Source of the DNA: Sphingomonadales bacterium
GTDB taxonomy: Bacteria > Pseudomonadota > Alphaproteobacteria > SMXS01
Reading direction: 5' to 3'
DNA length: 64,000 bases
Assembly: GCA_022844405.1 (NCBI GenBank)
Contig: JALHLV010000004.1
Coordinates: 1 to 64,000, forward strand
The notes under the pieces were generated by a model. The model was not told the DNA's origin. It saw only the letters and a program-made list of their open reading frames with translations, and ran no database searches. Positions 1-64,000 of this stretch are shown here, piece by piece. The position numbers and the translations under genes were made by a program. The stretch's first letter is position 1; each line of letters begins with the position of its first letter.

Positions 1-101
1 AATCAACGAGCGCTGACCTGCCATCTGAAACCTCCCGCTTCCAAAGACAGATCATTGAATCAGCTTCAGCTACCCAACGCCACCCCATTCCGCAGAGGAA
101 T
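1..101. other. Intergenic start of window, no gene seen
   Basis: I see no supportable coding frame here. One frame ends in a TGA at 14-16 and could be the tail of an upstream gene, but four codons are too few to identify it. If the usual carA-carB order holds, carA would lie upstream of this point. Confidence 0.3.
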
Positions 102-200
102 CCACAAGGGGAGAGGGAATGGTGCCGGAGTTCGCACCACCCTTGGGAGCACTACTGCCCTACTCCCTCTCCCCTTGTGGGAGAGGGCTGGGGTGAGGGG
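102..200. repeat. Palindromic repeat doublet, left flank of DUF559 element
   Basis: Two inverted copies of a CCCTCTCCCCTTGTGG-type palindrome lie at 102-117 (half copy) and 165-200 (full 36-bp copy). The 165-200 copy matches the reverse complement of the copy at 595-630 at 34 of 36 positions. Relatives occur near 25090 and at 52551-52659. This is an interspersed REP-like family. The copy at 165-200 also encodes the C-terminal tail of the DUF559 reading frame. Confidence 0.85.
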
Positions 201-558
201 TCGTCGCGCAGCGACGGTCCGGCGTCGGAACTTCCGGCAGCGCCAGGCGGATAAGTGCAATTACACCATCGAGGTTGGTCAGAATCTCGTTGTTCCAGAA
301 CCGCAGCACCCTGAACCCGTGCTCTTCAAGCACCTTGGTTCGAGCCTCGTCTTCATCCGTTCGCCAGGAATGTTGCCCACCATCGGCCTCGACAACGAGC
401 CGCTCACGCATGCATACGAAGTCCGCGAAGTACGGTCCGATCGGCACCTGACGTCGAAATTTGAAACCCTAGAAGCGCCTGTCGCGGAAGGCATACCACA
501 GCTTGCGTTCAGCATCTGTCTGGTTACGGCGGAGAATGCGCGCGCGCTTGACGGACAT
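160..558 (-). pseudogene. DUF559 endonuclease-domain protein, interrupted by an amber codon
   Basis: Reading from ATG at 558 gives about 132 codons with the DUF559 pattern. An N-terminal part (KRARILRRNQTDAERKLW) is followed by FKFRRQVPIGPYFADFVC, then RLVVEADGGQH and FRVLRFWNNEIL. DUF559 belongs to the PD-(D/E)XK-like nucleases related to very-short-patch repair enzymes. A TAG at 471-469 falls between FRDRRF and GFKFRRQ, where family members continue without a gap, so a CAG-to-TAG change is likely. An alternative GTG start at 447 would lose the N-terminal third. The last residues ([11 protein letters not shown]) are translated repeat. The frame lies between inverted 36-bp repeats, so it is probably a decayed copy of a small repeat-associated element. 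Confidence 0.8.
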
Positions 559-594
559 CGCCCAAATCTAGAGGTTCCGACCCTTCCCAGACAA

Positions 595-630
595 CCCCTC
601 ACCCTAACCCTCTCCCACAAGGGGAGAGGG
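595..630. repeat. Palindromic repeat, right flank of DUF559 element
   Basis: This 36-bp copy is inverted relative to 165-200 and differs from it at two positions. It ends 28 bp before the carB start codon, so it lies in the carB leader. The core forms a stem from CCCTCTCCC and GGGGAGAGGG. Confidence 0.85.
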
Positions 631-658
631 AATGGCAGCCTGCCCGGATCGGACATCC

Positions 659-3901
<3,243 letters not shown>

Positions 3902-3912
3902 TCCTGAAGGTG

Positions 3913-3945
3913 TCACGCCGGGCGGAATACGCCGCCCGGTCGTGA
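3913..3945 (+). terminator. Hairpin after carB
   Basis: CCGGGCGG at 3918-3925 pairs with CCGCCCGG at 3932-3939, and an outer TCACG/CGTGA stem extends it. A T-rich stretch follows (gattgtttt). It lies between carB and greA and may reduce read-through. Confidence 0.6.
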
Positions 3946-3980
3946 TTGTTTTGCGGTACGAAGAATAAGAAGGAACGGCG

Positions 3981-4454
3981 ATGGAAAAGATTCCGATGAC
4001 GGCCCGCGGCCTTGATCGCATCGAGGGCGATCTGCGCCGCTACAAGCTCGACGAGCGTCCGGCGGTGATCCGTGCGATCTCCGAGGCGCGCGAGCATGGC
4101 GACCTGTCGGAGAACGCGGAATACCATGCCGCCAAGGAGCGCCAGGCCTTCATCGAGGGCCAGATCCTCGAGCTCGAGGACATGGTCTCGCGCGCCGAGG
4201 TCATCGACGTGTCCAAGCTGTCCGGGACCACCGTGAAGTTCGGCGCCACCGTCACCGTGCTCGACATCGAGACCGAGGAAGAACGCTCATACCAGATCGT
4301 CGGCGAGGTCGAGGCCGACATCAAATCCGGCTTCCTGTCGATCAATTCGCCGCTTGCCCGCGCCCTGATCGGCAAGTCCGAAGGCGACGAGGTAGACTTC
4401 GCCGCGCCCGGCGGCCAGCGCGCCTACGAAATCCTCAAGGTGAGGTTCGTCTGA
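3981..4454 (+). CDS. greA: Transcription elongation factor GreA
   Basis: GreA rescues backtracked RNA polymerase by stimulating transcript cleavage. The 157-residue length is typical. The N-terminal coiled coil carries [11 protein letters not shown] with acidic tip residues D41 and E44, the same positions as in E. coli GreA. An FKBP-like C-terminal domain follows from about residue 80. A Shine-Dalgarno AAGGAA lies at 3970-3975, just before ATG 3981. The carB-greA-lrp-trxB order is common in alphaproteobacteria. Confidence 0.96.
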
Positions 4455-4463
4455 GGCCTCGGC

Positions 4464-4940
4464 CTATCGCTTTTCCGGCAACCCGAACGGTACACCCGGC
4501 TCGTTCTTGGCGCTGCGGATGGTCAACGCCGTCTTGACGTTGGCCACGTTCGGCGCGGGGGTCACCTGCGAGGTCAGGAAGGTCTGGAACTCGTTGAGGT
4601 CGCGGGCGACGATCTTCAGCATGAAATCGATCTCGCCGTTGAGCATGTGGCACTCGCGCACCATGGGCCAGCCGCGCACCATCTCCTCGAACGCCTTGAG
4701 GTCCGCCTCGGCCTGGGAATGCAGGCCGACCATGGCGAACACGGTGAGGCCGAACCCCAGCGCGGCGGCGTTCAACCTTGCGTGATAACCCTCGATATAG
4801 CCGTTCTCCTCCAACGCGCGCACCCGGCGCAGACAGGGCGGCGCCGAGATGCCCACCTGCCGCGACAGGTCCACATTGGTCATGCGGCCATTCTCCTGCA
4901 GCAGCCTGAGGATCTTGCGGTCGATATCGTCCAGCTTCAT
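4464..4940 (-). CDS. Lrp/AsnC family transcriptional regulator
   Basis: The 158-residue protein has an N-terminal winged helix-turn-helix (DDIDRKILRLLQENGRMTN, then DLSRQVGISAPPCLRRVRAL) and a C-terminal RAM ligand-sensing domain. Lrp-type proteins bind amino acids and control amino-acid metabolism. I chose ATG at 4940 (MKLDDIDRKIL) because the upstream in-frame extension is unlike the family. It converges on greA with a 9-bp gap and diverges from trxB. The palindrome at 4988-5000 may be its own operator. Confidence 0.93.
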   Translation of the reverse strand: MKLDDIDRKILRLLQENGRMTNVDLSRQVGISAPPCLRRVRALEENGYIEGYHARLNAAALGFGLTVFAMVGLHSQAEADLKAFEEMVRGWPMVRECHMLNGEIDFMLKIVARDLNEFQTFLTSQVTPAPNVANVKTALTIRSAKNEPGVPFGLPEKR

Positions 4941-4987
4941 GAGGCGTCGTTCCACGGAAGGAAAGGCATCGCCGCGAACGCGGATTG

Positions 4988-5000
4988 GTAATTTAATTAC
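4988..5000. promoter_or_regulatory. AT-rich palindrome upstream of lrp, possible autoregulatory site
   Basis: GTAATTTAATTAC has perfect arms GTAAT/ATTAC around TTA and sits 48 bp upstream of the Lrp-type start codon in an otherwise GC-rich region. Lrp-family proteins often bind AT-rich imperfect palindromes at their own promoters. The assignment is inferred. Confidence 0.4.
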
Positions 5001-5302
5001 AAATTGTGGGAACATTTGCAAAGAATTTCGTCGAAAGTTCCGGAAGCGGCCACGCGGCCCACTTCATGCGCGGCCGGCAGGGCGCACCGGATTGTCTGCC
5101 CCGGCATGCCGAAGCCATCTTCGGCTTCGGCGCGGCGAAATCAGTCGCGAAGCGGTTTCCCTCCGCCACGATCCGCTCTAAATACTGTCTCCACAAACGT
5201 GTTCTGCGATTCCCCCAAGTCCAGAACCGTTCTAGAGTGCACTTGCGAAATAAGGCGCCGGTCTTACCTGAGGGGAACCGGCAGCCGCCAGCGGAGAGCA
5301 GC
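5001..5302. other. Divergent lrp/trxB intergenic region
   Basis: No gene is seen. The stretch holds a 9-bp hairpin, GCCGAAGCC at 5108-5116 with GGCTTCGGC at 5123-5131, without a T-run on either strand. It must carry the trxB promoter, but I cannot pick a convincing -35/-10 pair. Confidence 0.4.
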
Positions 5303-6271
5303 ATGGCAGAACGCATCGAAACCAAGGTGCTGATCATCGGATCGGGACCCGCGGGCTATACCGCAGCGATCTACGCCGCCCGCGCGGCGCTCGATCCGGT
5401 CATGGTCCTGGGTATCCAGCCCGGCGGCCAATTGACGATCACCACCGACGTGGAAAACTACCCCGGCTTCGCCGATGTCATCCAGGGTCCGTGGTTGATG
5501 GACCAGATGCGCGCCCAGGCGGCACATGTGGGCACCACGCTGATTTCCGACGTGATTGTCTCGGTCGACCTGTCGAAGCGCCCGTTCGTCGCCGTCGGCG
5601 ACAGCGGCACCGAATATGTCGGCGACACCCTGATCATCTCCACCGGTGCCCAGGCCCGCTGGCTCGGCCTGCCGGGCGAACAGAGGTTCCAGGGCTTCGG
5701 CGTGTCGGCCTGCGCCACCTGTGACGGTTTCTTCTACCGCGGCAAGGAAGTGATCGTGATCGGCGGCGGCAATACCGCGGTCGAGGAAGCGCTGTTCCTG
5801 ACCAACTTCGCCACCAAGGTCACGCTGATCCACCGCCGCGACGAGCTGCGCGCCGAGAAGGTGCTGCAGCAACGGCTGTTCAACCACGACAAGATCCGGG
5901 TGATCTGGGACAGCGTCGTCGAGGACATCGTCGGCGGCACCGATCCCATGGGCGTGACCGGCGTGCGCATCCACAATACCAGGACCGGCGTCACGTCCGA
6001 GGTGCCGGCCCACGGCGTGTTCATCGCCATCGGCCACACGCCGTCGACCGAATTGTTCGTCGGCCAGTTGCCGCTGGACGACGGTGGCTACATCCTGAAA
6101 AACCCCGACAGCACCTCCACCGCCGTCCCAGGCGTTTTTGCGGCGGGCGACGTGACCGATAAGGTGTATCGTCAAGCGGTGACCGCCGCGGGCATGGGGT
6201 GCATGGCCGCGCTGGAGGCCGAGAAGTTCATCGCCGCCCACGAAGTGCACAAAAAACAGGCCGCAGAATAA
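5303..6271 (+). CDS. trxB: Thioredoxin-disulfide reductase
   Basis: This 322-residue flavoprotein uses NADPH to reduce thioredoxin. It has an N-terminal FAD-binding IIGSGPAGYTAAIYAA, the redox pair C137-A-T-C140 in ACATCDGFFYRGK, an NADPH-binding VIGGGNTAVEEAL and a C-terminal GVFAAGDVTD that contacts FAD. I chose ATG at 5303 because the frame upstream is unlike the family and GGAGAG precedes this codon at suitable spacing. A LysR gene follows on the same strand, as in lsrB loci of other alphaproteobacteria. Confidence 0.97.
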   Translation: MAERIETKVLIIGSGPAGYTAAIYAARAALDPVMVLGIQPGGQLTITTDVENYPGFADVIQGPWLMDQMRAQAAHVGTTLISDVIVSVDLSKRPFVAVGDSGTEYVGDTLIISTGAQARWLGLPGEQRFQGFGVSACATCDGFFYRGKEVIVIGGGNTAVEEALFLTNFATKVTLIHRRDELRAEKVLQQRLFNHDKIRVIWDSVVEDIVGGTDPMGVTGVRIHNTRTGVTSEVPAHGVFIAIGHTPSTELFVGQLPLDDGGYILKNPDSTSTAVPGVFAAGDVTDKVYRQAVTAAGMGCMAALEAEKFIAAHEVHKKQAAE

Positions 6272-6336
6272 ATCAACGCCGCGCGGGAAGCGAGGGGATC
6301 GTCCCGGCGCGGCGCGGATCATCGGGGGAAAGCCCA

Positions 6337-7224
6337 ATGGACTGGGACAAGCTGCGCACATTCTACTCGGTCGCCAAGGCGGGCAGCTTCACGCACGCCA
6401 GCGACGAGTTGAACCTCAGCCAGTCGGCGATCAGCCGGCAGATTTCCGGGCTTGAGGAGAGCCTGGGCTTCGCGCTGTTTCATCGCCACCCGCGCGGCCT
6501 GATCCTGACCGAGCAGGGCGAGACCCTGTTCGGCACGGTGGGCGAGGTGTTCGTCAAGCTCGAGCGGACCGAAGCGATCCTGCGCGACAGCCGAACGGCG
6601 GCGCGAGGACGGCTCAATGTCACCACCACCGTCGGCTTCGGCTCCACCTGGCTGGTACCGCATCTGCGGGACTTCCGGCTCGCCTATCCGGACATCGGCA
6701 TCAACCTGCTGCTGTCGGATGCCGAGATCGATATCGCCATGCGCGAGTCCGACGCGGCGATCCGCTTCCATCCGCCGCATCAGCCGGACCTGGTCCAGCG
6801 GCAGTTGATGACGGTGCACTATCATATCTACGCCTCGCCCGAATATGTGGCGGCGCGCGGCGCGCCCACCTCGACGGCCGACCTGGACAACCACGCCATC
6901 ATCTCCTACGGCCCTGAGGCGCCCCGGCCGCTGCAGGATCTGAACTGGATCATCCACGCCGGCGCCGGCGACCGGGTGCGCGAGCCGGTGCTGGCGGTGA
7001 ACAACATCTACGGCATCCTCAAGGCGGTCGAAAGCGGCCTCGGCCTCGCCGCCCTGCCTGACTACATCGCCACGCCCGGCACCAACCTGGTGCAAGTGCT
7101 GCCGGAGCTGGAGGGTCCGACCTTCAAGGTGTACTTCGTCTATCCGGAAGAACTGCGCAACGTGACTCGAATCACGGTGTTCCGCGACTTCCTGGTGGAG
7201 CAGGTCCGCACCGCCAAGTTCTGA
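6337..7224 (+). CDS. LysR-family regulator (LsrB/VtlR-like by context)
   Basis: The 295-residue protein has an N-terminal winged helix-turn-helix (MDWDKLRTFYSVAKAGSFTH, then ASDELNLSQSAISRQISGLE) and a LysR substrate-binding domain from about residue 90. Its position after trxB and before a structured intergenic region resembles lsrB of Rhizobiales, a LysR regulator next to the AbcR small RNAs. The LsrB/VtlR identity is inferred from position and N-terminal resemblance, not from an alignment. The ATG at 6337 is preceded by GGGGGAAAG. Confidence 0.85.
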   Translation: MDWDKLRTFYSVAKAGSFTHASDELNLSQSAISRQISGLEESLGFALFHRHPRGLILTEQGETLFGTVGEVFVKLERTEAILRDSRTAARGRLNVTTTVGFGSTWLVPHLRDFRLAYPDIGINLLLSDAEIDIAMRESDAAIRFHPPHQPDLVQRQLMTVHYHIYASPEYVAARGAPTSTADLDNHAIISYGPEAPRPLQDLNWIIHAGAGDRVREPVLAVNNIYGILKAVESGLGLAALPDYIATPGTNLVQVLPELEGPTFKVYFVYPEELRNVTRITVFRDFLVEQVRTAKF

Positions 7225-7499
7225 TCGGGCGCGCCACGCCCTTGTCATGCCCTTGTCATGCCGTTTGCCTGTATGGTTTTCAGGCGCACACGCGACGCGT
7301 GGTGAAAGCGCCTTAGCCAACATCCTGGAAAACCAGCCGTATCCTTGATATTGCAGCGCAAAATTTGCTCAGTCCCGACATGTTTTTCTATAAATAACTG
7401 ATTAAAAAAAGGATTGTTTTTTGATATGCTTAAAATGCACGCCTGTATTGCTGCCATCCCGCTGGACCGTGCTGCGCCGCACAATTAACTTTGGACCTG

Positions 7500-7672
7500 T
7501 CACCACGAAGCAACGGTTCAGCGTGGTGATCCGAAAGCCTCCTCATATTGAGGTTTTCGTGGGAGCCGGCTCTATTTCCTCCCCGTTTCTAGAGCCCTCC
7601 CATTCATCGTCTCCCCAAGACGTGAAGTCTTCCCTACACTGCCGGGCTCGCAAGAGCCCGGCATTCTTTTAT
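7500..7672 (+). ncRNA. Candidate trans-acting small RNA, AbcR-like
   Basis: Five stems follow one another in a 573-bp gap after the LysR gene. They are TCACCACG/CGTGGTGA (7500-7507/7522-7529), CCTCA/TGAGG (7541-7545/7549-7553), a long stem TGGGAG+GGCTCTA/TAGAGCC+CTCCCA (7560-7602), AAGAC/GTCTT (7617-7621/7627-7631) and a terminator. The loop of the long stem holds CCTCCCC at 7578-7584, and CTCCCC recurs at 7611-7616, both anti-Shine-Dalgarno-like. The 3' end is set by the terminator. The 5' end is uncertain: 7555-7560 would give about 115 nt, near 7500 about 170 nt. AbcR RNAs (alpha-r15) are known beside lsrB and downregulate transporter mRNAs. Confidence 0.55.
7641..7670 (+). terminator. Strong intrinsic terminator
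   Basis: GCCGGGCTC (7641-7649), a GCAA tetraloop and GAGCCCGGC (7654-7662) form a perfect 9-bp stem followed by ATTCTTTT. It ends the small-RNA candidate. Confidence 0.85.
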
Positions 7673-7797
7673 GTGCCGGCCGCCGTCGCATCCCTCTATT
7701 CAGGCTCGACTTGAGCCGCCCGGTTCGCCATCCTCCAAAGACGCCTGCTAAACGAAACCACGATATTTTCAGGGCCAGCGAAGGGAGACCAGCCATA

Positions 7798-8445
7798 TTG
7801 AAGCGGCTGACTGAACGGCAACTGCGCCGCCGCTCGAACATCCTTTCGGTGGCGCGCCAGCTGATCGCCGAAAAGGGCTACTCCGGGGTGACCATGCGCG
7901 AGCTCGCGGAGCAGAGCGGCGTGGCGTACAAGAGCCTGTACGACCTCTATGGCAGCAAGGACAATTTGCTGGGCAAGGCCATCGAGGAGCGGCTGCGGCT
8001 GGTGTTCGAATCCATCGACCGAGCCGTGACCAGCACCGGCTTCGAGCGCCTGATGGACATCATCGAGCGCGCATCGTCCCACACTCTGGAAATCCCCAAT
8101 CTGGCGCGGGCGCTGGAACCGATCCTGGCCGGCGACCCGGCCAAGTTCTCGATCGGCGAGACCATGCAGAAGTTCCACCGCGAGGCGATCATGGACATCA
8201 GGCGCCAGGGCGACCTGATCGACGGCGCCAATGTGGACTACCTCCTGCACGATCTGATGCTGGCGAGCGGCGCCGTGCGCCTGTACTGGGCCAACGGCGT
8301 CATCGCCGACGAGGATCTGGCCAAGGCGCAGAAGTATTCGGCCGCCAAGGCGGTGTTCCCGTTCCTGACAGGCCCCAGCCGCGACCGCGCCTTCACCCTG
8401 ATCCAGGACCTGCATCCGCAGCTCGCGCGGCGGCGCAAGAATTGA
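7798..8445 (+). CDS. TetR-family transcriptional regulator
   Basis: This is a 215-residue repressor-type protein. The N-terminal TetR helix-turn-helix reads SVARQLIAEKGYSGVTMREL, then AEQSGVAYKSLYDLYGSKDN; the rest is a helical ligand-binding domain without a recognisable ligand class. I chose TTG at 7798 because AAGGGAG at 7781-7787 precedes it by 10 nt. A TTG at 7711 would add 29 residues that look unstructured. It converges on the small membrane protein gene, with a hairpin terminator between them. Confidence 0.8.
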   Translation: MKRLTERQLRRRSNILSVARQLIAEKGYSGVTMRELAEQSGVAYKSLYDLYGSKDNLLGKAIEERLRLVFESIDRAVTSTGFERLMDIIERASSHTLEIPNLARALEPILAGDPAKFSIGETMQKFHREAIMDIRRQGDLIDGANVDYLLHDLMLASGAVRLYWANGVIADEDLAKAQKYSAAKAVFPFLTGPSRDRAFTLIQDLHPQLARRRKN

Positions 8446-8600
8446 GCCCGGCTATATCGCGGAATAATCAGTTGCGCAGTCCCGACGCTCGCGCCTGGAG
8501 CCTGCTGTCGTGCGCGGCATGCTGGGTCACCGGCGGCCAACCTCTCGGTCGATGACCGACAGAGCAAGTGCGTCAAGTTCCAAGGGCGTCCCAAACCTGA

Positions 8601-8633
8601 AAAACCGGGCTCGCGGTCACCGAACCCGGTTTT
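8601..8633. terminator. Bidirectional terminator
   Basis: AAAACCGGG (8601-8609) pairs with CCCGGTTTT (8625-8633), giving A- and T-runs on the two sides. It separates the TetR gene (plus) from the small membrane protein gene (minus), so it can serve both. Confidence 0.75.
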
Positions 8634-8705
8634 CACGGCTTCCACGAGGCCATGTTCCCTGGACCCCTCTGGCCGGAGGGCGTCAGTGAATCGCTCAGGA
8701 CGGCG

Positions 8706-8885
8706 TCAGGCCGCCTTGCGCTCGAGGTGATTGTCCTGCCACACCGGGGCAGGGACGTCCTCCCAGGACGCGACGATCGCTTCGCGCTGCTTCAGGTAGC
8801 CGCGGAACTGGGAGACGATCCAGCCCATCACCAGGAAGGTGAAGGCGAGGACGGGAATGACGAGAACCATTTCGGCGTGCGGCAT
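8706..8885 (-). CDS. Small single-pass membrane protein, function unknown
   Basis: The 59-residue protein has one predicted membrane segment (residues 5-25, VLVIPVLAFTFLVMGWIVS), then a charged tail with FRGYLKQREA. I do not recognise the family. The ATG at 8885 (MPHAEM) is preferred over the one at 8897 because GGAG at 8895-8892 lies 6 nt before it. A shared terminator lies downstream. The Shine-Dalgarno sequence, membrane segment and terminator support a real gene. It may act as a small regulatory subunit, but no partner is visible. Confidence 0.6.
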   Translation of the reverse strand: MPHAEMVLVIPVLAFTFLVMGWIVSQFRGYLKQREAIVASWEDVPAPVWQDNHLERKAA

Positions 8886-9038
8886 GACTGACTCCATCGG
8901 TTGTCATGCAGCCAGAATCGCGCCGGATGGCCAACGCGGCATTGATCGCAGTCAACGCAGCGGTTTCGCGACACTAAAAATCCCATTGTTTCTTTGTCAG
9001 GGACACAGAACCAATGGAGAGGGGCAGAAAGCCGGAAC

Positions 9039-11225
<2,187 letters not shown>

Positions 11226-11280
11226 GGGTCTGTTATATGGCGAGGACAGGCTGTATTTCGAGTCCTCGATTGGCGCTTGA

Positions 11281-12552
<1,272 letters not shown>

Positions 12553-12571
12553 GCGGACACGTCGAGATAGG

Positions 12572-12594
12572 GCGGGAACGGTCGCCGTTCCCGC
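12572..12594. other. Perfect 10-bp stem-loop between aminotransferase and HAD gene
   Basis: GCGGGAACGG (12572-12581) pairs with CCGTTCCCGC (12585-12594) around a TCG loop. There is no T-run, so a terminator is unlikely. It lies directly before the probable non-standard start of the next gene and could affect its translation. Confidence 0.6.
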
Positions 12595-12596
12595 TC

Positions 12597-13256
12597 CTGT
12601 CGCCGCCGAGGCTGGTCATCTTCGACTGCGACGGCGTGCTGGTGGATTCGGAGAAGGTGCAGAACGCGGTGATGGCCGACATGCTCGGTCGCCGCGGCAT
12701 CCGCATGACCGAGGCCGAGGTGGTCCGCGAGTTCATCGGACTGACCGTGCCCGCGGTCATGGAACGGGTTCGCGCCAGCCACGGCATCGACCTGGACGCA
12801 ATCTGGATGGCCGAGATGCACGAGGCCACCGAGATCGCCTTCCGCCGCGACCTCAAGCCGGTCGACGGCGTGCGCGAACTGCTCGAAATCCTGGAGCGTG
12901 AGCGCGTCCCGTTTTGCGTCGGCTCCAACGGCACCATCCCCAAGATGCATATGAGCCTGGGCCTGACCGGCCTGCTGCCGCACTTGAAGGACCGGCTGTT
13001 CAGCGGCGAGGACATGGCGCGCGGCAAGCCGTTCCCCGACCTGTTTCTGCACGCCGCGAAGGCCATGGGCGTAGCGCCCGCCGACTGCGTGGTGATCGAA
13101 GACAGCGCCGCCGGCCTGACGGCGGCGCAGGCGGCCGGCATGGAGGCGCTGGCCTATGTCGCCAACCCGGCGCACCAGCCCGCCGAGCTTTCCGGCGGCC
13201 ATCCGTTCGGCGATATGCGGCAGGTGCCGGGGCTGCTGGGACTGTCACCGTCGTAA
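12597..13256 (+). CDS. HAD-superfamily phosphatase (beta-phosphoglucomutase-like), start uncertain
   Basis: The protein shows all HAD motifs: nucleophile and acid in VIFDCDGVLVDSE, then SNGT, a lysine in GKPFPDLFLHAAKAMGV, and VVIEDSAAGLTAA. It probably acts on a phosphorylated sugar or small metabolite; the substrate is unknown. The first ATG, GTG or TTG in frame is GTG at 12636, which would delete the catalytic FDCDG, so translation must begin upstream. CTG at 12597 (about 219 residues) or CTG at 12612 are the best choices. The preceding gene's stop is only 44 bp upstream, so coupling is possible. Confidence 0.75.
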   Translation: MSPPRLVIFDCDGVLVDSEKVQNAVMADMLGRRGIRMTEAEVVREFIGLTVPAVMERVRASHGIDLDAIWMAEMHEATEIAFRRDLKPVDGVRELLEILERERVPFCVGSNGTIPKMHMSLGLTGLLPHLKDRLFSGEDMARGKPFPDLFLHAAKAMGVAPADCVVIEDSAAGLTAAQAAGMEALAYVANPAHQPAELSGGHPFGDMRQVPGLLGLSPS

Positions 13257-13319
13257 GCGCGCTATCGACATCCAGCCGACAGCGATACAATTCCCCGATT
13301 GACTGGCTGGGGACACTCG

Positions 13320-14237
13320 ATGTTTAAACACATTCTCGTAGCTGTGACGCTTTTCGTCTGCCTGACCGGCAATGCCATGGCGTTCGACGACGCCAAGTGG
13401 CAGGGCCTCTTCCGCACTGCCCAAACCCTTCTGGAAAGCAAGCAGCCGGCGCTCGCCGAGGCCCAGCTTCGTGCGGCGCTGAGCGACGAAATGCCCGACA
13501 ACCTGCGCATCGCGACGCTGACCCATCTCTGCGTGGCGCTCTACCTGCAGTCCAAGCACCAGGAAGCAGTGGCGGTGGCGACGGAGAGCGTCAAGCTGAT
13601 CGAGGCGAGGGAGCCAAACAACCTGCAAGCGCTGGCGACTTCGGCGAGCATCCTAAACATGTCAGCCGCGAAGGTCGGTGACACTGCGGCGGCAACGCTT
13701 GCCGACGAGAAGCTCGAATATCTGAAGGGCGAAATGGTGCTCCAGGCATGGTCCACTGATGAGCGGACTGGCGAAAAGCTTCACCTCCATAGCGGCATCC
13801 GGTTCCCCGCCAGCTTCGGCACCTTCGGCGACCCGCAACCCATGGCCTACAGGCCCGACGGGTCGGACGCTTCCCTGAACTACCGCGGCAGCGGACCAAC
13901 ACCGGGACTGTTGTCGATCTATGTGACGGAGACGCCGGAAACCGTCGCGCAGCACATCGATAATGCTTCCCTGTCGATCCGGATCACGGCCGGAGACACG
14001 GCGCCGATCAGCCAGGGAGAGATATCCATTGTGCACGGCGGCGAAGCGATCCAGGGCCAGCAGAGGATATGGGAATATGGCGAGCGTGGCGGGCGTCTCC
14101 GGGGCAGCGTGGCCGTGTTCCAGCGCGGCAAGTATCACATCAAGTTCCGAGCCACTTATCCGGCCGACGCCAAGGACGCGTTCGAAGAGGCGCAGCGCAA
14201 AGTCATGGAATCGTTCTCGTGGCCCGGCGCATCCTGA
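13320..14237 (+). CDS. Exported protein with TPR-like N-terminal half, function unknown
   Basis: This is a 305-residue protein with a clear signal peptide (MFKHILVAVTLFVCLTGNAMA, cleavage after AMA). Residues 25-120 are helical and resemble TPR-like repeats (TLLESKQPALAEAQLRAAL). The C-terminal half is probably beta-rich and I cannot assign it to a family. It is therefore probably periplasmic. The ATG at 13320 gives the signal peptide at the N-terminus; an upstream TTG at 13299 is less likely. It stands alone, 63 bp after the HAD gene. Confidence 0.7.
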   Translation: MFKHILVAVTLFVCLTGNAMAFDDAKWQGLFRTAQTLLESKQPALAEAQLRAALSDEMPDNLRIATLTHLCVALYLQSKHQEAVAVATESVKLIEAREPNNLQALATSASILNMSAAKVGDTAAATLADEKLEYLKGEMVLQAWSTDERTGEKLHLHSGIRFPASFGTFGDPQPMAYRPDGSDASLNYRGSGPTPGLLSIYVTETPETVAQHIDNASLSIRITAGDTAPISQGEISIVHGGEAIQGQQRIWEYGERGGRLRGSVAVFQRGKYHIKFRATYPADAKDAFEEAQRKVMESFSWPGAS

Positions 14238-14384
14238 CGACAGCCGCCCTACTTGCGGCACCCACCGCCGCGTTGCTGATCCGGAGCCCTGCCCGCTGGA
14301 GAATTTCCTTCATGCGGCGCAGAGTGGCGGCGACAGCGCTGGCCGAAGCCTCAAGGATTCGGGCCTTGTGACGACAGACGGAAG

Positions 14385-14426
14385 TTGACGCAATCACAAA
14401 TAAAACTAGTCTATAAACTAGTCTAT
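14385..14426 (+). promoter_or_regulatory. vapBC promoter and tandem operator repeats
   Basis: Two exact 12-bp direct repeats AAACTAGTCTAT lie at 14403-14414 and 14415-14426, each containing the palindrome ACTAGT. TTGACG at 14385-14390 is a candidate -35 with a TAGTCT at 14407-14412 as -10, so the repeats overlap the -10. This fits autorepression by the antitoxin or the toxin-antitoxin complex. Confidence 0.6.
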
Positions 14427-14440
14427 CAAGGGTTTCGGAC

Positions 14441-14683
14441 ATGAAACGCGTCGGCTCCTACGAAGCAAAAACGCACCTTCCCAGCTTGCTGGACGAAGTT
14501 CTAGCCGGAGAAACCGTCGTGATCACCCGGCGCGGCGTGGACATCGCAAAGATCGTCCCCGCCAACGACCTGGTGCGTGAGGATATGCTGAAGGCAATGG
14601 ATGAGATCAGGCGGGCCAGAAGCGACGCGCTCGCCGTAACCGTGGACGAAATCCTCGCGTGGCGGGACGAGGGCCGCGAGTGA
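14441..14683 (+). CDS. vapB: Antitoxin, Phd/YefM type (VapB)
   Basis: The 80-residue protein begins MKRVGSYEAKTHLPSLLDEV and continues with VVITRRGVDIAKIVP, the Phd/YefM dimerisation and DNA-binding fold. The C-terminus is the toxin-neutralising tail. It probably binds the tandem repeats just upstream. Its TGA overlaps the toxin GTG (GTGA), giving translational coupling. Confidence 0.9.
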   Translation: MKRVGSYEAKTHLPSLLDEVLAGETVVITRRGVDIAKIVPANDLVREDMLKAMDEIRRARSDALAVTVDEILAWRDEGRE

Positions 14684-15081
14684 CCGTCGTCATCGACTGC
14701 TCCATCGTCGTCGCATGGTGCTTTCCGGATGAATTGTCACCCCTCGCCAATCGCACTTTCGAGCGAGTGGCGACGGAACAGGCGATCGCCCCCGCGCTGC
14801 TCTGGTACGAGATACGCAATGCCCTCCATGTCGGGGAGCGGCGGCAAAGGCTCACCGCGGATAGAAGCGACGCGTTCCTGGCGCGGGTCGATAGGCTCGG
14901 CATATCCCTCGAGCCGCAAGCGCCCAGTCCGCCCTTGATGCGACTGGCGCGGCGACATGCCCTGAGTGTCTATGATGCAGCCTACCTGGAGCTGGCACTG
15001 CGAACCGGAGCCCTGCTTGCCACACTCGACCGACAGCTCGCCCTGGCCGCCCGGTCGGAAGGCGTCGAACTCGCGAGCTGA
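14680..15081 (+). CDS. vapC: VapC toxin, PIN-domain ribonuclease
   Basis: The 133-residue protein has the four PIN-domain acidic residues: D6 (VVIDCS), E44 (WYEIRNAL), D99 (VYDAAYLELA) and D117 (TLDRQLA). VapC toxins cut RNA, often tRNA or rRNA, and are held inactive by the cognate antitoxin. The start is GTG at 14680, overlapping the antitoxin stop. An upstream in-frame ATG at 14659 would overlap the antitoxin by 25 bp. The pair looks intact. Confidence 0.9.
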   Translation: MTVVIDCSIVVAWCFPDELSPLANRTFERVATEQAIAPALLWYEIRNALHVGERRQRLTADRSDAFLARVDRLGISLEPQAPSPPLMRLARRHALSVYDAAYLELALRTGALLATLDRQLALAARSEGVELAS

Positions 15082-15085
15082 CTGC

Positions 15086-15619
15086 TTACGGCCGCTCGAT
15101 CACATAGACCACGTGCCGGCTGAGCGGGTGGCCCACGTGGAACCGCGGGTGCTCGAAGTCCAGGTCTGGGCGGTGGGTCATGCCGAGGCGGATCATCAGG
15201 CCCCACGAGGCCGTATTCGCCGGGATGGTCCAGGATGCAATCCGAGCGCGCGGCGTGTTCTGCCAACCCCATTCGATGCTGGCGGCAGCCGCCTCCCTCG
15301 CATAGCCCTTGCCCCATTCGGATTCGGCGAGGCGCCAGCCGATCTCCAGTTCGTCGACAATGCCGGTGCCGGGCAGGCCGGCATAGCGCAGGCCGCACAT
15401 GCCGATGAGCCGTTCGTCGGCCAGCGTCTCGACCGCCCAGAAGCACATGCCCTGGTCGGCCTGCAGCTTCATCTGGCCGTCGATCACCGCGTCGATCGCC
15501 TCGCGGGTCACGACGCCGCCCAGATGCTCCATGACCGCCGGCGTGTTGGTCGCCGCCGCGAACGGCGCCTTGTCCGCCTCGCGCCAAGGCCTGAGCCTGA
15601 GACGACCGGTGGCGATCAT
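15086..15619 (-). CDS. GNAT N-acetyltransferase, RimJ/RimL type
   Basis: The 177-residue protein begins MIATGRLRLRPWREADKAPF and has the acetyl-CoA-binding region ESEWGKGYAREAAAASIEWG, typical of RimJ/RimL-like acetyltransferases. The substrate may be a protein N-terminus or a small amine. Its ATG overlaps the stop of the cobalamin-binding protein gene (ATGA), so the two are co-translated. Its end lies 4 bp from the vapC stop on the other strand. Confidence 0.88.
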   Translation of the reverse strand: MIATGRLRLRPWREADKAPFAAATNTPAVMEHLGGVVTREAIDAVIDGQMKLQADQGMCFWAVETLADERLIGMCGLRYAGLPGTGIVDELEIGWRLAESEWGKGYAREAAAASIEWGWQNTPRARIASWTIPANTASWGLMIRLGMTHRPDLDFEHPRFHVGHPLSRHVVYVIERP

Positions 15620-16563
15620 GCGGCCGCGCGGGCGCTTTCGAACACCGTCCAGCCGGTGCCCTCGTGGCCGAAGTCGAAGCGGCCCGGATGCAGGATCTCG
15701 GCGAGGATTTCCAGCGATTCGGCGAGGCGCGGGCCGGGGCGGTTGAAATACTGGTTGCCGTCGGTGACGTAGACCCGGCCGCTGCGCACGGCCTTGAGGC
15801 CGGACCAGCCCGGCTTGGCGGTCAGCAGCGGCATCTCTTCCCGCACCCTCGGCATGTCGAAGCCGCAGGGCAATATGGCGATGACGTCCGGATCGGCGGC
15901 GCGGAGCTGCTCCCAGGTCATCCACGGCGAGTGCTTGCCCGCCTCGCCGAACAGATTGACGCCGCCGGCCATCTCGACCAGCTCCGGCATCCAGTTGCCC
16001 GCCGCCATCAGCGGATCGATCCATTCGATGCAGGCGACGGAGGGCTTCGGCAGCCCGGCGCAACGGTCGGTAACGCGCGCCATCCGCGCCTTCAGCGACG
16101 CGATCAGCGCCGCACCATCCTCCGCGCAGTCCAGCGCGGCGGCGATCCGCTCGATGTCGGTCCACGCGTCGGCCAGCGAATCGGGCCGCAGCGAGACGAT
16201 GTTCACCTCCCGCCCGGTCCAGTCGCACAGCGCCGCCTCCACGTCGGCCAGGCTGGCGGCGCAGACCTCGCACTGGTCCTGGGTGACGATCACATCCGGG
16301 TCGATCTCGCGCAGCCTGTCCACGTCCACCCGGTAGACGGACAGGCCGTCCTTCAGCAGCATCTTCACCTGGGTGTCGATCTCCAGCGACGTGCCGTGCA
16401 CATTCAGCTTGGGCTCGGTCAGGCGCGGCAGCGGCTCGACGGACCGCGGATAGTCGCATTCATGCGACCGACCCAGCAGCCAGTCGCGCTTGCCCAGCGC
16501 GCAAATGATTTCGGTGGCGCTGGCGATCAGCGATACGACGCGCCTGGGTTCACCCGCCAACAT
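15616..16563 (-). CDS. Cobalamin-binding protein, BtuF-like without signal peptide
   Basis: The 315-residue protein has the two-lobed periplasmic-binding fold of the BtuF/FhuD class: RRVVSLIASATEIICALG at the N-terminus and AADPDVIAILPCGFD in the second lobe. BtuF proteins bind vitamin B12 for an ABC importer. Here MLAGEPRRVVSL shows no export signal, so it appears cytoplasmic. A BtuCD pair is absent nearby. It may be a cytosolic corrinoid or metal-chelate binder. The ATG at 16563 diverges from the PGPGW gene. Confidence 0.8.
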   Translation of the reverse strand: MLAGEPRRVVSLIASATEIICALGKRDWLLGRSHECDYPRSVEPLPRLTEPKLNVHGTSLEIDTQVKMLLKDGLSVYRVDVDRLREIDPDVIVTQDQCEVCAASLADVEAALCDWTGREVNIVSLRPDSLADAWTDIERIAAALDCAEDGAALIASLKARMARVTDRCAGLPKPSVACIEWIDPLMAAGNWMPELVEMAGGVNLFGEAGKHSPWMTWEQLRAADPDVIAILPCGFDMPRVREEMPLLTAKPGWSGLKAVRSGRVYVTDGNQYFNRPGPRLAESLEILAEILHPGRFDFGHEGTGWTVFESARAAA

Positions 16564-16605
16564 CTGACTCCTTGCTATGGAAGCACCAAGACCCCAGATA
16601 GAGGT

Positions 16606-16893
16606 ATGGCTTCCTCGCAAGATAATCCCCCCCAGGGTTTCGCCGTCAAGAAGAGCGTGCTCTTGAGCATTGGCTGGATCCTCGTGGCCACCGGTGGGGT
16701 GGTCGGCCTGGTGCCGGGTCCCGGCGGCATTCCGATCAGCGGCGCCGGCCTGGTGCTGATTCTGAGCCAATCCTATACCGCCAAGCGAGTTTTCATCCGC
16801 TGGCAGCATCGCCATCCCAGGCTTCTCGGCCCGCTGCGGCGCTTCCTCAGCCGCAAGAAGGGCGGCAGATCGGATAAGCCCGTCGGCACATAG
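16606..16893 (+). CDS. PGPGW-family membrane protein
   Basis: The 95-residue protein has a hydrophobic segment with the family motif (GLVPGPGGIPISGAGLVLIL), followed by a basic C-terminal tail (RKKGGRSDKPVGT). The family is predicted to be inner-membrane and has no known function. The ATG at 16606 follows GAGG closely and gives the normal length. It diverges from the cobalamin-binding protein gene. Confidence 0.8.
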   Translation: MASSQDNPPQGFAVKKSVLLSIGWILVATGGVVGLVPGPGGIPISGAGLVLILSQSYTAKRVFIRWQHRHPRLLGPLRRFLSRKKGGRSDKPVGT

Positions 16894-16939
16894 CTGGCCA
16901 CCGGCCTGCACGCTTGCCATGCCGGCCTGAAGTCATATA

Positions 16940-16954
16940 TTAGAATTGTTCTAA
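16940..16954. promoter_or_regulatory. Irr/ICE-like palindrome upstream of dps
   Basis: TTAGAA-TTG-TTCTAA is a perfect palindrome 18 bp upstream of the dps start. It matches the core of the alphaproteobacterial iron control element (TTTAGAA-N3-TTCTAAA), lacking the outermost T on the left only. Irr binds such sites, so iron-dependent control is likely. Confidence 0.6.
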
Positions 16955-16972
16955 ACTGAGACGGAGCAAGCC

Positions 16973-17446
16973 ATGGGCATGGAAATCAACACAGGCATCC
17001 CCGAAAAGCAGCGCAAGGCCATCGCCGCAGGCCTGTCGCATGTGATGGCCGACACCTACACCCTCTATCTGAAGACCCACAATTACCACTGGAACGTGAC
17101 CGGCCCGATGTTCCAGACCCTGCACCTGATGTTCGAAACCCAATACACCGAGCTGGCGCTGGCCGTCGATCTGGTGGCCGAACGCATCCGCGCGCTGGGC
17201 GTCTACGCGCCCGGCACCTACAAGGCGCTGTCCAAGCTCAGCGCCATCAAGGAAGAGGACGAGGTGCCGAAGGCCGAGGACATGATCCGCAACCTGGTCA
17301 CTGCTCACGAAACCCTGGTCCGTACCGCGCGCTCGGTGTTCCCGCTGGCCGACAAGGCCCATGACGAACCCACCGCCGACCTGCTGACCCAGCGCATGCA
17401 GGTGTCGGAGAAGAACGCCTGGATGCTGCGCAGCCTGCTCGCCTGA
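16973..17446 (+). CDS. dps: Dps-family DNA-binding ferritin-like protein
   Basis: This 157-residue protein forms 12-subunit cages that oxidise and store iron and protect DNA from peroxide. The ferroxidase motif is visible as [20 protein letters not shown], followed by [20 protein letters not shown]. The N-terminus is short and only slightly basic, so DNA binding may be weak. GGAG at 16963-16966 precedes ATG 16973. The ICE-like palindrome upstream links it to iron status. Confidence 0.95.
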
Positions 17447-17562
17447 CCGGGCGGCGCCGACAGTCGTCACACACCTGCCGTGAGTCACGCCGGGTTTCCA
17501 GAACCGGCCGAACTCCTATATAGGAGACGGCCTGACAGGAAACCCCGACGCCGAATCGGTTC

Positions 17563-18327
17563 ATGAACACCAACACGAGCAGGACAGCGCTGGTCACCGG
17601 CGCCGGCGCCCGTATCGGGCGCGCCATCGCCCTCGGCCTGGCCGAAAAGGGCTGGGCCGTGGCCGTTCACTATCATCATTCCGACGAGGCGGCGAAGGCG
17701 ACCGTGCGCGATATCGAGCGCCTGGGAGGCCGCGCCGCGGCGGTCCCGGCGGACCTGACCGACGAGGTCCAGGTGGAATCGCTGGTGACGCGCGCGGCCA
17801 TGGCGCTGGGGCCGGTCACCTGCCTCGTCAACAACGCCTCGGTGTTCGAGCGCGACGACGCGCTGACGGCGACCCGTGAAAGCTGGGACCTGCATCTCGG
17901 CGTGAACCTGCGCGCGCCCCTGGTGCTGACCCAGCAGCTCGCCGCCCAGCTTCCCGGGGGCGGGACCGGCAACGTCATCAACCTGATCGACCAGCGGGTC
18001 TGGCGGCTGACGCCGGCCTTTACCTCCTATACTGTCAGCAAGGCCGGGCTGTGGACTCTGACCCAGACACTGGCGCAGGCGCTGGCGCCCCGAATCCGGG
18101 TCAACGCGATCGGTCCGGGGCCGACGCTGCCTAACATCCGGCAGTCCCGCGACGACTTCGCGGCACAGGTGGACGCGCTGCCGCTGCGGCGCGGCCCCGA
18201 GCTGAGGGAGTATGCGGCCGCCATCCAGTTTATCCTCGAGGCGCCCTCGGTGACCGGGCAGATGATCGCCCTGGACGGGGGACAGCATCTGGCCTGGCAG
18301 ACACCTGACGTGACGGGTGTGGAATGA
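17563..18327 (+). CDS. folM: SDR reductase of the FolM/pteridine reductase type
   Basis: The 254-residue short-chain dehydrogenase has the NADPH motif TGAGARIGRAIALGLAEKG; the R in place of the usual second-position S/G is typical of pteridine reductases. NNAS and the catalytic Y-x3-K (SYTVSKAG) follow. Such enzymes reduce dihydropterins or dihydrofolate. Its TGA overlaps the folB ATG (ATGA), which strongly supports a pterin role. The exact substrate, dihydromonapterin or dihydrofolate, is not decided by the sequence. Confidence 0.85.
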   Translation: MNTNTSRTALVTGAGARIGRAIALGLAEKGWAVAVHYHHSDEAAKATVRDIERLGGRAAAVPADLTDEVQVESLVTRAAMALGPVTCLVNNASVFERDDALTATRESWDLHLGVNLRAPLVLTQQLAAQLPGGGTGNVINLIDQRVWRLTPAFTSYTVSKAGLWTLTQTLAQALAPRIRVNAIGPGPTLPNIRQSRDDFAAQVDALPLRRGPELREYAAAIQFILEAPSVTGQMIALDGGQHLAWQTPDVTGVE

Positions 18328-18734
18328 ACAAGCCCGACAACACCGTCGTCCCGTTCCGGATCGCCGACGCCGACCGGCGCATCCGGCACGTTTTCGTGCG
18401 CGACCTGATGCTCGACGGCCATATCGGCATCCACGCCCACGAGCAGGACGTGACCCAGCGGCTGCGGATCAACCTGGACCTGTCGGTGGTCGACCGGCAT
18501 CCCTTGCCCGCCGATCATATCGAACATGTGGTCTGCTACCAGCAGGTCGTCGAGGACACCGCGGCGATCGTCGCCCGGGGGCACGTGAACCTGGTGGAGA
18601 CCCTCGCCGAGGAGATCGCCCAGGACATCCTGGCGACACCGGATGTAGTGGCGGTGCGGGTGCGGGTGGAGAAGCTGGACGCGTTTGCGAACGTCGCTAG
18701 CGTGGGCGTTGAGATCGAGCGGACAAGTGCCTGA
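18324..18734 (+). CDS. folB: Dihydroneopterin aldolase
   Basis: The 136-residue protein is of the FolB/FolX fold: HVFVRDLMLDGHIGIHAHEQ near the N-terminus, the conserved lysine in VEKLDAFANVASVGVEIER, and ETLAEEIAQDIL. FolB converts dihydroneopterin to 6-hydroxymethyl-dihydropterin in folate synthesis. An epimerase (FolX) role cannot be excluded. It overlaps the FolM-type gene by 4 bp. Confidence 0.88.
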   Translation: MNKPDNTVVPFRIADADRRIRHVFVRDLMLDGHIGIHAHEQDVTQRLRINLDLSVVDRHPLPADHIEHVVCYQQVVEDTAAIVARGHVNLVETLAEEIAQDILATPDVVAVRVRVEKLDAFANVASVGVEIERTSA

Positions 18735-19104
18735 AAAATGTCACAATTCGCCCGATCCCGCGATGCAGCGGTCACAACTTCGAAAGTTGTACACACCGAC
18801 CCATGAGGGGACTTGACTCTCGAACGATTACAGCGTCATGAAGTTTCCATGACGCATTCTCCGACAAAAGCCTTTTAATTCCAATATCTTATTTTATTTG
18901 CCCAAAAAATGGGCAACCCGATGAGACTCCAAGGGTTCTGCGGCCCGCACGCCCGCGCAGGGACCTTTTGCACAGACTTATCCACAGAATCCGTGGATAT
19001 TGCGAGCCGCCGGAAATACGGCAATCGGGCGTCCGATCAGACGTGTTGGAATGGTTTGCCAATCCGTCCTAGAGTCCAGATGCTTAACCAAGTTGCCTGC
19101 ACCC
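18735..19104. other. Hairpin-rich intergenic region before uvrC
   Basis: No gene is seen. The region has three perfect inverted repeats: ACAACTT/AAGTTGT (18774-18780/18784-18790), GCGTCATG/CATGACGC (18833-18840/18848-18855) and TTGCCCA/TGGGCAA (18898-18904/18910-18916). The AT-rich run at 18865-18900 is unusual for this genome and may hold a promoter. A DnaA-box pair follows at 18978-18999. Confidence 0.5.
18978..18999. promoter_or_regulatory. Inverted DnaA-box pair upstream of uvrC
   Basis: TTATCCACA at 18978-18986 is a perfect consensus DnaA box. GTGGATA at 18993-18999 is its inverted partner, so 18979-18999 forms the palindrome TATCCAC-N7-GTGGATA. It lies 105 bp upstream of the uvrC start. 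DnaA binding is inferred from the consensus alone. Confidence 0.5.
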
Positions 19105-21033
19105 ATGACCTTAATGACGCACGAGGAAAAAGACCGCGCTGGTGATCAGGAATCGCCCGACTCGGTTGCCGTGCCGGTCGCCGTCCCTGCCGTTGTCGGC
19201 CGGGCGCTGATCCGGGCGAAGGCCCGCAAGCTGCCGACGGGCGCCGGCGTCTACCGCATGCTCGATCAGCACGGCGACGTCCTGTATGTGGGCAAGGCGC
19301 GCAATCTGAAGGCGCGCGTCGGGCAGTATGCCGGCGGCAAGGCACACACCAACCGGCTGACGCGGATGATCGGCCGCGTCCACGACCTGATCGTCGTCAC
19401 CACCGAGACCGAAAGCCAGGCGTTGCTGCTGGAAGCCCAGCTGATCAAGCGCTACATGCCGCCCTACAACGTGCTGCTGCGCGACGACAAGAGCTTCCCC
19501 TACATCCTGATCCGCACCGACCACCCGTGGCCGCAGATCAAGAAGCACCGCGGCGCGCAGAATATCAAGGGCCACTATTTCGGGCCGTTCGCCTCGGCCG
19601 GCGCGGTCAATTCCACCCTCAACACGCTGCAGCGGGCGTTCCTGCTGCGCTCGTGCTCGGACGGCGTGTTCAACGCGCGCACCCGCCCGTGCCTGCTGTT
19701 CCAGATCAAGCGCTGCTCGGCACCGTGCGTCGGCCGGGTGACGCAGGAGGAATACGCCATCTTGCTCGACGACTCGCGCACCTTCCTCGGCGGCAAGAGC
19801 CAGCGGGTACAGCGCGACTTGTCCGAACAGATGATGGCCGCCAGCGAGGCCATGGAGTTCGAGCGCGCCGCCGCCATCCGCGACCGCATCAAGGCGCTGA
19901 CCAGCATCCAGGGCCGCCAAGGCGTCACCGCGGGCGACGTAGAGGACGCCGACGTCATCGCCGTGCACCAGGAAGGCGCCCAGAGCTGCGTGCAGGTTTT
20001 CTTCCTCCGCGCCGGCCAGAACTGGGGCAACCGCGCCTATTTCCCCAAGCATGATTCCTCCCATGGGCTGGAAGAAGTGCTGGAGGCGTTCATCGGCCAG
20101 TTCTACGACAGCCGTCCGGCGCCGCAGACCATCCTGATCAGCCACGACTTCGCCGAGCGCCCGCTGATGGAAGAGGCGCTGTCGCTCAAGTCGCCGCGCA
20201 GGGTCGCGCTGCTGGTGCCCAGGCGCGGCGAGAAGGCGAAGATGGTCGAGCTGGCCCGGCGCAATGCGAAAGACGCGCTCTCGCTGCGCATGGCGGAAAG
20301 CGCCTCGCAGCAGCTCGTGCTGTCGGAGCTGGCCGGCATCTTCGATCTGGAAGGCCCGCCCAAGCGCATCGAGGCCTACGACAACAGCCACATCTCGGGC
20401 ACCAACGCCATCGGCGCCATGATCGTCGCCGGGCCGGACGGCTTCCTCAAGAACGGCTACCGCAAGTTCAACATCAAGGACACCGAGCTCACGCCGGGCG
20501 ACGACTACGGCATGATGCGCGAGGTGCTGACGCGGCGGTTCGCCCGGCTGGTGAAGGAGGACCCCGGGCGCAGCCGCGGCCAGTGGCCCGACCTGGTGCT
20601 GATCGACGGCGGCGCGGGTCAGCTTTCAGCGGCCGAGGCCGTGCTGGCCGAGCTGGGCATCGAGGACCTGGCCATCGTCGCCATCGCCAAGGGTCCCGAC
20701 CGGAACGCCGGCCGCGAGCGATTCTTCATGCCGGGGCGCGATCCGTTCACCCTCGATCCGCGCGGCGCCGTCATGTACTACCTGCAGCGGGTGCGCGACG
20801 AGGTGCACCGCTTCGCCATCGGCACCCACCGGCAAAAGCGCGCCGGCTCCATGAGGAAATCGCAGCTCGACGACGTGCCCGGCATCGGGCCTGGCCGCAA
20901 GAAGTCGCTGCTCGCCCATTTCGGGTCGGCGCGGGCGGTGGCCGGCGCGGCGCTCGAGGACCTGGAATCCGCCGACGGCATCAGCAAGACCGTGGCGCGC
21001 AAGATCTACGATTATTTCCACGCAGAGGGCTGA
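19105..21033 (+). CDS. uvrC: Excinuclease ABC subunit C
   Basis: UvrC (about 642 residues) makes both incisions in nucleotide excision repair. It has an N-terminal GIY-YIG domain (KLPTGAGVYRMLDQHGDVLY, VGKARNLKARV), a UVR motif (EAMEFERAAAIRDRIKAL) that meets UvrB, an RNase H-like endonuclease region (IEAYDNSHISGTNAIGAMIV, DLVLIDGGAGQLSAA) and C-terminal tandem HhH (LDDVPGIGPGRKKSLLAHFG). I chose ATG at 19105 (MTLMTHEEKD); ATG 19114 is equally possible. The 35 or so residues before the GIY-YIG domain are variable. Confidence 0.96.
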   Translation: MTLMTHEEKDRAGDQESPDSVAVPVAVPAVVGRALIRAKARKLPTGAGVYRMLDQHGDVLYVGKARNLKARVGQYAGGKAHTNRLTRMIGRVHDLIVVTTETESQALLLEAQLIKRYMPPYNVLLRDDKSFPYILIRTDHPWPQIKKHRGAQNIKGHYFGPFASAGAVNSTLNTLQRAFLLRSCSDGVFNARTRPCLLFQIKRCSAPCVGRVTQEEYAILLDDSRTFLGGKSQRVQRDLSEQMMAASEAMEFERAAAIRDRIKALTSIQGRQGVTAGDVEDADVIAVHQEGAQSCVQVFFLRAGQNWGNRAYFPKHDSSHGLEEVLEAFIGQFYDSRPAPQTILISHDFAERPLMEEALSLKSPRRVALLVPRRGEKAKMVELARRNAKDALSLRMAESASQQLVLSELAGIFDLEGPPKRIEAYDNSHISGTNAIGAMIVAGPDGFLKNGYRKFNIKDTELTPGDDYGMMREVLTRRFARLVKEDPGRSRGQWPDLVLIDGGAGQLSAAEAVLAELGIEDLAIVAIAKGPDRNAGRERFFMPGRDPFTLDPRGAVMYYLQRVRDEVHRFAIGTHRQKRAGSMRKSQLDDVPGIGPGRKKSLLAHFGSARAVAGAALEDLESADGISKTVARKIYDYFHAEG

Positions 21034-21072
21034 CGCGGCGCTATAGTCGCGCCAATCCGCGAACGGAACGGC

Positions 21073-21636
21073 ATGATCTCGTCCATACCCAACCTCCTGA
21101 CCCTCTCGCGCATCCTGGTCATACCGGCGCTCATCGGCACTTTCTGGCTGGACGCGCCGCTGTCCAACTGGCTGGCGCTCGGCCTGTTCGTGGCCGCCGG
21201 CATCACCGATTTCTTCGATGGCTACGTGGCGCGCGCCCTGGGCGTGCAGTCCAAGCTGGGCCAGTTCCTCGACCCCGTCGCCGACAAGCTGCTGGTCGCC
21301 GCCGCCCTGTTCATGCTGGCCGCGAAAGGGCCGCTGAAAGAGGTTCATCTCATTGCAGGTATTATCATTCTCTGCCGTGAGATGCTGGTGTCGGGGCTGC
21401 GCGAGGTGCTGGCCGACATCAAGGTGAGCCTGCCCGTCAGCCGCCTCGCCAAGTGGAAGACCGCCGTGCAGATCATCGCCATCGCGTTCCTGCTGGCGGG
21501 GAACGCCGCGAGCCAGTTCTACGCCCTGGAGATCGGGATCGTCGGCCTGTGGATCGCGGCCATGCTGACGCTTTACACCGGCTACGACTACCTGCGCGCC
21601 GGCCTGCGCCACCTGACGGGACCGCGCCCGCCATGA
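21073..21636 (+). CDS. pgsA: CDP-diacylglycerol-glycerol-3-phosphate phosphatidyltransferase
   Basis: The 187-residue inner-membrane enzyme makes phosphatidylglycerol phosphate. The CDP-alcohol phosphotransferase signature is complete in DFFDGYVARALGVQSKLGQF followed by LDPVAD. Several hydrophobic segments follow. It lies 39 bp after uvrC, a common pairing, and its TGA overlaps the moaD ATG. Confidence 0.95.
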   Translation: MISSIPNLLTLSRILVIPALIGTFWLDAPLSNWLALGLFVAAGITDFFDGYVARALGVQSKLGQFLDPVADKLLVAAALFMLAAKGPLKEVHLIAGIIILCREMLVSGLREVLADIKVSLPVSRLAKWKTAVQIIAIAFLLAGNAASQFYALEIGIVGLWIAAMLTLYTGYDYLRAGLRHLTGPRPP

Positions 21637-21884
21637 AGGTGCTCTATTTCGCCTGGCTGCGCGAGAGAGTCGGCACCGGCGAGGAGGACGTAAGTCCGCC
21701 GGCCGGGGTGACCACGGTCGCGGCGCTGGTCGACTGGCTTTGCACGAGGAGCGCCGGCCATGCCCGCGCCTTCGAGCAGCGCGACGTGATCCGCGCCGCC
21801 GTCAATCAGGACTTCGCGGATCCGGATTCTCCGGTGAAGCCCGGCGACGAGGTCGCCTTCTTCCCGCCGGTCACCGGAGGCTGA
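21633..21884 (+). CDS. moaD: Molybdopterin synthase small subunit
   Basis: The 83-residue ubiquitin-like protein ends in the GG needed for thiocarboxylation (PPVTGG). As MoaD it donates sulfur to precursor Z within molybdopterin synthase. The N-terminus MKVLYFAWLRERVG is typical. It overlaps pgsA by 4 bp and is followed after 1 bp by moaE, its partner. Confidence 0.95.
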   Translation: MKVLYFAWLRERVGTGEEDVSPPAGVTTVAALVDWLCTRSAGHARAFEQRDVIRAAVNQDFADPDSPVKPGDEVAFFPPVTGG

Positions 21885-21885
21885 G

Positions 21886-22335
21886 ATGATCCGCGTCCAG
21901 GCAGGGGATTTCGACATCGGCGCCGAGATCGCCGCACTGACCAAGGGCAAAACCCATATCGGCGGCGTGGTCAGCTTCACCGGCCTGGTGCGCGACTTCG
22001 CCGGCGACGCGGCGGTCAGCACCATGACGCTGGAGCACTATCCCGGCATGACCGAGCGCATGCTGGCCGACATCGAGGCCGAGGCCAATCGCCGCTGGCC
22101 GCTCGACGCCAGCCTGATCGTCCACCGCCACGGCCCGCTGCGGCCGGGCGACAACATCGTGCTGGTGATCACCGCCAGCGCCCACCGTCAGGCCGCCTTC
22201 GAGGCCGCCGAGTTCCTGGTCGACTGGCTGAAGACCAAGGCGCCGTTCTGGAAGCGCGAGGCAGGCCCCGACGGCGACCGCTGGGTGGACCCGAAGGACG
22301 TCGACGACGTGGCGGCGGCGCGCTGGCACAAATGA
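21886..22335 (+). CDS. moaE: Molybdopterin synthase catalytic subunit
   Basis: The 149-residue MoaE is the catalytic subunit, forming a heterotetramer with MoaD. Visible family motifs are GGVVSFTGLVRDF, LEHYPGMTERML, IVHRHGPLRPGDNIVLV, and the active-site lysines in WLKTKAPFWKRE. Its stop overlaps the next gene's ATG. Confidence 0.95.
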   Translation: MIRVQAGDFDIGAEIAALTKGKTHIGGVVSFTGLVRDFAGDAAVSTMTLEHYPGMTERMLADIEAEANRRWPLDASLIVHRHGPLRPGDNIVLVITASAHRQAAFEAAEFLVDWLKTKAPFWKREAGPDGDRWVDPKDVDDVAAARWHK

Positions 22336-22769
22336 TTCCGCGGCACATCGCCTTCTACGGCCTGCTCAATCCGGGCCACGGACCGTTCGAGACATTCCGC
22401 CTCGGCGAGGCGCTCGAGCTGGTCGGACCGTGCCGCATCCCCGGCAGGCTGCACGATCTGGGCGCCTATCCCGGCCTGAAGCGCCGACCCGGCACGGCCG
22501 AAGGCCGGCTCTACCGCATCAGGGATCCAAGGGTGCTGCGGCGGCTCGACGGCTTCGAGGCCTATTGGCCGCGACGGCCGAAGCAGTCGGAATATCTGCG
22601 CCGCCCGGTGCTGCTGACCGAGCCCGCCGTCTGGGCCTGGGTTTATGTGTACAACCGGCGGCCGCCCGCCGGGAGCCTGGTCCCGGAAGGACCATGGACT
22701 CCAGGAGCGCTTTTAGGCGACGTGGAATCACGTCGCCGTTTAAAAGCCGCGGCGAAAGAACGCCGCTAG
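22332..22769 (+). CDS. Gamma-glutamylcyclotransferase-like (AIG2/GGCT) protein
   Basis: The 145-residue protein has the GGCT-fold start HIAFYGLLNPGHGPFE, GRLHDLGAYPGLKR and LDGFEAYWPR, as in AIG2-like gamma-glutamylcyclotransferases. These release 5-oxoproline from gamma-glutamyl amines; the bacterial substrates are mostly unknown. It is coupled to moaE by ATGA. A long hairpin at 22709-22747 lies inside its last codons. Confidence 0.8.
   Translation: MIPRHIAFYGLLNPGHGPFETFRLGEALELVGPCRIPGRLHDLGAYPGLKRRPGTAEGRLYRIRDPRVLRRLDGFEAYWPRRPKQSEYLRRPVLLTEPAVWAWVYVYNRRPPAGSLVPEGPWTPGALLGDVESRRRLKAAAKERR
22709..22747. terminator. Long stem-loop in the 3' end of the GGCT-like gene
   Basis: GGCGACGTG (22716-22724), a GAAT loop and CACGTCGCC (22729-22737) form a perfect stem, extended by GCTTTTA (22709-22715) with TAAAAGC (22741-22747) across a 3-nt bulge. 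It lies between the convergent moa-side operon and ilvE and could terminate both. Confidence 0.5.
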
Positions 22770-22778
22770 GCGACGAAC

Positions 22779-23657
22779 TCAGCGGTTTCCGCGCACGAGT
22801 TGTTCGTAATCGCTTCGCAGCGTCTTCGTGATCTCGCCGACCGTGAAGTTGTAGGGGCCGATCTCGCCGACCGCCGTCACCTCGGCCGCCGTGCCAGTCA
22901 GGAAGCACTGCTCGAAGCCCGCCATCTCGTCCGGCTGGATCGCCCGCTCGACGATCTCGATGCCGCGCTTTTTCGCCAGCCCCACGACCGTGCGGCGGGT
23001 GATGCCGTCGAGGAAGCAGTCCGGCACCGGCGTGTGGAGCTTGCCGTCCTGGACGAAGAACACGTTGGCGCCGGTCGCCTCGGCAACCTGGTTGCGGTAG
23101 TCGAGCATCAGCGCGTCGTTGTAGCCCCTGCGCTCGGCGGCATGCTTGGACAGCGTGCAGATCATGTACAGGCCCGATGCCTTGGCCGCCGTCGGGGCGC
23201 AGTTCGGCGCCGGCCGATGCCATTCGGCCATGTCCAGCCGGATACCCTTGTCGCGCAACTGCGGGTCGAAATAGGACGGCCATTCCCAGCCGGCGATGGC
23301 GACGTGGGTCTTGGTCGCCTGCGCCGCCACACCCATCTGTTCCGGGCCACGCCAGGCGACCGGGCGGCAATAGCCGTCGGGCAGGTTGTTGGCCTTCATC
23401 ACCTCGTTGCACGCCGCGTTGATCTCGTCTTCCGTATAGGGAATTTCGAAATCGAGAATCCGCGCCGAGTTGAACAGGCGGGCGGTGTGTTCCTTTAGCT
23501 TGAAGATTTCGCCATTGTAGGCACGCTGTCCCTCGAACACGACGCTGGCATAATGCAGGCCATGGGAAAGCACGTGAATCTGCGCCTCGCGCCAGGGCAC
23601 GAGCTTGCCGTTGAACCAGATGAAGCCGTCGCGGTCGTTGAACGGGATGAGAGACAT
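22779..23657 (-). CDS. ilvE: Branched-chain amino-acid aminotransferase
   Basis: This 292-residue fold-type IV PLP enzyme transaminates Val, Leu and Ile. The family signatures are HVLSHGLHYASVVFEGQRAY, the PLP lysine in APTAAKASGLYM, and EATGANVFFV. The ATG at 23657 (MSLIPFNDRDGF) fits the family better than one at 23666. A candidate promoter on the minus strand is TTGACT (23746-23741), a 17-bp spacer, then TACTCA (23723-23718), which overlaps the divergent marR start. Confidence 0.93.
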   Translation of the reverse strand: MSLIPFNDRDGFIWFNGKLVPWREAQIHVLSHGLHYASVVFEGQRAYNGEIFKLKEHTARLFNSARILDFEIPYTEDEINAACNEVMKANNLPDGYCRPVAWRGPEQMGVAAQATKTHVAIAGWEWPSYFDPQLRDKGIRLDMAEWHRPAPNCAPTAAKASGLYMICTLSKHAAERRGYNDALMLDYRNQVAEATGANVFFVQDGKLHTPVPDCFLDGITRRTVVGLAKKRGIEIVERAIQPDEMAGFEQCFLTGTAAEVTAVGEIGPYNFTVGEITKTLRSDYEQLVRGNR

Positions 23658-23747
23658 GGCGGGCAATCCTTAGCGGAAGTCTGTTGCGCGGAACAATCTG
23701 ACTCTTGGAGGTGGCACTGAGTAACATTCTGTCTAAACTAAGTCAAC

Positions 23748-24260
23748 ATGACTGACATAAATAACAAACCGCCCACCGACGACGAAATCCGGCAGGCCAT
23801 CGAACTGCTGTTTTTCGCCTATCGGGACTTCGTCGCCGACCCGGACAAGGTGCTGGCCGACTACGAAAGCCCCAAGGGGTCGTTGGGCCGGGCGCACCAC
23901 CGGGTGATCCATTTCGTCGGCCGCAATCCGGGCATGACCGTGGCCGAGTTGCTGTCGATTCTGCAGATCACCAAGCAGAGCCTGGCGCGGGTGCTGCGCC
24001 AGCTGATCGACGAAGGCTTCATCGAACAGGAGCGCGGGCCCGAGGACGCGCGTCAGCGGCTGCTCTACCTCACGGCCAAGGGCGAGGCGTTCGAGACCGC
24101 CCTCTCCAATCCGCAGCGCGTCCGGTTCCGGCGGCTGTTCGAGAAGGCCGGCCCCGAGGCGTCCCGGTCGTTCCTCACGCTGCTGTTCGAGCTCATCAAC
24201 GAAGACGAGCGGGACCAGGTGCTGTCGTTGATCGGCGGGAAGCAGCAAACGAGCCTCTAG
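23748..24260 (+). CDS. MarR-family transcriptional regulator
   Basis: The 170-residue protein has the winged helix-turn-helix of MarR regulators: GMTVAELLSILQITKQSLAR, then VLRQLIDEGFIEQERGPEDA with the wing at RQRLLYLTAKG. It diverges from ilvE with only 90 bp between starts, so it may control ilvE or itself. It overlaps the convergent SDR gene by 4 bp at the stops. Confidence 0.9.
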   Translation: MTDINNKPPTDDEIRQAIELLFFAYRDFVADPDKVLADYESPKGSLGRAHHRVIHFVGRNPGMTVAELLSILQITKQSLARVLRQLIDEGFIEQERGPEDARQRLLYLTAKGEAFETALSNPQRVRFRRLFEKAGPEASRSFLTLLFELINEDERDQVLSLIGGKQQTSL

Positions 24261-25027
24261 AGTTTCGCGAGCTGGCCGCCGTCCACCGGCAGGGCATGCC
24301 CCGTGATCATGGCGGCGGCGTCTGATAGCAGGAACACGGCGGCGTTCGCCACCTCCTCGGCCGTCGCCATGCGACCGATCGGATTGATCTCGTTGACCTG
24401 CTTGATGATCTCCGGGCCCATGGCCTTGAGCGGCGCCAGCAGTTCCGTGTCGGTCGCGCCGGGCGAAACCACGTTCACCCTGATGCCGTCGCGGATGTAG
24501 GAGATGGCGGCCTGACGGCTGAGGCCGATGACGCCGTGCTTGGTCGCGGTATAGGCAGCGCCCGAAAGATCGCTGGCCCGGTGTCCCAGGGTCGACGCCG
24601 TGTTGACGATCGCCGCGCCGCCGGGCTTCTTCGCGCCCGACCGCAGCATGGCGCCGATCTGGTACTTCATGCAGCGGTAGACGCCGGTCAGATTGACCGC
24701 GACCACCTTGTCCCAGTTCTCGTCGGTATATTCGTGGAGTTGCTCGCGGGCGCCGCCCATGCCGGCGTTGTTGAACGCGCCGTCGAGGCCGCCATAGGTG
24801 CGCACGGCGGTGTCGACCAGATTCCTGATGTCGTCGTTGGACGCCATGTCGGCCTGGACGAAGATGCCGTCGCCGCCCTTGTCGCGCAGCCGCTGGACGA
24901 CCGCCTCGCCCCGGTCGGCGCGGCGGCCCGCCGCGACGACCCTGGCGCCGCGCGCGGCCAGCAGGTAGCAGGCGGCCTCGCCGATGCCCGACGTGGCACC
25001 GGTGACGATGACGACCTTCCCGTCCAT
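24257..25027 (-). CDS. Short-chain dehydrogenase/reductase (glucose-1-dehydrogenase-like)
   Basis: The 256-residue classical SDR has the cofactor motif TGATSGIGEAACYLLAARG, NNAG (FNNAGMGG), a catalytic serine in VNTAST and Y-x3-K in YTATKHGVIG. It ends with ITGHALPVDGG. The R-rich stretch after the second strand (AAGRRADRGE) suggests NADP preference. The substrate is unknown and no pathway neighbours are present. Confidence 0.88.
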   Translation of the reverse strand: MDGKVVIVTGATSGIGEAACYLLAARGARVVAAGRRADRGEAVVQRLRDKGGDGIFVQADMASNDDIRNLVDTAVRTYGGLDGAFNNAGMGGAREQLHEYTDENWDKVVAVNLTGVYRCMKYQIGAMLRSGAKKPGGAAIVNTASTLGHRASDLSGAAYTATKHGVIGLSRQAAISYIRDGIRVNVVSPGATDTELLAPLKAMGPEIIKQVNEINPIGRMATAEEVANAAVFLLSDAAAMITGHALPVDGGQLAKL

Positions 25028-25089
25028 GAGATCCTCCCCAGGATTGAGTGCGCAGGCACCTTAGCCGCGGGAGGGTGCAGGCGCAAATG

Positions 25090-25141
25090 CCCTCGCCCCT
25101 TGGGAGAGGGAGGGACCCGCGGCCGTAGGCCGTGGGTTTTT
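25090..25141. repeat. REP-like repeat plus hairpin between SDR and proC
   Basis: A CCCTCGCCCCTTGGGAGAGGG palindrome at 25090-25110 is a relative of the repeats at 165-200 and 52551-52659. Next to it, ACCCGCGGCC/GGCCGTGGGT (25115-25124/25128-25137) forms a 10-bp stem with one G-T pair, followed on the plus strand by TTTTT. The T-run is on the strand opposite to both neighbouring genes. Confidence 0.65.
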
Positions 25142-25973
25142 ACGCCGACAGTTCCTTCGACCGCCTCGCCGCCGCCTCGATGGCGTGGCGCAGCAGCGGG
25201 GCAAGGCCGTTCTCGCCCATCAGCACGTTGAGCGCCGCTTCGGTGGTGCCGTTGGGGCTGGTGACGTTGCGGCGGAGGGTAGCCGTCGATTCGTCCTCGG
25301 AGGCCTCGACCAGCGCGCCGGCGCCGGCCACGGTCTGGCGCGCCAGCATGTCGGCCAGTTCCGCCGGCAGGCCTACGGCCTGGCCCGCCGCCGCCATGCA
25401 TTCGATCAGGTAGAAGACATAGGCCGGCCCGCTGCCGGACAGGGCGGTGACCGCGTCCATCAGCTTCTCGTTGTCGATCCAGGCGACCGCGCCTACCGCG
25501 CCGAGCAGGGTGGTGCACAGCGCGCGCTGCGCCTCGCTGACGGTCGTGCTGGCGATGCAGACGCTGACACCCTTGCCGATGGCGGCGGGCGTATTGGGCA
25601 TGGCGCGGACGATGGCCGCCTCGGCGCCGAACGCCTGGGCGAAGCTATCGAGGGTCCTGCCGGCGGCGATCGAGATGAACAACGCTTTGGGATACGCCGC
25701 CGCGTCGGGCAGCACCGTGCCCATCACCTGCGGCTTGACCGCGAGCACGACGACGGCAGGCTCGCGGCCGATCTTCTTCAGCGAGGCGACCACGGTGACG
25801 TCGGCGTTCTCGGCCTTCAGCCGCCTGGCGGAATCGGTGTCCGGTTCGACGACGATGATGGCGGTGCCGTGCAGTCCCCGGCCGAGCCATCCGGCGAGCA
25901 GCGCCGAGCCCATCCGCCCACCGCCAACCAGCACCAGCGGCCGGCTGGCGCCAATTGCGCCGAAATCCGTCAC
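25140..25973 (-). CDS. proC: Pyrroline-5-carboxylate reductase
   Basis: The 277-residue enzyme performs the last step of proline synthesis. It has an N-terminal NAD(P) motif (LVLVGGGRMGSALLAGWLG), VLAVKPQVM, MPNTPAAIGKGV and the C-terminal signature (AVTALSGSGPAYVFYLIECM, then TVAGAGAL). It lies 11 bp after the YbjN-domain gene on the same strand, so the two are probably co-transcribed. Confidence 0.95.
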   Translation of the reverse strand: MTDFGAIGASRPLVLVGGGRMGSALLAGWLGRGLHGTAIIVVEPDTDSARRLKAENADVTVVASLKKIGREPAVVVLAVKPQVMGTVLPDAAAYPKALFISIAAGRTLDSFAQAFGAEAAIVRAMPNTPAAIGKGVSVCIASTTVSEAQRALCTTLLGAVGAVAWIDNEKLMDAVTALSGSGPAYVFYLIECMAAAGQAVGLPAELADMLARQTVAGAGALVEASEDESTATLRRNVTSPNGTTEAALNVLMGENGLAPLLRHAIEAAARRSKELSA

Positions 25974-25984
25974 GACACTCCTAG

Positions 25985-26503
25985 TCAGGCCGTGCCGACA
26001 GTCTCGAACAACGCGGCTTCCATGGCCTCGGCAGGTGTCTTACCACCCCAGAGCACGAACTGGAAAGCCGGGAAAAAGCGTTCGCACTCGGTGATGGCGA
26101 TCTCGATGAGATTTTCGCATTCCAGCGCGGTCGCGGTCTGGCCTTCGCACATCAGCACGCCGTGCCGGTACATCAGCAGGCCTTCGTCCTCGACCAGGTC
26201 GAAATGGCCCAGCCACATCTGGGCGTTGATCTTGGCCAGCAGTTCATGGAGGGGAGCCTTGCTGCCCTTCGGCACCCGGCCCTCGAACGCACAGACCACC
26301 TGCAGGCCGCCGAAGTCGCTGGCGGAGTGCGGGCCGTTCCACGCGAAGTGCAAATTGTACTCGGCCCAGTTGCCGGCCACGAAGACCGTCAGTTCCTGCT
26401 CGTTCTGGCGATCATACGGCCATTCGTTCGCGGAGACGATCTGTTCGATCAAGTCGAGGGGGTCGCCGGAGGTGACTTCATGGTCGGAGCTCAGTGACGT
26501 CAT
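25985..26503 (-). CDS. YbjN-domain protein
   Basis: The 172-residue protein has the YbjN domain (NEWPYDRQNEQELTVFVAGN to HGVLMCEGQTATALECENLI), related in fold to type III secretion chaperones. Its function is not established. The ATG at 26503 follows GGAGG by 9 nt. It precedes proC, a pairing frequent in alphaproteobacteria. Confidence 0.85.
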   Translation of the reverse strand: MTSLSSDHEVTSGDPLDLIEQIVSANEWPYDRQNEQELTVFVAGNWAEYNLHFAWNGPHSASDFGGLQVVCAFEGRVPKGSKAPLHELLAKINAQMWLGHFDLVEDEGLLMYRHGVLMCEGQTATALECENLIEIAITECERFFPAFQFVLWGGKTPAEAMEAALFETVGTA

Positions 26504-26642
26504 AGCTCGGATCCTCCAATATGGTGCGGCATTGCGATGCAGCACTAAATCTAGCCTGCCATTGTTATCCGGCGGGTTCAAGTGCCTAGATGTTGTGGAA
26601 AGATGTCTGACGTAAACTTGTCCGTCGGACTGGTGGCCGGCG

Positions 26643-26909
26643 CTATCCCCGGCCGGATTCCAGCGCGGCGAGGCGCTCGGCCAGCCGGGCGTTCTCGGCG
26701 GCGAGCGCTTCATTCTCGTGCCGAGCCTTGGCGGCCATCTCCTTGACCGTCTCGAACTCGTCGCGGGTGACCACGTCGAGGTCGGCGATGGCGCGCTCCA
26801 GGCGCTGGCGCACCATGGTCTCGACCTCCTCGCGGAGCGACTGGAGAACCCCGGCCGCGCCGGTGGCGAGCTTGCCCAGATCGTTGAGGAACCGGTTTTC
26901 GGTCTGCAT
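26643..26909 (-). CDS. ubiK: UbiK/BMFP-type accessory protein
   Basis: The 88-residue protein fits the UbiK/YqiC family: an N-terminal amphipathic helix (RFLNDLGKLATGAAGVLQSL) and a C-terminal coiled coil (ENEALAAENARLAERLAALE). Members assist ubiquinone synthesis complexes or fuse membranes in vitro. It shares a direction with ybjN-proC. Confidence 0.82.
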   Translation of the reverse strand: MQTENRFLNDLGKLATGAAGVLQSLREEVETMVRQRLERAIADLDVVTRDEFETVKEMAAKARHENEALAAENARLAERLAALESGRG

Positions 26910-27018
26910 GGCGGTCTCCTGCTTGCTGCACGGGCAATATGGCGATGCCCGACGCGATTTCCAAGGTGCCGCTTCTCAGGTGCGGCGTGGCCGCGAAGCG
27001 CGTCATCGTTGCGGCCCG

Positions 27019-27049
27019 TTAACATCCCGTTCATGTACGGACGTATATA
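27019..27049 (+). promoter_or_regulatory. Candidate promoter for the small RNA at 27056
   Basis: TATATA at 27044-27049 is a good -10 placed 7 bp before the first stem. TTAACA at 27019-27024 is a possible -35, but the 19-bp spacer is long. Confidence 0.35.
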
Positions 27050-27055
27050 CCATGT

Positions 27056-27140
27056 GCATCAGGCCGGTTTTTCCCTCCCTTATCGGCCTGATGACTCCCT
27101 AAACTTGGGCCACTAGTCATCGCTAGTGGCCCATTTTTTG
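27056..27140 (+). ncRNA. Candidate small RNA with anti-Shine-Dalgarno loop
   Basis: CATCAGGCCG (27057-27066) pairs perfectly with CGGCCTGATG (27084-27093), closing a 17-nt loop that contains CCCTCCC (27073-27079). A single-stranded linker with CTCCC (27095-27099) follows, then a terminator. The predicted RNA is about 85 nt. Loops of this kind occur in alphaproteobacterial small RNAs (the alpha-r14/cuckoo type) that block ribosome binding. No reading frame of substance fits the interval. Confidence 0.6.
27107..27139 (+). terminator. Strong intrinsic terminator
   Basis: GGGCCACTAG (27107-27116), loop TCATCG and CTAGTGGCCC (27123-27132) form a perfect 10-bp stem followed by A and six T. No plus-strand gene ends just upstream, which supports a separate short transcript. 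Confidence 0.9.
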
Positions 27141-27249
27141 ACCTGATCGGCTTACGCCGAGGGTCCGCCATGGGTCGGGAGCGGGCAAGGCGGCCATTCC
27201 ACACCCAAGACGCTTGACAGATTCCATCTCGCCAAGGCTTCCTGAGGCG

Positions 27250-28086
27250 ATGATGCAAGCCGCCTTCAGCTTCCCCGCCTTCGACGCGGTCGCGCTCGAC
27301 CTCGGGTTCTTCCAGATCCGGTGGTATGCCCTCGCCTATATCGCGGGCCTGCTGCTGGGCTGGTGGTATCTCGGCCGGATGATCGCCGACAAGTGGTGGC
27401 CGAACGGCCCGCCGCTGAGCCGCAAGCAGGCCGAGGATCTGGTGTTCTACAGCATGCTGGGCGTGGTGCTCGGCGGCCGGCTGGGCTACGTGCTGTTCTA
27501 CAAACTCGCCGACTACGCCGCGCATCCGCTGCAGATCCTGAAGGTCTGGGAGGGCGGCATGTCGTTCCATGGCGGGCTGCTCGGCGTCACCGCCGTGATC
27601 GTCATCTATGCCCTGCGCACGAAGCGCTCCATGTTCAGCATCGGCGACCTGATCGGCTGCGCCGTGCCCATCGGCCTCGGGCTCGGCCGCATCGCCAACT
27701 TCGTCAACGCCGAGTTGTATGGCCGCGTGACGAGTTCGGGCTGGGGCATGATCTTCCCCGGCTCCGACGGCCTGCCGCGCCATCCCAGCCAGCTCTACGA
27801 AGCGGTGCTGGAAGGGCTGGTACTGTTCATCGTGCTGCGGCTTTTGTTCACCCGCACCGGCCTGCGGTTCCGGCCGGGCGCGCTGTGCGGCTGCTTCTGG
27901 ATCGGCTACGGCCTGTCGCGCATCACCGTCGAGTTCTTCCGCGAGCCGGACAAGCATCTGGGCTTCCTGTGGATGGGCGCCTCCATGGGCCAGCTCCTGT
28001 CGATCCCCATGGTGCTGTTCGGCACCTGGCTGATCGCCCGGGCGATGACGCGGCCGGCCGTGACCCATCATGCCCAACCCGCTTAG
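27250..28086 (+). CDS. lgt: Prolipoprotein diacylglyceryl transferase
   Basis: This multi-pass inner-membrane enzyme (278 residues) transfers diacylglycerol from phosphatidylglycerol to the lipobox cysteine of prolipoproteins. It carries the essential histidine in GMSFHGGLLG and the Lgt signature GRIANFVNAELYGR. I chose ATG at 27250; ATG 27253 is equivalent, and a TTG at 27214 is less likely. It overlaps the next gene by 17 bp. Confidence 0.95.
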   Translation: MMQAAFSFPAFDAVALDLGFFQIRWYALAYIAGLLLGWWYLGRMIADKWWPNGPPLSRKQAEDLVFYSMLGVVLGGRLGYVLFYKLADYAAHPLQILKVWEGGMSFHGGLLGVTAVIVIYALRTKRSMFSIGDLIGCAVPIGLGLGRIANFVNAELYGRVTSSGWGMIFPGSDGLPRHPSQLYEAVLEGLVLFIVLRLLFTRTGLRFRPGALCGCFWIGYGLSRITVEFFREPDKHLGFLWMGASMGQLLSIPMVLFGTWLIARAMTRPAVTHHAQPA

Positions 28087-29140
28087 CGCCGTGCTGATCG
28101 AGCGGATCGGCCAGACCGGCCCGCTGACCGTCGCCGACTACATGCAGGCCGCCCTCGGCGATCCGCTCCACGGCTATTACACCACCCGCGATCCGCTGGG
28201 CGCCGCCGGCGACTTCATCACCGCGCCCGAGATCAGCCAGATCTTCGGCGAGCTGATCGGCCTGTGGGTCGCCGACTGCTGGGACGCCTTGGGCCGCCCG
28301 CGCCGGCTGAAGCTCGTCGAGCTGGGGCCGGGCCGCGGCACCCTGATGGCCGATGTGCTGCGCACCCTGAAGGTCGCGCCCGCCATGCTGCCCGAGCCCT
28401 GGCTGATCGAGACCAGCCCGGTGCTGCGCGCGGCCCAGCGGCAGCGCGTCGAGGCGAACTGGGCCGAAAGCCTCGACGACGTGCCGCCCGGCCCCATGGT
28501 GCTGATCGCCAACGAATTCCTCGATGCGCTGCCGGTGCACCAGTTCCAGCGCGGCGCGGATGGCTGGCGCGAGCGGCTGGTCACCGCCACGGCCGACGGC
28601 ACCGGGCTGGAATGGACCGCCGGCGGCACGCTGTCGCGGCAGGACGCGGGCCTTCCCGGCGCGCTGGACGCCGCCGAAAATGGCGCCATCGCCGAGACAC
28701 GTCCGGCGGCCATGGCGCTGGTGCGCGCCGTCGCGACGCGACTGGTCCGCGACGGCGGCGCGGCCCTGTTCGTCGACTATGGCACCACCACCAGCCGCGC
28801 CGGCGACAGCCTGCAGGCGGTACGCGGTCACCAGTATCAGGACCCGCTCGAGGCGCCCGGCGAGGCCGATCTCACCGCTCATGTGGATTTCGCCGCCCTC
28901 GCCGAGGAAGGGCGCGACGCGGGGGCCGTGGTTCATGGCCCCACGCCCCAGTCCCTGTTCCTCGAGGCGCTGGGCGTGTTCGTGCGCGCCCAGGTGCTCA
29001 AGCGCGGCGCCACTGCCGCCCAGTCGCGCGACATCGACCTGGCGGTGCACCGGCTCACCGCGCCCGACCAGATGGGCAGCCTGTTCAAGGCCATGGCGCT
29101 GAGCGATCCGTCGATGCCGCCGCCCGCGGGGTTCCCATGA
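28070..29140 (+). CDS. SAM-dependent methyltransferase, NDUFAF7/MidA type
   Basis: The 356-residue protein belongs to the family of mitochondrial NDUFAF7, which methylates an arginine of complex I subunit NDUFS2. It has DPLHGYYTTRDPLGAAGDFI, TAPEISQIFGELIG, the SAM motif LVELGPGRGTLMADVL and ANEFLDALPVHQF. A role in complex I assembly is plausible but inferred. It overlaps lgt and is coupled to pgeF by ATGA. Confidence 0.88.
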   Translation: MPNPLSAVLIERIGQTGPLTVADYMQAALGDPLHGYYTTRDPLGAAGDFITAPEISQIFGELIGLWVADCWDALGRPRRLKLVELGPGRGTLMADVLRTLKVAPAMLPEPWLIETSPVLRAAQRQRVEANWAESLDDVPPGPMVLIANEFLDALPVHQFQRGADGWRERLVTATADGTGLEWTAGGTLSRQDAGLPGALDAAENGAIAETRPAAMALVRAVATRLVRDGGAALFVDYGTTTSRAGDSLQAVRGHQYQDPLEAPGEADLTAHVDFAALAEEGRDAGAVVHGPTPQSLFLEALGVFVRAQVLKRGATAAQSRDIDLAVHRLTAPDQMGSLFKAMALSDPSMPPPAGFP

Positions 29141-29916
29141 TGATCCGCGCCCATGGCCTGACCGTGCCGCATGTGGTGCACGGCTTCTTCACCCGCCAGG
29201 GTGGCGTGTCGACCGGTGTCTATGCGTCGCTCAACTGCGGCCCCGGCTCGGGCGACGCGCCGCAGCACGTGGCCGAGAACCGGCGGCTCGCCATGGAGCT
29301 GCTGGGCATGCCCGAGTCCATGCTGTGCACGGTGCACCAGGTGCATGGCGACGACGTGGTGTTCGTCACCAAGCCCTGGACGGCGGGCAACCGCCCGAAG
29401 GCCGACGCCATGGTGACCCGCGCGCCCGGCGTGGCGCTGGGCGTGCTGGCGGCCGACTGCGCGCCGGTGCTGTTCGCCGATCCCATCGCCCGGGTGGTCG
29501 GCGCCTGCCATTCCGGGTGGCAGGGCGCGTTCAAGGGCGTCGCACAGGCGACGGTGCAGGCCATGGTCCGGCTGGGATCGCGGCCATCGTCGATCCGCGC
29601 CGCCATCGGCCCCTGCATCGCCCAGCCGTCCTACGAGGTCGGTCCCGAATTCCGCGCCCGGTTCATCCTGAAGGACGATACCTTCCAGCGCTTCTTCGTG
29701 CCGTCGGCCAAGCCCAACCACTTCCTGTTCGACCTGCCCGGTTTCGTCGAGACGCGGCTACAGGAGGCGGGCGTGGGCCTGATCGAACGGCTGGAACGGG
29801 ACACCTGTGCCGAGGCCGAGGCGTTTTTCAGTTACCGGCGAACCACCCATCGGGGCGAGCCGGATTACGGCCGTCAACTCTCCGCGATTGCCCTTGTGGG
29901 GCGCGGACCGGCCTGA
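29137..29916 (+). CDS. pgeF: Peptidoglycan editing factor PgeF (laccase-domain protein)
   Basis: The 259-residue protein shows the PgeF/YfiH metal-site residues: H in TVHQVHGDDVV, C in AADCAPVLFAD and H in GACHSGWQGAFKG. E. coli PgeF removes misincorporated L-Ser from UDP-MurNAc, and eukaryotic homologs act on purine nucleosides. Start ATG at 29137 overlaps the methyltransferase stop. A second ATG follows directly. Confidence 0.92.
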   Translation: MMIRAHGLTVPHVVHGFFTRQGGVSTGVYASLNCGPGSGDAPQHVAENRRLAMELLGMPESMLCTVHQVHGDDVVFVTKPWTAGNRPKADAMVTRAPGVALGVLAADCAPVLFADPIARVVGACHSGWQGAFKGVAQATVQAMVRLGSRPSSIRAAIGPCIAQPSYEVGPEFRARFILKDDTFQRFFVPSAKPNHFLFDLPGFVETRLQEAGVGLIERLERDTCAEAEAFFSYRRTTHRGEPDYGRQLSAIALVGRGPA

Positions 29917-29984
29917 TAGTGAAGTCCCGAAGACGCCCCGCCAGCCGCGTCGAAAACAAGAGTCATTTCCTGGAGTAAGCGCCA

Positions 29985-30917
<933 letters not shown>

Positions 30918-31026
30918 GTGCCTTTGTTCGATTGAGTTCTGGCGGAATTTCCGTTAGAACCCCGCGATCTTGCGGACCCGCACCCCTGGAGGCGGGACGC
31001 TTGTGGTTCAATTGACGGAGAGTCAA

Positions 31027-31653
31027 ATGTCGGAAATCGGCACTCTGGTGGCGCAACCTCGCGAGCGGGTGGGTAAGGGGTCCTCCCGTGCGGCGCGCCG
31101 CGCAGGCCTCGTCCCGGCCGTGATCTACGGTCTGGGCAAACCTCCTGTATCCATCACCCTGCCCTTCAACATCGTCAGCAACGCGATGAAGAGGGGCCGC
31201 CTCGCCGGCCACCTGATCAACCTCGAGGTCGATGGCACGGTCGAGCGGGTCATCCCGCGCGACATTCAGGTGGACGTGGTGATGGATTTCCCGATCCATA
31301 TCGACTTCCTGCGCCTTGCCAAGGACGCGAAGATCGAAGTCGATGTGCCGGTGCACTTCCTGAACGAAGACGCCTCGCCGGGCATCAAGCGCGGCGGCGT
31401 GCTGAACATCGTCCGCCATGACATCCCGCTGGTCTGTCCGGCCGAGGAGATCCCGGAATTCATCGAGATCGACCTGACCGGCCTGGACATCGGCGATGCC
31501 ATCCACATCAACGACGTCAAGCTGCCGGCCGGTATCGTTCCCGCGATCTCCGAGCGCGACTTTACCGTCGCCACCATCGCGCCCCCGTCGGGCGGCGTTG
31601 GTGAAGAGGACGAGACCGAAGCGGCGGCCGAAGGCGAGGGCGAGGGAGAATAA
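31027..31653 (+). CDS. rplY: 50S ribosomal protein L25 (Ctc form)
   Basis: This long-form L25 (208 residues) has an N-terminal 5S rRNA-binding domain (GKGSSRAARRAGLVPAVIYG) and a C-terminal TL5/Ctc domain. The tail is strongly acidic (GEEDETEAAAEGEGEGE). I chose ATG at 31027 with GGAG upstream; an in-frame start at 30970 is less likely. The rplY-pth-ychF order is widespread. Confidence 0.95.
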   Translation: MSEIGTLVAQPRERVGKGSSRAARRAGLVPAVIYGLGKPPVSITLPFNIVSNAMKRGRLAGHLINLEVDGTVERVIPRDIQVDVVMDFPIHIDFLRLAKDAKIEVDVPVHFLNEDASPGIKRGGVLNIVRHDIPLVCPAEEIPEFIEIDLTGLDIGDAIHINDVKLPAGIVPAISERDFTVATIAPPSGGVGEEDETEAAAEGEGEGE

Positions 31654-31683
31654 GGGGACTTCGGTCCCTTCCCTCGGGAAACC

Positions 31684-32271
31684 ATGCTGCTGCTCGTCGG
31701 CCTGGGCAATCCGGGCGACCAGTACTACGACAACCGGCACAATGTCGGCTTCATGGCGGTGGACGAGATCGTCCGCCGCCATCGCTTTCCCGCATGGCGG
31801 CGCAAGTTCAAGTCCGAGATCAGCGAAGGGCTACTGGGCATCGCCAAGGTGCTGGCGATGAAGCCGCAGACCTTCATGAACCGGTCGGGCGAAGCGGTCG
31901 CCGAGGCGCTCAACTTCTACAAGCTCGAGCCGAAAGACGTCGTGGTGCTGCATGACGAGTTGGACCTGCCGCCCGGCAGGCTGCGCATGAAGGTGGGCGG
32001 CGGCCACGCCGGCCACAACGGCCTGCGCGACATCGAGCGGCATATCGGCGCCGACTTCCGGCGGGTGCGGATCGGCATCGGCCATCCGGGCGACAAGAGC
32101 CGGGTGACCGGCTACGTGCTGTCGGACTTCGCCAAGACCGACGACGTCTGGCTCGACCCGCTGATCGAGGCCATCGCCGACGCGGCGCCGCACCTGGCCA
32201 CCGGCCAGGACGAGAAATTCATGACACGGGTCGCGCTGCTGACCCAGCAAGAGCAAAAGGACGCAACCTGA
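31684..32271 (+). CDS. pth: Peptidyl-tRNA hydrolase
   Basis: Pth (195 residues) frees tRNA from peptidyl-tRNA dropped by ribosomes. It has LLVGLGNPGDQYYDNRHNVG with the catalytic His, KPQTFMNRSGEAV and VVLHDELDLPPGRLRMKVGG. Its TGA overlaps the ychF ATG (TGATG). Confidence 0.97.
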   Translation: MLLLVGLGNPGDQYYDNRHNVGFMAVDEIVRRHRFPAWRRKFKSEISEGLLGIAKVLAMKPQTFMNRSGEAVAEALNFYKLEPKDVVVLHDELDLPPGRLRMKVGGGHAGHNGLRDIERHIGADFRRVRIGIGHPGDKSRVTGYVLSDFAKTDDVWLDPLIEAIADAAPHLATGQDEKFMTRVALLTQQEQKDAT

Positions 32272-33368
32272 TGGGCTTCAAGTGCGGCATCGTCGGCCTG
32301 CCGAACGTCGGTAAATCGACCCTGTTCAACGCCCTGACCCAGACGGCGGCGGCGGCGGCCGAGAACTTCCCGTTCTGCACCATCGAGCCGAACGTGGGCG
32401 TGGTGCCGGTGCCGGACGGGCGGCTGGAGACCTGCGCGCGCATCGGCAAGTCGGCCCAGATCATCCCGACCCAGCTCACCTTCGTCGACATCGCCGGCCT
32501 GGTGCGCGGCGCCAGCCAGGGCGAAGGCCTCGGCAACCAGTTCCTCGCCCATATCCGCGAGGTGGACGCCGTCATCCACCTGCTGCGCTGTTTCGAGGAT
32601 TCGGACGTCACCCATGTGGACGGCCGCGTCGATCCGCTGGCCGACGCCGAGACCATCGAGACCGAGCTGATGCTGGCCGACCTGGACAGCGTCGAGCGCC
32701 GCATCCCGGCATTGCAGAAGCGCGCCAAGGGCAACGATGAAGAGGCGAGGCGCGACCTGGCTCTGATGGAGCGGGCCGCCATATCCCTGCGCGAGGGCCA
32801 TCCGGCACGGACCGTGCAGCTATCCGACGACGAGCGCGGCCCCTTCCAGCGGCTGGGCCTGATCACCGCCAAGCCGGTGCTCTATGTCTGCAACGTCGAG
32901 GAATCAGCGGCGGCCGCAGGTAACGACTATTCCGCCAGGGTCGCAGGCAAGGCGAAGCAGGAAGGCGTACCGTGCGTCGTCATCTCGGCCGCCATCGAAT
33001 CCGAGATCGCCCAGCTCGACGCCGGCGAACGCGCCATGTTCCTCGAGGAGATCGGCCTGACCGAGACCGGCTTGTCGCGCATCATCCGCGCTGGCTACGA
33101 ATTGCTGGGGCTGGTCACCTACTTCACCGTCGGCCCCAAGGAAGCCCGCGCCTGGACCATATCGAAGGGCACCAAGGCGCCGCAGGCGGCCGGCGTGATC
33201 CACACCGATTTCGAAAAGGGCTTCATCCGCGCCGAGACCATCGCCTATGACGCCTTCGTCGCGCACAACGGCGAGGTGGGCGCCAAGGAAGCCGGCAAGG
33301 CGCGGCTTGAGGGCAAGGAGTACGTGGTGCAGGATGGCGACATCCTGCACTTCCGCTTCAACAATTGA
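32271..33368 (+). CDS. ychF: Redox-regulated ATPase YchF (OLA1 family)
   Basis: The 365-residue Obg-family protein has the P-loop GLPNVGKSTLFNALT, switch II in FVDIAGLVRGASQGEGLGNQ, a central coiled coil and a C-terminal TGS domain (TYFTVGPKEARAWTISKGTK). YchF prefers ATP over GTP, binds ribosomes and has been linked to oxidative-stress responses. It is coupled to pth. Confidence 0.96.
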   Translation: MGFKCGIVGLPNVGKSTLFNALTQTAAAAAENFPFCTIEPNVGVVPVPDGRLETCARIGKSAQIIPTQLTFVDIAGLVRGASQGEGLGNQFLAHIREVDAVIHLLRCFEDSDVTHVDGRVDPLADAETIETELMLADLDSVERRIPALQKRAKGNDEEARRDLALMERAAISLREGHPARTVQLSDDERGPFQRLGLITAKPVLYVCNVEESAAAAGNDYSARVAGKAKQEGVPCVVISAAIESEIAQLDAGERAMFLEEIGLTETGLSRIIRAGYELLGLVTYFTVGPKEARAWTISKGTKAPQAAGVIHTDFEKGFIRAETIAYDAFVAHNGEVGAKEAGKARLEGKEYVVQDGDILHFRFNN

Positions 33369-33381
33369 GGTTCGGTGTTCC

Positions 33382-34053
33382 ATGGGCCATGACATCGCGC
33401 TGAAGGCCATCGACGGCCACGAGTTCACCGCCTACCAGGCGCTGCCCGAAGGCGGGCGCAAGGGCGGCCTGATCCTGATCCAGGAGATCTTCGGCGTCAC
33501 GGCGCATATCAGGGAGCTGTGCGACCACTTCGCCGGCCTGGGCTACGAGACCGTGGCGCCCGCCATCTTCGACCGCTACCAGAGAAACTTCGCCGCCGGC
33601 TACACGCCCGAGGACATGCAGGCCGCGGTCAAGATGGCCGGGCGGTCGGGCATCGAGACACCGATGCTGGACATCCAGGCCACCGCCGACGAGCTGAAGA
33701 CGCGCGGCCCGGTCGCCATCACCGGGTTCTGCTATGGCGGCTCGCTGACCTGGGTCGCCGCCGCGCGGGTGGAAGGCCTGGCCTGCGCCGTCGGTTTCTA
33801 CGGACGGCTGATCCCGGAGCACCTCGATCTGCAGCCGCTGTGCCCGGTGATGCTGCATTTCGGCTCGCGCGACAAGAGCATCCCGCTCGACGGCGTCCGC
33901 GCCACGGCCGAGGCCCATCCGGCGGTCAGGGTCCACATCTACCAGGCCGAGCACGGCTTCTGGTCCGATCGCCCCGCCAACCACGATGACGCGGCCATCG
34001 CGCTGTCGCAGGAGCGGACGCTGGCATTCCTCGATCTGCACATGAAGGACTGA
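33382..34053 (+). CDS. Dienelactone hydrolase-family protein
   Basis: The 223-residue alpha/beta hydrolase has the dienelactone hydrolase features: a glutamate in LIQEIFGVTAHIRELCDHFA, the nucleophile cysteine in ITGFCYGGSLTW and the catalytic His in AEHGFWSDRP. No chlorocatechol pathway genes are nearby, so it is probably a general carboxylic ester hydrolase. It begins 13 bp after ychF. Confidence 0.9.
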   Translation: MGHDIALKAIDGHEFTAYQALPEGGRKGGLILIQEIFGVTAHIRELCDHFAGLGYETVAPAIFDRYQRNFAAGYTPEDMQAAVKMAGRSGIETPMLDIQATADELKTRGPVAITGFCYGGSLTWVAAARVEGLACAVGFYGRLIPEHLDLQPLCPVMLHFGSRDKSIPLDGVRATAEAHPAVRVHIYQAEHGFWSDRPANHDDAAIALSQERTLAFLDLHMKD

Positions 34054-34082
34054 TGGCGCAGGTGGAAACGGGCGACCCGCCG

Positions 34083-34373
34083 CTACAGATGGCGTTTCGC
34101 GTCCATGTGGCGGTGAAGGATGCCGACAACTTCGAGCACATCGCCCCGCACGCGGTAGAAAATCACGTGTTCTCCAGAGGGAAGTGCACGGCAACCTCGC
34201 TTGACCTCTCCCCGCTTCGGACCGGCAAAAGGTGTCTGCCGAAGCATGAAAACGGTGTCGTCCAGCTTGGACATGTATCGCCTGGCCTGATCGGCGTTCC
34301 ACGCCAAAGCCGTATACTCAGCAATATCAGCGAGATGCTTTCTTGCCCGGCGAGACAGCCTGAGCCGCTTCAT
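34083..34373 (-). CDS. parE: ParE/RelE-superfamily toxin
   Basis: The 96-residue protein has the RelE/ParE fold: LSRRARKHLADIAEYTALAW near the N-terminus, GEVKRGCRALPSGEHVIFYR and VVGILHRHMDAKRHL at the end. ParE toxins inhibit DNA gyrase. The start at 34373 overlaps the antitoxin gene by 47 bp, longer than usual, though no better start is visible. The frame is intact. Confidence 0.85.
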   Translation of the reverse strand: MKRLRLSRRARKHLADIAEYTALAWNADQARRYMSKLDDTVFMLRQTPFAGPKRGEVKRGCRALPSGEHVIFYRVRGDVLEVVGILHRHMDAKRHL

Positions 34374-34632
34374 GTATGGCGTTCTCGATTATCTCGTTGA
34401 AAAACCGTGTCTGTTCTTCCCGCGTATTCAGTTCGGTATAGCGCCCTTCGCGCAGATCCGCTTCGCCCGCTTCCAGCTCGCGAATCAGCTGTCGGCGTAA
34501 TTCCTCATCGCGCTGATCCTCGCGGATAAGATCACGCACATATTCGCTGGCGTTGCCGTACTGGCCGGACTTCACCCGCTCTTCGACCCATTCCTTCATG
34601 GGGTCGGGCAGCGAAACATTCATGGTCGCCAT
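34327..34632 (-). CDS. parD: ParD-type antitoxin
   Basis: The 101-residue protein has the ribbon-helix-helix N-terminus of ParD (MNVSLPDPMKEWVEERVKSG, then QYGNASEYVRDLIREDQ) and a charged C-terminal toxin-binding tail. GGAG lies 8 nt before ATG 34632. It probably autoregulates the pair. Confidence 0.9.
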   Translation of the reverse strand: MATMNVSLPDPMKEWVEERVKSGQYGNASEYVRDLIREDQRDEELRRQLIRELEAGEADLREGRYTELNTREEQTRFFNEIIENAIHEAAQAVSPGKKASR

Positions 34633-34690
34633 GATCGATCTCCTTCAACCCTCACCATCATATCAGCGATGGCAAAGTTTGCCAAAGAGC

Positions 34691-35220
34691 CTAATGCCCC
34701 TCGAACTGGCACAGCGCCTTCACCGGACAGCCTAGCGCCTCCAGTTTCTTCGCACCGCCCAGCTCCGGCAGGTCGATGACGAAGCTGCAGCCGACCACGG
34801 TCGCGCCGATCCGCTGCAGCAGCTTCACCGCCGCCTCGGCGGTGCCGCCGGTGGCGATCAGGTCGTCGACGACCAGGACGCGGTGGCCCTTCAACACCGC
34901 GTCCTGGTGGATCTCCAGCGTGTCGAAACCGTATTCCAGCGCGTAGTCCTCGCCGAAGGTCCGCCACGGCAGCTTGCCCTTCTTGCGGATCGGCACGAAG
35001 CCCACCGAAAGCTGGTGCGCCACCGCGCCGCCCAGGATGAAGCCGCGCGCGTCGATGCCCGCCACCTTGTCGATGCCGCTGCCCGCGTAGGGCTGCACCA
35101 TCTCGTCGACCGCCTTGCGGAACCCCTGGGCGTCGCCCAGCAGGGTGGTGATGTCGCGGAACAGGATGCCCGGCTTCGGATAGTCCGGAATGGTGCGGAT
35201 ACGGGACTTGACCCAGTCCA

Positions 35221-35221
<1 letters not shown>
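34691..35221 (-). CDS. apt: Adenine phosphoribosyltransferase
   Basis: Apt (176 residues) salvages adenine to AMP using PRPP. It has [20 protein letters not shown] at the N-terminus and the PRPP loop [20 protein letters not shown]. Its ATG overlaps the mtnP stop by one base (TAATG). The pairing is logical because MtnP releases adenine. Confidence 0.96.
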
Positions 35222-36105
<884 letters not shown>

Positions 36106-36124
36106 GGGGCCCCCTCGGAGTTCG

Positions 36125-36778
36125 TTATCGCGGCAGCTGCTTTTCGATCTGCACGTCGACCTTGCCATCGGCGTTCGTGGTGAACAGCAGCACCAGGTCC
36201 ACGTCCTTGCCGCAACCGCTGACGGTCCAGGTCTCGTAGTCGCCGTCCGCCAGCTTGGGCTCGTAGCCCTCCGGCGGACCCTTGGCGGTGTCGAGCAGGC
36301 CGCGGGCTTCGCAGCTCTCGATCTTGGCCTTCTTGACGATCAGCGGTCGCAGGTCGATCACCAGCTGCAGGTCCTGACCGGTCTCGCCCGGCGCCGCAGG
36401 CTTCACCTCCAGCCCCTTGTCGGTGGCGGTGAAAATGGCGTTGAACACCGACTGGCGGCCGCAGCGGGTTACCTGGAAACGCTCGAGCCAGCGGCCGGAC
36501 TTGGGGATGATCGCGCCCGCGTCCATCTCGATGGGTGCCATGATCTTCATGGCGTAGTTGCCCATCATATAGCTGTCCTTGCACTCGCGACCGACCGACT
36601 GGTCCTCGCGCGCGGCGATATACGCCCTGGCTTCGGCGTGCTTCTTGCCCTTCAGGAACCCGGCGAACGGGGCATCCGGCTTCAGGTCCTCCGCCTTGCT
36701 GATCGGTTGTGCAGCCGCCCCTGGACCAAGCGTCACGAGGGCGCCTACCACAAGGGCGCAAAGCGTCAGGCATCTCAC
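36125..36778 (-). CDS. Exported protein, function unknown
   Basis: The 217-residue protein has a signal peptide (MRCLTLCALVVGALVTLG, then PGAAAQ) and several cysteines in the mature part (RECKDS, TRCGRQ, ESCEARG, SGCGKD) that could form two disulfides. I do not recognise the family. The start is GTG at 36778 with AGGAGA upstream. It lies between petC and mtnP on the same strand. Confidence 0.7.
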   Translation of the reverse strand: MRCLTLCALVVGALVTLGPGAAAQPISKAEDLKPDAPFAGFLKGKKHAEARAYIAAREDQSVGRECKDSYMMGNYAMKIMAPIEMDAGAIIPKSGRWLERFQVTRCGRQSVFNAIFTATDKGLEVKPAAPGETGQDLQLVIDLRPLIVKKAKIESCEARGLLDTAKGPPEGYEPKLADGDYETWTVSGCGKDVDLVLLFTTNADGKVDVQIEKQLPR

Positions 36779-36808
36779 TGTCCGGCGTCTCCTGTCGGGT
36801 CCGGTCTT

Positions 36809-37618
36809 CTAGTGGCCGAGCACCCGCTTAGAGATGCGTTTGTAGCTGAAGAAAAGCAACCCGCAGGCGATCAGGAGGAAGGATATGACGAGAAAGCCCA
36901 TGCTCTTGCGTTGCTCGAGCTTGGGCTCGGCGGCCCATGCCAGGAAGGTGGTGACGTCATAGGCCATCTGCGCGACCGTCGCGGCGGGCTGGCCTTCGGT
37001 GTAGGTCACCAGGTCATCGGTGAGGGGAGGCGACATGGCGATGACATGGCCGGACTTGTAGGGATTGAAGTGGCCGCCATCCGGAATCTTGCCGCCCGGA
37101 ACGTGCTTCAGGTCGTCCGCGGTAGGTTCGCGGTAGCCGGTCAGGATCGAATAGACGTAGGACGCGCCGCCTGCGCGCGCCTTGACCATCAGCGACAGGT
37201 CCGGCGGCACCGCCCCGTTGTTCGACGCCGCGGCCGCTTGCGGATTGGCGAAGGGCGCGGGGATGTAATCGAACGGCTGGCCCGGACGTTCCGCGACGTC
37301 GCCGGTATCCATGTCCGGCTCGCCCATCACCGTGAAGCTGGCGGCGATCGCCTTGATCTCCGGTTCGCTGAAGCCGATGCCCTCGAGCTGGCGGAACGAG
37401 ACGAAGTCGAGCGAATGGCACGCGTGGCAGGATTCCTTGTAGATCTGGAAGCCGCGCTGCGCCGCCTGGCGGTCGTAGTGAGCCCCGATGATCTTCTCGT
37501 GCGGCCAGCCCTGCGCCGGCGTCACCGGCTTCTCGCTCTCCAGAGCGGCGAAGGCCACGGAGGAAACGGCGACGCCCGCGATCAGGGCGATGCCAGCCAG
37601 GATGTGCTTGTTGGTCAT
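36809..37618 (-). CDS. petC: Cytochrome c1 of the bc1 complex
   Basis: The 269-residue protein has a signal peptide, a haem-binding CHACH in IYKESCHACHSLDFVSFRQL, the axial methionine region near GHVIAMSPPL and a C-terminal membrane anchor (SMGFLVISFLLIACGLLFFS). It passes electrons from the Rieske centre to cytochrome c in the periplasm. I chose ATG at 37618 after GAGGGGGAAG; ATG 37639 would overlap petB. Confidence 0.95.
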   Translation of the reverse strand: MTNKHILAGIALIAGVAVSSVAFAALESEKPVTPAQGWPHEKIIGAHYDRQAAQRGFQIYKESCHACHSLDFVSFRQLEGIGFSEPEIKAIAASFTVMGEPDMDTGDVAERPGQPFDYIPAPFANPQAAAASNNGAVPPDLSLMVKARAGGASYVYSILTGYREPTADDLKHVPGGKIPDGGHFNPYKSGHVIAMSPPLTDDLVTYTEGQPAATVAQMAYDVTTFLAWAAEPKLEQRKSMGFLVISFLLIACGLLFFSYKRISKRVLGH

Positions 37619-37635
37619 GATGGCTTCCCCCTCGC

Positions 37636-38862
37636 TCAAGCGTGTTTGGCCAGCACGGCCTGGGAGATGCTCTCAGGCAGCGGACGCGTTTTCTCCACAC
37701 GGCTCAGGATCGGCAGCAGGATCAGGAAGTGGAAGAAATAGTAGGCGGTCGCGATGCGGCCGACGATCAGCCAGATGCCTTCCGCCGGCTTCGCGCCGAC
37801 GACGCCGAGCACGATCACGCAGACCACCAGCAGCCAGAAGAACTGCTTGAACAGCGGCCGGAACGTGCCGGACCGGACCTTCGACTTGTCGAGCCAGGGC
37901 AGTGCGAACAGGATCAGGATCGCCGAGAACATGGCGATGACGCCCATCAGCTTGTCCGGGATCGAGCGCAGGATGGCGTAGAACGGCAAGTAGTACCATT
38001 CCGGCACGATGTGCGGCGGCGTCACCAGCGGGTCGGCCTGGATGTAGTTGTCCGGATGGCCCAGGGTGTTGGGCGCGAAGAATACCACCGCGAAGAAGCA
38101 CAGCAGCAGCAGCGACACCATGAAGGCGTCCTTGGCCGTGTGATAGGGGTGGAAGTCGATCTGGTCCTGCGGGCCCTTGACGTCGATACCCAGCGGGTTG
38201 TTGGACCCCGGGATGTGGAGCGCCCAGACATGCAGGATGGCGACGGCGGCGATCACGAACGGCAACAGGTAGTGCAGGCTGAAGAACCGGTTCAGGGTCG
38301 GGTTGTCGACCGAGAAGCCGCCCCACAGAAGCGTCACCAGGTCCGACCCGATGAACGGAATGGCGCTGAACAGGTTGGTGATCACGGTAGCGCCCCAGAA
38401 GCTCATCTGGCCCCACGGCAGCACGTAGCCCATGAACGCGGTGGCCATCATCAGCAGGTAGATGACCAGACCCAGCATCCACAGCAGCTCGCGCGGCGCC
38501 TTGTAAGATCCGTAGTACAGGCCGCGGAAGATATGGATGTAAACCACGATGAAGAAGAACGACGCGCCGTTGGAGTGCACGTAGCGCAGCAGCCAGCCGT
38601 AATTCACGTCGCGCATGATGTGCTCGACCGACGCGAAGGCCATGGACGTGTGCGGCGTGTAGTGCATGGCCAGGATGATGCCGGTGATGATCTGCACACC
38701 CAGCATGAGGCCGGCGAGCGAGCCGAAGCTCCACCAGTAATTCAGGTTCTTGGGCGTCGGATAGGTGACCAGCGCGCCGTGCAGCACGCTGAACAGCGGC
38801 AGCTGCCGGTCGAACCACTTGACGAAGCCGTTCTTCGGCTCGAAGGGGCGAGTTGAGTGCAT
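37636..38862 (-). CDS. petB: Cytochrome b of the bc1 complex
   Basis: The 408-residue protein carries the two b haems and both quinone sites. Visible features are the N-terminal [20 protein letters not shown], haem histidines in MHYTPH and [13 protein letters not shown], and the Qo-site [18 protein letters not shown]. It has the usual eight membrane helices. It is the middle gene of petABC, 12 bp after petA. Confidence 0.97.
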
Positions 38863-38874
38863 TGCTTTCCCCCT

Positions 38875-39417
38875 TTAGCCGATGCGAACGCGGGTATCGT
38901 CCAGGAACGTATACGCCGGCACTTCGAGATTTCTCGGCGCCGGGCCTTTGCGAATGCGTCCCGAAGTGTCGTAGTCCGAACCGTGGCACGGGCAGAACCA
39001 GCCACCGAATTCGCCCTGCTCGCCGAGCGGAATGCAGCCCAGATGGGTGCAGACTCCGACCATGACCAGCCAGGCTTCGTGGCCGGGCTTGGTACGCTCC
39101 GCGTCGGTCTGGGGATCCGGCAGTTCCGCTATGTCCACCGCCTTCGCCTTGGCGACCTCGTCCTCGGTCCGGTGGCGGATGAAAACCGGCTTGCCGCGCC
39201 ACTTGACGCGGATGCTCTGGCCGACCTGGACCTTGGAGATGTCGACCTCGATGGTCGACAGGGCCAGCACATCGGCCGAAGGATTGAGGTTGTCGATCAG
39301 TGGCCAGACGGCGGCGGCGGCGCCGACGACGCCGAAGCCTCCGGCGGCGACGAACAGGAAATCCCTGCGCTTGACGCCATCGCCGTGGTGATCGCTCTTT
39401 GAATCAGTCGTGGACAT
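38875..39417 (-). CDS. petA: Rieske iron-sulfur subunit of the bc1 complex
   Basis: The 180-residue protein has an N-terminal twin-arginine-like start ([20 protein letters not shown]) that stays as a membrane anchor, and the [2Fe-2S] ligands in [11 protein letters not shown] and [10 protein letters not shown]. It is probably exported folded by Tat. It starts the petABC operon, divergent from trmL. Confidence 0.97.
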
Positions 39418-39595
39418 TCAGACCCACCCGTTCCGCTTCTTCTTGTGAATGTGGGGCATCCCGCCCCTGATGTGGCAGGCGTGTTTTGGCACCATCAACG
39501 GCAATTGTCCAGACAGGAAGCTTGCAAATCTGAGGCCCCGCGGACGCCGATACGGCGGCTTGACGCAGGCCGGCGATCCGCCCAACGTCGGCGGC

Positions 39596-40075
39596 ATGCG
39601 GCTCGCCCTCTATCAACCCGACATCGCCCCCAACGTCGGCACGCTGCTGCGCCTTGCCGCCTGCCTGGGCGTGCCGGCGGACATCATCCAGCCATGCGGA
39701 TTTCCGTTCGGTTCGCGGGCGCTGCGCCGCTCGGGGATGGATTACCTCGAGCATGCCGACTATACCGCCCATGCGAGCTGGGAGTCGTTCCTGGACGCAG
39801 GGCCGGGCCGTCTGGTGCTGCTGACCACGCGGGCCGATACGGCCTATACGGCGTTCAGCTTCGCGCCCGGCGACGTGCTGCTGCTGGGCCGGGAGTCGGC
39901 GGGCGTCCCCGGGGACGTCCATCGGCGGGCCGATGCGAGGGTGTCCATTCCGATGGCGCCCGGCATGCGTTCGATCAATGTGGCGGTGGCGGCGGGCATG
40001 GTATTGGGAGAGGCGTTGCGCCAAACCGGCGGTTTTCCGGCAGGCGGCTTTCCGGAAGCGGGGAAGAACCGATGA
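39596..40075 (+). CDS. trmL: tRNA (cytidine(34)-2'-O)-methyltransferase
   Basis: The 159-residue SPOUT methyltransferase begins [20 protein letters not shown] and has the SAM knot motifs [11 protein letters not shown] and [20 protein letters not shown]. TrmL methylates the wobble position of certain Leu tRNAs. I chose ATG at 39596 since the upstream frame is unlike the family. It is coupled to hemF by ATGA. Confidence 0.92.
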
Positions 40076-40923
40076 CTTACGTTGCAGACGACCACAAGGT
40101 GCGAGCCCGCATGTGGTTCCACAGCCTGCGCGACCGCATCTGCTCGGCCTTCGAGATGATCGAGGACGAGCTGCGCGGCCCGCTGCGCGATCGGCGCGCC
40201 GGGCGCTTCGAGCGCACCGAATGGATCCGCCCCGAGGGCGGTGGCGGCGTGATGGCCATTATGAAGGGACGGGTGTTCGAGAAGGTCGGCGTCAACGTCT
40301 CGACCGTCGAGGGCACGTTCTCGCCGGAATTCGCCAAGACCATGCCTGGCGCCGACGAGGACCCGCGCTTCTGGGCGAGCGGCATCTCGCTGGTCGCCCA
40401 CATGCAGTCGCCGCTGGTGCCGGCGGTGCACATGAACACCCGCCACATCGTCACCACCCGCGGCTGGTTCGGCGGCGGCGCCGACCTGACGCCCATGGTT
40501 CCCGACGACGAGGACACCGACCAGTTCCACGGCGCGCTGAAAGCGGCGTGCGACGGGCACGATCCCGACTACTACCCCAAGTTTAAGGCGTGGTGCGACG
40601 AGTACTTCTTCCTGAAGCACCGCAACGAGCCGCGCGGCGTCGGGGGCATCTTCTACGATTCGCTCGACACCGGCGACTGGGAGGCGGACTTCGCATTCAC
40701 CCAGGACGTTGGCCGCGCGTTCCTCGACGTCTATCCGCAGATCGTCCGCCGCCACATGAATGACGAATGGACCGACGCCCAGCGCGAGCACCAGCTCGTC
40801 CGTCGCGGCCGCTACGTGGAGTTCAACCTGATCTACGACCGCGGCACCACCTTCGGCCTGAAGACCGGCGGCAACGTGGACGCCATCCTGATGTCGCTGC
40901 CGCCCGAGGTGAAGTGGCCCTGA
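40072..40923 (+). CDS. hemF: Oxygen-dependent coproporphyrinogen III oxidase
   Basis: HemF (283 residues) converts coproporphyrinogen III to protoporphyrinogen IX using oxygen. It shows the family signature FGGGADLTP and histidines in [11 protein letters not shown], plus [20 protein letters not shown]. Presence of HemF points to aerobic haem synthesis. Its ATG overlaps the trmL stop. Confidence 0.97.
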
Positions 40924-40924
40924 C

Positions 40925-41389
40925 CTAGGCCGCCCTTATGGCCGCGATATAGGCGCGCCAGGTATCGTCCATCCGGTATTTGGGGTTTGACTCCCAGATT
41001 CGCGTCACCAGCGCGTCGGCCTGCGCCGTGCTCCAGCCCAGATGCCTGATGGCATAGGAAGAAAAGAACGCCGTTACCCGGTAATTGGCGGCGCAGTGCA
41101 CCAGCACCTTCCTGTCGCCGATCTGTTCCATGGCCGCGCAGAAGGCGGCGAACTGTTCTGGCTTCGGGTCGGTCCAGACCACCGGAATGTGGTGGTACTC
41201 CAGGCCCAGTTCGGCGAGGACACGTTCCTCGTCCGGCAATGCGAAATTGTCCGTATCGCCGGGCGCCAGGTTGATGACCACCCGGTAGCCTTCCTCGCGG
41301 GCCGCCTCGAACTGCTCTTTCGTGGGCTGTCCGCCAGTGCCGATGCGGTCGCTGATGGCGATGAAATTGAAGATGTCCGTGGTGGCCAT
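40925..41389 (-). CDS. Protein tyrosine phosphatase-like (DUF442-type) protein
   Basis: The 154-residue protein begins DIFNFIAISDRIGTGGQPTK, typical of the DUF442/beta-lactamase-hydrolase-like phosphatase group. It has the catalytic loop VLVHCAANYRVTAF. The loop is C-X4-R, one residue shorter than the classical C-X5-R, as I recall for DUF442 members. Its substrate is unknown. It converges on hemF with a 1-bp gap. Confidence 0.8.
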   Translation of the reverse strand: MATTDIFNFIAISDRIGTGGQPTKEQFEAAREEGYRVVINLAPGDTDNFALPDEERVLAELGLEYHHIPVVWTDPKPEQFAAFCAAMEQIGDRKVLVHCAANYRVTAFFSSYAIRHLGWSTAQADALVTRIWESNPKYRMDDTWRAYIAAIRAA

Positions 41390-41413
41390 GGAACTCCCCT
41401 TCTCCGTCCCGGG

Positions 41414-42616
41414 CTAGTCGATATCCTGGAGGCGCGCCAGCAGCTCGGCCTTGCCAGCCTCGAAGCCCTCTTCCACCCACTGCCGCTCCAGCGTGCGCAG
41501 CAGGGCGCCGACCCGTTCGCCGGCCGGAACGCCTCGGCGCAGCAGATCGGCGCCCTTGAGCGGGAACGTGGGCACGGACCATCTTTCGGCCAACGCGACC
41601 AGGTGGCGCCGGTCGTCGCCATCCGCCGCCCAGTCGAGCAGCGCAAGGTCGCGGAAGCGTTCCGGACCCAGCCAGTAGACCTGCGCCCGCGCCTCGGCGT
41701 CGGACAGGCCGGCGGGGACATCCGTCTCGCCTGCCGCCATACGGCGGAGCCGGACTTTTTCCTTCGTCGACAGCTTCCATCGTTCGGCAAGGCCGGTGAG
41801 CACATCGGCGCGTCGGCTGGTCAGCGACGCCAGTCGAAGCAGCGCATCGCTTTCGCCAATATCGACCAGCCGCCCGAGGCACCGCAGCGCGCCCGCCTCG
41901 GGCACCACCTGCGGCAGGACGCCGGCCTCGGCCATGACCTGCAGCGTCCACTCCGGCGCGGGCGCCTCCAGCAGCCGCATCATCTCCGCCCGGATGCGCT
42001 CGACCGACAGCCTGCCCAGGTCGGCGCGGCGCTCCCGGCACGCGGTCAAGCCCGGTTCGTCCATCGCGCCCTTGCCGTACCAGGCGTGGAAACGGAAGAA
42101 GCGCAGGATGCGTAGCGCGTCCTCCTCGATGCGCGAGAACGGATCGCCGATGAAGCGCACGCGATGCGCCTTCAGGTCCTCGACGCCGCCGACCGGGTCG
42201 TAGACCGTGCCGTCAGGGTCGCAGTAGAGTGCGTTCATGGTGAAGTCGCGGCGGCGGGCATCCTCGGTCCAGTCGTCGGTGAACTCGACCACGGCATGAC
42301 GGCCGTCAGTTTCGATATCGACCCGCAGGGTGGTGACCTCGAACGGCCGGCCATGCACCACGGCGGTCACCGTGCCGTGCGCGATGCCGGTCGGCACCGC
42401 TTTCAGCCCGGCGGCCTTGAGCAGACCGACCACCACGGCGGGCCGCTGGTCGGTGGCGATGTCGAGGTCGCGGACGGCGCGGCCGGCGAGCGCGTCGCGG
42501 ACGCAGCCGCCGACGAACCGGGCGATTCCACCCTCCGCCGTCAAGGCACCCATGACTTCCGCCGCCCCGTCGGCGGTCAGCCAGGCCTGGGTGATCACCG
42601 TGCCTGCCTTACGCAT
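41414..42616 (-). CDS. cca: CCA tRNA nucleotidyltransferase
   Basis: The 400-residue class II enzyme adds or repairs the CCA end of tRNA. It has the nucleotidyltransferase motif RFVGGCVRDALAGRAVRDLD, the neck region FTMNALYCDPDGTVYDPVGG and EEDALRILRFFRFHAWYG. I chose ATG at 42616 (MRKAGTVITQAWL); it overlaps the Nudix stop (TGATG). The window's one tRNA gene encodes CCA itself, so this is mainly repair. Confidence 0.93.
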   Translation of the reverse strand: MRKAGTVITQAWLTADGAAEVMGALTAEGGIARFVGGCVRDALAGRAVRDLDIATDQRPAVVVGLLKAAGLKAVPTGIAHGTVTAVVHGRPFEVTTLRVDIETDGRHAVVEFTDDWTEDARRRDFTMNALYCDPDGTVYDPVGGVEDLKAHRVRFIGDPFSRIEEDALRILRFFRFHAWYGKGAMDEPGLTACRERRADLGRLSVERIRAEMMRLLEAPAPEWTLQVMAEAGVLPQVVPEAGALRCLGRLVDIGESDALLRLASLTSRRADVLTGLAERWKLSTKEKVRLRRMAAGETDVPAGLSDAEARAQVYWLGPERFRDLALLDWAADGDDRRHLVALAERWSVPTFPLKGADLLRRGVPAGERVGALLRTLERQWVEEGFEAGKAELLARLQDID

Positions 42617-43245
42617 CAGCCCTTGAGCTTGTTGTACAGGTTCACCAGCATGCCGGCCGTCGCCCCCCAGATGTGATGGCCACCATAGGGCATCACATAA
42701 TAGTGGCGCATGGCGCCGCGCCATTCACGGCTTTCGCGCTGATGGTTGGCCGGATCGAGGAAAAAGTCGAGCGGCACCTCGAACACCAGCGCCACCTCGT
42801 CCCGCTGCAGGGTCAGGGTGAAGCCCGGACGGACCAGCCCGACGATGGGCGTGATCGAAAAGCCGGTGCCGGTCTCGTAGGTGTCGAGCGCGCCGATGAC
42901 CTCGATGAAGGAACGGTCGAGGCCGATCTCCTCCCAGGTCTCGCGCAGCGCCGTGTCGACCGGGCCGGTGTCGGCGTCGTCGACGCGGCCGCCCGGGAAT
43001 GCGACCTGCCCGGCATGGCTGCTGAGGTGGTCGGTGCGCTGGGTAAGCAGCACGGTCGGCGCGCCCTCCCGGTCGATCACCGGCACCAGCACGGCAGCCT
43101 CGCGCAGCGTGCGATCCTGCGGCAGGCCGGCGCGGATGTGAGGCGTCAGGTCATAGTCGCTGGCCGGCGAGTAGCGCCGGGGTGTGGGCTCGCCATGGGC
43201 GCTGGGAGCCTCGAGAAGCCGGCCGTGGAACAGCGCGTGCAGCAT
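42616..43245 (-). CDS. Nudix hydrolase, CoA pyrophosphatase type
   Basis: The 209-residue protein has the Nudix box in FPGGRVDDADTGPVDTALRE, then TWEEIGLD, in the variant form of the CoA pyrophosphatases (NUDT7/YeaB-like). It may degrade oxidised or surplus CoA. It lies 2 bp after DUF1285 and is coupled to cca. The start is ATG at 43245. Confidence 0.88.
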   Translation of the reverse strand: MLHALFHGRLLEAPSAHGEPTPRRYSPASDYDLTPHIRAGLPQDRTLREAAVLVPVIDREGAPTVLLTQRTDHLSSHAGQVAFPGGRVDDADTGPVDTALRETWEEIGLDRSFIEVIGALDTYETGTGFSITPIVGLVRPGFTLTLQRDEVALVFEVPLDFFLDPANHQRESREWRGAMRHYYVMPYGGHHIWGATAGMLVNLYNKLKG

Positions 43246-43247
43246 GC

Positions 43248-43832
43248 TCAGCCAGCCGCGTCCAGGCTGCCGATGACGAAGAACCGGCCTCGGCTGGCAA
43301 CGCCGAGCACGGTCCTGCCGTCGATCACCCGCTCCTCGCCCGCGTCGACCAGCTGGTAGAACACCGGCCGGGCGATCAGCGCCCACAGGTTCTTGCGCAC
43401 CAGCACATAGGGCGACGGCTCGGCGGTCTCCGGGTCGATCTCGACGCGAATCGGATTGTCCGGGCCGGCAATCACCTGGTCGTCCACATTGGTGCGGAAC
43501 ACGACGCTCTGGTCAGGCCCGGTGTCGTAGATGTCGGCCTCGACGGCGACGAACGGCGCGTCGTCGACGGTGATGCCCAGCTTCTCGACCGGCGTGACCA
43601 GGAAATACCTGTCGTCGTCACGCCTTATGACGGTGGAGAACAGCTTGACCATGCGCTTGCGGCCGATCGGCGAGCCCATGTAGTACCAGGTGCCGTCGCG
43701 GGCGATGCGCATGTCGATGTCGCCGCAGAAGTCCGGGTTCCACCTGTCGACCGGCGGCAGCTTGCTGTCTTGCAGCCGGGCCATGATCTCCGCCAGGTTG
43801 GGTGTCGGCTGGCCGGTTCCCGGGTCGGTCAC
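43248..43832 (-). CDS. DUF1285 protein
   Basis: The 194-residue protein has the DUF1285 pattern: PPVDRWNPDFCGDIDMRIAR, GTWYYMGSPIGRKRMVKLFS, and DRYFLVTPVEKLGITVDDAP. The function is unknown, and the DUF1285-Nudix-cca order is conserved in alphaproteobacteria. Its ATG overlaps the stop of the GNAT gene (ATGA). Confidence 0.9.
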   Translation of the reverse strand: MTDPGTGQPTPNLAEIMARLQDSKLPPVDRWNPDFCGDIDMRIARDGTWYYMGSPIGRKRMVKLFSTVIRRDDDRYFLVTPVEKLGITVDDAPFVAVEADIYDTGPDQSVVFRTNVDDQVIAGPDNPIRVEIDPETAEPSPYVLVRKNLWALIARPVFYQLVDAGEERVIDGRTVLGVASRGRFFVIGSLDAAG

Positions 43833-44389
43833 GGCGCAGCTTCCCGGTGGCCGGCCGCGACGGTGACCTCGGCGCCGCTGCCGTCCGGCTTCTCGATCAG
43901 GCCCTCCAGACCATTGGCCGCGCCCTCGACAAGCTCGCGGATCAGCAGCCGGTTGGGATCGACAGGGCCGGGCAGCCGCAACCCTTCGGCGCCCTCCCGG
44001 TGGAATCCGACGCGGCTGTAATAGGGCAGGTCGCCGACCAGGATGACGATGGCGTGGCCGAGTTGCTTGGCGCGCTGGAGGCCGACGCGCATCAGCCCCA
44101 TGCCGATGCCGCGGCCCGCATAGGCCGGCTCGACGGCGAGCGGCCCGAGCAGCAGCGCGGCGACAGGCGGACCGCAGGACTGGAGCGGCCGCACCAGGAT
44201 GGGCCAGAACTGCAGGCTGCCGCGCAGCGCCTTGTTGTCGAAGGCGACGAAGCCCAGTTCCTTCACGGGCGCCACGCCTTCACGCAGACGGTAGACGGTC
44301 TTCTTCTGCCGGTCGGGGCCGAAGGATCTGTCGAGCAGAGCCTCGACGGCGGCCGGGTCGGCCTCGCGGTAGGGTCGGATACTGATCAT
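43829..44389 (-). CDS. GNAT N-acetyltransferase
   Basis: The 186-residue protein has the acetyl-CoA-binding motif of GNAT enzymes in PAYAGRGIGMGLMRVGLQRA, followed by VGDLPYYSRVGFHREG. The substrate is unknown. I chose ATG at 44389 (MISIRPYREADPAAV). It leads a minus-strand operon with DUF1285, Nudix and cca. Confidence 0.88.
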   Translation of the reverse strand: MISIRPYREADPAAVEALLDRSFGPDRQKKTVYRLREGVAPVKELGFVAFDNKALRGSLQFWPILVRPLQSCGPPVAALLLGPLAVEPAYAGRGIGMGLMRVGLQRAKQLGHAIVILVGDLPYYSRVGFHREGAEGLRLPGPVDPNRLLIRELVEGAANGLEGLIEKPDGSGAEVTVAAGHREAAP

Positions 44390-44454
44390 GAGCCGCCAAT
44401 ATACAGGAAATCGGCCCAAGCCAAAGGAAACGACAAGGGGGATATCACAAAAGC

Positions 44455-44486
44455 GAAGCGGCCCGCCCTTTCGGGCGAGCCGCTTC
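44455..44486 (-). terminator. Terminator after porin gene
   Basis: GAAGCGGC (44455-44462) and CGCCC (44464-44468) pair with GGGCG (44473-44477) and GCCGCTTC (44479-44486) around a TTTC loop. On the minus strand it is followed by GCTTTTGTG. Confidence 0.65.
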
Positions 44487-44513
44487 CAACCTTGGGGAGG
44501 TTGTCGAGAGTAC

Positions 44514-45929
44514 TTACCAATCGACCTGGAAACGGGCCGTGAAGCTATCGATGCTGTTCTTGCCGTTCGGGAACGTATCGCCAAGGTTGTCGAACGCCTT
44601 GTCGACATCCGAGTGGGCATAGTTGAGCTTGATGACCGTGTGGCGGTTCAGGAACCAGTTCACGCCGACGACATAGGTGAGCTGTTCGCCGCCGCAGATG
44701 CCGGAGGCCGCCATGATGCACGGGCCGCCGCCGAAGGTATCGTTCAGGTCCACGAAGTCGATGCGGCCGACCAGCGCGATGGCGCCCCAGCCGCCTTCGA
44801 ACACCGGCTTGTTGACCTTCTTCGGGCGGTCGAAGGTGCCTTCGTCATAGCCGCGCTGCTCACCGGTGATGAACCAGCCGACGCCGAAATAGCCACCCTG
44901 GAAGGTCGCGCTGTCGCCCGGCTGGCCGACGATGTCCTTCACCTTCAGCCAACCCCACTCGGCGTTGGCCCAGAACGGACCCATGATGCCCGCCAGTTCG
45001 ACGCCGAAGAACAGGTCGCTGCCGGCGTTGAGATTGTTGGTGTCGACATAGCGGATACCCGAGATGTGGGCGTGCGGCCGCTGGCGGTACCGGACGGTTC
45101 GGTCGGCGAAGTCGTCATTGTAGTTGCGGTAGAGCACCGAGGCGCCGATGTGCAGGATGCCGTCATTGCCGATCTTGGGGAACGCCACGGCGCGCGCGCT
45201 CAGCGCATAGCCCTCGTCGTTGAAGTCGACGTCCGGTTCGTCCAGCTCGGAACCGAAGCCGCCGACGTCGACGCGGAACCAGTCGCCCACATAGCCTGCC
45301 TGGATGCCGATGCGGCGGTTGAAGTTGAAGGCGTCGGTGAAGCCGCCGCGCTCGACGAGGTCGATATGACGCGAGCTGGTCAGCTCTTCCATGGAGTTGG
45401 TGGTCTTGGCGTGACCGACGAGAACATAGAAGGGATCCCAGCCGGCGTATTCCAGGTAGGCGTCGGTGATGTCGACCGTGTTCTCGGCGAAATCGATCTC
45501 CATCTTGTACTTGAAGTCCTTCCACGCCTTGCCTTCGATGCCGAGGCGCAGGGCGCGGAATTCGGTGCCGTTGCGCTTCTGCTTGTCGGCACCGTCGGAG
45601 ACATGACCGAAGTCGACCAGCAGGCGACCGCGCACATGCATCTCGAACTTGCCGTCAGCGCTCTGGATGGTCGGGCTCGGACCCCACTTGAACTTGACGT
45701 CGCCGGTCGCGGTCTTTTGCGCCGCAGCAGCCCGCGTCTCGGCCGAGTCGGCCTTGATGGCGGCGGTCTGGACCTGCTCGGTCAATTCCTCGACCTTGGC
45801 GCTCAGGTCCTGGATCATCCGCAACATCTGTTCATTGGACTGGGCCTGCGCCCCGCCGGCGAAGGCGGTCGTTCCCGCGGCGACGAGGCCGGCTGTTATG
45901 AGCGCCCTGGCGCGTTTTCCGGTTGGCAT
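44514..45929 (-). CDS. Phosphate-selective porin O/P-type outer membrane protein
   Basis: The 471-residue protein has a signal peptide (ALITAGLVAAGTTAFAGGAQ, cleaved after AQA), a short coiled coil (EQMLRMIQDLSAKVEELTEQ) and then a beta-barrel rich in alternating aromatic segments. It ends in F-T-A-R-F-Q-V-D-W, with a terminal aromatic as in outer-membrane proteins. OprO/OprP porins take up anions such as phosphate or polyphosphate; the substrate here is unproven. The ATG at 45929 follows AAGGGAG. Confidence 0.85.
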   Translation of the reverse strand: MPTGKRARALITAGLVAAGTTAFAGGAQAQSNEQMLRMIQDLSAKVEELTEQVQTAAIKADSAETRAAAAQKTATGDVKFKWGPSPTIQSADGKFEMHVRGRLLVDFGHVSDGADKQKRNGTEFRALRLGIEGKAWKDFKYKMEIDFAENTVDITDAYLEYAGWDPFYVLVGHAKTTNSMEELTSSRHIDLVERGGFTDAFNFNRRIGIQAGYVGDWFRVDVGGFGSELDEPDVDFNDEGYALSARAVAFPKIGNDGILHIGASVLYRNYNDDFADRTVRYRQRPHAHISGIRYVDTNNLNAGSDLFFGVELAGIMGPFWANAEWGWLKVKDIVGQPGDSATFQGGYFGVGWFITGEQRGYDEGTFDRPKKVNKPVFEGGWGAIALVGRIDFVDLNDTFGGGPCIMAASGICGGEQLTYVVGVNWFLNRHTVIKLNYAHSDVDKAFDNLGDTFPNGKNSIDSFTARFQVDW

Positions 45930-46078
45930 CGCTAACCTGCTCCCTTGAAATTTGGTTGGGAACACGATGGCCGGCGAGGACTCCCCCACGCGTAGGCCGC
46001 CGCATTCGGTGACGTTCCCTCATAAGGGATAAGCGATGACGTTTAAGTGACTGTTGCTTTACGGTTTCATGACAGCCG

Positions 46079-46110
46079 CGAAGGCTGTTGCTGCAGCGCA
46101 ACAGCCTTCG
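46079..46110. other. Perfect 13-bp stem-loop between cimA and porin
   Basis: CGAAGGCTGTTGC (46079-46091) pairs with GCAACAGCCTTCG (46098-46110) around a 6-nt loop. It lies downstream of cimA (minus) and upstream of the porin start. There is no T-run on either strand, so it may be a terminator without a T-tail, a processing site or a protein-binding site. Confidence 0.5.
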
Positions 46111-46168
46111 AGCGGAGAAGGATTATCTCCCCGCGCGAGCCCCGAAATGCCGAGGAACGGTTTGCCGG

Positions 46169-47779
46169 TTACTTGCCGGCGGGCGGCGCGCCGTCGCGCA
46201 GCAGCTTGTAGACCAGGCTGTCGTTGAGCGCCTGGTAAGACGCATCGACGATGTTGGGCGAGATGCCGACGGTGAACCACCGGTTGCCCTTGGAATCGCC
46301 GCTTTCAATCAGCACCCGGGTCGTGGCCTCGGTACCGCGCGTGTTGAGGATCCGCACCTTGTAGTCGATCAGCTGCAAATCCTCGATGAACGACGAATAG
46401 CGGCCCAGGTCCTTGCGCAGCGCCTGGTCGAGCGCGTTGACCGGGCCATTGCCCTCGCCCGCCGAGATCAGGTTCTCGCCGTCGACCGTGAGCTTCACCG
46501 TCGCCTCGGCGACGGTAACCATCTCGCCCGCCGCGTTATGGCGGCGCTCGACCAGCACGCGGTAGCTCTGGGTGTCGAAGAACCTCGGCATCTGGCCCAG
46601 CGCGCGGCGGGCGAGCAGCTCGAAGCTGGCCTCGGCGCCGTCATAAGACAGACCCTGGGATTCGGCTTCCTTCACCTCGTCGAGCAGCCGGCTGATGCCG
46701 GGATGATTGTTCGGCACCGTCAGCCCCAGCTCGTCGAGCCGCTGGATGATGTTGGAGCGTCCGGCCTGGTTCGACACCAGGATCTTGCGCGCGTTGCCGA
46801 CGGATTCGGGCGCCACGTGTTCGTAGGTGTGCGGGTCCTTGGCGACCGCCGAGGCGTGCAGCCCGCCCTTGTGGGCGAAGGCGTTGTCGCCGACATAGGC
46901 CTGGTGCCGGTTGGGCGCCCGGTTGAGGATTTCGTCCAGTACGTGCGAGATATGCTTCAGCTTGCGCAGGTTCCTTGGCGGGATGCCGGTCTCGAACCGC
47001 TCGGCGAATTCGGGCTTCAGCATCAGCGTCGGGATCAGCGAGATCAAATTGGCGTTGCCGCAGCGCTCGCCCAGCCCGTTGATGGTGCCCTGGAGCTGGC
47101 GCACGCCGCCCAGGATCGCGGCGAGCGAGTTGGCGACCGCGTTTTCGGTGTCGTTGTGGGCGTGGATGCCCAGCCGGTCGCCAGGGATTTCCTTCACCAC
47201 CTCGGCGACGATGCGCGACACCTCGTGCGGCAGGGTGCCGCCATTGGTGTCGCACAGCACCACCCAGCGCGCGCCAGCCTCGGCCGCCGCGTGCAGGCAT
47301 TCCATGGCGTATTTCGGGTTGGCCTTGAAGCCGTCGAAGAAGTGCTCGGCGTCGAGCATGGGCTCGCGGCCGCGCTTTCTGATTTCGGCGATGGACGAGC
47401 CGATGATCGCCACGTTCTCCTCACGCGGGATGCCCAGCGCCACGTCGACCTGGTAGTCCCAGCTCTTGCCGACGATGCAGATCGCCGGCGCATCCGTGTT
47501 CAGCAGCGCCGAAAGCCCCGGATCGTTGGCGGCGCTCTGGCCGGGCCGCTGGGTCATACCGAACGCGGTGAAGGTGGCGGTTTTCAGCTTGGGCGGCGAT
47601 GCGAAGAATTCCGTGTCGGTCGGGTTCGCGCCCGGCCAGCCGCCCTCGATGTAGTCAAGCCCCAGCGCGTCAAGCTCGGCGGCGATGCGCTGCTTGTCGT
47701 GCACGGAAAAGTCGACGCCCTGGGTCTGGGCGCCGTCACGCAGCGTGGTGTCGAACAGATAAAGCCTCTCGCGGGCCAT
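46169..47779 (-). CDS. cimA: (R)-citramalate synthase
   Basis: The 536-residue enzyme condenses pyruvate with acetyl-CoA to (R)-citramalate, a threonine-independent route to isoleucine. It shows DTTLRDGAQTQGVDFSVHDK, the metal-site IHAHNDTENAVANSLA and the C-terminal LeuA dimer domain (VTVAEATVKLTVDGENLISA). The family is recognisable by this extended length compared with homocitrate synthase. A homocitrate or isopropylmalate role is less likely. Confidence 0.92.
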   Translation of the reverse strand: MARERLYLFDTTLRDGAQTQGVDFSVHDKQRIAAELDALGLDYIEGGWPGANPTDTEFFASPPKLKTATFTAFGMTQRPGQSAANDPGLSALLNTDAPAICIVGKSWDYQVDVALGIPREENVAIIGSSIAEIRKRGREPMLDAEHFFDGFKANPKYAMECLHAAAEAGARWVVLCDTNGGTLPHEVSRIVAEVVKEIPGDRLGIHAHNDTENAVANSLAAILGGVRQLQGTINGLGERCGNANLISLIPTLMLKPEFAERFETGIPPRNLRKLKHISHVLDEILNRAPNRHQAYVGDNAFAHKGGLHASAVAKDPHTYEHVAPESVGNARKILVSNQAGRSNIIQRLDELGLTVPNNHPGISRLLDEVKEAESQGLSYDGAEASFELLARRALGQMPRFFDTQSYRVLVERRHNAAGEMVTVAEATVKLTVDGENLISAGEGNGPVNALDQALRKDLGRYSSFIEDLQLIDYKVRILNTRGTEATTRVLIESGDSKGNRWFTVGISPNIVDASYQALNDSLVYKLLRDGAPPAGK

Positions 47780-47881
47780 GATGTCAGTCTTTCTTGTCCC
47801 CGTGTGCCGTTAGGCACGGGCGGCAGCTTACACTACCGCCTCAACTCCGTTCACCCCGAAGGGTTGTTGGACCAGAAACTG

Positions 47882-49267
47882 CTACCCTCGCCGCCAGGTG
47901 GTCCCCTGCGGGCCATCCTCAAGGATAATGCCCTGCGCGGCAAGGGTGCCCCTAATTCGGTCGGCCTCGCCGAAGTCCTTGTTGTGGCGCGCGGCGATGC
48001 GATCGGCGATGAGCTGCTCGATCTCGGCCTCGGTCTGACCGTCGGCGTTGCCGTCGCGGCGCTTCAGCCAGTCGTCCGGATCGCTGCCGAACAGGCCGAG
48101 CGCCTGACCGCCGGCCAGCAGCAGCGCCTTGTACTTGCCGCGCGTCGGGTCGTTCTTGGCCTTGTTGGCCTTGGTGGCCAGCTCGTGCAGCGCGGCGAGC
48201 GCCAGCGGCGTGTTGAGGTCGTCGAGCAACGGCGCCAGCACGCTTTCGGGAATATCGGCCTCATCGGTCTCGATGTCCTCGAACGCCTTGAGGGTGCGAT
48301 ACAGCCGGTCGAGGCTCTCGCGCGCCTGCTGCATCCCAGCCCTGGTCCAGTCGATGGGCTGGCGGTAGTGGGTCGCCAGCATGGTGTAGCGCAGCACCTC
48401 GCCCGGCCAGTCGGCCAGCAGGTCGCGCACGGTGAAGAAATTGCCCAGCGACTTGGACATCTTCTCGCCTTCCACCATCAGGAAGCCGTTGTGCATCCAG
48501 TAACGCGCATGGGGCTCGCCGGCATGGGCGCAGGCGCTTTGCGCCACCTCGTTCTCGTGGTGCGGGAAGATCAGGTCGATGCCGCCGCCATGGATGTCGA
48601 ACACCTCGCCGAGGTGGACCTCGCTCATGGCCGAGCATTCCAGGTGCCAGCCCGGACGGCCGCGGCCCCAGGGAGAATCCCAGCCCGGCAGGTCCGGCGT
48701 CGAGGGTTTCCACAGCACGAAATCGGCCGGGTCCTTCTTGTAGGGCGCCACCTCGATCCGCGCGCCGGCGATCATCTCGTCCATGGAGCGGCCGGAAAGC
48801 TGACCATAGCTGGGGTCGCTCGACACCGAAAACAGCACGTGGCCTTCCGCCTCGTAGGCGTGGCCGCGCTCGATCAGCGTCTGCGTCATGGCGATCATTG
48901 GGGCGATGTGCTCGGTCGCCCGCGGCTCGACGGTCGGCCGCAGCGCGCCCAACGCGTCCATGTCCTCGTGATAGGCGGCGACGGTCCGCTCGGTGATCGT
49001 GCGGATGTCCTCGCCGGATTCCGTGGCGCGCGCATTGATCTTGTCGTCCACGTCGGTGATGTTGCGGACATAGGTGACCGCGTCCGCGCCATACAGGTCG
49101 CGCAGCACCCGGAACAGCACGTCGAACACCACGACGGGCCGCGCATTGCCGATATGGGCCAAGTCATAGACCGTCGGGCCGCAGACATAGAGCCGCACAT
49201 TGCTCTCGTCGATCGGCTCGAAGCGCTGCTTTTCCCGCGTCAGGGAATTGTAGATCGTCAGGTCCAT
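47882..49267 (-). CDS. cysS: Cysteinyl-tRNA synthetase
   Basis: The 461-residue class I synthetase has the HIGH region [20 protein letters not shown] with its zinc cysteine, further zinc ligands in HLECSAM, and the KMSKS loop in [18 protein letters not shown]. It charges tRNA-Cys. It is followed by cimA after about 100 bp. Confidence 0.97.
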
Positions 49268-49352
49268 GGTTTCCGCCAGTGTCGGGACGTGCGGCTATAA
49301 CGCAAGGGGCGGGTGGCGGCAAGTAATGGGTGTGCATCACTACTTCTTCAAT

Positions 49353-49456
49353 CGTCATCCCGGCGAAGGCCGGGACCCAGACTCGACGAGTGGGTCGCGC
49401 GCTTCGCGCTGGTTTATTCGTATTGGTACTGGGTACCGCCCTTCGGCGGTATGACG
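49353..49456. repeat. REPIN-like inverted repeat doublet between cysS and gltX
   Basis: Two 28-bp copies lie in inverted orientation at 49353-49380 and 49429-49456. Both have the outer frame CGTCAT...ACCCAG or its complement. The inner stem differs by compensated changes: CCCGGC/GCCGGG in the left copy, ACCGCC/GGCGGT in the right. The pairing is preserved, which indicates selection on the hairpin. Confidence 0.8.
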
Positions 49457-49462
49457 ACCGAG

Positions 49463-50782
49463 TTAGATGGCCGTCAACCGCTCCCGCACCCGCTTCGGGC
49501 CGATCAGGGGCAGCAGCAGCTTCATTTCCGGGCCCTGCTCGCGGCCCGTCAGGGCCAGGCGCAGCGGATGGAACAGCTCGCGGCCCTTGCGACCAGTCGC
49601 CTGCTTGACGGCGCCGGTCCATTCGCCCCAGGACTCGTCGCTCCAGGGCAGCGGCGGCAGCAACTCGGCGGCCTGCCGCAGGAACGCCGCATCCTCGATC
49701 ACCGGCTGCATCGGACCTTCGACGATCTTCAACCAGTCGAGCGCGTCGGCGACCCTGGTGAGGTTGGCCCGAACCGCGTCCCACAATTCCTCGCTGACGG
49801 CTGGGATGCGCCCGGCCACGTTGGCATAGTGAAGCTGGTGGACGATGCGGGCGTTCAGCACCTCCAGCTCGTGCGGATCGAACCGCGCTGCCGATCGGCC
49901 GAACTTCCCGACGTCGAAGCTGTAAACCAGCGGCGCCAGGTCGGTGAACGGCTCGACGGGATCGGACGTGCCGATCCGCCCCAGCAGGCTGTTGATCGCC
50001 ATGGGCTCCAATCCCCGCTCGCGCAGGTAGCGGATGGCGAGCGAACCGGCGCGCTTCGACAGTCCCTCGCCGCCCGCGCCGGTCAACAGCGCGAAATGGG
50101 CGAACCGCGGCGGCGCGCCACCCAGCGCCTCGAACAGTTCGATCTGCACGGCGGTGTTGGTCACGTGGTCCTCGCCCCGGAAAACGTGGGTGACGTGATG
50201 GTCCAGGTCGTCGACGCAGGACGGCAGGGTATAGAGCAGACTGCCGTCCTCGCGTACCAGCACCGGGTCGGACAGGGTCGCGGTGTCGAACGTCACCTCG
50301 CCGCGCACGCCGTCCTGCCATGTCACCGGCCGCTGGTTGAGGCGGAAGCGCCAGTGCGGCTTGCGGCCTTCCGCCGCGTAGGCGTCCTTCTGCTCCTGGG
50401 TGAGCGCCAGCGCGCCGCGCTCGTAGACAGGCGGCTTGCCGCGCGACAGCAGCACCTTGCGGCGCAGTTCCAGCTCCTGCGGCGTGTCCCAGCAGGGATA
50501 GAGCCGGCCCGACGCCTTCAAATGGGCGACGGCGGCGTCATAGGCTTCCTGCCGGCGCGACTGGTGCGACGACGTGTTCCATTTCAGCCCCAGCCAGCGG
50601 AGGTCGTCTTCGATGGCGTCGGCGAATGCTTCCGTCGACCGCTCCGGGTCGGTGTCGTCGAAGCGCAGCATGAAGATACCGCCCTGCTGGCGCGCATAGA
50701 GGAAGTTGACCAGCGCCGTCCGCACATTGCCCACATGCAGGTAGCCGGTCGGACTGGGCGCGAAGCGCAGCCGCACGCTCAT
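49463..50782 (-). CDS. gltX: Glutamyl-tRNA synthetase
   Basis: The 439-residue class I synthetase has the HIGH region FAPSPTGYLHVGNVRTALVN and a KMSKS-type loop GEGLSKRAGSLAIRYLRERG. It charges tRNA-Glu, or tRNA-Gln when a GatCAB pathway is present. Alphaproteobacteria often carry two GltX copies, and this shorter one may be either; the sequence alone does not decide. Its start overlaps the nadE stop (ATGA). Confidence 0.93.
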   Translation of the reverse strand: MSVRLRFAPSPTGYLHVGNVRTALVNFLYARQQGGIFMLRFDDTDPERSTEAFADAIEDDLRWLGLKWNTSSHQSRRQEAYDAAVAHLKASGRLYPCWDTPQELELRRKVLLSRGKPPVYERGALALTQEQKDAYAAEGRKPHWRFRLNQRPVTWQDGVRGEVTFDTATLSDPVLVREDGSLLYTLPSCVDDLDHHVTHVFRGEDHVTNTAVQIELFEALGGAPPRFAHFALLTGAGGEGLSKRAGSLAIRYLRERGLEPMAINSLLGRIGTSDPVEPFTDLAPLVYSFDVGKFGRSAARFDPHELEVLNARIVHQLHYANVAGRIPAVSEELWDAVRANLTRVADALDWLKIVEGPMQPVIEDAAFLRQAAELLPPLPWSDESWGEWTGAVKQATGRKGRELFHPLRLALTGREQGPEMKLLLPLIGPKRVRERLTAI

Positions 50783-52473
50783 GCGTTGAATTCCCGCTTG
50801 CGGGTGGCCGAGCGCGCGTTGCGGAACCCGTTGGTGATCGGATAGCGCCGGTCGCGGCCGAAATTGCGGCGGGTGATCTTGACGCCGGGCGGCGCCTGAC
50901 GGCGCTTGTATTCGGCGATGTAGAGCAGGTGTTCGATGCGCTGGACCACCGCCGGATCATGGCCGCGGGCGACGATGTCGTCGAACGTCATCTCGTTCTC
51001 GATCAGGCACTCCAGGATGTCGTCGAGCACGTCATAGGGCGGGAGATTGTCCTGGTCGGTCTGGTTCTCGCGCAGCTCGGCCGACGGCGGGCGGGTGATG
51101 ATGTTCTCGGGGATCACCACCTGGCCCGGCCCCAGCGCGCCGTCCGGCACGTGGGCATTGCGCCAGCGCGACAGCTCGAACACGGTGGTCTTGTAGACGT
51201 CCTTGAGCACCGAATAGCCGCCGCACATGTCGCCGTAGAGCGTGGCGTAGCCCACCGACATCTCGGACTTGTTGCCGGTGGTCAGCACCATGTGGCCGAA
51301 CTTGTTGGACAGCGCCATCAGGGTGATGCCGCGGGCGCGGGCCTGCAGGTTCTCCTCGGTCGTATCGGGCTCGCGGCCCGCGAAGGCGGGCGCCAGCATG
51401 GACAGGAAGCCGCTGACGGCTGGTTCAATGGGGATCACCTCATGCCTGGCGCCGAGCGCCCGCGAGCACAGCTCGGCGTCGCGCACGCTGTCCGAGCTGG
51501 TATAGCGGTAGGGCATCATCACGCAGCGCACCCGCTCGGCGCCCAGCGCATCGACCGCCACCGCCGCCGACAGGGCGCTGTCGATACCGCCCGACATGCC
51601 GAGCACCACGCCGGGGAAATGGTTCTTGTTCACGTAGTCGCGCAGTCCCAGCATCATGGCGTTGTAGATTTCCTCGAGGCCTTCCGGATAGCGGACCTTC
51701 TCGCCGTCCTCGCAGCGCCAGGTGACGCCGTCGCGCCGCCAGCGCGTGATCGCCACGGCCTCACGCCAGGCGGCCATGCGCACCGGCACCTTGTGGTCGG
51801 TGTTCATCACGAACGAAATGCCGTCGAAGACGATCTCGTCCTGGCCGCCGATCTGGTTGACGTAGATCAGCGGCAGGCCGCTTTCGCTGACCCGCTGGGC
51901 GGCGAGCTGGGTGCGGGTGTCGACCTTGCCCAGTTCGTAGGGCGAGCCGTTCGGCACCACCAGGATTTCCGCGCCTGTTTCCTGCAGGCATTCGGTCACG
52001 TCCGGGTACCACATGTCCTCGCAAACCATGGCGCCGAGACGGATGCCGCGGAAGTTCATCGGGCCGGGCAGCGGGCCGGGCTGGAAGATGCGGATCTCGT
52101 CGAACACGCCGTAATTGGGCAGGTGGTGCTTGTAGCGCCTGGCGGCGATCTTGCCGCCGTCGAGCAGGATGACGGCATTGAACGGCTTGCCGTCGCCCTC
52201 GCGCCAGCTCGCGCCGATCAGCATGGCCGGGCCGCCGTCGGCGGTGTCGCCCGCCAGCTCCTCGACCGCCGCCTCGACCGCCTCCTGGAAGGCCGGCTTC
52301 AGCATCAGGTCCTCGGGCGGATAGCCGTTCAGCACCAGCTCGGCATAGACCACGAGGTCCGCGCCCGACGCAGCCGCTTCAGCCCGCGCCGCGCGGATCT
52401 TCGCCACGTTGCCGCTCACGTCTCCCAGGGTGGGATTGAGCTGCGCCAGCGCGATGGTGAGACTGTCGGTCAT
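50779..52473 (-). CDS. nadE: Glutamine-dependent NAD synthetase
   Basis: The 564-residue protein joins an N-terminal nitrilase-type glutaminase (catalytic E45 in VVYAELVLNGYP, K in RYKHHLPNYGVFDE, C in LGAMVCEDMWYPDV) with a C-terminal NAD synthetase (GMSGGIDSALSAAVAVDALG). It amidates deamido-NAD. The ammonia channel architecture is that of the glutamine-dependent class. It is coupled to gltX. Confidence 0.95.
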   Translation of the reverse strand: MTDSLTIALAQLNPTLGDVSGNVAKIRAARAEAAASGADLVVYAELVLNGYPPEDLMLKPAFQEAVEAAVEELAGDTADGGPAMLIGASWREGDGKPFNAVILLDGGKIAARRYKHHLPNYGVFDEIRIFQPGPLPGPMNFRGIRLGAMVCEDMWYPDVTECLQETGAEILVVPNGSPYELGKVDTRTQLAAQRVSESGLPLIYVNQIGGQDEIVFDGISFVMNTDHKVPVRMAAWREAVAITRWRRDGVTWRCEDGEKVRYPEGLEEIYNAMMLGLRDYVNKNHFPGVVLGMSGGIDSALSAAVAVDALGAERVRCVMMPYRYTSSDSVRDAELCSRALGARHEVIPIEPAVSGFLSMLAPAFAGREPDTTEENLQARARGITLMALSNKFGHMVLTTGNKSEMSVGYATLYGDMCGGYSVLKDVYKTTVFELSRWRNAHVPDGALGPGQVVIPENIITRPPSAELRENQTDQDNLPPYDVLDDILECLIENEMTFDDIVARGHDPAVVQRIEHLLYIAEYKRRQAPPGVKITRRNFGRDRRYPITNGFRNARSATRKREFNA

Positions 52474-52550
52474 GGGAGCCTGCGAATGATCTGTGGGAAG
52501 TATCCGTCAGGAAACGCGGTTGTCCAGCATCGGTGCCTTACGCCATCGAA

Positions 52551-52659
52551 CCCCTCACCCTATCCCTCTCCCACAAGGGGAGAGGGGACTCCGCTGGTGC
52601 GCGCCTTTGAGCCCTTCTCCCCTTGTGGGAGAAGGTGGCGCGGAGCGCCGGATGAGGGG
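52551..52659. repeat. REPIN-like inverted repeat doublet between nadE and DAHP synthase
   Basis: A left copy (52551-52587, with CCCTCTCCCACAAGGGGAGAGG) and a right copy (52612-52635, with CTTCTCCCCTTGTGGGAGAAG) face each other. Both belong to the family at 165-200 and 595-630. There is no gene between them, so this is a nuclease-free version of that element. Confidence 0.8.
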
Positions 52660-52684
52660 TACGCCGCGTGAGCGGCGCCCTTGC

Positions 52685-54061
52685 TTACGACGCCGCGGCA
52701 ACGCGGGCGATGCCGCCGCGTTCCTTGCGGATGCCTTCGGCGATGATGAAGGCCAGCTCCAGCGCCTGGCTGCCGTTGAGCCGCGGGTCGCAGTGCGTGT
52801 GGTAGCGGTCCTTCAGGCCCTCGGCCGTGATCGCCTGGGCGCCGCCCATGCACTCGGTCACGTCCTGGCCGGTCATCTCGAAATGGACGCCGCCCGCATA
52901 GGTGCCCTCGGCCTGATGCACCGCGAAGAAGCCGCGCACCTCGGCCAGCACCTTGTCGAACGGCCGGGTCTTGTAGCCTGACGTCGAGATGGTGTTGCCG
53001 TGCATGGGATCGCACGACCAGACGACCGTGCGGCCTTCCTGCTTCACCCTGCGCACCAGCGCCGGCAGCACGTCCTCGACCTTTTCCGCGCCCATGCGGG
53101 CGATCAGGGTCAGGCGGCCGGCCTCGTTCTGGGGGTTGAGCGCGTCGATCAGCCGGATCAGTTCGTCCGGGTTCATGGTCGGGCCGACCTTGCAGCCGAT
53201 CGGATTCCTGATGCCGCGCATGAATTCCACGTGGGCGTGATCAAGCTGGCGGGTGCGCTCGCCGATCCACAGCATGTGGGCCGACGTGTCGTACCAGTCG
53301 CCGGTGGTCGAATCGACGCGAGTCATGGCCTGCTCGTAGCCCAGGAGCAGCGCCTCGTGCGAGGTGTAGAAGCTGGTGCCGCGCAGCACCGGCGCGGTCT
53401 CCGACGTGACGCCGCAGGCTTCCATGAAGGCCAGCGCCTCGGAGATGCGCGAGGCCATCTCCTGGTAGCGGCTGCCCGCCTGGGAATCGGCGATGAAGCC
53501 CTGCATCCAGCCATGGACGCGGTGCAGGTCGGCGTAGCCGCCCTGGGCGAAGGCGCGGATCAGGTTCAGCGTCGCCGCCGACTGGGAATAGGCGCGCACC
53601 AGCCGCTGCGGATCGGGCCGGCGCGCCTCGGGCGTGAACTCCATGCCGTTGATATTGTCGCCCTTGTAGCTTTCCAGGGTGACGCCATCGATGGTCTCGA
53701 CGTCGCTGGAGCGCGGCTTGGCGAACTGGCCGGCAATGCGGCCGACCTTGACCACCGGGCACGACGCGGCCCAGGTCAGCGCCACCGCCATCTGCAGCAG
53801 CACGCGGAAGGTGTCGCGGATGTTGTCGGGGTGGAACTCGGCGAAGCTCTCCGCGCAATCGCCGCCCTGCAGCAGGAAAGCACGGCCCTCGGCCACGTCG
53901 GCCAGGTCCTGCTTCAGGCTGCGCGCCTCACCCGCGAACACCAGCGGCGGATAGGACTTCAGCGTCTTCTCCACCTCGGCGAGGGCCGCGGGATCCGGGT
54001 AGGCCGGGATATGCTTGGCCGGCAGCGCTCTCCAGCTGTCCGGCGACCACTTCTTGGTCAT
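52685..54061 (-). CDS. aroG: Class II 3-deoxy-7-phosphoheptulonate (DAHP) synthase
   Basis: The 458-residue plant-like DAHP synthase joins phosphoenolpyruvate and erythrose 4-phosphate in the first step of the shikimate pathway. It shows [20 protein letters not shown] with the metal cysteine, [20 protein letters not shown], the active-site [20 protein letters not shown] and SCDPMHGN. The N-terminus begins [19 protein letters not shown], typical of class II. Confidence 0.95.
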
Positions 54062-54091
54062 GGTGTCGCCTTGTCGTTTAAAGTCATTCGA

Positions 54092-54122
54092 GGGCGCTGA
54101 TATACGCTCAGCGCCCGGTTTT
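54092..54122. terminator. Stem-loop between gor and DAHP synthase
   Basis: GGGCGCTGA (54092-54100) pairs with TCAGCGCCC (54108-54116) and is followed by GGTTTT on the plus strand. Both neighbours are on the minus strand, so its role as a terminator or leader structure is uncertain. Confidence 0.45.
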
Positions 54123-54146
54123 GGCCAGTTTTTAGAATTGGTAACG

Positions 54147-55541
54147 TTATTCCGCCGCCTGCTTCAGCCGCGGCGCCGGCGTGCGCATGGTGACGAATTC
54201 CTCGGCGGCCGTCGGATGGATCGCGACCGTGGCGTCGAACTGGGCCTTGGTGGCGCCGCACTTGATGGCGATGCCGATGCCCTGGATGATCTCGCCAGCG
54301 TCGTGGCCGACCATGTGGGCGCCCAGCACCCGGTCGGTCTTCGCGTCGACGATCAGCTTCATCATGGTGCGCTCGCTCGACCCGCCCAGCGTATGCAGCA
54401 TGGGCCGGAAATCGGCCTTGTAGATGTCGATCTCGTCATAGCGCTCGCGCGCTTCCTCTTCGGTCAGGCCGCAGGTGCCGACCGGCGGCTGGGTGAACAC
54501 GGCGGTCGGGATGTCGCGGTAGTCCATGGTCGCCGGCCGGCCGCCGAACTGGGTGGCGGTGAACGCCATGGCCTCGGCGATGGCGACCGGCGTCAGCTGG
54601 AACCGGTGGGTGACGTCGCCCAGCGCGAAGATATTGGGCACGGAGGTGCGGAAGTCGTCGTCGATGACGATGGCGCCGATGTCGTCCAGCTTCACGCCCA
54701 CTTCCGCGAGACCCATCCCGCTGGTCTTGGGGTTGCGGCCGATGGCGTACATGACCGCGTCGATCTCGATGGTCGTGCCATTCGCCTGCGTCACCAGCAG
54801 GCTGCCGTCGGCCTGCCTGTCGATGCGCGCGATCAGCGAGCAGTTCACCCGCAGGTCGATGCCCTTCTTGCGCATTTCAGCGGCGACGGTGTCCCTGATA
54901 TCCTTGTCGAAGCCGCGCAGGATCTGCTCGCCCCGGTACAGCTGGATCACCTGCGAACCAAGGCCGTTGAAAATGCCGGCGAATTCGACGGCAATATAAC
55001 CGCCGCCCGCGATCAAAATCCGCTTCGGCAGCTCGGGCAGGTAGAACGCTTCGTTCGAGCTGATGGCATGCTCGCCGCCGGGGACGTCGGACATGGCCGG
55101 CCAGCCGCCGGTCGCCACCAGGATCTTGTCGGCGGTGACGCGGCCCACTTCCCTGCCGTCCTTGGTCAACGCGATGGTATGCGCGTCGACCAGCGCGGCG
55201 TGCGCCTCGTGCAGCACCACGTTGTTGTTCTTCAGGGTCTGGAGATAGAGGCCGTTGAGGCGGTCGATCTCCCTGTCCTTGTTGGCGATCAGCGTCGACC
55301 AGTCGAAACGCGCGCCCTCGATGGTCCAGCCATAGCCGTGCGCCCACTCGAACTCCTCGGCGAAGCCCGACGCGTAGACCAGCAGCTTCTTCGGCACGCA
55401 ACCGCGGATGACGCAGGTGCCGCCCACCCGGCTTTCCTCGGCGATGCCGACCCGCGCGCCATAGGACGACGCCATGCGCGCCGCCCGCACGCCGCCCGAG
55501 CCCGCGCCGATGATGAACAGGTCGTAATCGTAGTCAGCCAT
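54147..55541 (-). CDS. gor: Glutathione-disulfide reductase
   Basis: The 464-residue flavoprotein has the FAD motif [20 protein letters not shown], the redox cysteines in [13 protein letters not shown], an NADPH-binding [13 protein letters not shown], and the C-terminal catalytic His-Glu in [12 protein letters not shown]. It keeps glutathione reduced. Its first codons overlap the end of the HepT-like gene by 8 bp. Confidence 0.95.
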
Positions 55542-55875
55542 TCTTCTGGTCTCTTTCCACTTTGGCGATCAGATCGTCGATGACGGTCGCGCAGTCAGGA
55601 AGGTCCTGATCCACGATCGCCCATACTTCGGCTGACGTTACCTCATAGTACTGAAATTCAAGGCGCTCGCCGATCTTGGCGAGCCTGGCCCACAAATGTC
55701 CATGCCTCAGGTGAGGGGAAATGCGTTTGCTCGCCTCGTACAGGATCACCAAGTTACGCTCGACAGCATCTTCCGCCATCGACAGGTTCTTCTGATTGTC
55801 GGAAGCCGCGTAAGCGCCGATCCGGCCGACGGCAGCCTTCATATCGAGCAACGCCTGTGAATTGCTATTCCGCAT
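55534..55875 (-). CDS. HepT-like (DUF86) protein with altered catalytic motif
   Basis: The 113-residue helical protein resembles HepT/DUF86: MKAAVGRIGAYAA, SMAEDAVERNLVILYEASKR and YYEVTSAEVWAIVDQDLPD. HepT toxins use an R-N-x(3)-H-x-Y motif; here the equivalent region reads IGERLEFQYYEVTSAEVW, so the N and H are missing. No MNT antitoxin gene is adjacent. It may be a non-toxic relative or a decayed toxin. It overlaps the gor start. Confidence 0.7.
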   Translation of the reverse strand: MRNSNSQALLDMKAAVGRIGAYAASDNQKNLSMAEDAVERNLVILYEASKRISPHLRHGHLWARLAKIGERLEFQYYEVTSAEVWAIVDQDLPDCATVIDDLIAKVERDQKNG

Positions 55876-55950
55876 GGATTACCGCCACCGTGAGCAAGGA
55901 GTGCAATATGGCCGCCCTCGTACATTTACTCAACTGCCGAACCCCCCTCT

Positions 55951-55983
55951 TTGTCACCCCGGACCTGTTCCGGGGTCTGTCTC
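55951..55983. repeat. 33-bp palindromic repeat, flank of the GIY-YIG element
   Basis: This copy of a repeat with core CCCCGGACCTGTTCCGGGGT matches the reverse complement of 56304-56336 at 32 of 33 positions. The inner part is itself a palindrome. Confidence 0.85.
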
Positions 55984-55998
55984 TACGCGTGACGGCGC

Positions 55999-56286
55999 TT
56001 ACGGCGTGAGCACGATATCCTCCCAATGAGGATTGCGTTCCTCGACGAGATTGTACTTCCACTGGCGCACGTATCGTTTGAGTTGCTTCTCGCGCGCGAT
56101 TGCCATTCGCACATCTTGGAACACTTCGTAATAGACCAGCCGGTCTATGCCGTACTTCCTGGTATGGCCAGGGACGGCCTTGCTCTTGTGTTCCCACACA
56201 CGGCGCAGCAAATCGGAAGTCACGCCAACATACATCGCGCCTCGGGGGCGATTGGCGAGGATGTAGACATAGTACTGCTTGTACAT
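55999..56286 (-). CDS. GIY-YIG nuclease-domain protein, repeat-flanked
   Basis: The 95-residue protein has a single GIY-YIG domain: YYVYILANRPRGAMYVGVTS (the GIY and YIG elements as YVYIL and MYVGV), then DLLRRVWEHKSKAVPGHTRK with the conserved arginine, and the glutamate in IAREKQLKRYVRQWKYNLVE. It is a possible endonuclease of the YhbQ/UPF0213-like class. I chose ATG at 56286; an upstream start would only translate the flanking repeat. Inverted 33-bp repeats lie on both sides. Confidence 0.85.
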   Translation of the reverse strand: MYKQYYVYILANRPRGAMYVGVTSDLLRRVWEHKSKAVPGHTRKYGIDRLVYYEVFQDVRMAIAREKQLKRYVRQWKYNLVEERNPHWEDIVLTP

Positions 56287-56303
56287 GCAGTCGTGCCGAT
56301 ATC

Positions 56304-56336
56304 GAGACAGACCCCGGAACAAGTCCGGGGTGACAA
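56304..56336. repeat. 33-bp palindromic repeat, other flank of the GIY-YIG element
   Basis: This is the inverted partner of 55951-55983, differing at one position. It lies 17 bp upstream of the GIY-YIG start codon. Confidence 0.85.
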
Positions 56337-56376
56337 CCGAGGAACGCAACGGCCGAAGAAAGCGATCACCTAAAAT

Positions 56377-58203
56377 CTACTCAACCGTCACCGACTTCGC
56401 CAGATTCCGGGGCTGGTCCACGTCCGTCCCCTTGCTGACGGCGGCGTGGTAGGCCAGCAGCTGCACCGGGATCGCCTGCAGGATCGGGGCGACGAATTCG
56501 TGCATGTCGGGCAGCACCAGCGTCCAGGCGGCGCCGTCGCCGGCCGATTTCTCGCCCGCCACGTCGGTGACCAGTAGGATGCGGCCGCCGCGGGCGATGA
56601 CCTCGTGCATGTTGGACACGGTCTTGGCGAACAGCCGGTCGCTGGGCGCCAGCACCACCACCGGTACGGCCGGATCGATCAGCGCGATGGGACCGTGTTT
56701 CATCTCGCCGGCGGCATAGCCCTCGGCGTGGATGTAGGAGATTTCCTTCAGCTTCAGCGCGCCTTCGAGCGCGATCGGGTAGAGCGCGCCGCGGCCCAGA
56801 TAGAGTACGTCGCGCGCCTTGGCGATGTCGGCGGCGATGGTCTCGATCCGGTCGTCGTGCTTGAGCACCTCGGCCGCCGCCTTGGGCACCTCGACCAGCG
56901 CGTGGGTCAGTTCGGCCTCGGTCGCCGCGTCGATGGTGCCGCGCGCCCGCGCCGTGGCGACGGCAAGGCACGCCAGCACCACAAGCTGGCAGGTGAACGC
57001 CTTGGTGCTGGCGACGCCGATCTCCGGCCCTGCGTGCGTCGGCAGCACCACGTCCGATTCCCGGGCGATGGAACTTTCCGGCACGTTGACGACGCTGAGG
57101 ATGTGCTGGCCCTGCTCGCGGCAATAGCGCAGCGCGGCGAGCGTGTCGGCGGTCTCGCCCGACTGGGAGACGAAGATGGCGAGCCCGCCGGCGGGCAGCG
57201 CCGCCTCGCGGTAGCGGAACTCCGACGCCACGTCGATCTCGACGCTGACTCGGGCGATCCGCTCGAACCAGTATTTGGCGACCATGCAGGCGTAGAACGC
57301 CGTGCCGCACGCCACCATGGTGATCTTCGGCACCGCGGCGATGTCGAACGGCATGGCCGGCATCACCACTTCGCGGCTGAGCGCGTTGTAATAGGTGCCG
57401 AGCGTGTCGCCGATCACCGCCGGCTGCTCGAAGATCTCCTTCTGCATGAAGTGGCGGTAGTTGCCCTTCTCGATCAGGCCGCCGACCAGCTTGGCCAGCT
57501 TGATCTCCCGCTGCACCACCGCGCCGCTCTCCTCGTGGATCACCGCGCTCGTGCGCGTCAACTCGACCCAGTCGCCTTCCGCCAGGTAGCAGATGCGGTT
57601 CGACAGCGGCCCGATGGCCAGCGCGTCCGAGCCCAGATACATTTCGCCGTCGCCGTAACCGACGACCAGCGGGCTGCCGCGCCGGGCGCCGATCAGCAGG
57701 TCACCGTGCTCGGCGAACAGAATGCCGATGGCGAACGCGCCGTCGAGGCGCTTGAGCGCCGCGGCCGCCGCCTGCTGAGGCGTCGCGCCCCGGTCCAGTT
57801 CGGCGGTGACCAGATGGGCGATGACCTCGCTGTCGGTCTCGGTCACCATGACGTAGCCCTGCGCGGTCAGTTCTTCGCGCAGCTCGCGGAAGTTCTCGAT
57901 AATGCCGTTATGCACCACCGCCACCTTTTCAGTGGCATGTGGATGGGCATTGTTCTCGTTCGGCGCGCCGTGGGTCGCCCATCTTGTGTGGGCGATGCCG
58001 ACGGTCCCCGGCAGCGGGCTGGCGTCCAGCACCTTGCGCAGATTGCCCAGCTTGCCCTCGGCGCGGCGGCGGTCGATGGCGCCGCCGTCCGGCAGGGTGG
58101 CGACACCCGCCGAATCGTAGCCGCGGTATTCCAGCCGCTGCAGCCCCTCGACCAGCCGCGGCGTCACCGCCTCACGGCCAACGATACCGACGATGCCGCA
58201 CAT
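56377..58203 (-). CDS. glmS: Glutamine-fructose-6-phosphate aminotransferase (isomerizing)
   Basis: The 608-residue GlmS makes glucosamine 6-phosphate for cell-wall precursors. Cys2 is the glutaminase nucleophile (MCGIVGIVGREAV). The sugar-binding SIS domains include SQSGETADTLAALRYCREQG and GRGALYPIALEGALKLKEIS, and the C-terminus ends RNLAKSVTVE. Its ATG directly follows the glmU TGA, so they are co-translated. No glmS ribozyme is expected or seen. Confidence 0.97.
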   Translation of the reverse strand: MCGIVGIVGREAVTPRLVEGLQRLEYRGYDSAGVATLPDGGAIDRRRAEGKLGNLRKVLDASPLPGTVGIAHTRWATHGAPNENNAHPHATEKVAVVHNGIIENFRELREELTAQGYVMVTETDSEVIAHLVTAELDRGATPQQAAAAALKRLDGAFAIGILFAEHGDLLIGARRGSPLVVGYGDGEMYLGSDALAIGPLSNRICYLAEGDWVELTRTSAVIHEESGAVVQREIKLAKLVGGLIEKGNYRHFMQKEIFEQPAVIGDTLGTYYNALSREVVMPAMPFDIAAVPKITMVACGTAFYACMVAKYWFERIARVSVEIDVASEFRYREAALPAGGLAIFVSQSGETADTLAALRYCREQGQHILSVVNVPESSIARESDVVLPTHAGPEIGVASTKAFTCQLVVLACLAVATARARGTIDAATEAELTHALVEVPKAAAEVLKHDDRIETIAADIAKARDVLYLGRGALYPIALEGALKLKEISYIHAEGYAAGEMKHGPIALIDPAVPVVVLAPSDRLFAKTVSNMHEVIARGGRILLVTDVAGEKSAGDGAAWTLVLPDMHEFVAPILQAIPVQLLAYHAAVSKGTDVDQPRNLAKSVTVE

Positions 58204-59550
58204 TCAGCCCTTGACCCTCTGCTTAGCGCTTTTCGCGCGGAACTTCGCCGCGCCCTTGGGAATCGACTTCTGCGGCGCGCGGGTGACGGCGATGGCGTCC
58301 GCCGCCACGTCGCCGGTAATGACGCTGCCCGCGCCCACGAGCGCGCCGTCGCCGATCTTCACCGGCGCCACCAGCGCGGTGTTGGAGCCGATGAACGCGC
58401 CCGCGCCGATATCGGTGAAGTGCTTGGCGAAGCCGTCATAGTTGCAGGTGATGGTGCCGGCGCCGATGTTGGCCTCGGCGCCGACCCGCGCGTCGCCGAT
58501 ATAGGACAGATGGTTGGCCTTGGCGCCCCTCTCGATCACCGCCTTCTTGATCTCGACGAAGTTGCCGATATGGGCGTCCTCGCCGATGTCGGCGCCGGGC
58601 CGCAGCCGGGCGAACGGGCCGATCCGCGCGCCCGAGGCCACATGCGCGCCCTCGATATGGCAGAACGCCTCGATCCGCACGCCGTCCTCGATGGAGGCGC
58701 CGGGGCCGAACACCACGCCGGGGCCGATGAACACGTCCCGGCCCAGGATGGTGTCGGCGCTGAAATACACGGTGTCCGGGTCGGCAAGGGTCACGCCCTC
58801 GTCCATGAAATGCTCGCGTCGGCGGCGCTGCCAGATCGCCTCGGCCTTCGCCAGCTCGGCGCGGGAGTTGACGCCCATCACCTCCCCGGCTTCGGCCTCG
58901 ACCACGGCGCAGTGCAGGCCCTGGTCGCGGGCGATCTCGACGATGTCGGTCAGGTAGAATTCGCCCTTGTCGTTGTCGTTGCCGATGGCGCGCAGGAGCT
59001 TCAGCGCGTGCTCGCCGTCGAGCGCCATCAGGCCCGCGTTGCACAGGCCGATGGCCAGCTCCTTCTCATCGGCGTCGCGGGTCTCGACGATGCGCTTCAG
59101 CTTGCCGTGCTTCATCACCAACCTGCCATAGGCGGCCGGATCGGCGGGTGTGAAGCCCAGCACCACCACGGCGGGATCGTCATCAGCCCGGCGACGCTCC
59201 AGCAGCAAGCGGTAGGTGGCGGGCGTGACCAGCGGCGTGTCGGCGAAGGCGACGATGACATCGCCATCAAAGCCGTCCAGCGCTTCGGCGGCGGCCAGCA
59301 CCGCATGGCCGGTGCCGAGCGGCGGGTCCTGCACCGCGACGATGGCCGGCGCGACAGCCTTGGCGACCGGGTCCATGTCCCTGCCGAGGACGACGATGGT
59401 GCGCTCCGGCGCCAGCTCGGCGGCGGCGGCCAGCACGTGATGCACCATGGCGCGGCCGGCGATGGGGTGCAGCACCTTGGGCAGGCTGGATTTCATCCGC
59501 GTTCCCTTGCCCGCGGCAAGGACGACGACGGCTGTTTTCCGGACTGTCAT
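58204..59550 (-). CDS. glmU: Bifunctional GlmU (acetyltransferase/uridylyltransferase)
   Basis: The 448-residue GlmU acetylates glucosamine 1-phosphate and makes UDP-GlcNAc. The N-terminal nucleotidyltransferase has VLAAGKGTRMKSSLPKVLHP; the C-terminal left-handed beta-helix has hexapeptide repeats (IGPFARLRPGADIGEDAHIG) and NYDGFAKHFTDIGAGAFIGS. I chose ATG at 59550 (MTVRKTAVVVLAAG). It precedes glmS on the same strand and diverges from gph. Confidence 0.96.
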   Translation of the reverse strand: MTVRKTAVVVLAAGKGTRMKSSLPKVLHPIAGRAMVHHVLAAAAELAPERTIVVLGRDMDPVAKAVAPAIVAVQDPPLGTGHAVLAAAEALDGFDGDVIVAFADTPLVTPATYRLLLERRRADDDPAVVVLGFTPADPAAYGRLVMKHGKLKRIVETRDADEKELAIGLCNAGLMALDGEHALKLLRAIGNDNDKGEFYLTDIVEIARDQGLHCAVVEAEAGEVMGVNSRAELAKAEAIWQRRRREHFMDEGVTLADPDTVYFSADTILGRDVFIGPGVVFGPGASIEDGVRIEAFCHIEGAHVASGARIGPFARLRPGADIGEDAHIGNFVEIKKAVIERGAKANHLSYIGDARVGAEANIGAGTITCNYDGFAKHFTDIGAGAFIGSNTALVAPVKIGDGALVGAGSVITGDVAADAIAVTRAPQKSIPKGAAKFRAKSAKQRVKG

Positions 59551-59648
59551 GAAGGGGTTTCTCGCTTCCGCGCGGGTCTTTGCTTTCAAGGCCGAAACCT
59601 GCCACAAAGGCCGCCGGTTTACCACCGCAGGATGCAGACAGGCTGGCC

Positions 59649-60326
59649 ATGCGCCTTCCCGACACCGTGATATTCGACCTCGACGGCACCCTGGTCGACA
59701 GCGCCCCCGATCTGACCGGCGCGCTCAACCACACCATGCGCACCATCCGCCTGCCCGAGATCGGCGCCCATGAGGTGCGCCACATGGTGGGCCACGGTGC
59801 CCGCGCGCTGATCCAGAAGGCGGTGACGGCGGCCGGCACGACACTGGACGACGCGGCATTCGACCGCGCGTTCGAGACCTTCCTCGATTACTACGCCGAC
59901 CACGTCGCCGACCTGACGACGCCGTTCCCCAACGCGGTCGAGACGCTGACCCTGCTCAGGGACAACGGCGTGAAGCTGGGCGTTTGCACCAACAAGCCCC
60001 AGCGCCTCACCGAGCTGCTGCTCGACAGCCTGGGCATGAGCCACTGGTTCGGCGCCATCATGGGCGCCGACGCGGTGACCGAGAAGAAACCCCATGCCGG
60101 CCATCTGACAGCCACCGTCGACCGCCTGGGCGGCGACCTGCGGCGCACGGTGATGGTCGGCGACAGCCAGACCGACGTGGACACCGCCCGGAACGCCGGA
60201 ACGCCGGTCGTGGCCGTGAGCTTCGGCTACTCGACGGTCCCCGCCGCCGACCTGATGGCCGACCGGCTGATCGACGATTTCAGGGAACTGCCCGAGGCAC
60301 TGGCGGCGCTGATCGCCGTCCGATAG
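59649..60326 (+). CDS. gph: Phosphoglycolate phosphatase
   Basis: The 225-residue HAD phosphatase has the nucleophile in VIFDLDGTLVDSAPDLTGAL, the threonine motif VCTNKP, the lysine in EKKPHAGHL and the acidic VMVGDSQTDVDTARNAGTP. It recycles 2-phosphoglycolate. I chose ATG at 59649 (MRLPDTVIFDLDG); an upstream start at 59580 would run into the glmU promoter region. Confidence 0.92.
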   Translation: MRLPDTVIFDLDGTLVDSAPDLTGALNHTMRTIRLPEIGAHEVRHMVGHGARALIQKAVTAAGTTLDDAAFDRAFETFLDYYADHVADLTTPFPNAVETLTLLRDNGVKLGVCTNKPQRLTELLLDSLGMSHWFGAIMGADAVTEKKPHAGHLTATVDRLGGDLRRTVMVGDSQTDVDTARNAGTPVVAVSFGYSTVPAADLMADRLIDDFRELPEALAALIAVR

Positions 60327-60343
60327 CCGCGTCCCCCAATAGC

Positions 60344-60448
60344 CGTCATCGCGAGGAGCGAAGCGACGCGGCGACCCAGTCCACCCGCGGGTTACGGCGA
60401 CTGAAGAAAGAGCTGGGTTGCCGCGCCCCTGCGGGTCTCGCAATGACG
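60344..60448. repeat. REPIN-like inverted repeat doublet after gph
   Basis: Two 36-bp arms at 60344-60379 and 60413-60448 face each other. Both have the frame CGTCAT-x-GCGAG ... CGCGGC-x-ACCCAG, or its complement, around different inner hairpins. The CGTCAT(T/C)GCGAG type is frequent in alphaproteobacterial genomes. It lies between gph and the tRNA gene. Confidence 0.75.
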
Positions 60449-60525
60449 ATCGGGAATAGTGGCCTCCGCCCCTGCTTGACAACCCGCAACGCAGGACCGT
60501 ATTACGGCGCGTCCTCGGCGACGAG

Positions 60526-60601
60526 GGGCGAATAGCTCAGTTGGTAGAGCGCCACGTTCACATCGTGGATGTCGGGGGTTCGAGTCCCTCTTCGCCCACC
60601 A
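60526..60601 (+). tRNA. tRNA-Val (anticodon CAC), CCA encoded
   Basis: The acceptor arms GGGCGAA (60526-60532) and TTCGCCC (60591-60597) pair. The D arm is GCTC/GAGC, the anticodon stem CCACG/CGTGG encloses TTCACAT with anticodon CAC, and the T arm is GGGGG-TTCGAGT-CCCTC. The 3' ACCA is genomic. The cloverleaf is complete. No integrated element is visible downstream. Confidence 0.95.
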
Positions 60602-60719
60602 CGCTTCGCCCTTACGGGCTACGCGTGGCGCAGCCACGCAGGAGGCCGTTAGGCCGAAGCAGTGCCCGGCGTAGCTGAAAGCGAAGACGGGCCGCCCCTC
60701 AGGACAACATCCGAAAACC

Positions 60720-60956
60720 CTAAGCCTGCACCAGCCGCGCATGCCTGTCGGCGATCTCGCGGTTGCAGGCCTCGCAGGTCACCGGCCATTCCTCGACCTG
60801 GCTGGCCTGCGGCGGCGTCTGCCGGCCGCAGAGCGTCACGGCCACCGGCACCTTGCGGTCGCCGACCTTGAGCCACTCGCATTTGTGGACGATGCCGTCG
60901 GCATCGGCCCAGACCTTGTGAGGGCGGTGGTCGTCCAGCTTGGCAGTGTCCGGCAT
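60720..60956 (-). CDS. Small CxxC protein, function unknown
   Basis: The 78-residue protein has cysteines in HKCEWLKVGD, VTLCGRQ and the CxxC of VTCEACNREI, so a zinc ribbon or knuckle is possible. I do not recognise the family. The ATG at 60956 follows AGGGGAG by 6 nt. It lies between the tRNA and the flavin monooxygenase-like gene. Confidence 0.6.
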   Translation of the reverse strand: MPDTAKLDDHRPHKVWADADGIVHKCEWLKVGDRKVPVAVTLCGRQTPPQASQVEEWPVTCEACNREIADRHARLVQA

Positions 60957-61026
60957 GGCTCTCCCCTGGATGACAGCGTCCCACGTTAGACCCGTTCGCG
61001 GCGTCAAGCCAGCCGGGGTTTCGCAC

Positions 61027-62220
61027 TTACCCCCGCGGCTTCGGCCCCAACTCCCACAGCGCCCGCCCATAGTTCTCCGCCGCTTCTTCCCACACCAGCG
61101 ACACGTGGGTGACGCCGACGTTGATGTCCCTCTGGAAGCGCTGGATCGGGTTGGCCATGTAGACCGAGGTGGCGCCGGCCATCAGGGTCAGCTTGTGGGC
61201 GACCTGGCCGATCAGGCGCGAGACATAGGCGGCGTCGCGGTGCGAGACATAGGCGTCGAGCGCCGGGTTGGGCGCGCCGCCGGCCTCGGCCCATTTGTTC
61301 AGCTCGGCCATGCGGTGGCGCATGATCAGGGTGGCGGCGTGGATGTCGGTCAGGCACTCGGTCAGCTTGATCTGGTTGGCGACGCGCTCGACTTGCACTT
61401 CGCCAGTGAACAGCGCCTTCTTGCCGACCAGCGTCTTCTGGACCGCCGCGGCCATGCCCTCGGCCATGCCGATCAGCGCGGCGGGGATGCCCCAGATGGC
61501 CGGCCAGCCGAAGGGCAGTCGGCCCATGGGGATACCCAGCACCTTCATGCCCGGGCTGTTCCCGGTGGCCAGGTCCATGATCGACACGCGCCGGTGCGCC
61601 GGCACGAACACGTTGTCGAGCACCAGGTCCTTCGAGCCGGTGCCGCACAGGCCCGATACGAACCAGTCGTCGACGATGGTGGCGTCGCCGCGCGGGATCA
61701 GCATCCAGTCGAAGCAGGTGGAACTGGGCTTCATGATGATGAACCAGTCGGCGAAGTCGCAACCGCTGGAGAACTTCCAGCGCCCGGTGAGGCGGACGCC
61801 GCCCTCGACCTCCTCCATCTTGCTGTTCATGGCGAAGGACGCCGTGGAGCACAGCTTGTCGTCGCTGCCGTCCCAGTATTCCTCCTGCGCCTCGATGGGG
61901 AACAGGCTGGCCTGCCAGGTGTGGATGACGAACAGGTTGGTGACCCAGCCGCTGGAGCCGCAGGCGGTGGAGATGGTGCGGATCACCTCGGTGGCGGTGT
62001 CGGGCCCCAGCTCGTAGCCGCCGAAGCGTTTGGCCTGCAGGATCTTCGGCAAGCCGGCGGCGCGGAACTCGGCGATCGTCTCGTCGGGCAGGCGGCGGTT
62101 CTTCTCGGCCTCGGCGGCGCGCTCGCGCAGCGCCGGCAGCAGAGCCTCGGCACGCGCGATCATCTCTTCCTTGGTCGGAGTCTTCGACTGCAGCCTGTTC
62201 GCGTCGACATTGATGTTCAT
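61027..62220 (-). CDS. Acyl-CoA dehydrogenase-fold flavoprotein, group D monooxygenase-like
   Basis: The 397-residue protein has the acyl-CoA dehydrogenase fold: RLPDETIAEFRAAGLPKILQ, FGGYELGPDTATEVIRTIST, and GRWKFSSGCDFADWFIIM. The last pattern and the lack of an obvious ACAD catalytic glutamate resemble HsaA/HpaH group D flavin monooxygenases, which hydroxylate aromatics using reduced flavin from a partner reductase. No reductase is adjacent. It diverges from an ATP-grasp gene. Confidence 0.8.
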   Translation of the reverse strand: MNINVDANRLQSKTPTKEEMIARAEALLPALRERAAEAEKNRRLPDETIAEFRAAGLPKILQAKRFGGYELGPDTATEVIRTISTACGSSGWVTNLFVIHTWQASLFPIEAQEEYWDGSDDKLCSTASFAMNSKMEEVEGGVRLTGRWKFSSGCDFADWFIIMKPSSTCFDWMLIPRGDATIVDDWFVSGLCGTGSKDLVLDNVFVPAHRRVSIMDLATGNSPGMKVLGIPMGRLPFGWPAIWGIPAALIGMAEGMAAAVQKTLVGKKALFTGEVQVERVANQIKLTECLTDIHAATLIMRHRMAELNKWAEAGGAPNPALDAYVSHRDAAYVSRLIGQVAHKLTLMAGATSVYMANPIQRFQRDINVGVTHVSLVWEEAAENYGRALWELGPKPRG

Positions 62221-62481
62221 GGATCCATCCTCTCCTGCGTCTGGGCGGCCGGTCGCGCCGCCTGCGATGCAACTTCCCTACAGATCGTCTATCCCGACCG
62301 CCGTCACAAATCAATCAGCGCCGCCGAAATTAATCATCCGAGGTTTCGAATTCCCTTTGCAACGGCGCCGCCGAGCAGGAATGATCGCGGCGGAAAATTG
62401 TCCTGGGGAGGATCGCATGTCTCGGCTCGCACGGCGCGGTGCGCCTTCGGATTCGGCCCGTCGCCGCGCGGGGGGCGCGCC
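62221..62481. other. Divergent intergenic region
   Basis: The 261-bp stretch between the flavoprotein gene (minus) and the ATP-grasp gene (plus) has no convincing gene. It holds AT-richer patches near 62307-62340 that could carry the divergent promoters. Confidence 0.4.
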
Positions 62482-63774
62482 ATGAAGGTGGGCTCGTTCT
62501 TTCCCGACCGGCCCTTGCCGACGCTCTACGCCATGGCGGCGGACGATCTGCCGCTGCACTTCAACATGGACGAGCTGACCGAGAAGCAGAAGGCCGACCA
62601 CTACGAGCAGAACCAGCTTCTGGCCATGCTGCAGTCGGCGTTGCTGTCGATCAGCAAGCCGGCCGACTACGTGGCGCTGTTCGATGCGTTCTCGCGGCCG
62701 CCGTGGGACGCTTTCCTGCGCAACCAGCACGCCATGGCGGCCAGGGCCGGCGCCGAGATGGTGCCGCTCGACCACCTGCTCTACGCGCCGGTCGAGACCT
62801 ATTACGAGACCATCGCGACCATGCTGCCCAAGGTCGACCTGCTGACCCTGCTGATGATGAGCCGGTCGAACCAGGTGCTGCACAAGGACCAGGGCGCCAT
62901 CGAGCGCATGTTGAAGCTGAACTCCAAGTTCCACTTCGCCGAGAATGCGCCGCTGTTCGGTATTCCCACGCCGGAGACGATCATCGCCCAGCAGCCGCTG
63001 AGCGGGAACAACCGGGTCGAGGACTTCTTCGCCAGGCACGAGAACCGGATCATCCTGAAGATGACTGGCCAGCCGGGCGCGCGCAGCGTCAAGGCGGTCG
63101 CCAGCACGGCCGAGGCCGACGAATACCTGACGTCTTACCGGCCCACCGATCCGGTGCTGGTGCAGCAGCGGCTGCAACTCGAGAATTACGAGGAGTGGAC
63201 CGCCGACCTGCTGATCACCGAGGATTCGGTGGCGCTGGATAATGTGCGGCGCATCCTGGTGACCGACGGGCTGTGGATCGGCAACTTCATCTATGCCGAT
63301 CCGCCGGTCACCGACTCGCAGAAGGCCGAGTTGCTGAAGGTGGGCGCCTATGCCCGCAAGTTCGGCTTCGGCACGCGGACCGGCGACTGCCTGGGCATCG
63401 ACTATTTCATCGGCAAGGACGGCGAGGTGCTGATCACCGAGATCAACCCGCGCTGGACCGCCGGGCTGTTCCCCACCCAGGTGCTGCGGCGCGTGAACAA
63501 GGCGCGCCGCGACGCGGTGCCGTATTTCGAGCTGGTGCGGCTGGAGGACTACGAGACGTTCCAGGCGTTCTGCGCCAGGCACCTGCCCAACCAGAGCGAC
63601 GGCCCCTTCTCGGTCATGCCGCTGGGCTTCTCGCCCTATGAGCGCGAGATCGACGGCGTGAAGCGGGTGTTCACCTGGATGGTGGTGATCGGCGACTTCC
63701 CGGCCTACCGCAAGGCGGCCAAGCAGGTGCTCGGCGAGAGCGGGCTGCCGAACGGAGACCTGGTGCCGCTCTGA
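62482..63774 (+). CDS. ATP-grasp-domain protein, substrate unknown
   Basis: The 430-residue protein ends in an ATP-grasp module. RIILKMTGQPGARSVKAVAS supplies nucleotide-binding residues, VLVQQRLQLENYEEWTADLL follows, and ITEINPRWTAGLFPTQVL is the metal- and ATP-binding E-x-N-P-R signature. The first 170 residues (MKVGSFFPDRPLPTLYAMAA and following) match no family I know. ATP-grasp enzymes usually ligate a carboxylate to an amine or thiol. I chose ATG at 62482; the frame stays open upstream but is antisense to the flavoprotein gene. Confidence 0.75.
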   Translation: MKVGSFFPDRPLPTLYAMAADDLPLHFNMDELTEKQKADHYEQNQLLAMLQSALLSISKPADYVALFDAFSRPPWDAFLRNQHAMAARAGAEMVPLDHLLYAPVETYYETIATMLPKVDLLTLLMMSRSNQVLHKDQGAIERMLKLNSKFHFAENAPLFGIPTPETIIAQQPLSGNNRVEDFFARHENRIILKMTGQPGARSVKAVASTAEADEYLTSYRPTDPVLVQQRLQLENYEEWTADLLITEDSVALDNVRRILVTDGLWIGNFIYADPPVTDSQKAELLKVGAYARKFGFGTRTGDCLGIDYFIGKDGEVLITEINPRWTAGLFPTQVLRRVNKARRDAVPYFELVRLEDYETFQAFCARHLPNQSDGPFSVMPLGFSPYEREIDGVKRVFTWMVVIGDFPAYRKAAKQVLGESGLPNGDLVPL

Positions 63775-63855
63775 TCCGCTTGGCGGCGCGGCGGCGGCGC
63801 TGGTAATCTGGCGACGGCGCGTCCATGCGCCGATGGCCAGCGAGGGACAATCGCC

Positions 63856-64000
63856 ATGACCGCAAAGCCCATCGTGGTTTCTCCCGCCGATTACGCCGCG
63901 CCGCTCGACGTGGTGGGCGAGCATGTTACCGTGCTCGCCTCGAAGGACCTCACCGGCGGCTACGAGCTGTTCCTGCAGGAAGGGCCGGAGGGCAGCGGGC
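63856..64000 (+). CDS. Cupin-domain protein, N-terminal part
   Basis: The window ends after 48 residues (MTAKPIVVSPADYAAPLDVV to LFLQEGPEGSG). The sequence GGYELFLQEGPEGSG is typical of the segment just before the first metal-binding histidines of cupins. It follows the ATP-grasp gene by 81 bp on the same strand. The C-terminal part lies outside the window. Confidence 0.65.
   Translation, partial: MTAKPIVVSPADYAAPLDVVGEHVTVLASKDLTGGYELFLQEGPEGSG

Follow-up and report, generated by a model that had tools for sequence, protein, structure and literature searches.

A palindrome-framed GIY-YIG nuclease gene of Sphingomonadales with the behaviour of a minimal mobile unit

A 386-bp unit, consisting of a stand-alone gene for a small GIY-YIG nuclease between two inverted copies of one palindrome, lies at the glmS–gor junction in the 64,000-nucleotide stretch of Sphingomonadales DNA analysed here (contig JALHLV010000004.1 of assembly GCA_022844405.1; the window). 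Within the genus, this unit and its relatives occur in full, gene-less, solo-palindrome and empty states, and one element type occupies different sites; the unit therefore behaves as a mobile, REPIN-like entity, and there is good support for describing it as a minimal mobile unit framed by repeats. On balance, we favour the view that it is an autonomous copy of a mobile element which is framed by palindromes and has a single gene, the product of which, a GIY-YIG nuclease, is specific for the palindrome of its own element, and we infer that the nuclease itself drives the movement.

The unit and its nuclease

The first-pass annotation had described a 95-residue GIY-YIG gene between 33-bp inverted repeats, matching at 32 of 33 positions and each palindromic, and its coordinates, match and hairpins were all verified (Table 1). 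The two arms, 33 nt each, 97% complementary and 320 nt apart, are both hairpins with an 8-bp stem and a 5-nt loop; in the left arm, as read from the sequence, ACCCCGGA (55956–55963) pairs with TCCGGGGT (55969–55976) around the loop CCTGT. An alternative frame of the nuclease gene starting at TTG extends to 56349 and crosses the right palindrome. The inverted-repeat score of the pair was 61, and none of 410 other (overlapping) sliding positions in the window reached 34, a background on which chance or terminator hairpins were rejected. The core pattern, with up to two mismatches, gave four matches (both strands of the two arms) compared to 0.45 expected, and the only two exact matches to CCCCGGAMYTGNTCCGGGG in the 3.78-Mb genome (G000) are those at the unit. 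No known RNA family matched positions 55800–56500 at E ≤ 1. A HepT-like gene (55534–55875; PF01934, 4.9e-9) adjoins the unit and is present at the glmS–gor junction in only two (G000 and G001) of seven genus genomes.

Table 1. Positions of the palindrome-framed unit, its parts and its conserved neighbours in the window
Feature	Position	Strand	Remarks
Left palindrome	55951..55983	+	Past the 3' end of the nuclease gene; outer tag TTGTC, inner tail CTGTCTC
Right palindrome	56304..56336	-	Inverted copy of the left palindrome, 32/33; CGTC-like tag outward
GIY-YIG nuclease gene, stand-alone	55999..56286	-	95 aa, ATG start
Whole unit, palindrome-gene-palindrome	55951..56336	.	386 bp
glmS	56377..58203	-	Named from sequence; conserved neighbour, anchor for empty-site comparison
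gor-like pyridine-nucleotide disulphide oxidoreductase gene	54147..55541	-	Named from sequence; conserved neighbour, anchor

The encoded protein matches PF01541 at 2.3e-15, and Y8, Y19, G21, R29, E66 and N85 are invariant across 36 sequences; in GIY-YIG enzymes it is known which of the conserved residues are catalytic. Its AlphaFold model has a pLDDT of 92.9. In a Foldseek search with this model, the UPF0213 structure 1zg2 (2.4e-4) was the sole PDB fold match at or below 0.001, followed by weaker matches to 1ywl (0.016) and to Slx1 (from 0.023), with the UvrC domain above 1; 1zg2 was also the sole match at E ≤ 0.01 in a PDB sequence search (1.3e-5). The protein has both the fold and the conserved Y, Y, R, E and N of a GIY-YIG nuclease, and is alike in sequence and fold to the small UPF0213 GIY-YIG proteins. 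A group I intron endonuclease identity was rejected, as the NCBIfam match scored 21.8 bits against a cut-off of 56.05. Free-standing GIY-YIG homing endonucleases are selfish nuclease genes located at their own targets, an arrangement that the window unit would share, the target here being a short intergenic palindrome.

The arms can also be compared with CGTC-tagged REPs. According to the available text of a 2013 survey (Di Nocera et al., PMC3733652), every alphaproteobacterial order examined contains CGTC REPs, which are defined by an unpaired CGTC (or TGTC/CCTC) tag at one end, a stem of 8–9 bp and a loop of 4–5 nt, with a stem that almost invariably starts with AT and, in most, a CCA tail; the Neisseriae CGTC-1 repeats are equated there with dRS3. 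As judged against that text, the window palindrome shares the [CT]GTC tag (both outer ends of the unit read TTGTC), the 8-bp stem, the 5-nt loop, the inverted pairs and the abundance in alphaproteobacteria, and deviates in a stem that starts with AC, not AT, and a tail that reads CTG, not CCA; many related loci read CGTCAT...ATCCA, with the AT start and the CCA tail. The many genomic copies that characterize CGTC REPs were not found in G000, which has two; the congener G003 has 17 at no more than one mismatch. The same text indicates that no dedicated transposase seems to exist for CGTC REPs, whereas the hairpins studied here often frame members of one nuclease subfamily.

Elements, alleles and gene-less pairs within the genus

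The window unit is not alone in its genome. G000 contains nine GIY-YIG loci, seven of which have a palindrome on at least one side. Six genes (L002 to L007), the window gene and five others, each lie between inverted repeats of their own, in six different sequences of which the L006 and L007 types are related; examples of the framing palindromes are CGTCATCCCCGCGCACGCGGGGACCCAG and CGTCATTGCGAGGAGCGCAGCGACGCGGCAACCCAG, and the L002 repeats are the weakest of the set (score 41). The window unit therefore belongs to a set. At L001, an inverted pair of the CCCTGAGCTTGTCGAAGGG type lies downstream of the gene and none upstream, and uvrC (L008) and one small gene (L009) have no palindromes. Two gene-less pairs were seen elsewhere in the window. 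One, at 49353–49456, is of another CGTC-type palindrome (CGTCATCCCGGCGAAGGCCGGGACCCAG, with partner CGTCATACCGCC...) that is near the type framing the nuclease L106 in G001; the other, at 60344–60448 between gph and a tRNA gene, is of the CGTCATCGCGAGGAGCGAAGCGACGCGG type found around L006. The gph–tRNA spot carries a CGTCATTGCGAG-type pair in G000, a pair of the window-unit type in G003 and a degenerate pair in G002.

We compared the seven genomes of the genus (G000 to G006) at orthologous sites. Three genomes, G000, G001 and G004, have the full unit at the glmS–gor junction. In G005, the junction holds one near-symmetrical palindrome, TTGTCACACCGGTCTTGTTCCGGGGTGGCAA, and in G003 the remnant of half a palindrome. 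G002 has a palindrome, a gene judged by eye to be MNT-like and framed by palindromes, and a gene-less pair. G006 has another GIY-YIG gene here, which is frame-shifted, lies on the opposite strand and is accompanied by a palindrome of its own. At the L006 site, the element is full in G000 and reduced to a gene-less cognate pair in G001, and the cognate palindrome is absent from G003, G005 and G006 (G002 is not alignable past the flank and G004 is not covered). The L007 site is full in G000, has one symmetrical palindrome in G001 and lacks the cognate palindrome in G005 and G002, with G003, G004 and G006 differing past the flank. At the L004 site, G000, G004 and G002 have the full element, G006 has a complete copy in the opposite orientation, and G005 has a gene-less cognate pair; G003 has a pair of another palindrome type at this site, and G001 shows the start of that type near a contig end. 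G001 has its L004-like element, L083, at another site, and homology between L083 and L004 is confined to the element; at the matching site, G003 has one cognate palindrome that is nearly symmetrical, and no proper flank match was obtained in the remaining five genomes. The L106 site is full in G001, carries no element in G005 and G002 and other sequence in G000, G003 and G004, and has no match in G006. The L024 site is full in G005 and G004, carries no element in G003 and G002, and has no match in the other three genomes. A 479-bp stretch that includes the element at L021 and L024 is 97% identical between G004 and G005, compared to 91% for the DNA beyond it, hinting at a possible recent exchange between species.

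At three sites, the alternative to the full unit is one palindrome built of the two outer halves, and homology between copies at different sites stops at or near the palindromes. Solo alleles can be explained as loss products alone. The order of solo and full states may run either way, as the genus tree places G002 and G006 far out and leaves G000, G003 and the G001+G004 pair nearly unresolved (support 0.788). Comparison of the junction between congeners, which the first-pass annotation had proposed as a search for an empty hepT–glmS site, gave full, solo, remnant, gene-less and other-element states and no exact empty site: because congeners differ by ~5–23%, neither such a site nor a target-site duplication is readable, and no short direct repeats outside the inverted ends were evident by eye.

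The window palindrome also occurs apart from the gene. With at most one mismatch, it was found in 12 of 116 genomes, and a reversed control pattern in none. Copy numbers in the genus are 2 (G000), 11 (G001), 5 (G002), 17 (G003), 9 (G004), 0 (G005) and 7 (G006), and outside it G021 has 39 copies and G113 has 19. In relatives, the repeat thus extends beyond this gene: the six congeners of G000 have between 0 and 17 copies each, many of them in gene-less pairs. Across the genus, no clear relation was seen between copy number and presence of the nuclease. An intact L003-like nuclease is absent among the matches listed for G003 (17 palindromes), G006 (7) and G002 (5): none of the four listed GIY-YIG matches of G003 is cognate, and in G006 only the frame-shifted relative at glmS was seen. 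G000 has an intact nuclease, yet only its own two palindrome copies.

Thirteen gene-less inverted pairs were read in G001, G003 and G004 (L178–L193), and outnumber the three gene-bearing pairs of the window palindrome. The spacing of the palindromes is 100–108 bp in ten pairs, 64 bp in one and ~210 bp in two. After removal of palindromes and tails, 2 of 77 non-orthologous spacer comparisons were strongly alike (L189/L190 and L192/L193); relative to simple shuffles, 7 of 77 had p ≤ 0.005 and 13 of 77 had p ≤ 0.05. Related spacers were rejected as an explanation of the 73–83% matches between gene-less pairs, which come largely from the palindromes themselves. Because the spacers are mostly unrelated, most gene-less pairs show no visible descent from the gene-bearing unit. 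Thus, gene-less inverted pairs of the same palindrome do occur elsewhere, as in REPIN-like systems, and spacers that are related or derived from the unit were not found; the inner ends of the G002 pair at glmS–gor resemble those of the window unit by eye. The pairs follow a length rule (10 of 13 spaced by 100–108 bp) without a sequence rule. In L192 (~964–1196) and L193 (~961–1191), window-type pairs ~210 bp apart enclose a nested inverted pair of the GCGAGCGAAGCG type.

Nuclease subfamilies and palindrome families across bacteria

We searched 116 alphaproteobacterial genomes with PF01541 and fetched the loci of the matches listed, among which 116 stand-alone loci had an open frame of at most 450 aa; loci with too little flank fell outside the hairpin counts. 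An inverted-repeat score of at least 40 was found at 41 of these 116 listed loci, compared to 0 of 20 true uvrC genes, 1 of 266 shifted positions, 20 of 2820 mismatched cross-genome pairs and 2 of 54 mismatched pairs from the same genome. The uvrC control fell from 21 scored loci to 20 on removal of L093, which had been classed as uvrC by frame length and is a small GIY-YIG gene.

A stricter test required a CGTC-type hairpin (GTCA[TC], 8-bp stem, at most one mismatch) on both sides. Such hairpins flank 31 of the 64 listed genes whose products, like that of the window gene, have N-P-x-W at the C terminus, with outward tags on both sides at 28 of the 31; none was found at 52 other small GIY-YIG genes (including L101, which reads D-P-x-W) or at 20 uvrC genes, and one at 227 shifted positions. 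A different palindrome, GTCGAAG/CTCAGG, occurs on both sides of 9 of the 52 other small GIY-YIG genes, all nine inside a subgroup of 21, and at 0 of 64 N-P-x-W genes and 0 of 101 shifted positions. Two nuclease subfamilies and two palindrome families thus show a double dissociation. Protein identity and palindrome similarity covary across 46 loci (Mantel rho 0.44; 0 of 2000 permutations as high), and still do so for pairs below 60% identity (rho 0.34; 0 of 2000), the permutation figures being a guide only, as the sequences are related; L115, L017 and L092, judged by eye to have repeats that are not hairpin-like, were left out. The expectation that the palindrome flanks each family copy and covaries with the protein was thus borne out for the covariation and in part for the flanking, which is two-sided at 31 of 64 genes and involves palindromes that differ by locus.

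A cross-phylum scan with one genome per species gave at least 574 relatives, of which the best 80 were kept; L286, whose 'repeat' is a run of N, was excluded, leaving 79 loci. Among these best matches, CGTC hairpins are present on both sides at 48 of 79 loci, on one side at 19 and on neither at 12, compared to 2 of 151 shifted positions with hairpins on both sides. By record title, the 48 come from Pseudomonadota, Desulfobacteraceae, Nitrospirae (L249), Planctomycetes (L242, L274), Chloroflexi (L251, L257), Bacteroidetes (L273), Elusimicrobia (L293), Nitrospinota (L312) and Patescibacteria (for example, L238 and L258), and the 12 include a member of Zixiibacteriota (L285) and a Firmicute (L300). 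Scores of at least 40 were obtained for 38 of 79 true pairs of arms and for 114 of 1188 mismatched pairs; as mismatched pairs match often too, arm matching in this set is no evidence of cognate pairing.

Relatives were also found on 39 IMG/VR viral contigs, several of them near copies of one another; 36 had enough flank, and hairpins were two-sided in 26 of these, compared to 0 of 67 shifted positions. A tblastn search of phage records with the window protein gave no match. Thirty-three plasmid records contain a relative, and six were fetched. In Azospirillum lipoferum 4B (L372, 1370–1986), the gene has CGTC pairs on both sides and lies between sufB and sufC in a sufBCD row, and CGTC-type inverted repeats accompany the Rhizobium and Sinorhizobium copies. 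On a gonococcal record that is apparently a chromosome filed as a plasmid, a relative with 44% identity lies inside an array of CGTCATTCCCGCG hairpins. The Novosphingobium copy, inside a 31-bp perfect inverted repeat (CGTCGCCCCG...), fails the CGTC hairpin rule, and the Planktothrix copy has only an imperfect pair at some distance.

Explanations for the framing and movement of the gene

REP/REPIN systems with their RAYT (TnpA-REP) enzymes share with the loci described here dispersed single and paired palindromes, one framed gene, and paired types of protein and repeat; in both, repeats are present where the enzyme is absent. They differ in the enzyme and the tag: RAYT is an HUH Y1 transposase associated with GTAG-tagged repeats in the available text of PMC3733652, whereas the gene framed here, where a REPtron would have a Y1 gene, encodes a GIY-YIG protein, and the tag is CGTC-like. 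Among the papers listed by literature searches with partial open-access coverage, none linked GIY-YIG nucleases to REP or CGTC palindromes, which leaves absence from print unproven, and neither mobile, REPIN-like behaviour nor the two-subfamily dissociation nor a general tie to CGTC REPs was found there; the available part of PMC12306157 has no occurrence of GIY-YIG, nuclease or RAYT.

A further point of comparison is Ssn. The Ssn proteins, reportedly described in Nature Communications in 2025, are said to be GIY-YIG single-strand nucleases that cut single-stranded Neisseria repeats and modulate transformation, and the gonococcal N-P-x-W relative is probably this enzyme. Ssn is a small stand-alone GIY-YIG protein like that of the window, and cognate repeats surround the gene in both cases, as palindromes at the window gene and as hairpins at the gonococcal relative. 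The nuclease family and the idea of a cognate repeat are probably already known; mobility, gene-less pairs, solo and full alleles and covariation may be what is added here relative to Ssn, and may overlap with work in print.

Given this resemblance, the palindrome-framed nuclease could be a host-serving, Ssn-like enzyme that acts on incoming or replicating DNA at palindrome marks, for example to limit transformation, with a flanking pair that regulates or insulates the gene and with mobility incidental. The position of the gonococcal relative inside its hairpin array and the reported activity of Ssn fit such a role. In G003 and G002, the palindromes have no cognate nuclease, which fits marks spread by something else. 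Presence/absence variation, gene-less and solo alleles, inversion and relocation, however, look selfish and unlike housekeeping, as do the several distinct elements per genome (nine loci in G000, seven with palindromes) and the relatives on viral contigs, and we consider a host-serving role unlikely, if worth continued attention. It is improbable, in our view, that a RAYT or other transposase spreads the palindromes, with the GIY-YIG gene as a passenger that two copies happen to enclose. Y1 transposases are present in four of the seven genus genomes, and the excess of gene-less over gene-bearing pairs (13 to 3), with mostly unrelated spacers, is in line with a passenger; against this, none of seven Y1 loci has a CGTC hairpin within 550 bp, no Y1 match was found in G003 or G001, the genomes of the genus with the most copies of the palindrome, and neither covariation with the palindrome nor strong enrichment is expected of a passenger. 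Six of these seven Y1 loci (L364–L369) carry an inverted repeat with the core CGGTGACAG and so form TIRYT-like units, and the seventh carries a different repeat. Mobilization by RAYT was rejected on the lack of association between Y1 loci and CGTC hairpins (0 of 7; Y1 family only). It is hardly credible that a resident gene is simply flanked by ordinary bidirectional terminators, or by hairpins that arose by chance: the arms are indeed G+C-rich intergenic hairpins, but they match over 33 bp including the tail when none of 410 window positions does so, gene-less copies exist, different palindromes occupy the same spot, and no T-run was seen after the hairpins in the sequence.

The first-pass annotation's reading of the 386-bp unit as a minimal mobile or repeat-spreading element is upheld by orthologous presence/absence, gene-less pairs, relocation and covariation. 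Its suggestion that a GIY-YIG nuclease stands in the place of RAYT holds for the association (0 of 7 Y1 loci with CGTC hairpins, and two palindrome-richest congeners without Y1) and remains inferential for movement by the nuclease. Both kinds of observation that it had named as counting against the element occur to some extent, in that 33 of 64 N-P-x-W genes have no two-sided CGTC hairpin by the strict test, and G003 has 17 palindromes and no cognate among its four listed GIY-YIG matches. The nuclease-less palindromes of G003 and G002, the nuclease of G000 alone with its own pair, the roughly half of genes without clear pairs, and the gene-less pairs, most of which show no visible origin in the unit, all argue against tight coupling. 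We read genes without pairs and palindromes without a nuclease as decay and loss; they are still facts against strict coupling.

If the favoured reading of an autonomous element is correct, its nuclease would recognize and cut its own palindrome, which would probably be in the form of a single-stranded DNA hairpin, much as is said of Ssn. GIY-YIG enzymes hydrolyse DNA, and joining is not among their known activities; therefore, insertion needs host repair. As the palindrome core reads alike on both strands, it could serve as both a direct and an inverted repeat in host repair of the cut, which may remove the gene and leave one symmetrical palindrome, invert the gene, or place a copy of a unit, with or without the gene, in a solo palindrome that has been cut at another site. 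Movement of gene-less pairs would be in trans, similar to the proposed mobilization of REPINs by RAYTs. More broadly, and with somewhat more doubt than confidence, we propose that the N-P-x-W GIY-YIG subfamily is the missing dedicated enzyme of CGTC REPs and constitutes a second, HUH-independent class of selfish REP-spreading systems across many phyla, which would home by palindrome cutting and host-repair copying, with the sister subfamily acting likewise for GTCGAAG/CTCAGG palindromes.

The 2013 survey, in its available text, left the enzyme of CGTC REPs open (PMC3733652), and a nuclease subfamily that is often framed by palindromes, covaries with them and has solo, paired and full alleles at shared sites is a direct candidate. 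If this is true, small hydrolytic nucleases, besides HUH transposases, can drive the spread of repeats, and the family offers a natural set of matched nuclease–target pairs for learning how a GIY-YIG protein of ~95 residues chooses its sequence.
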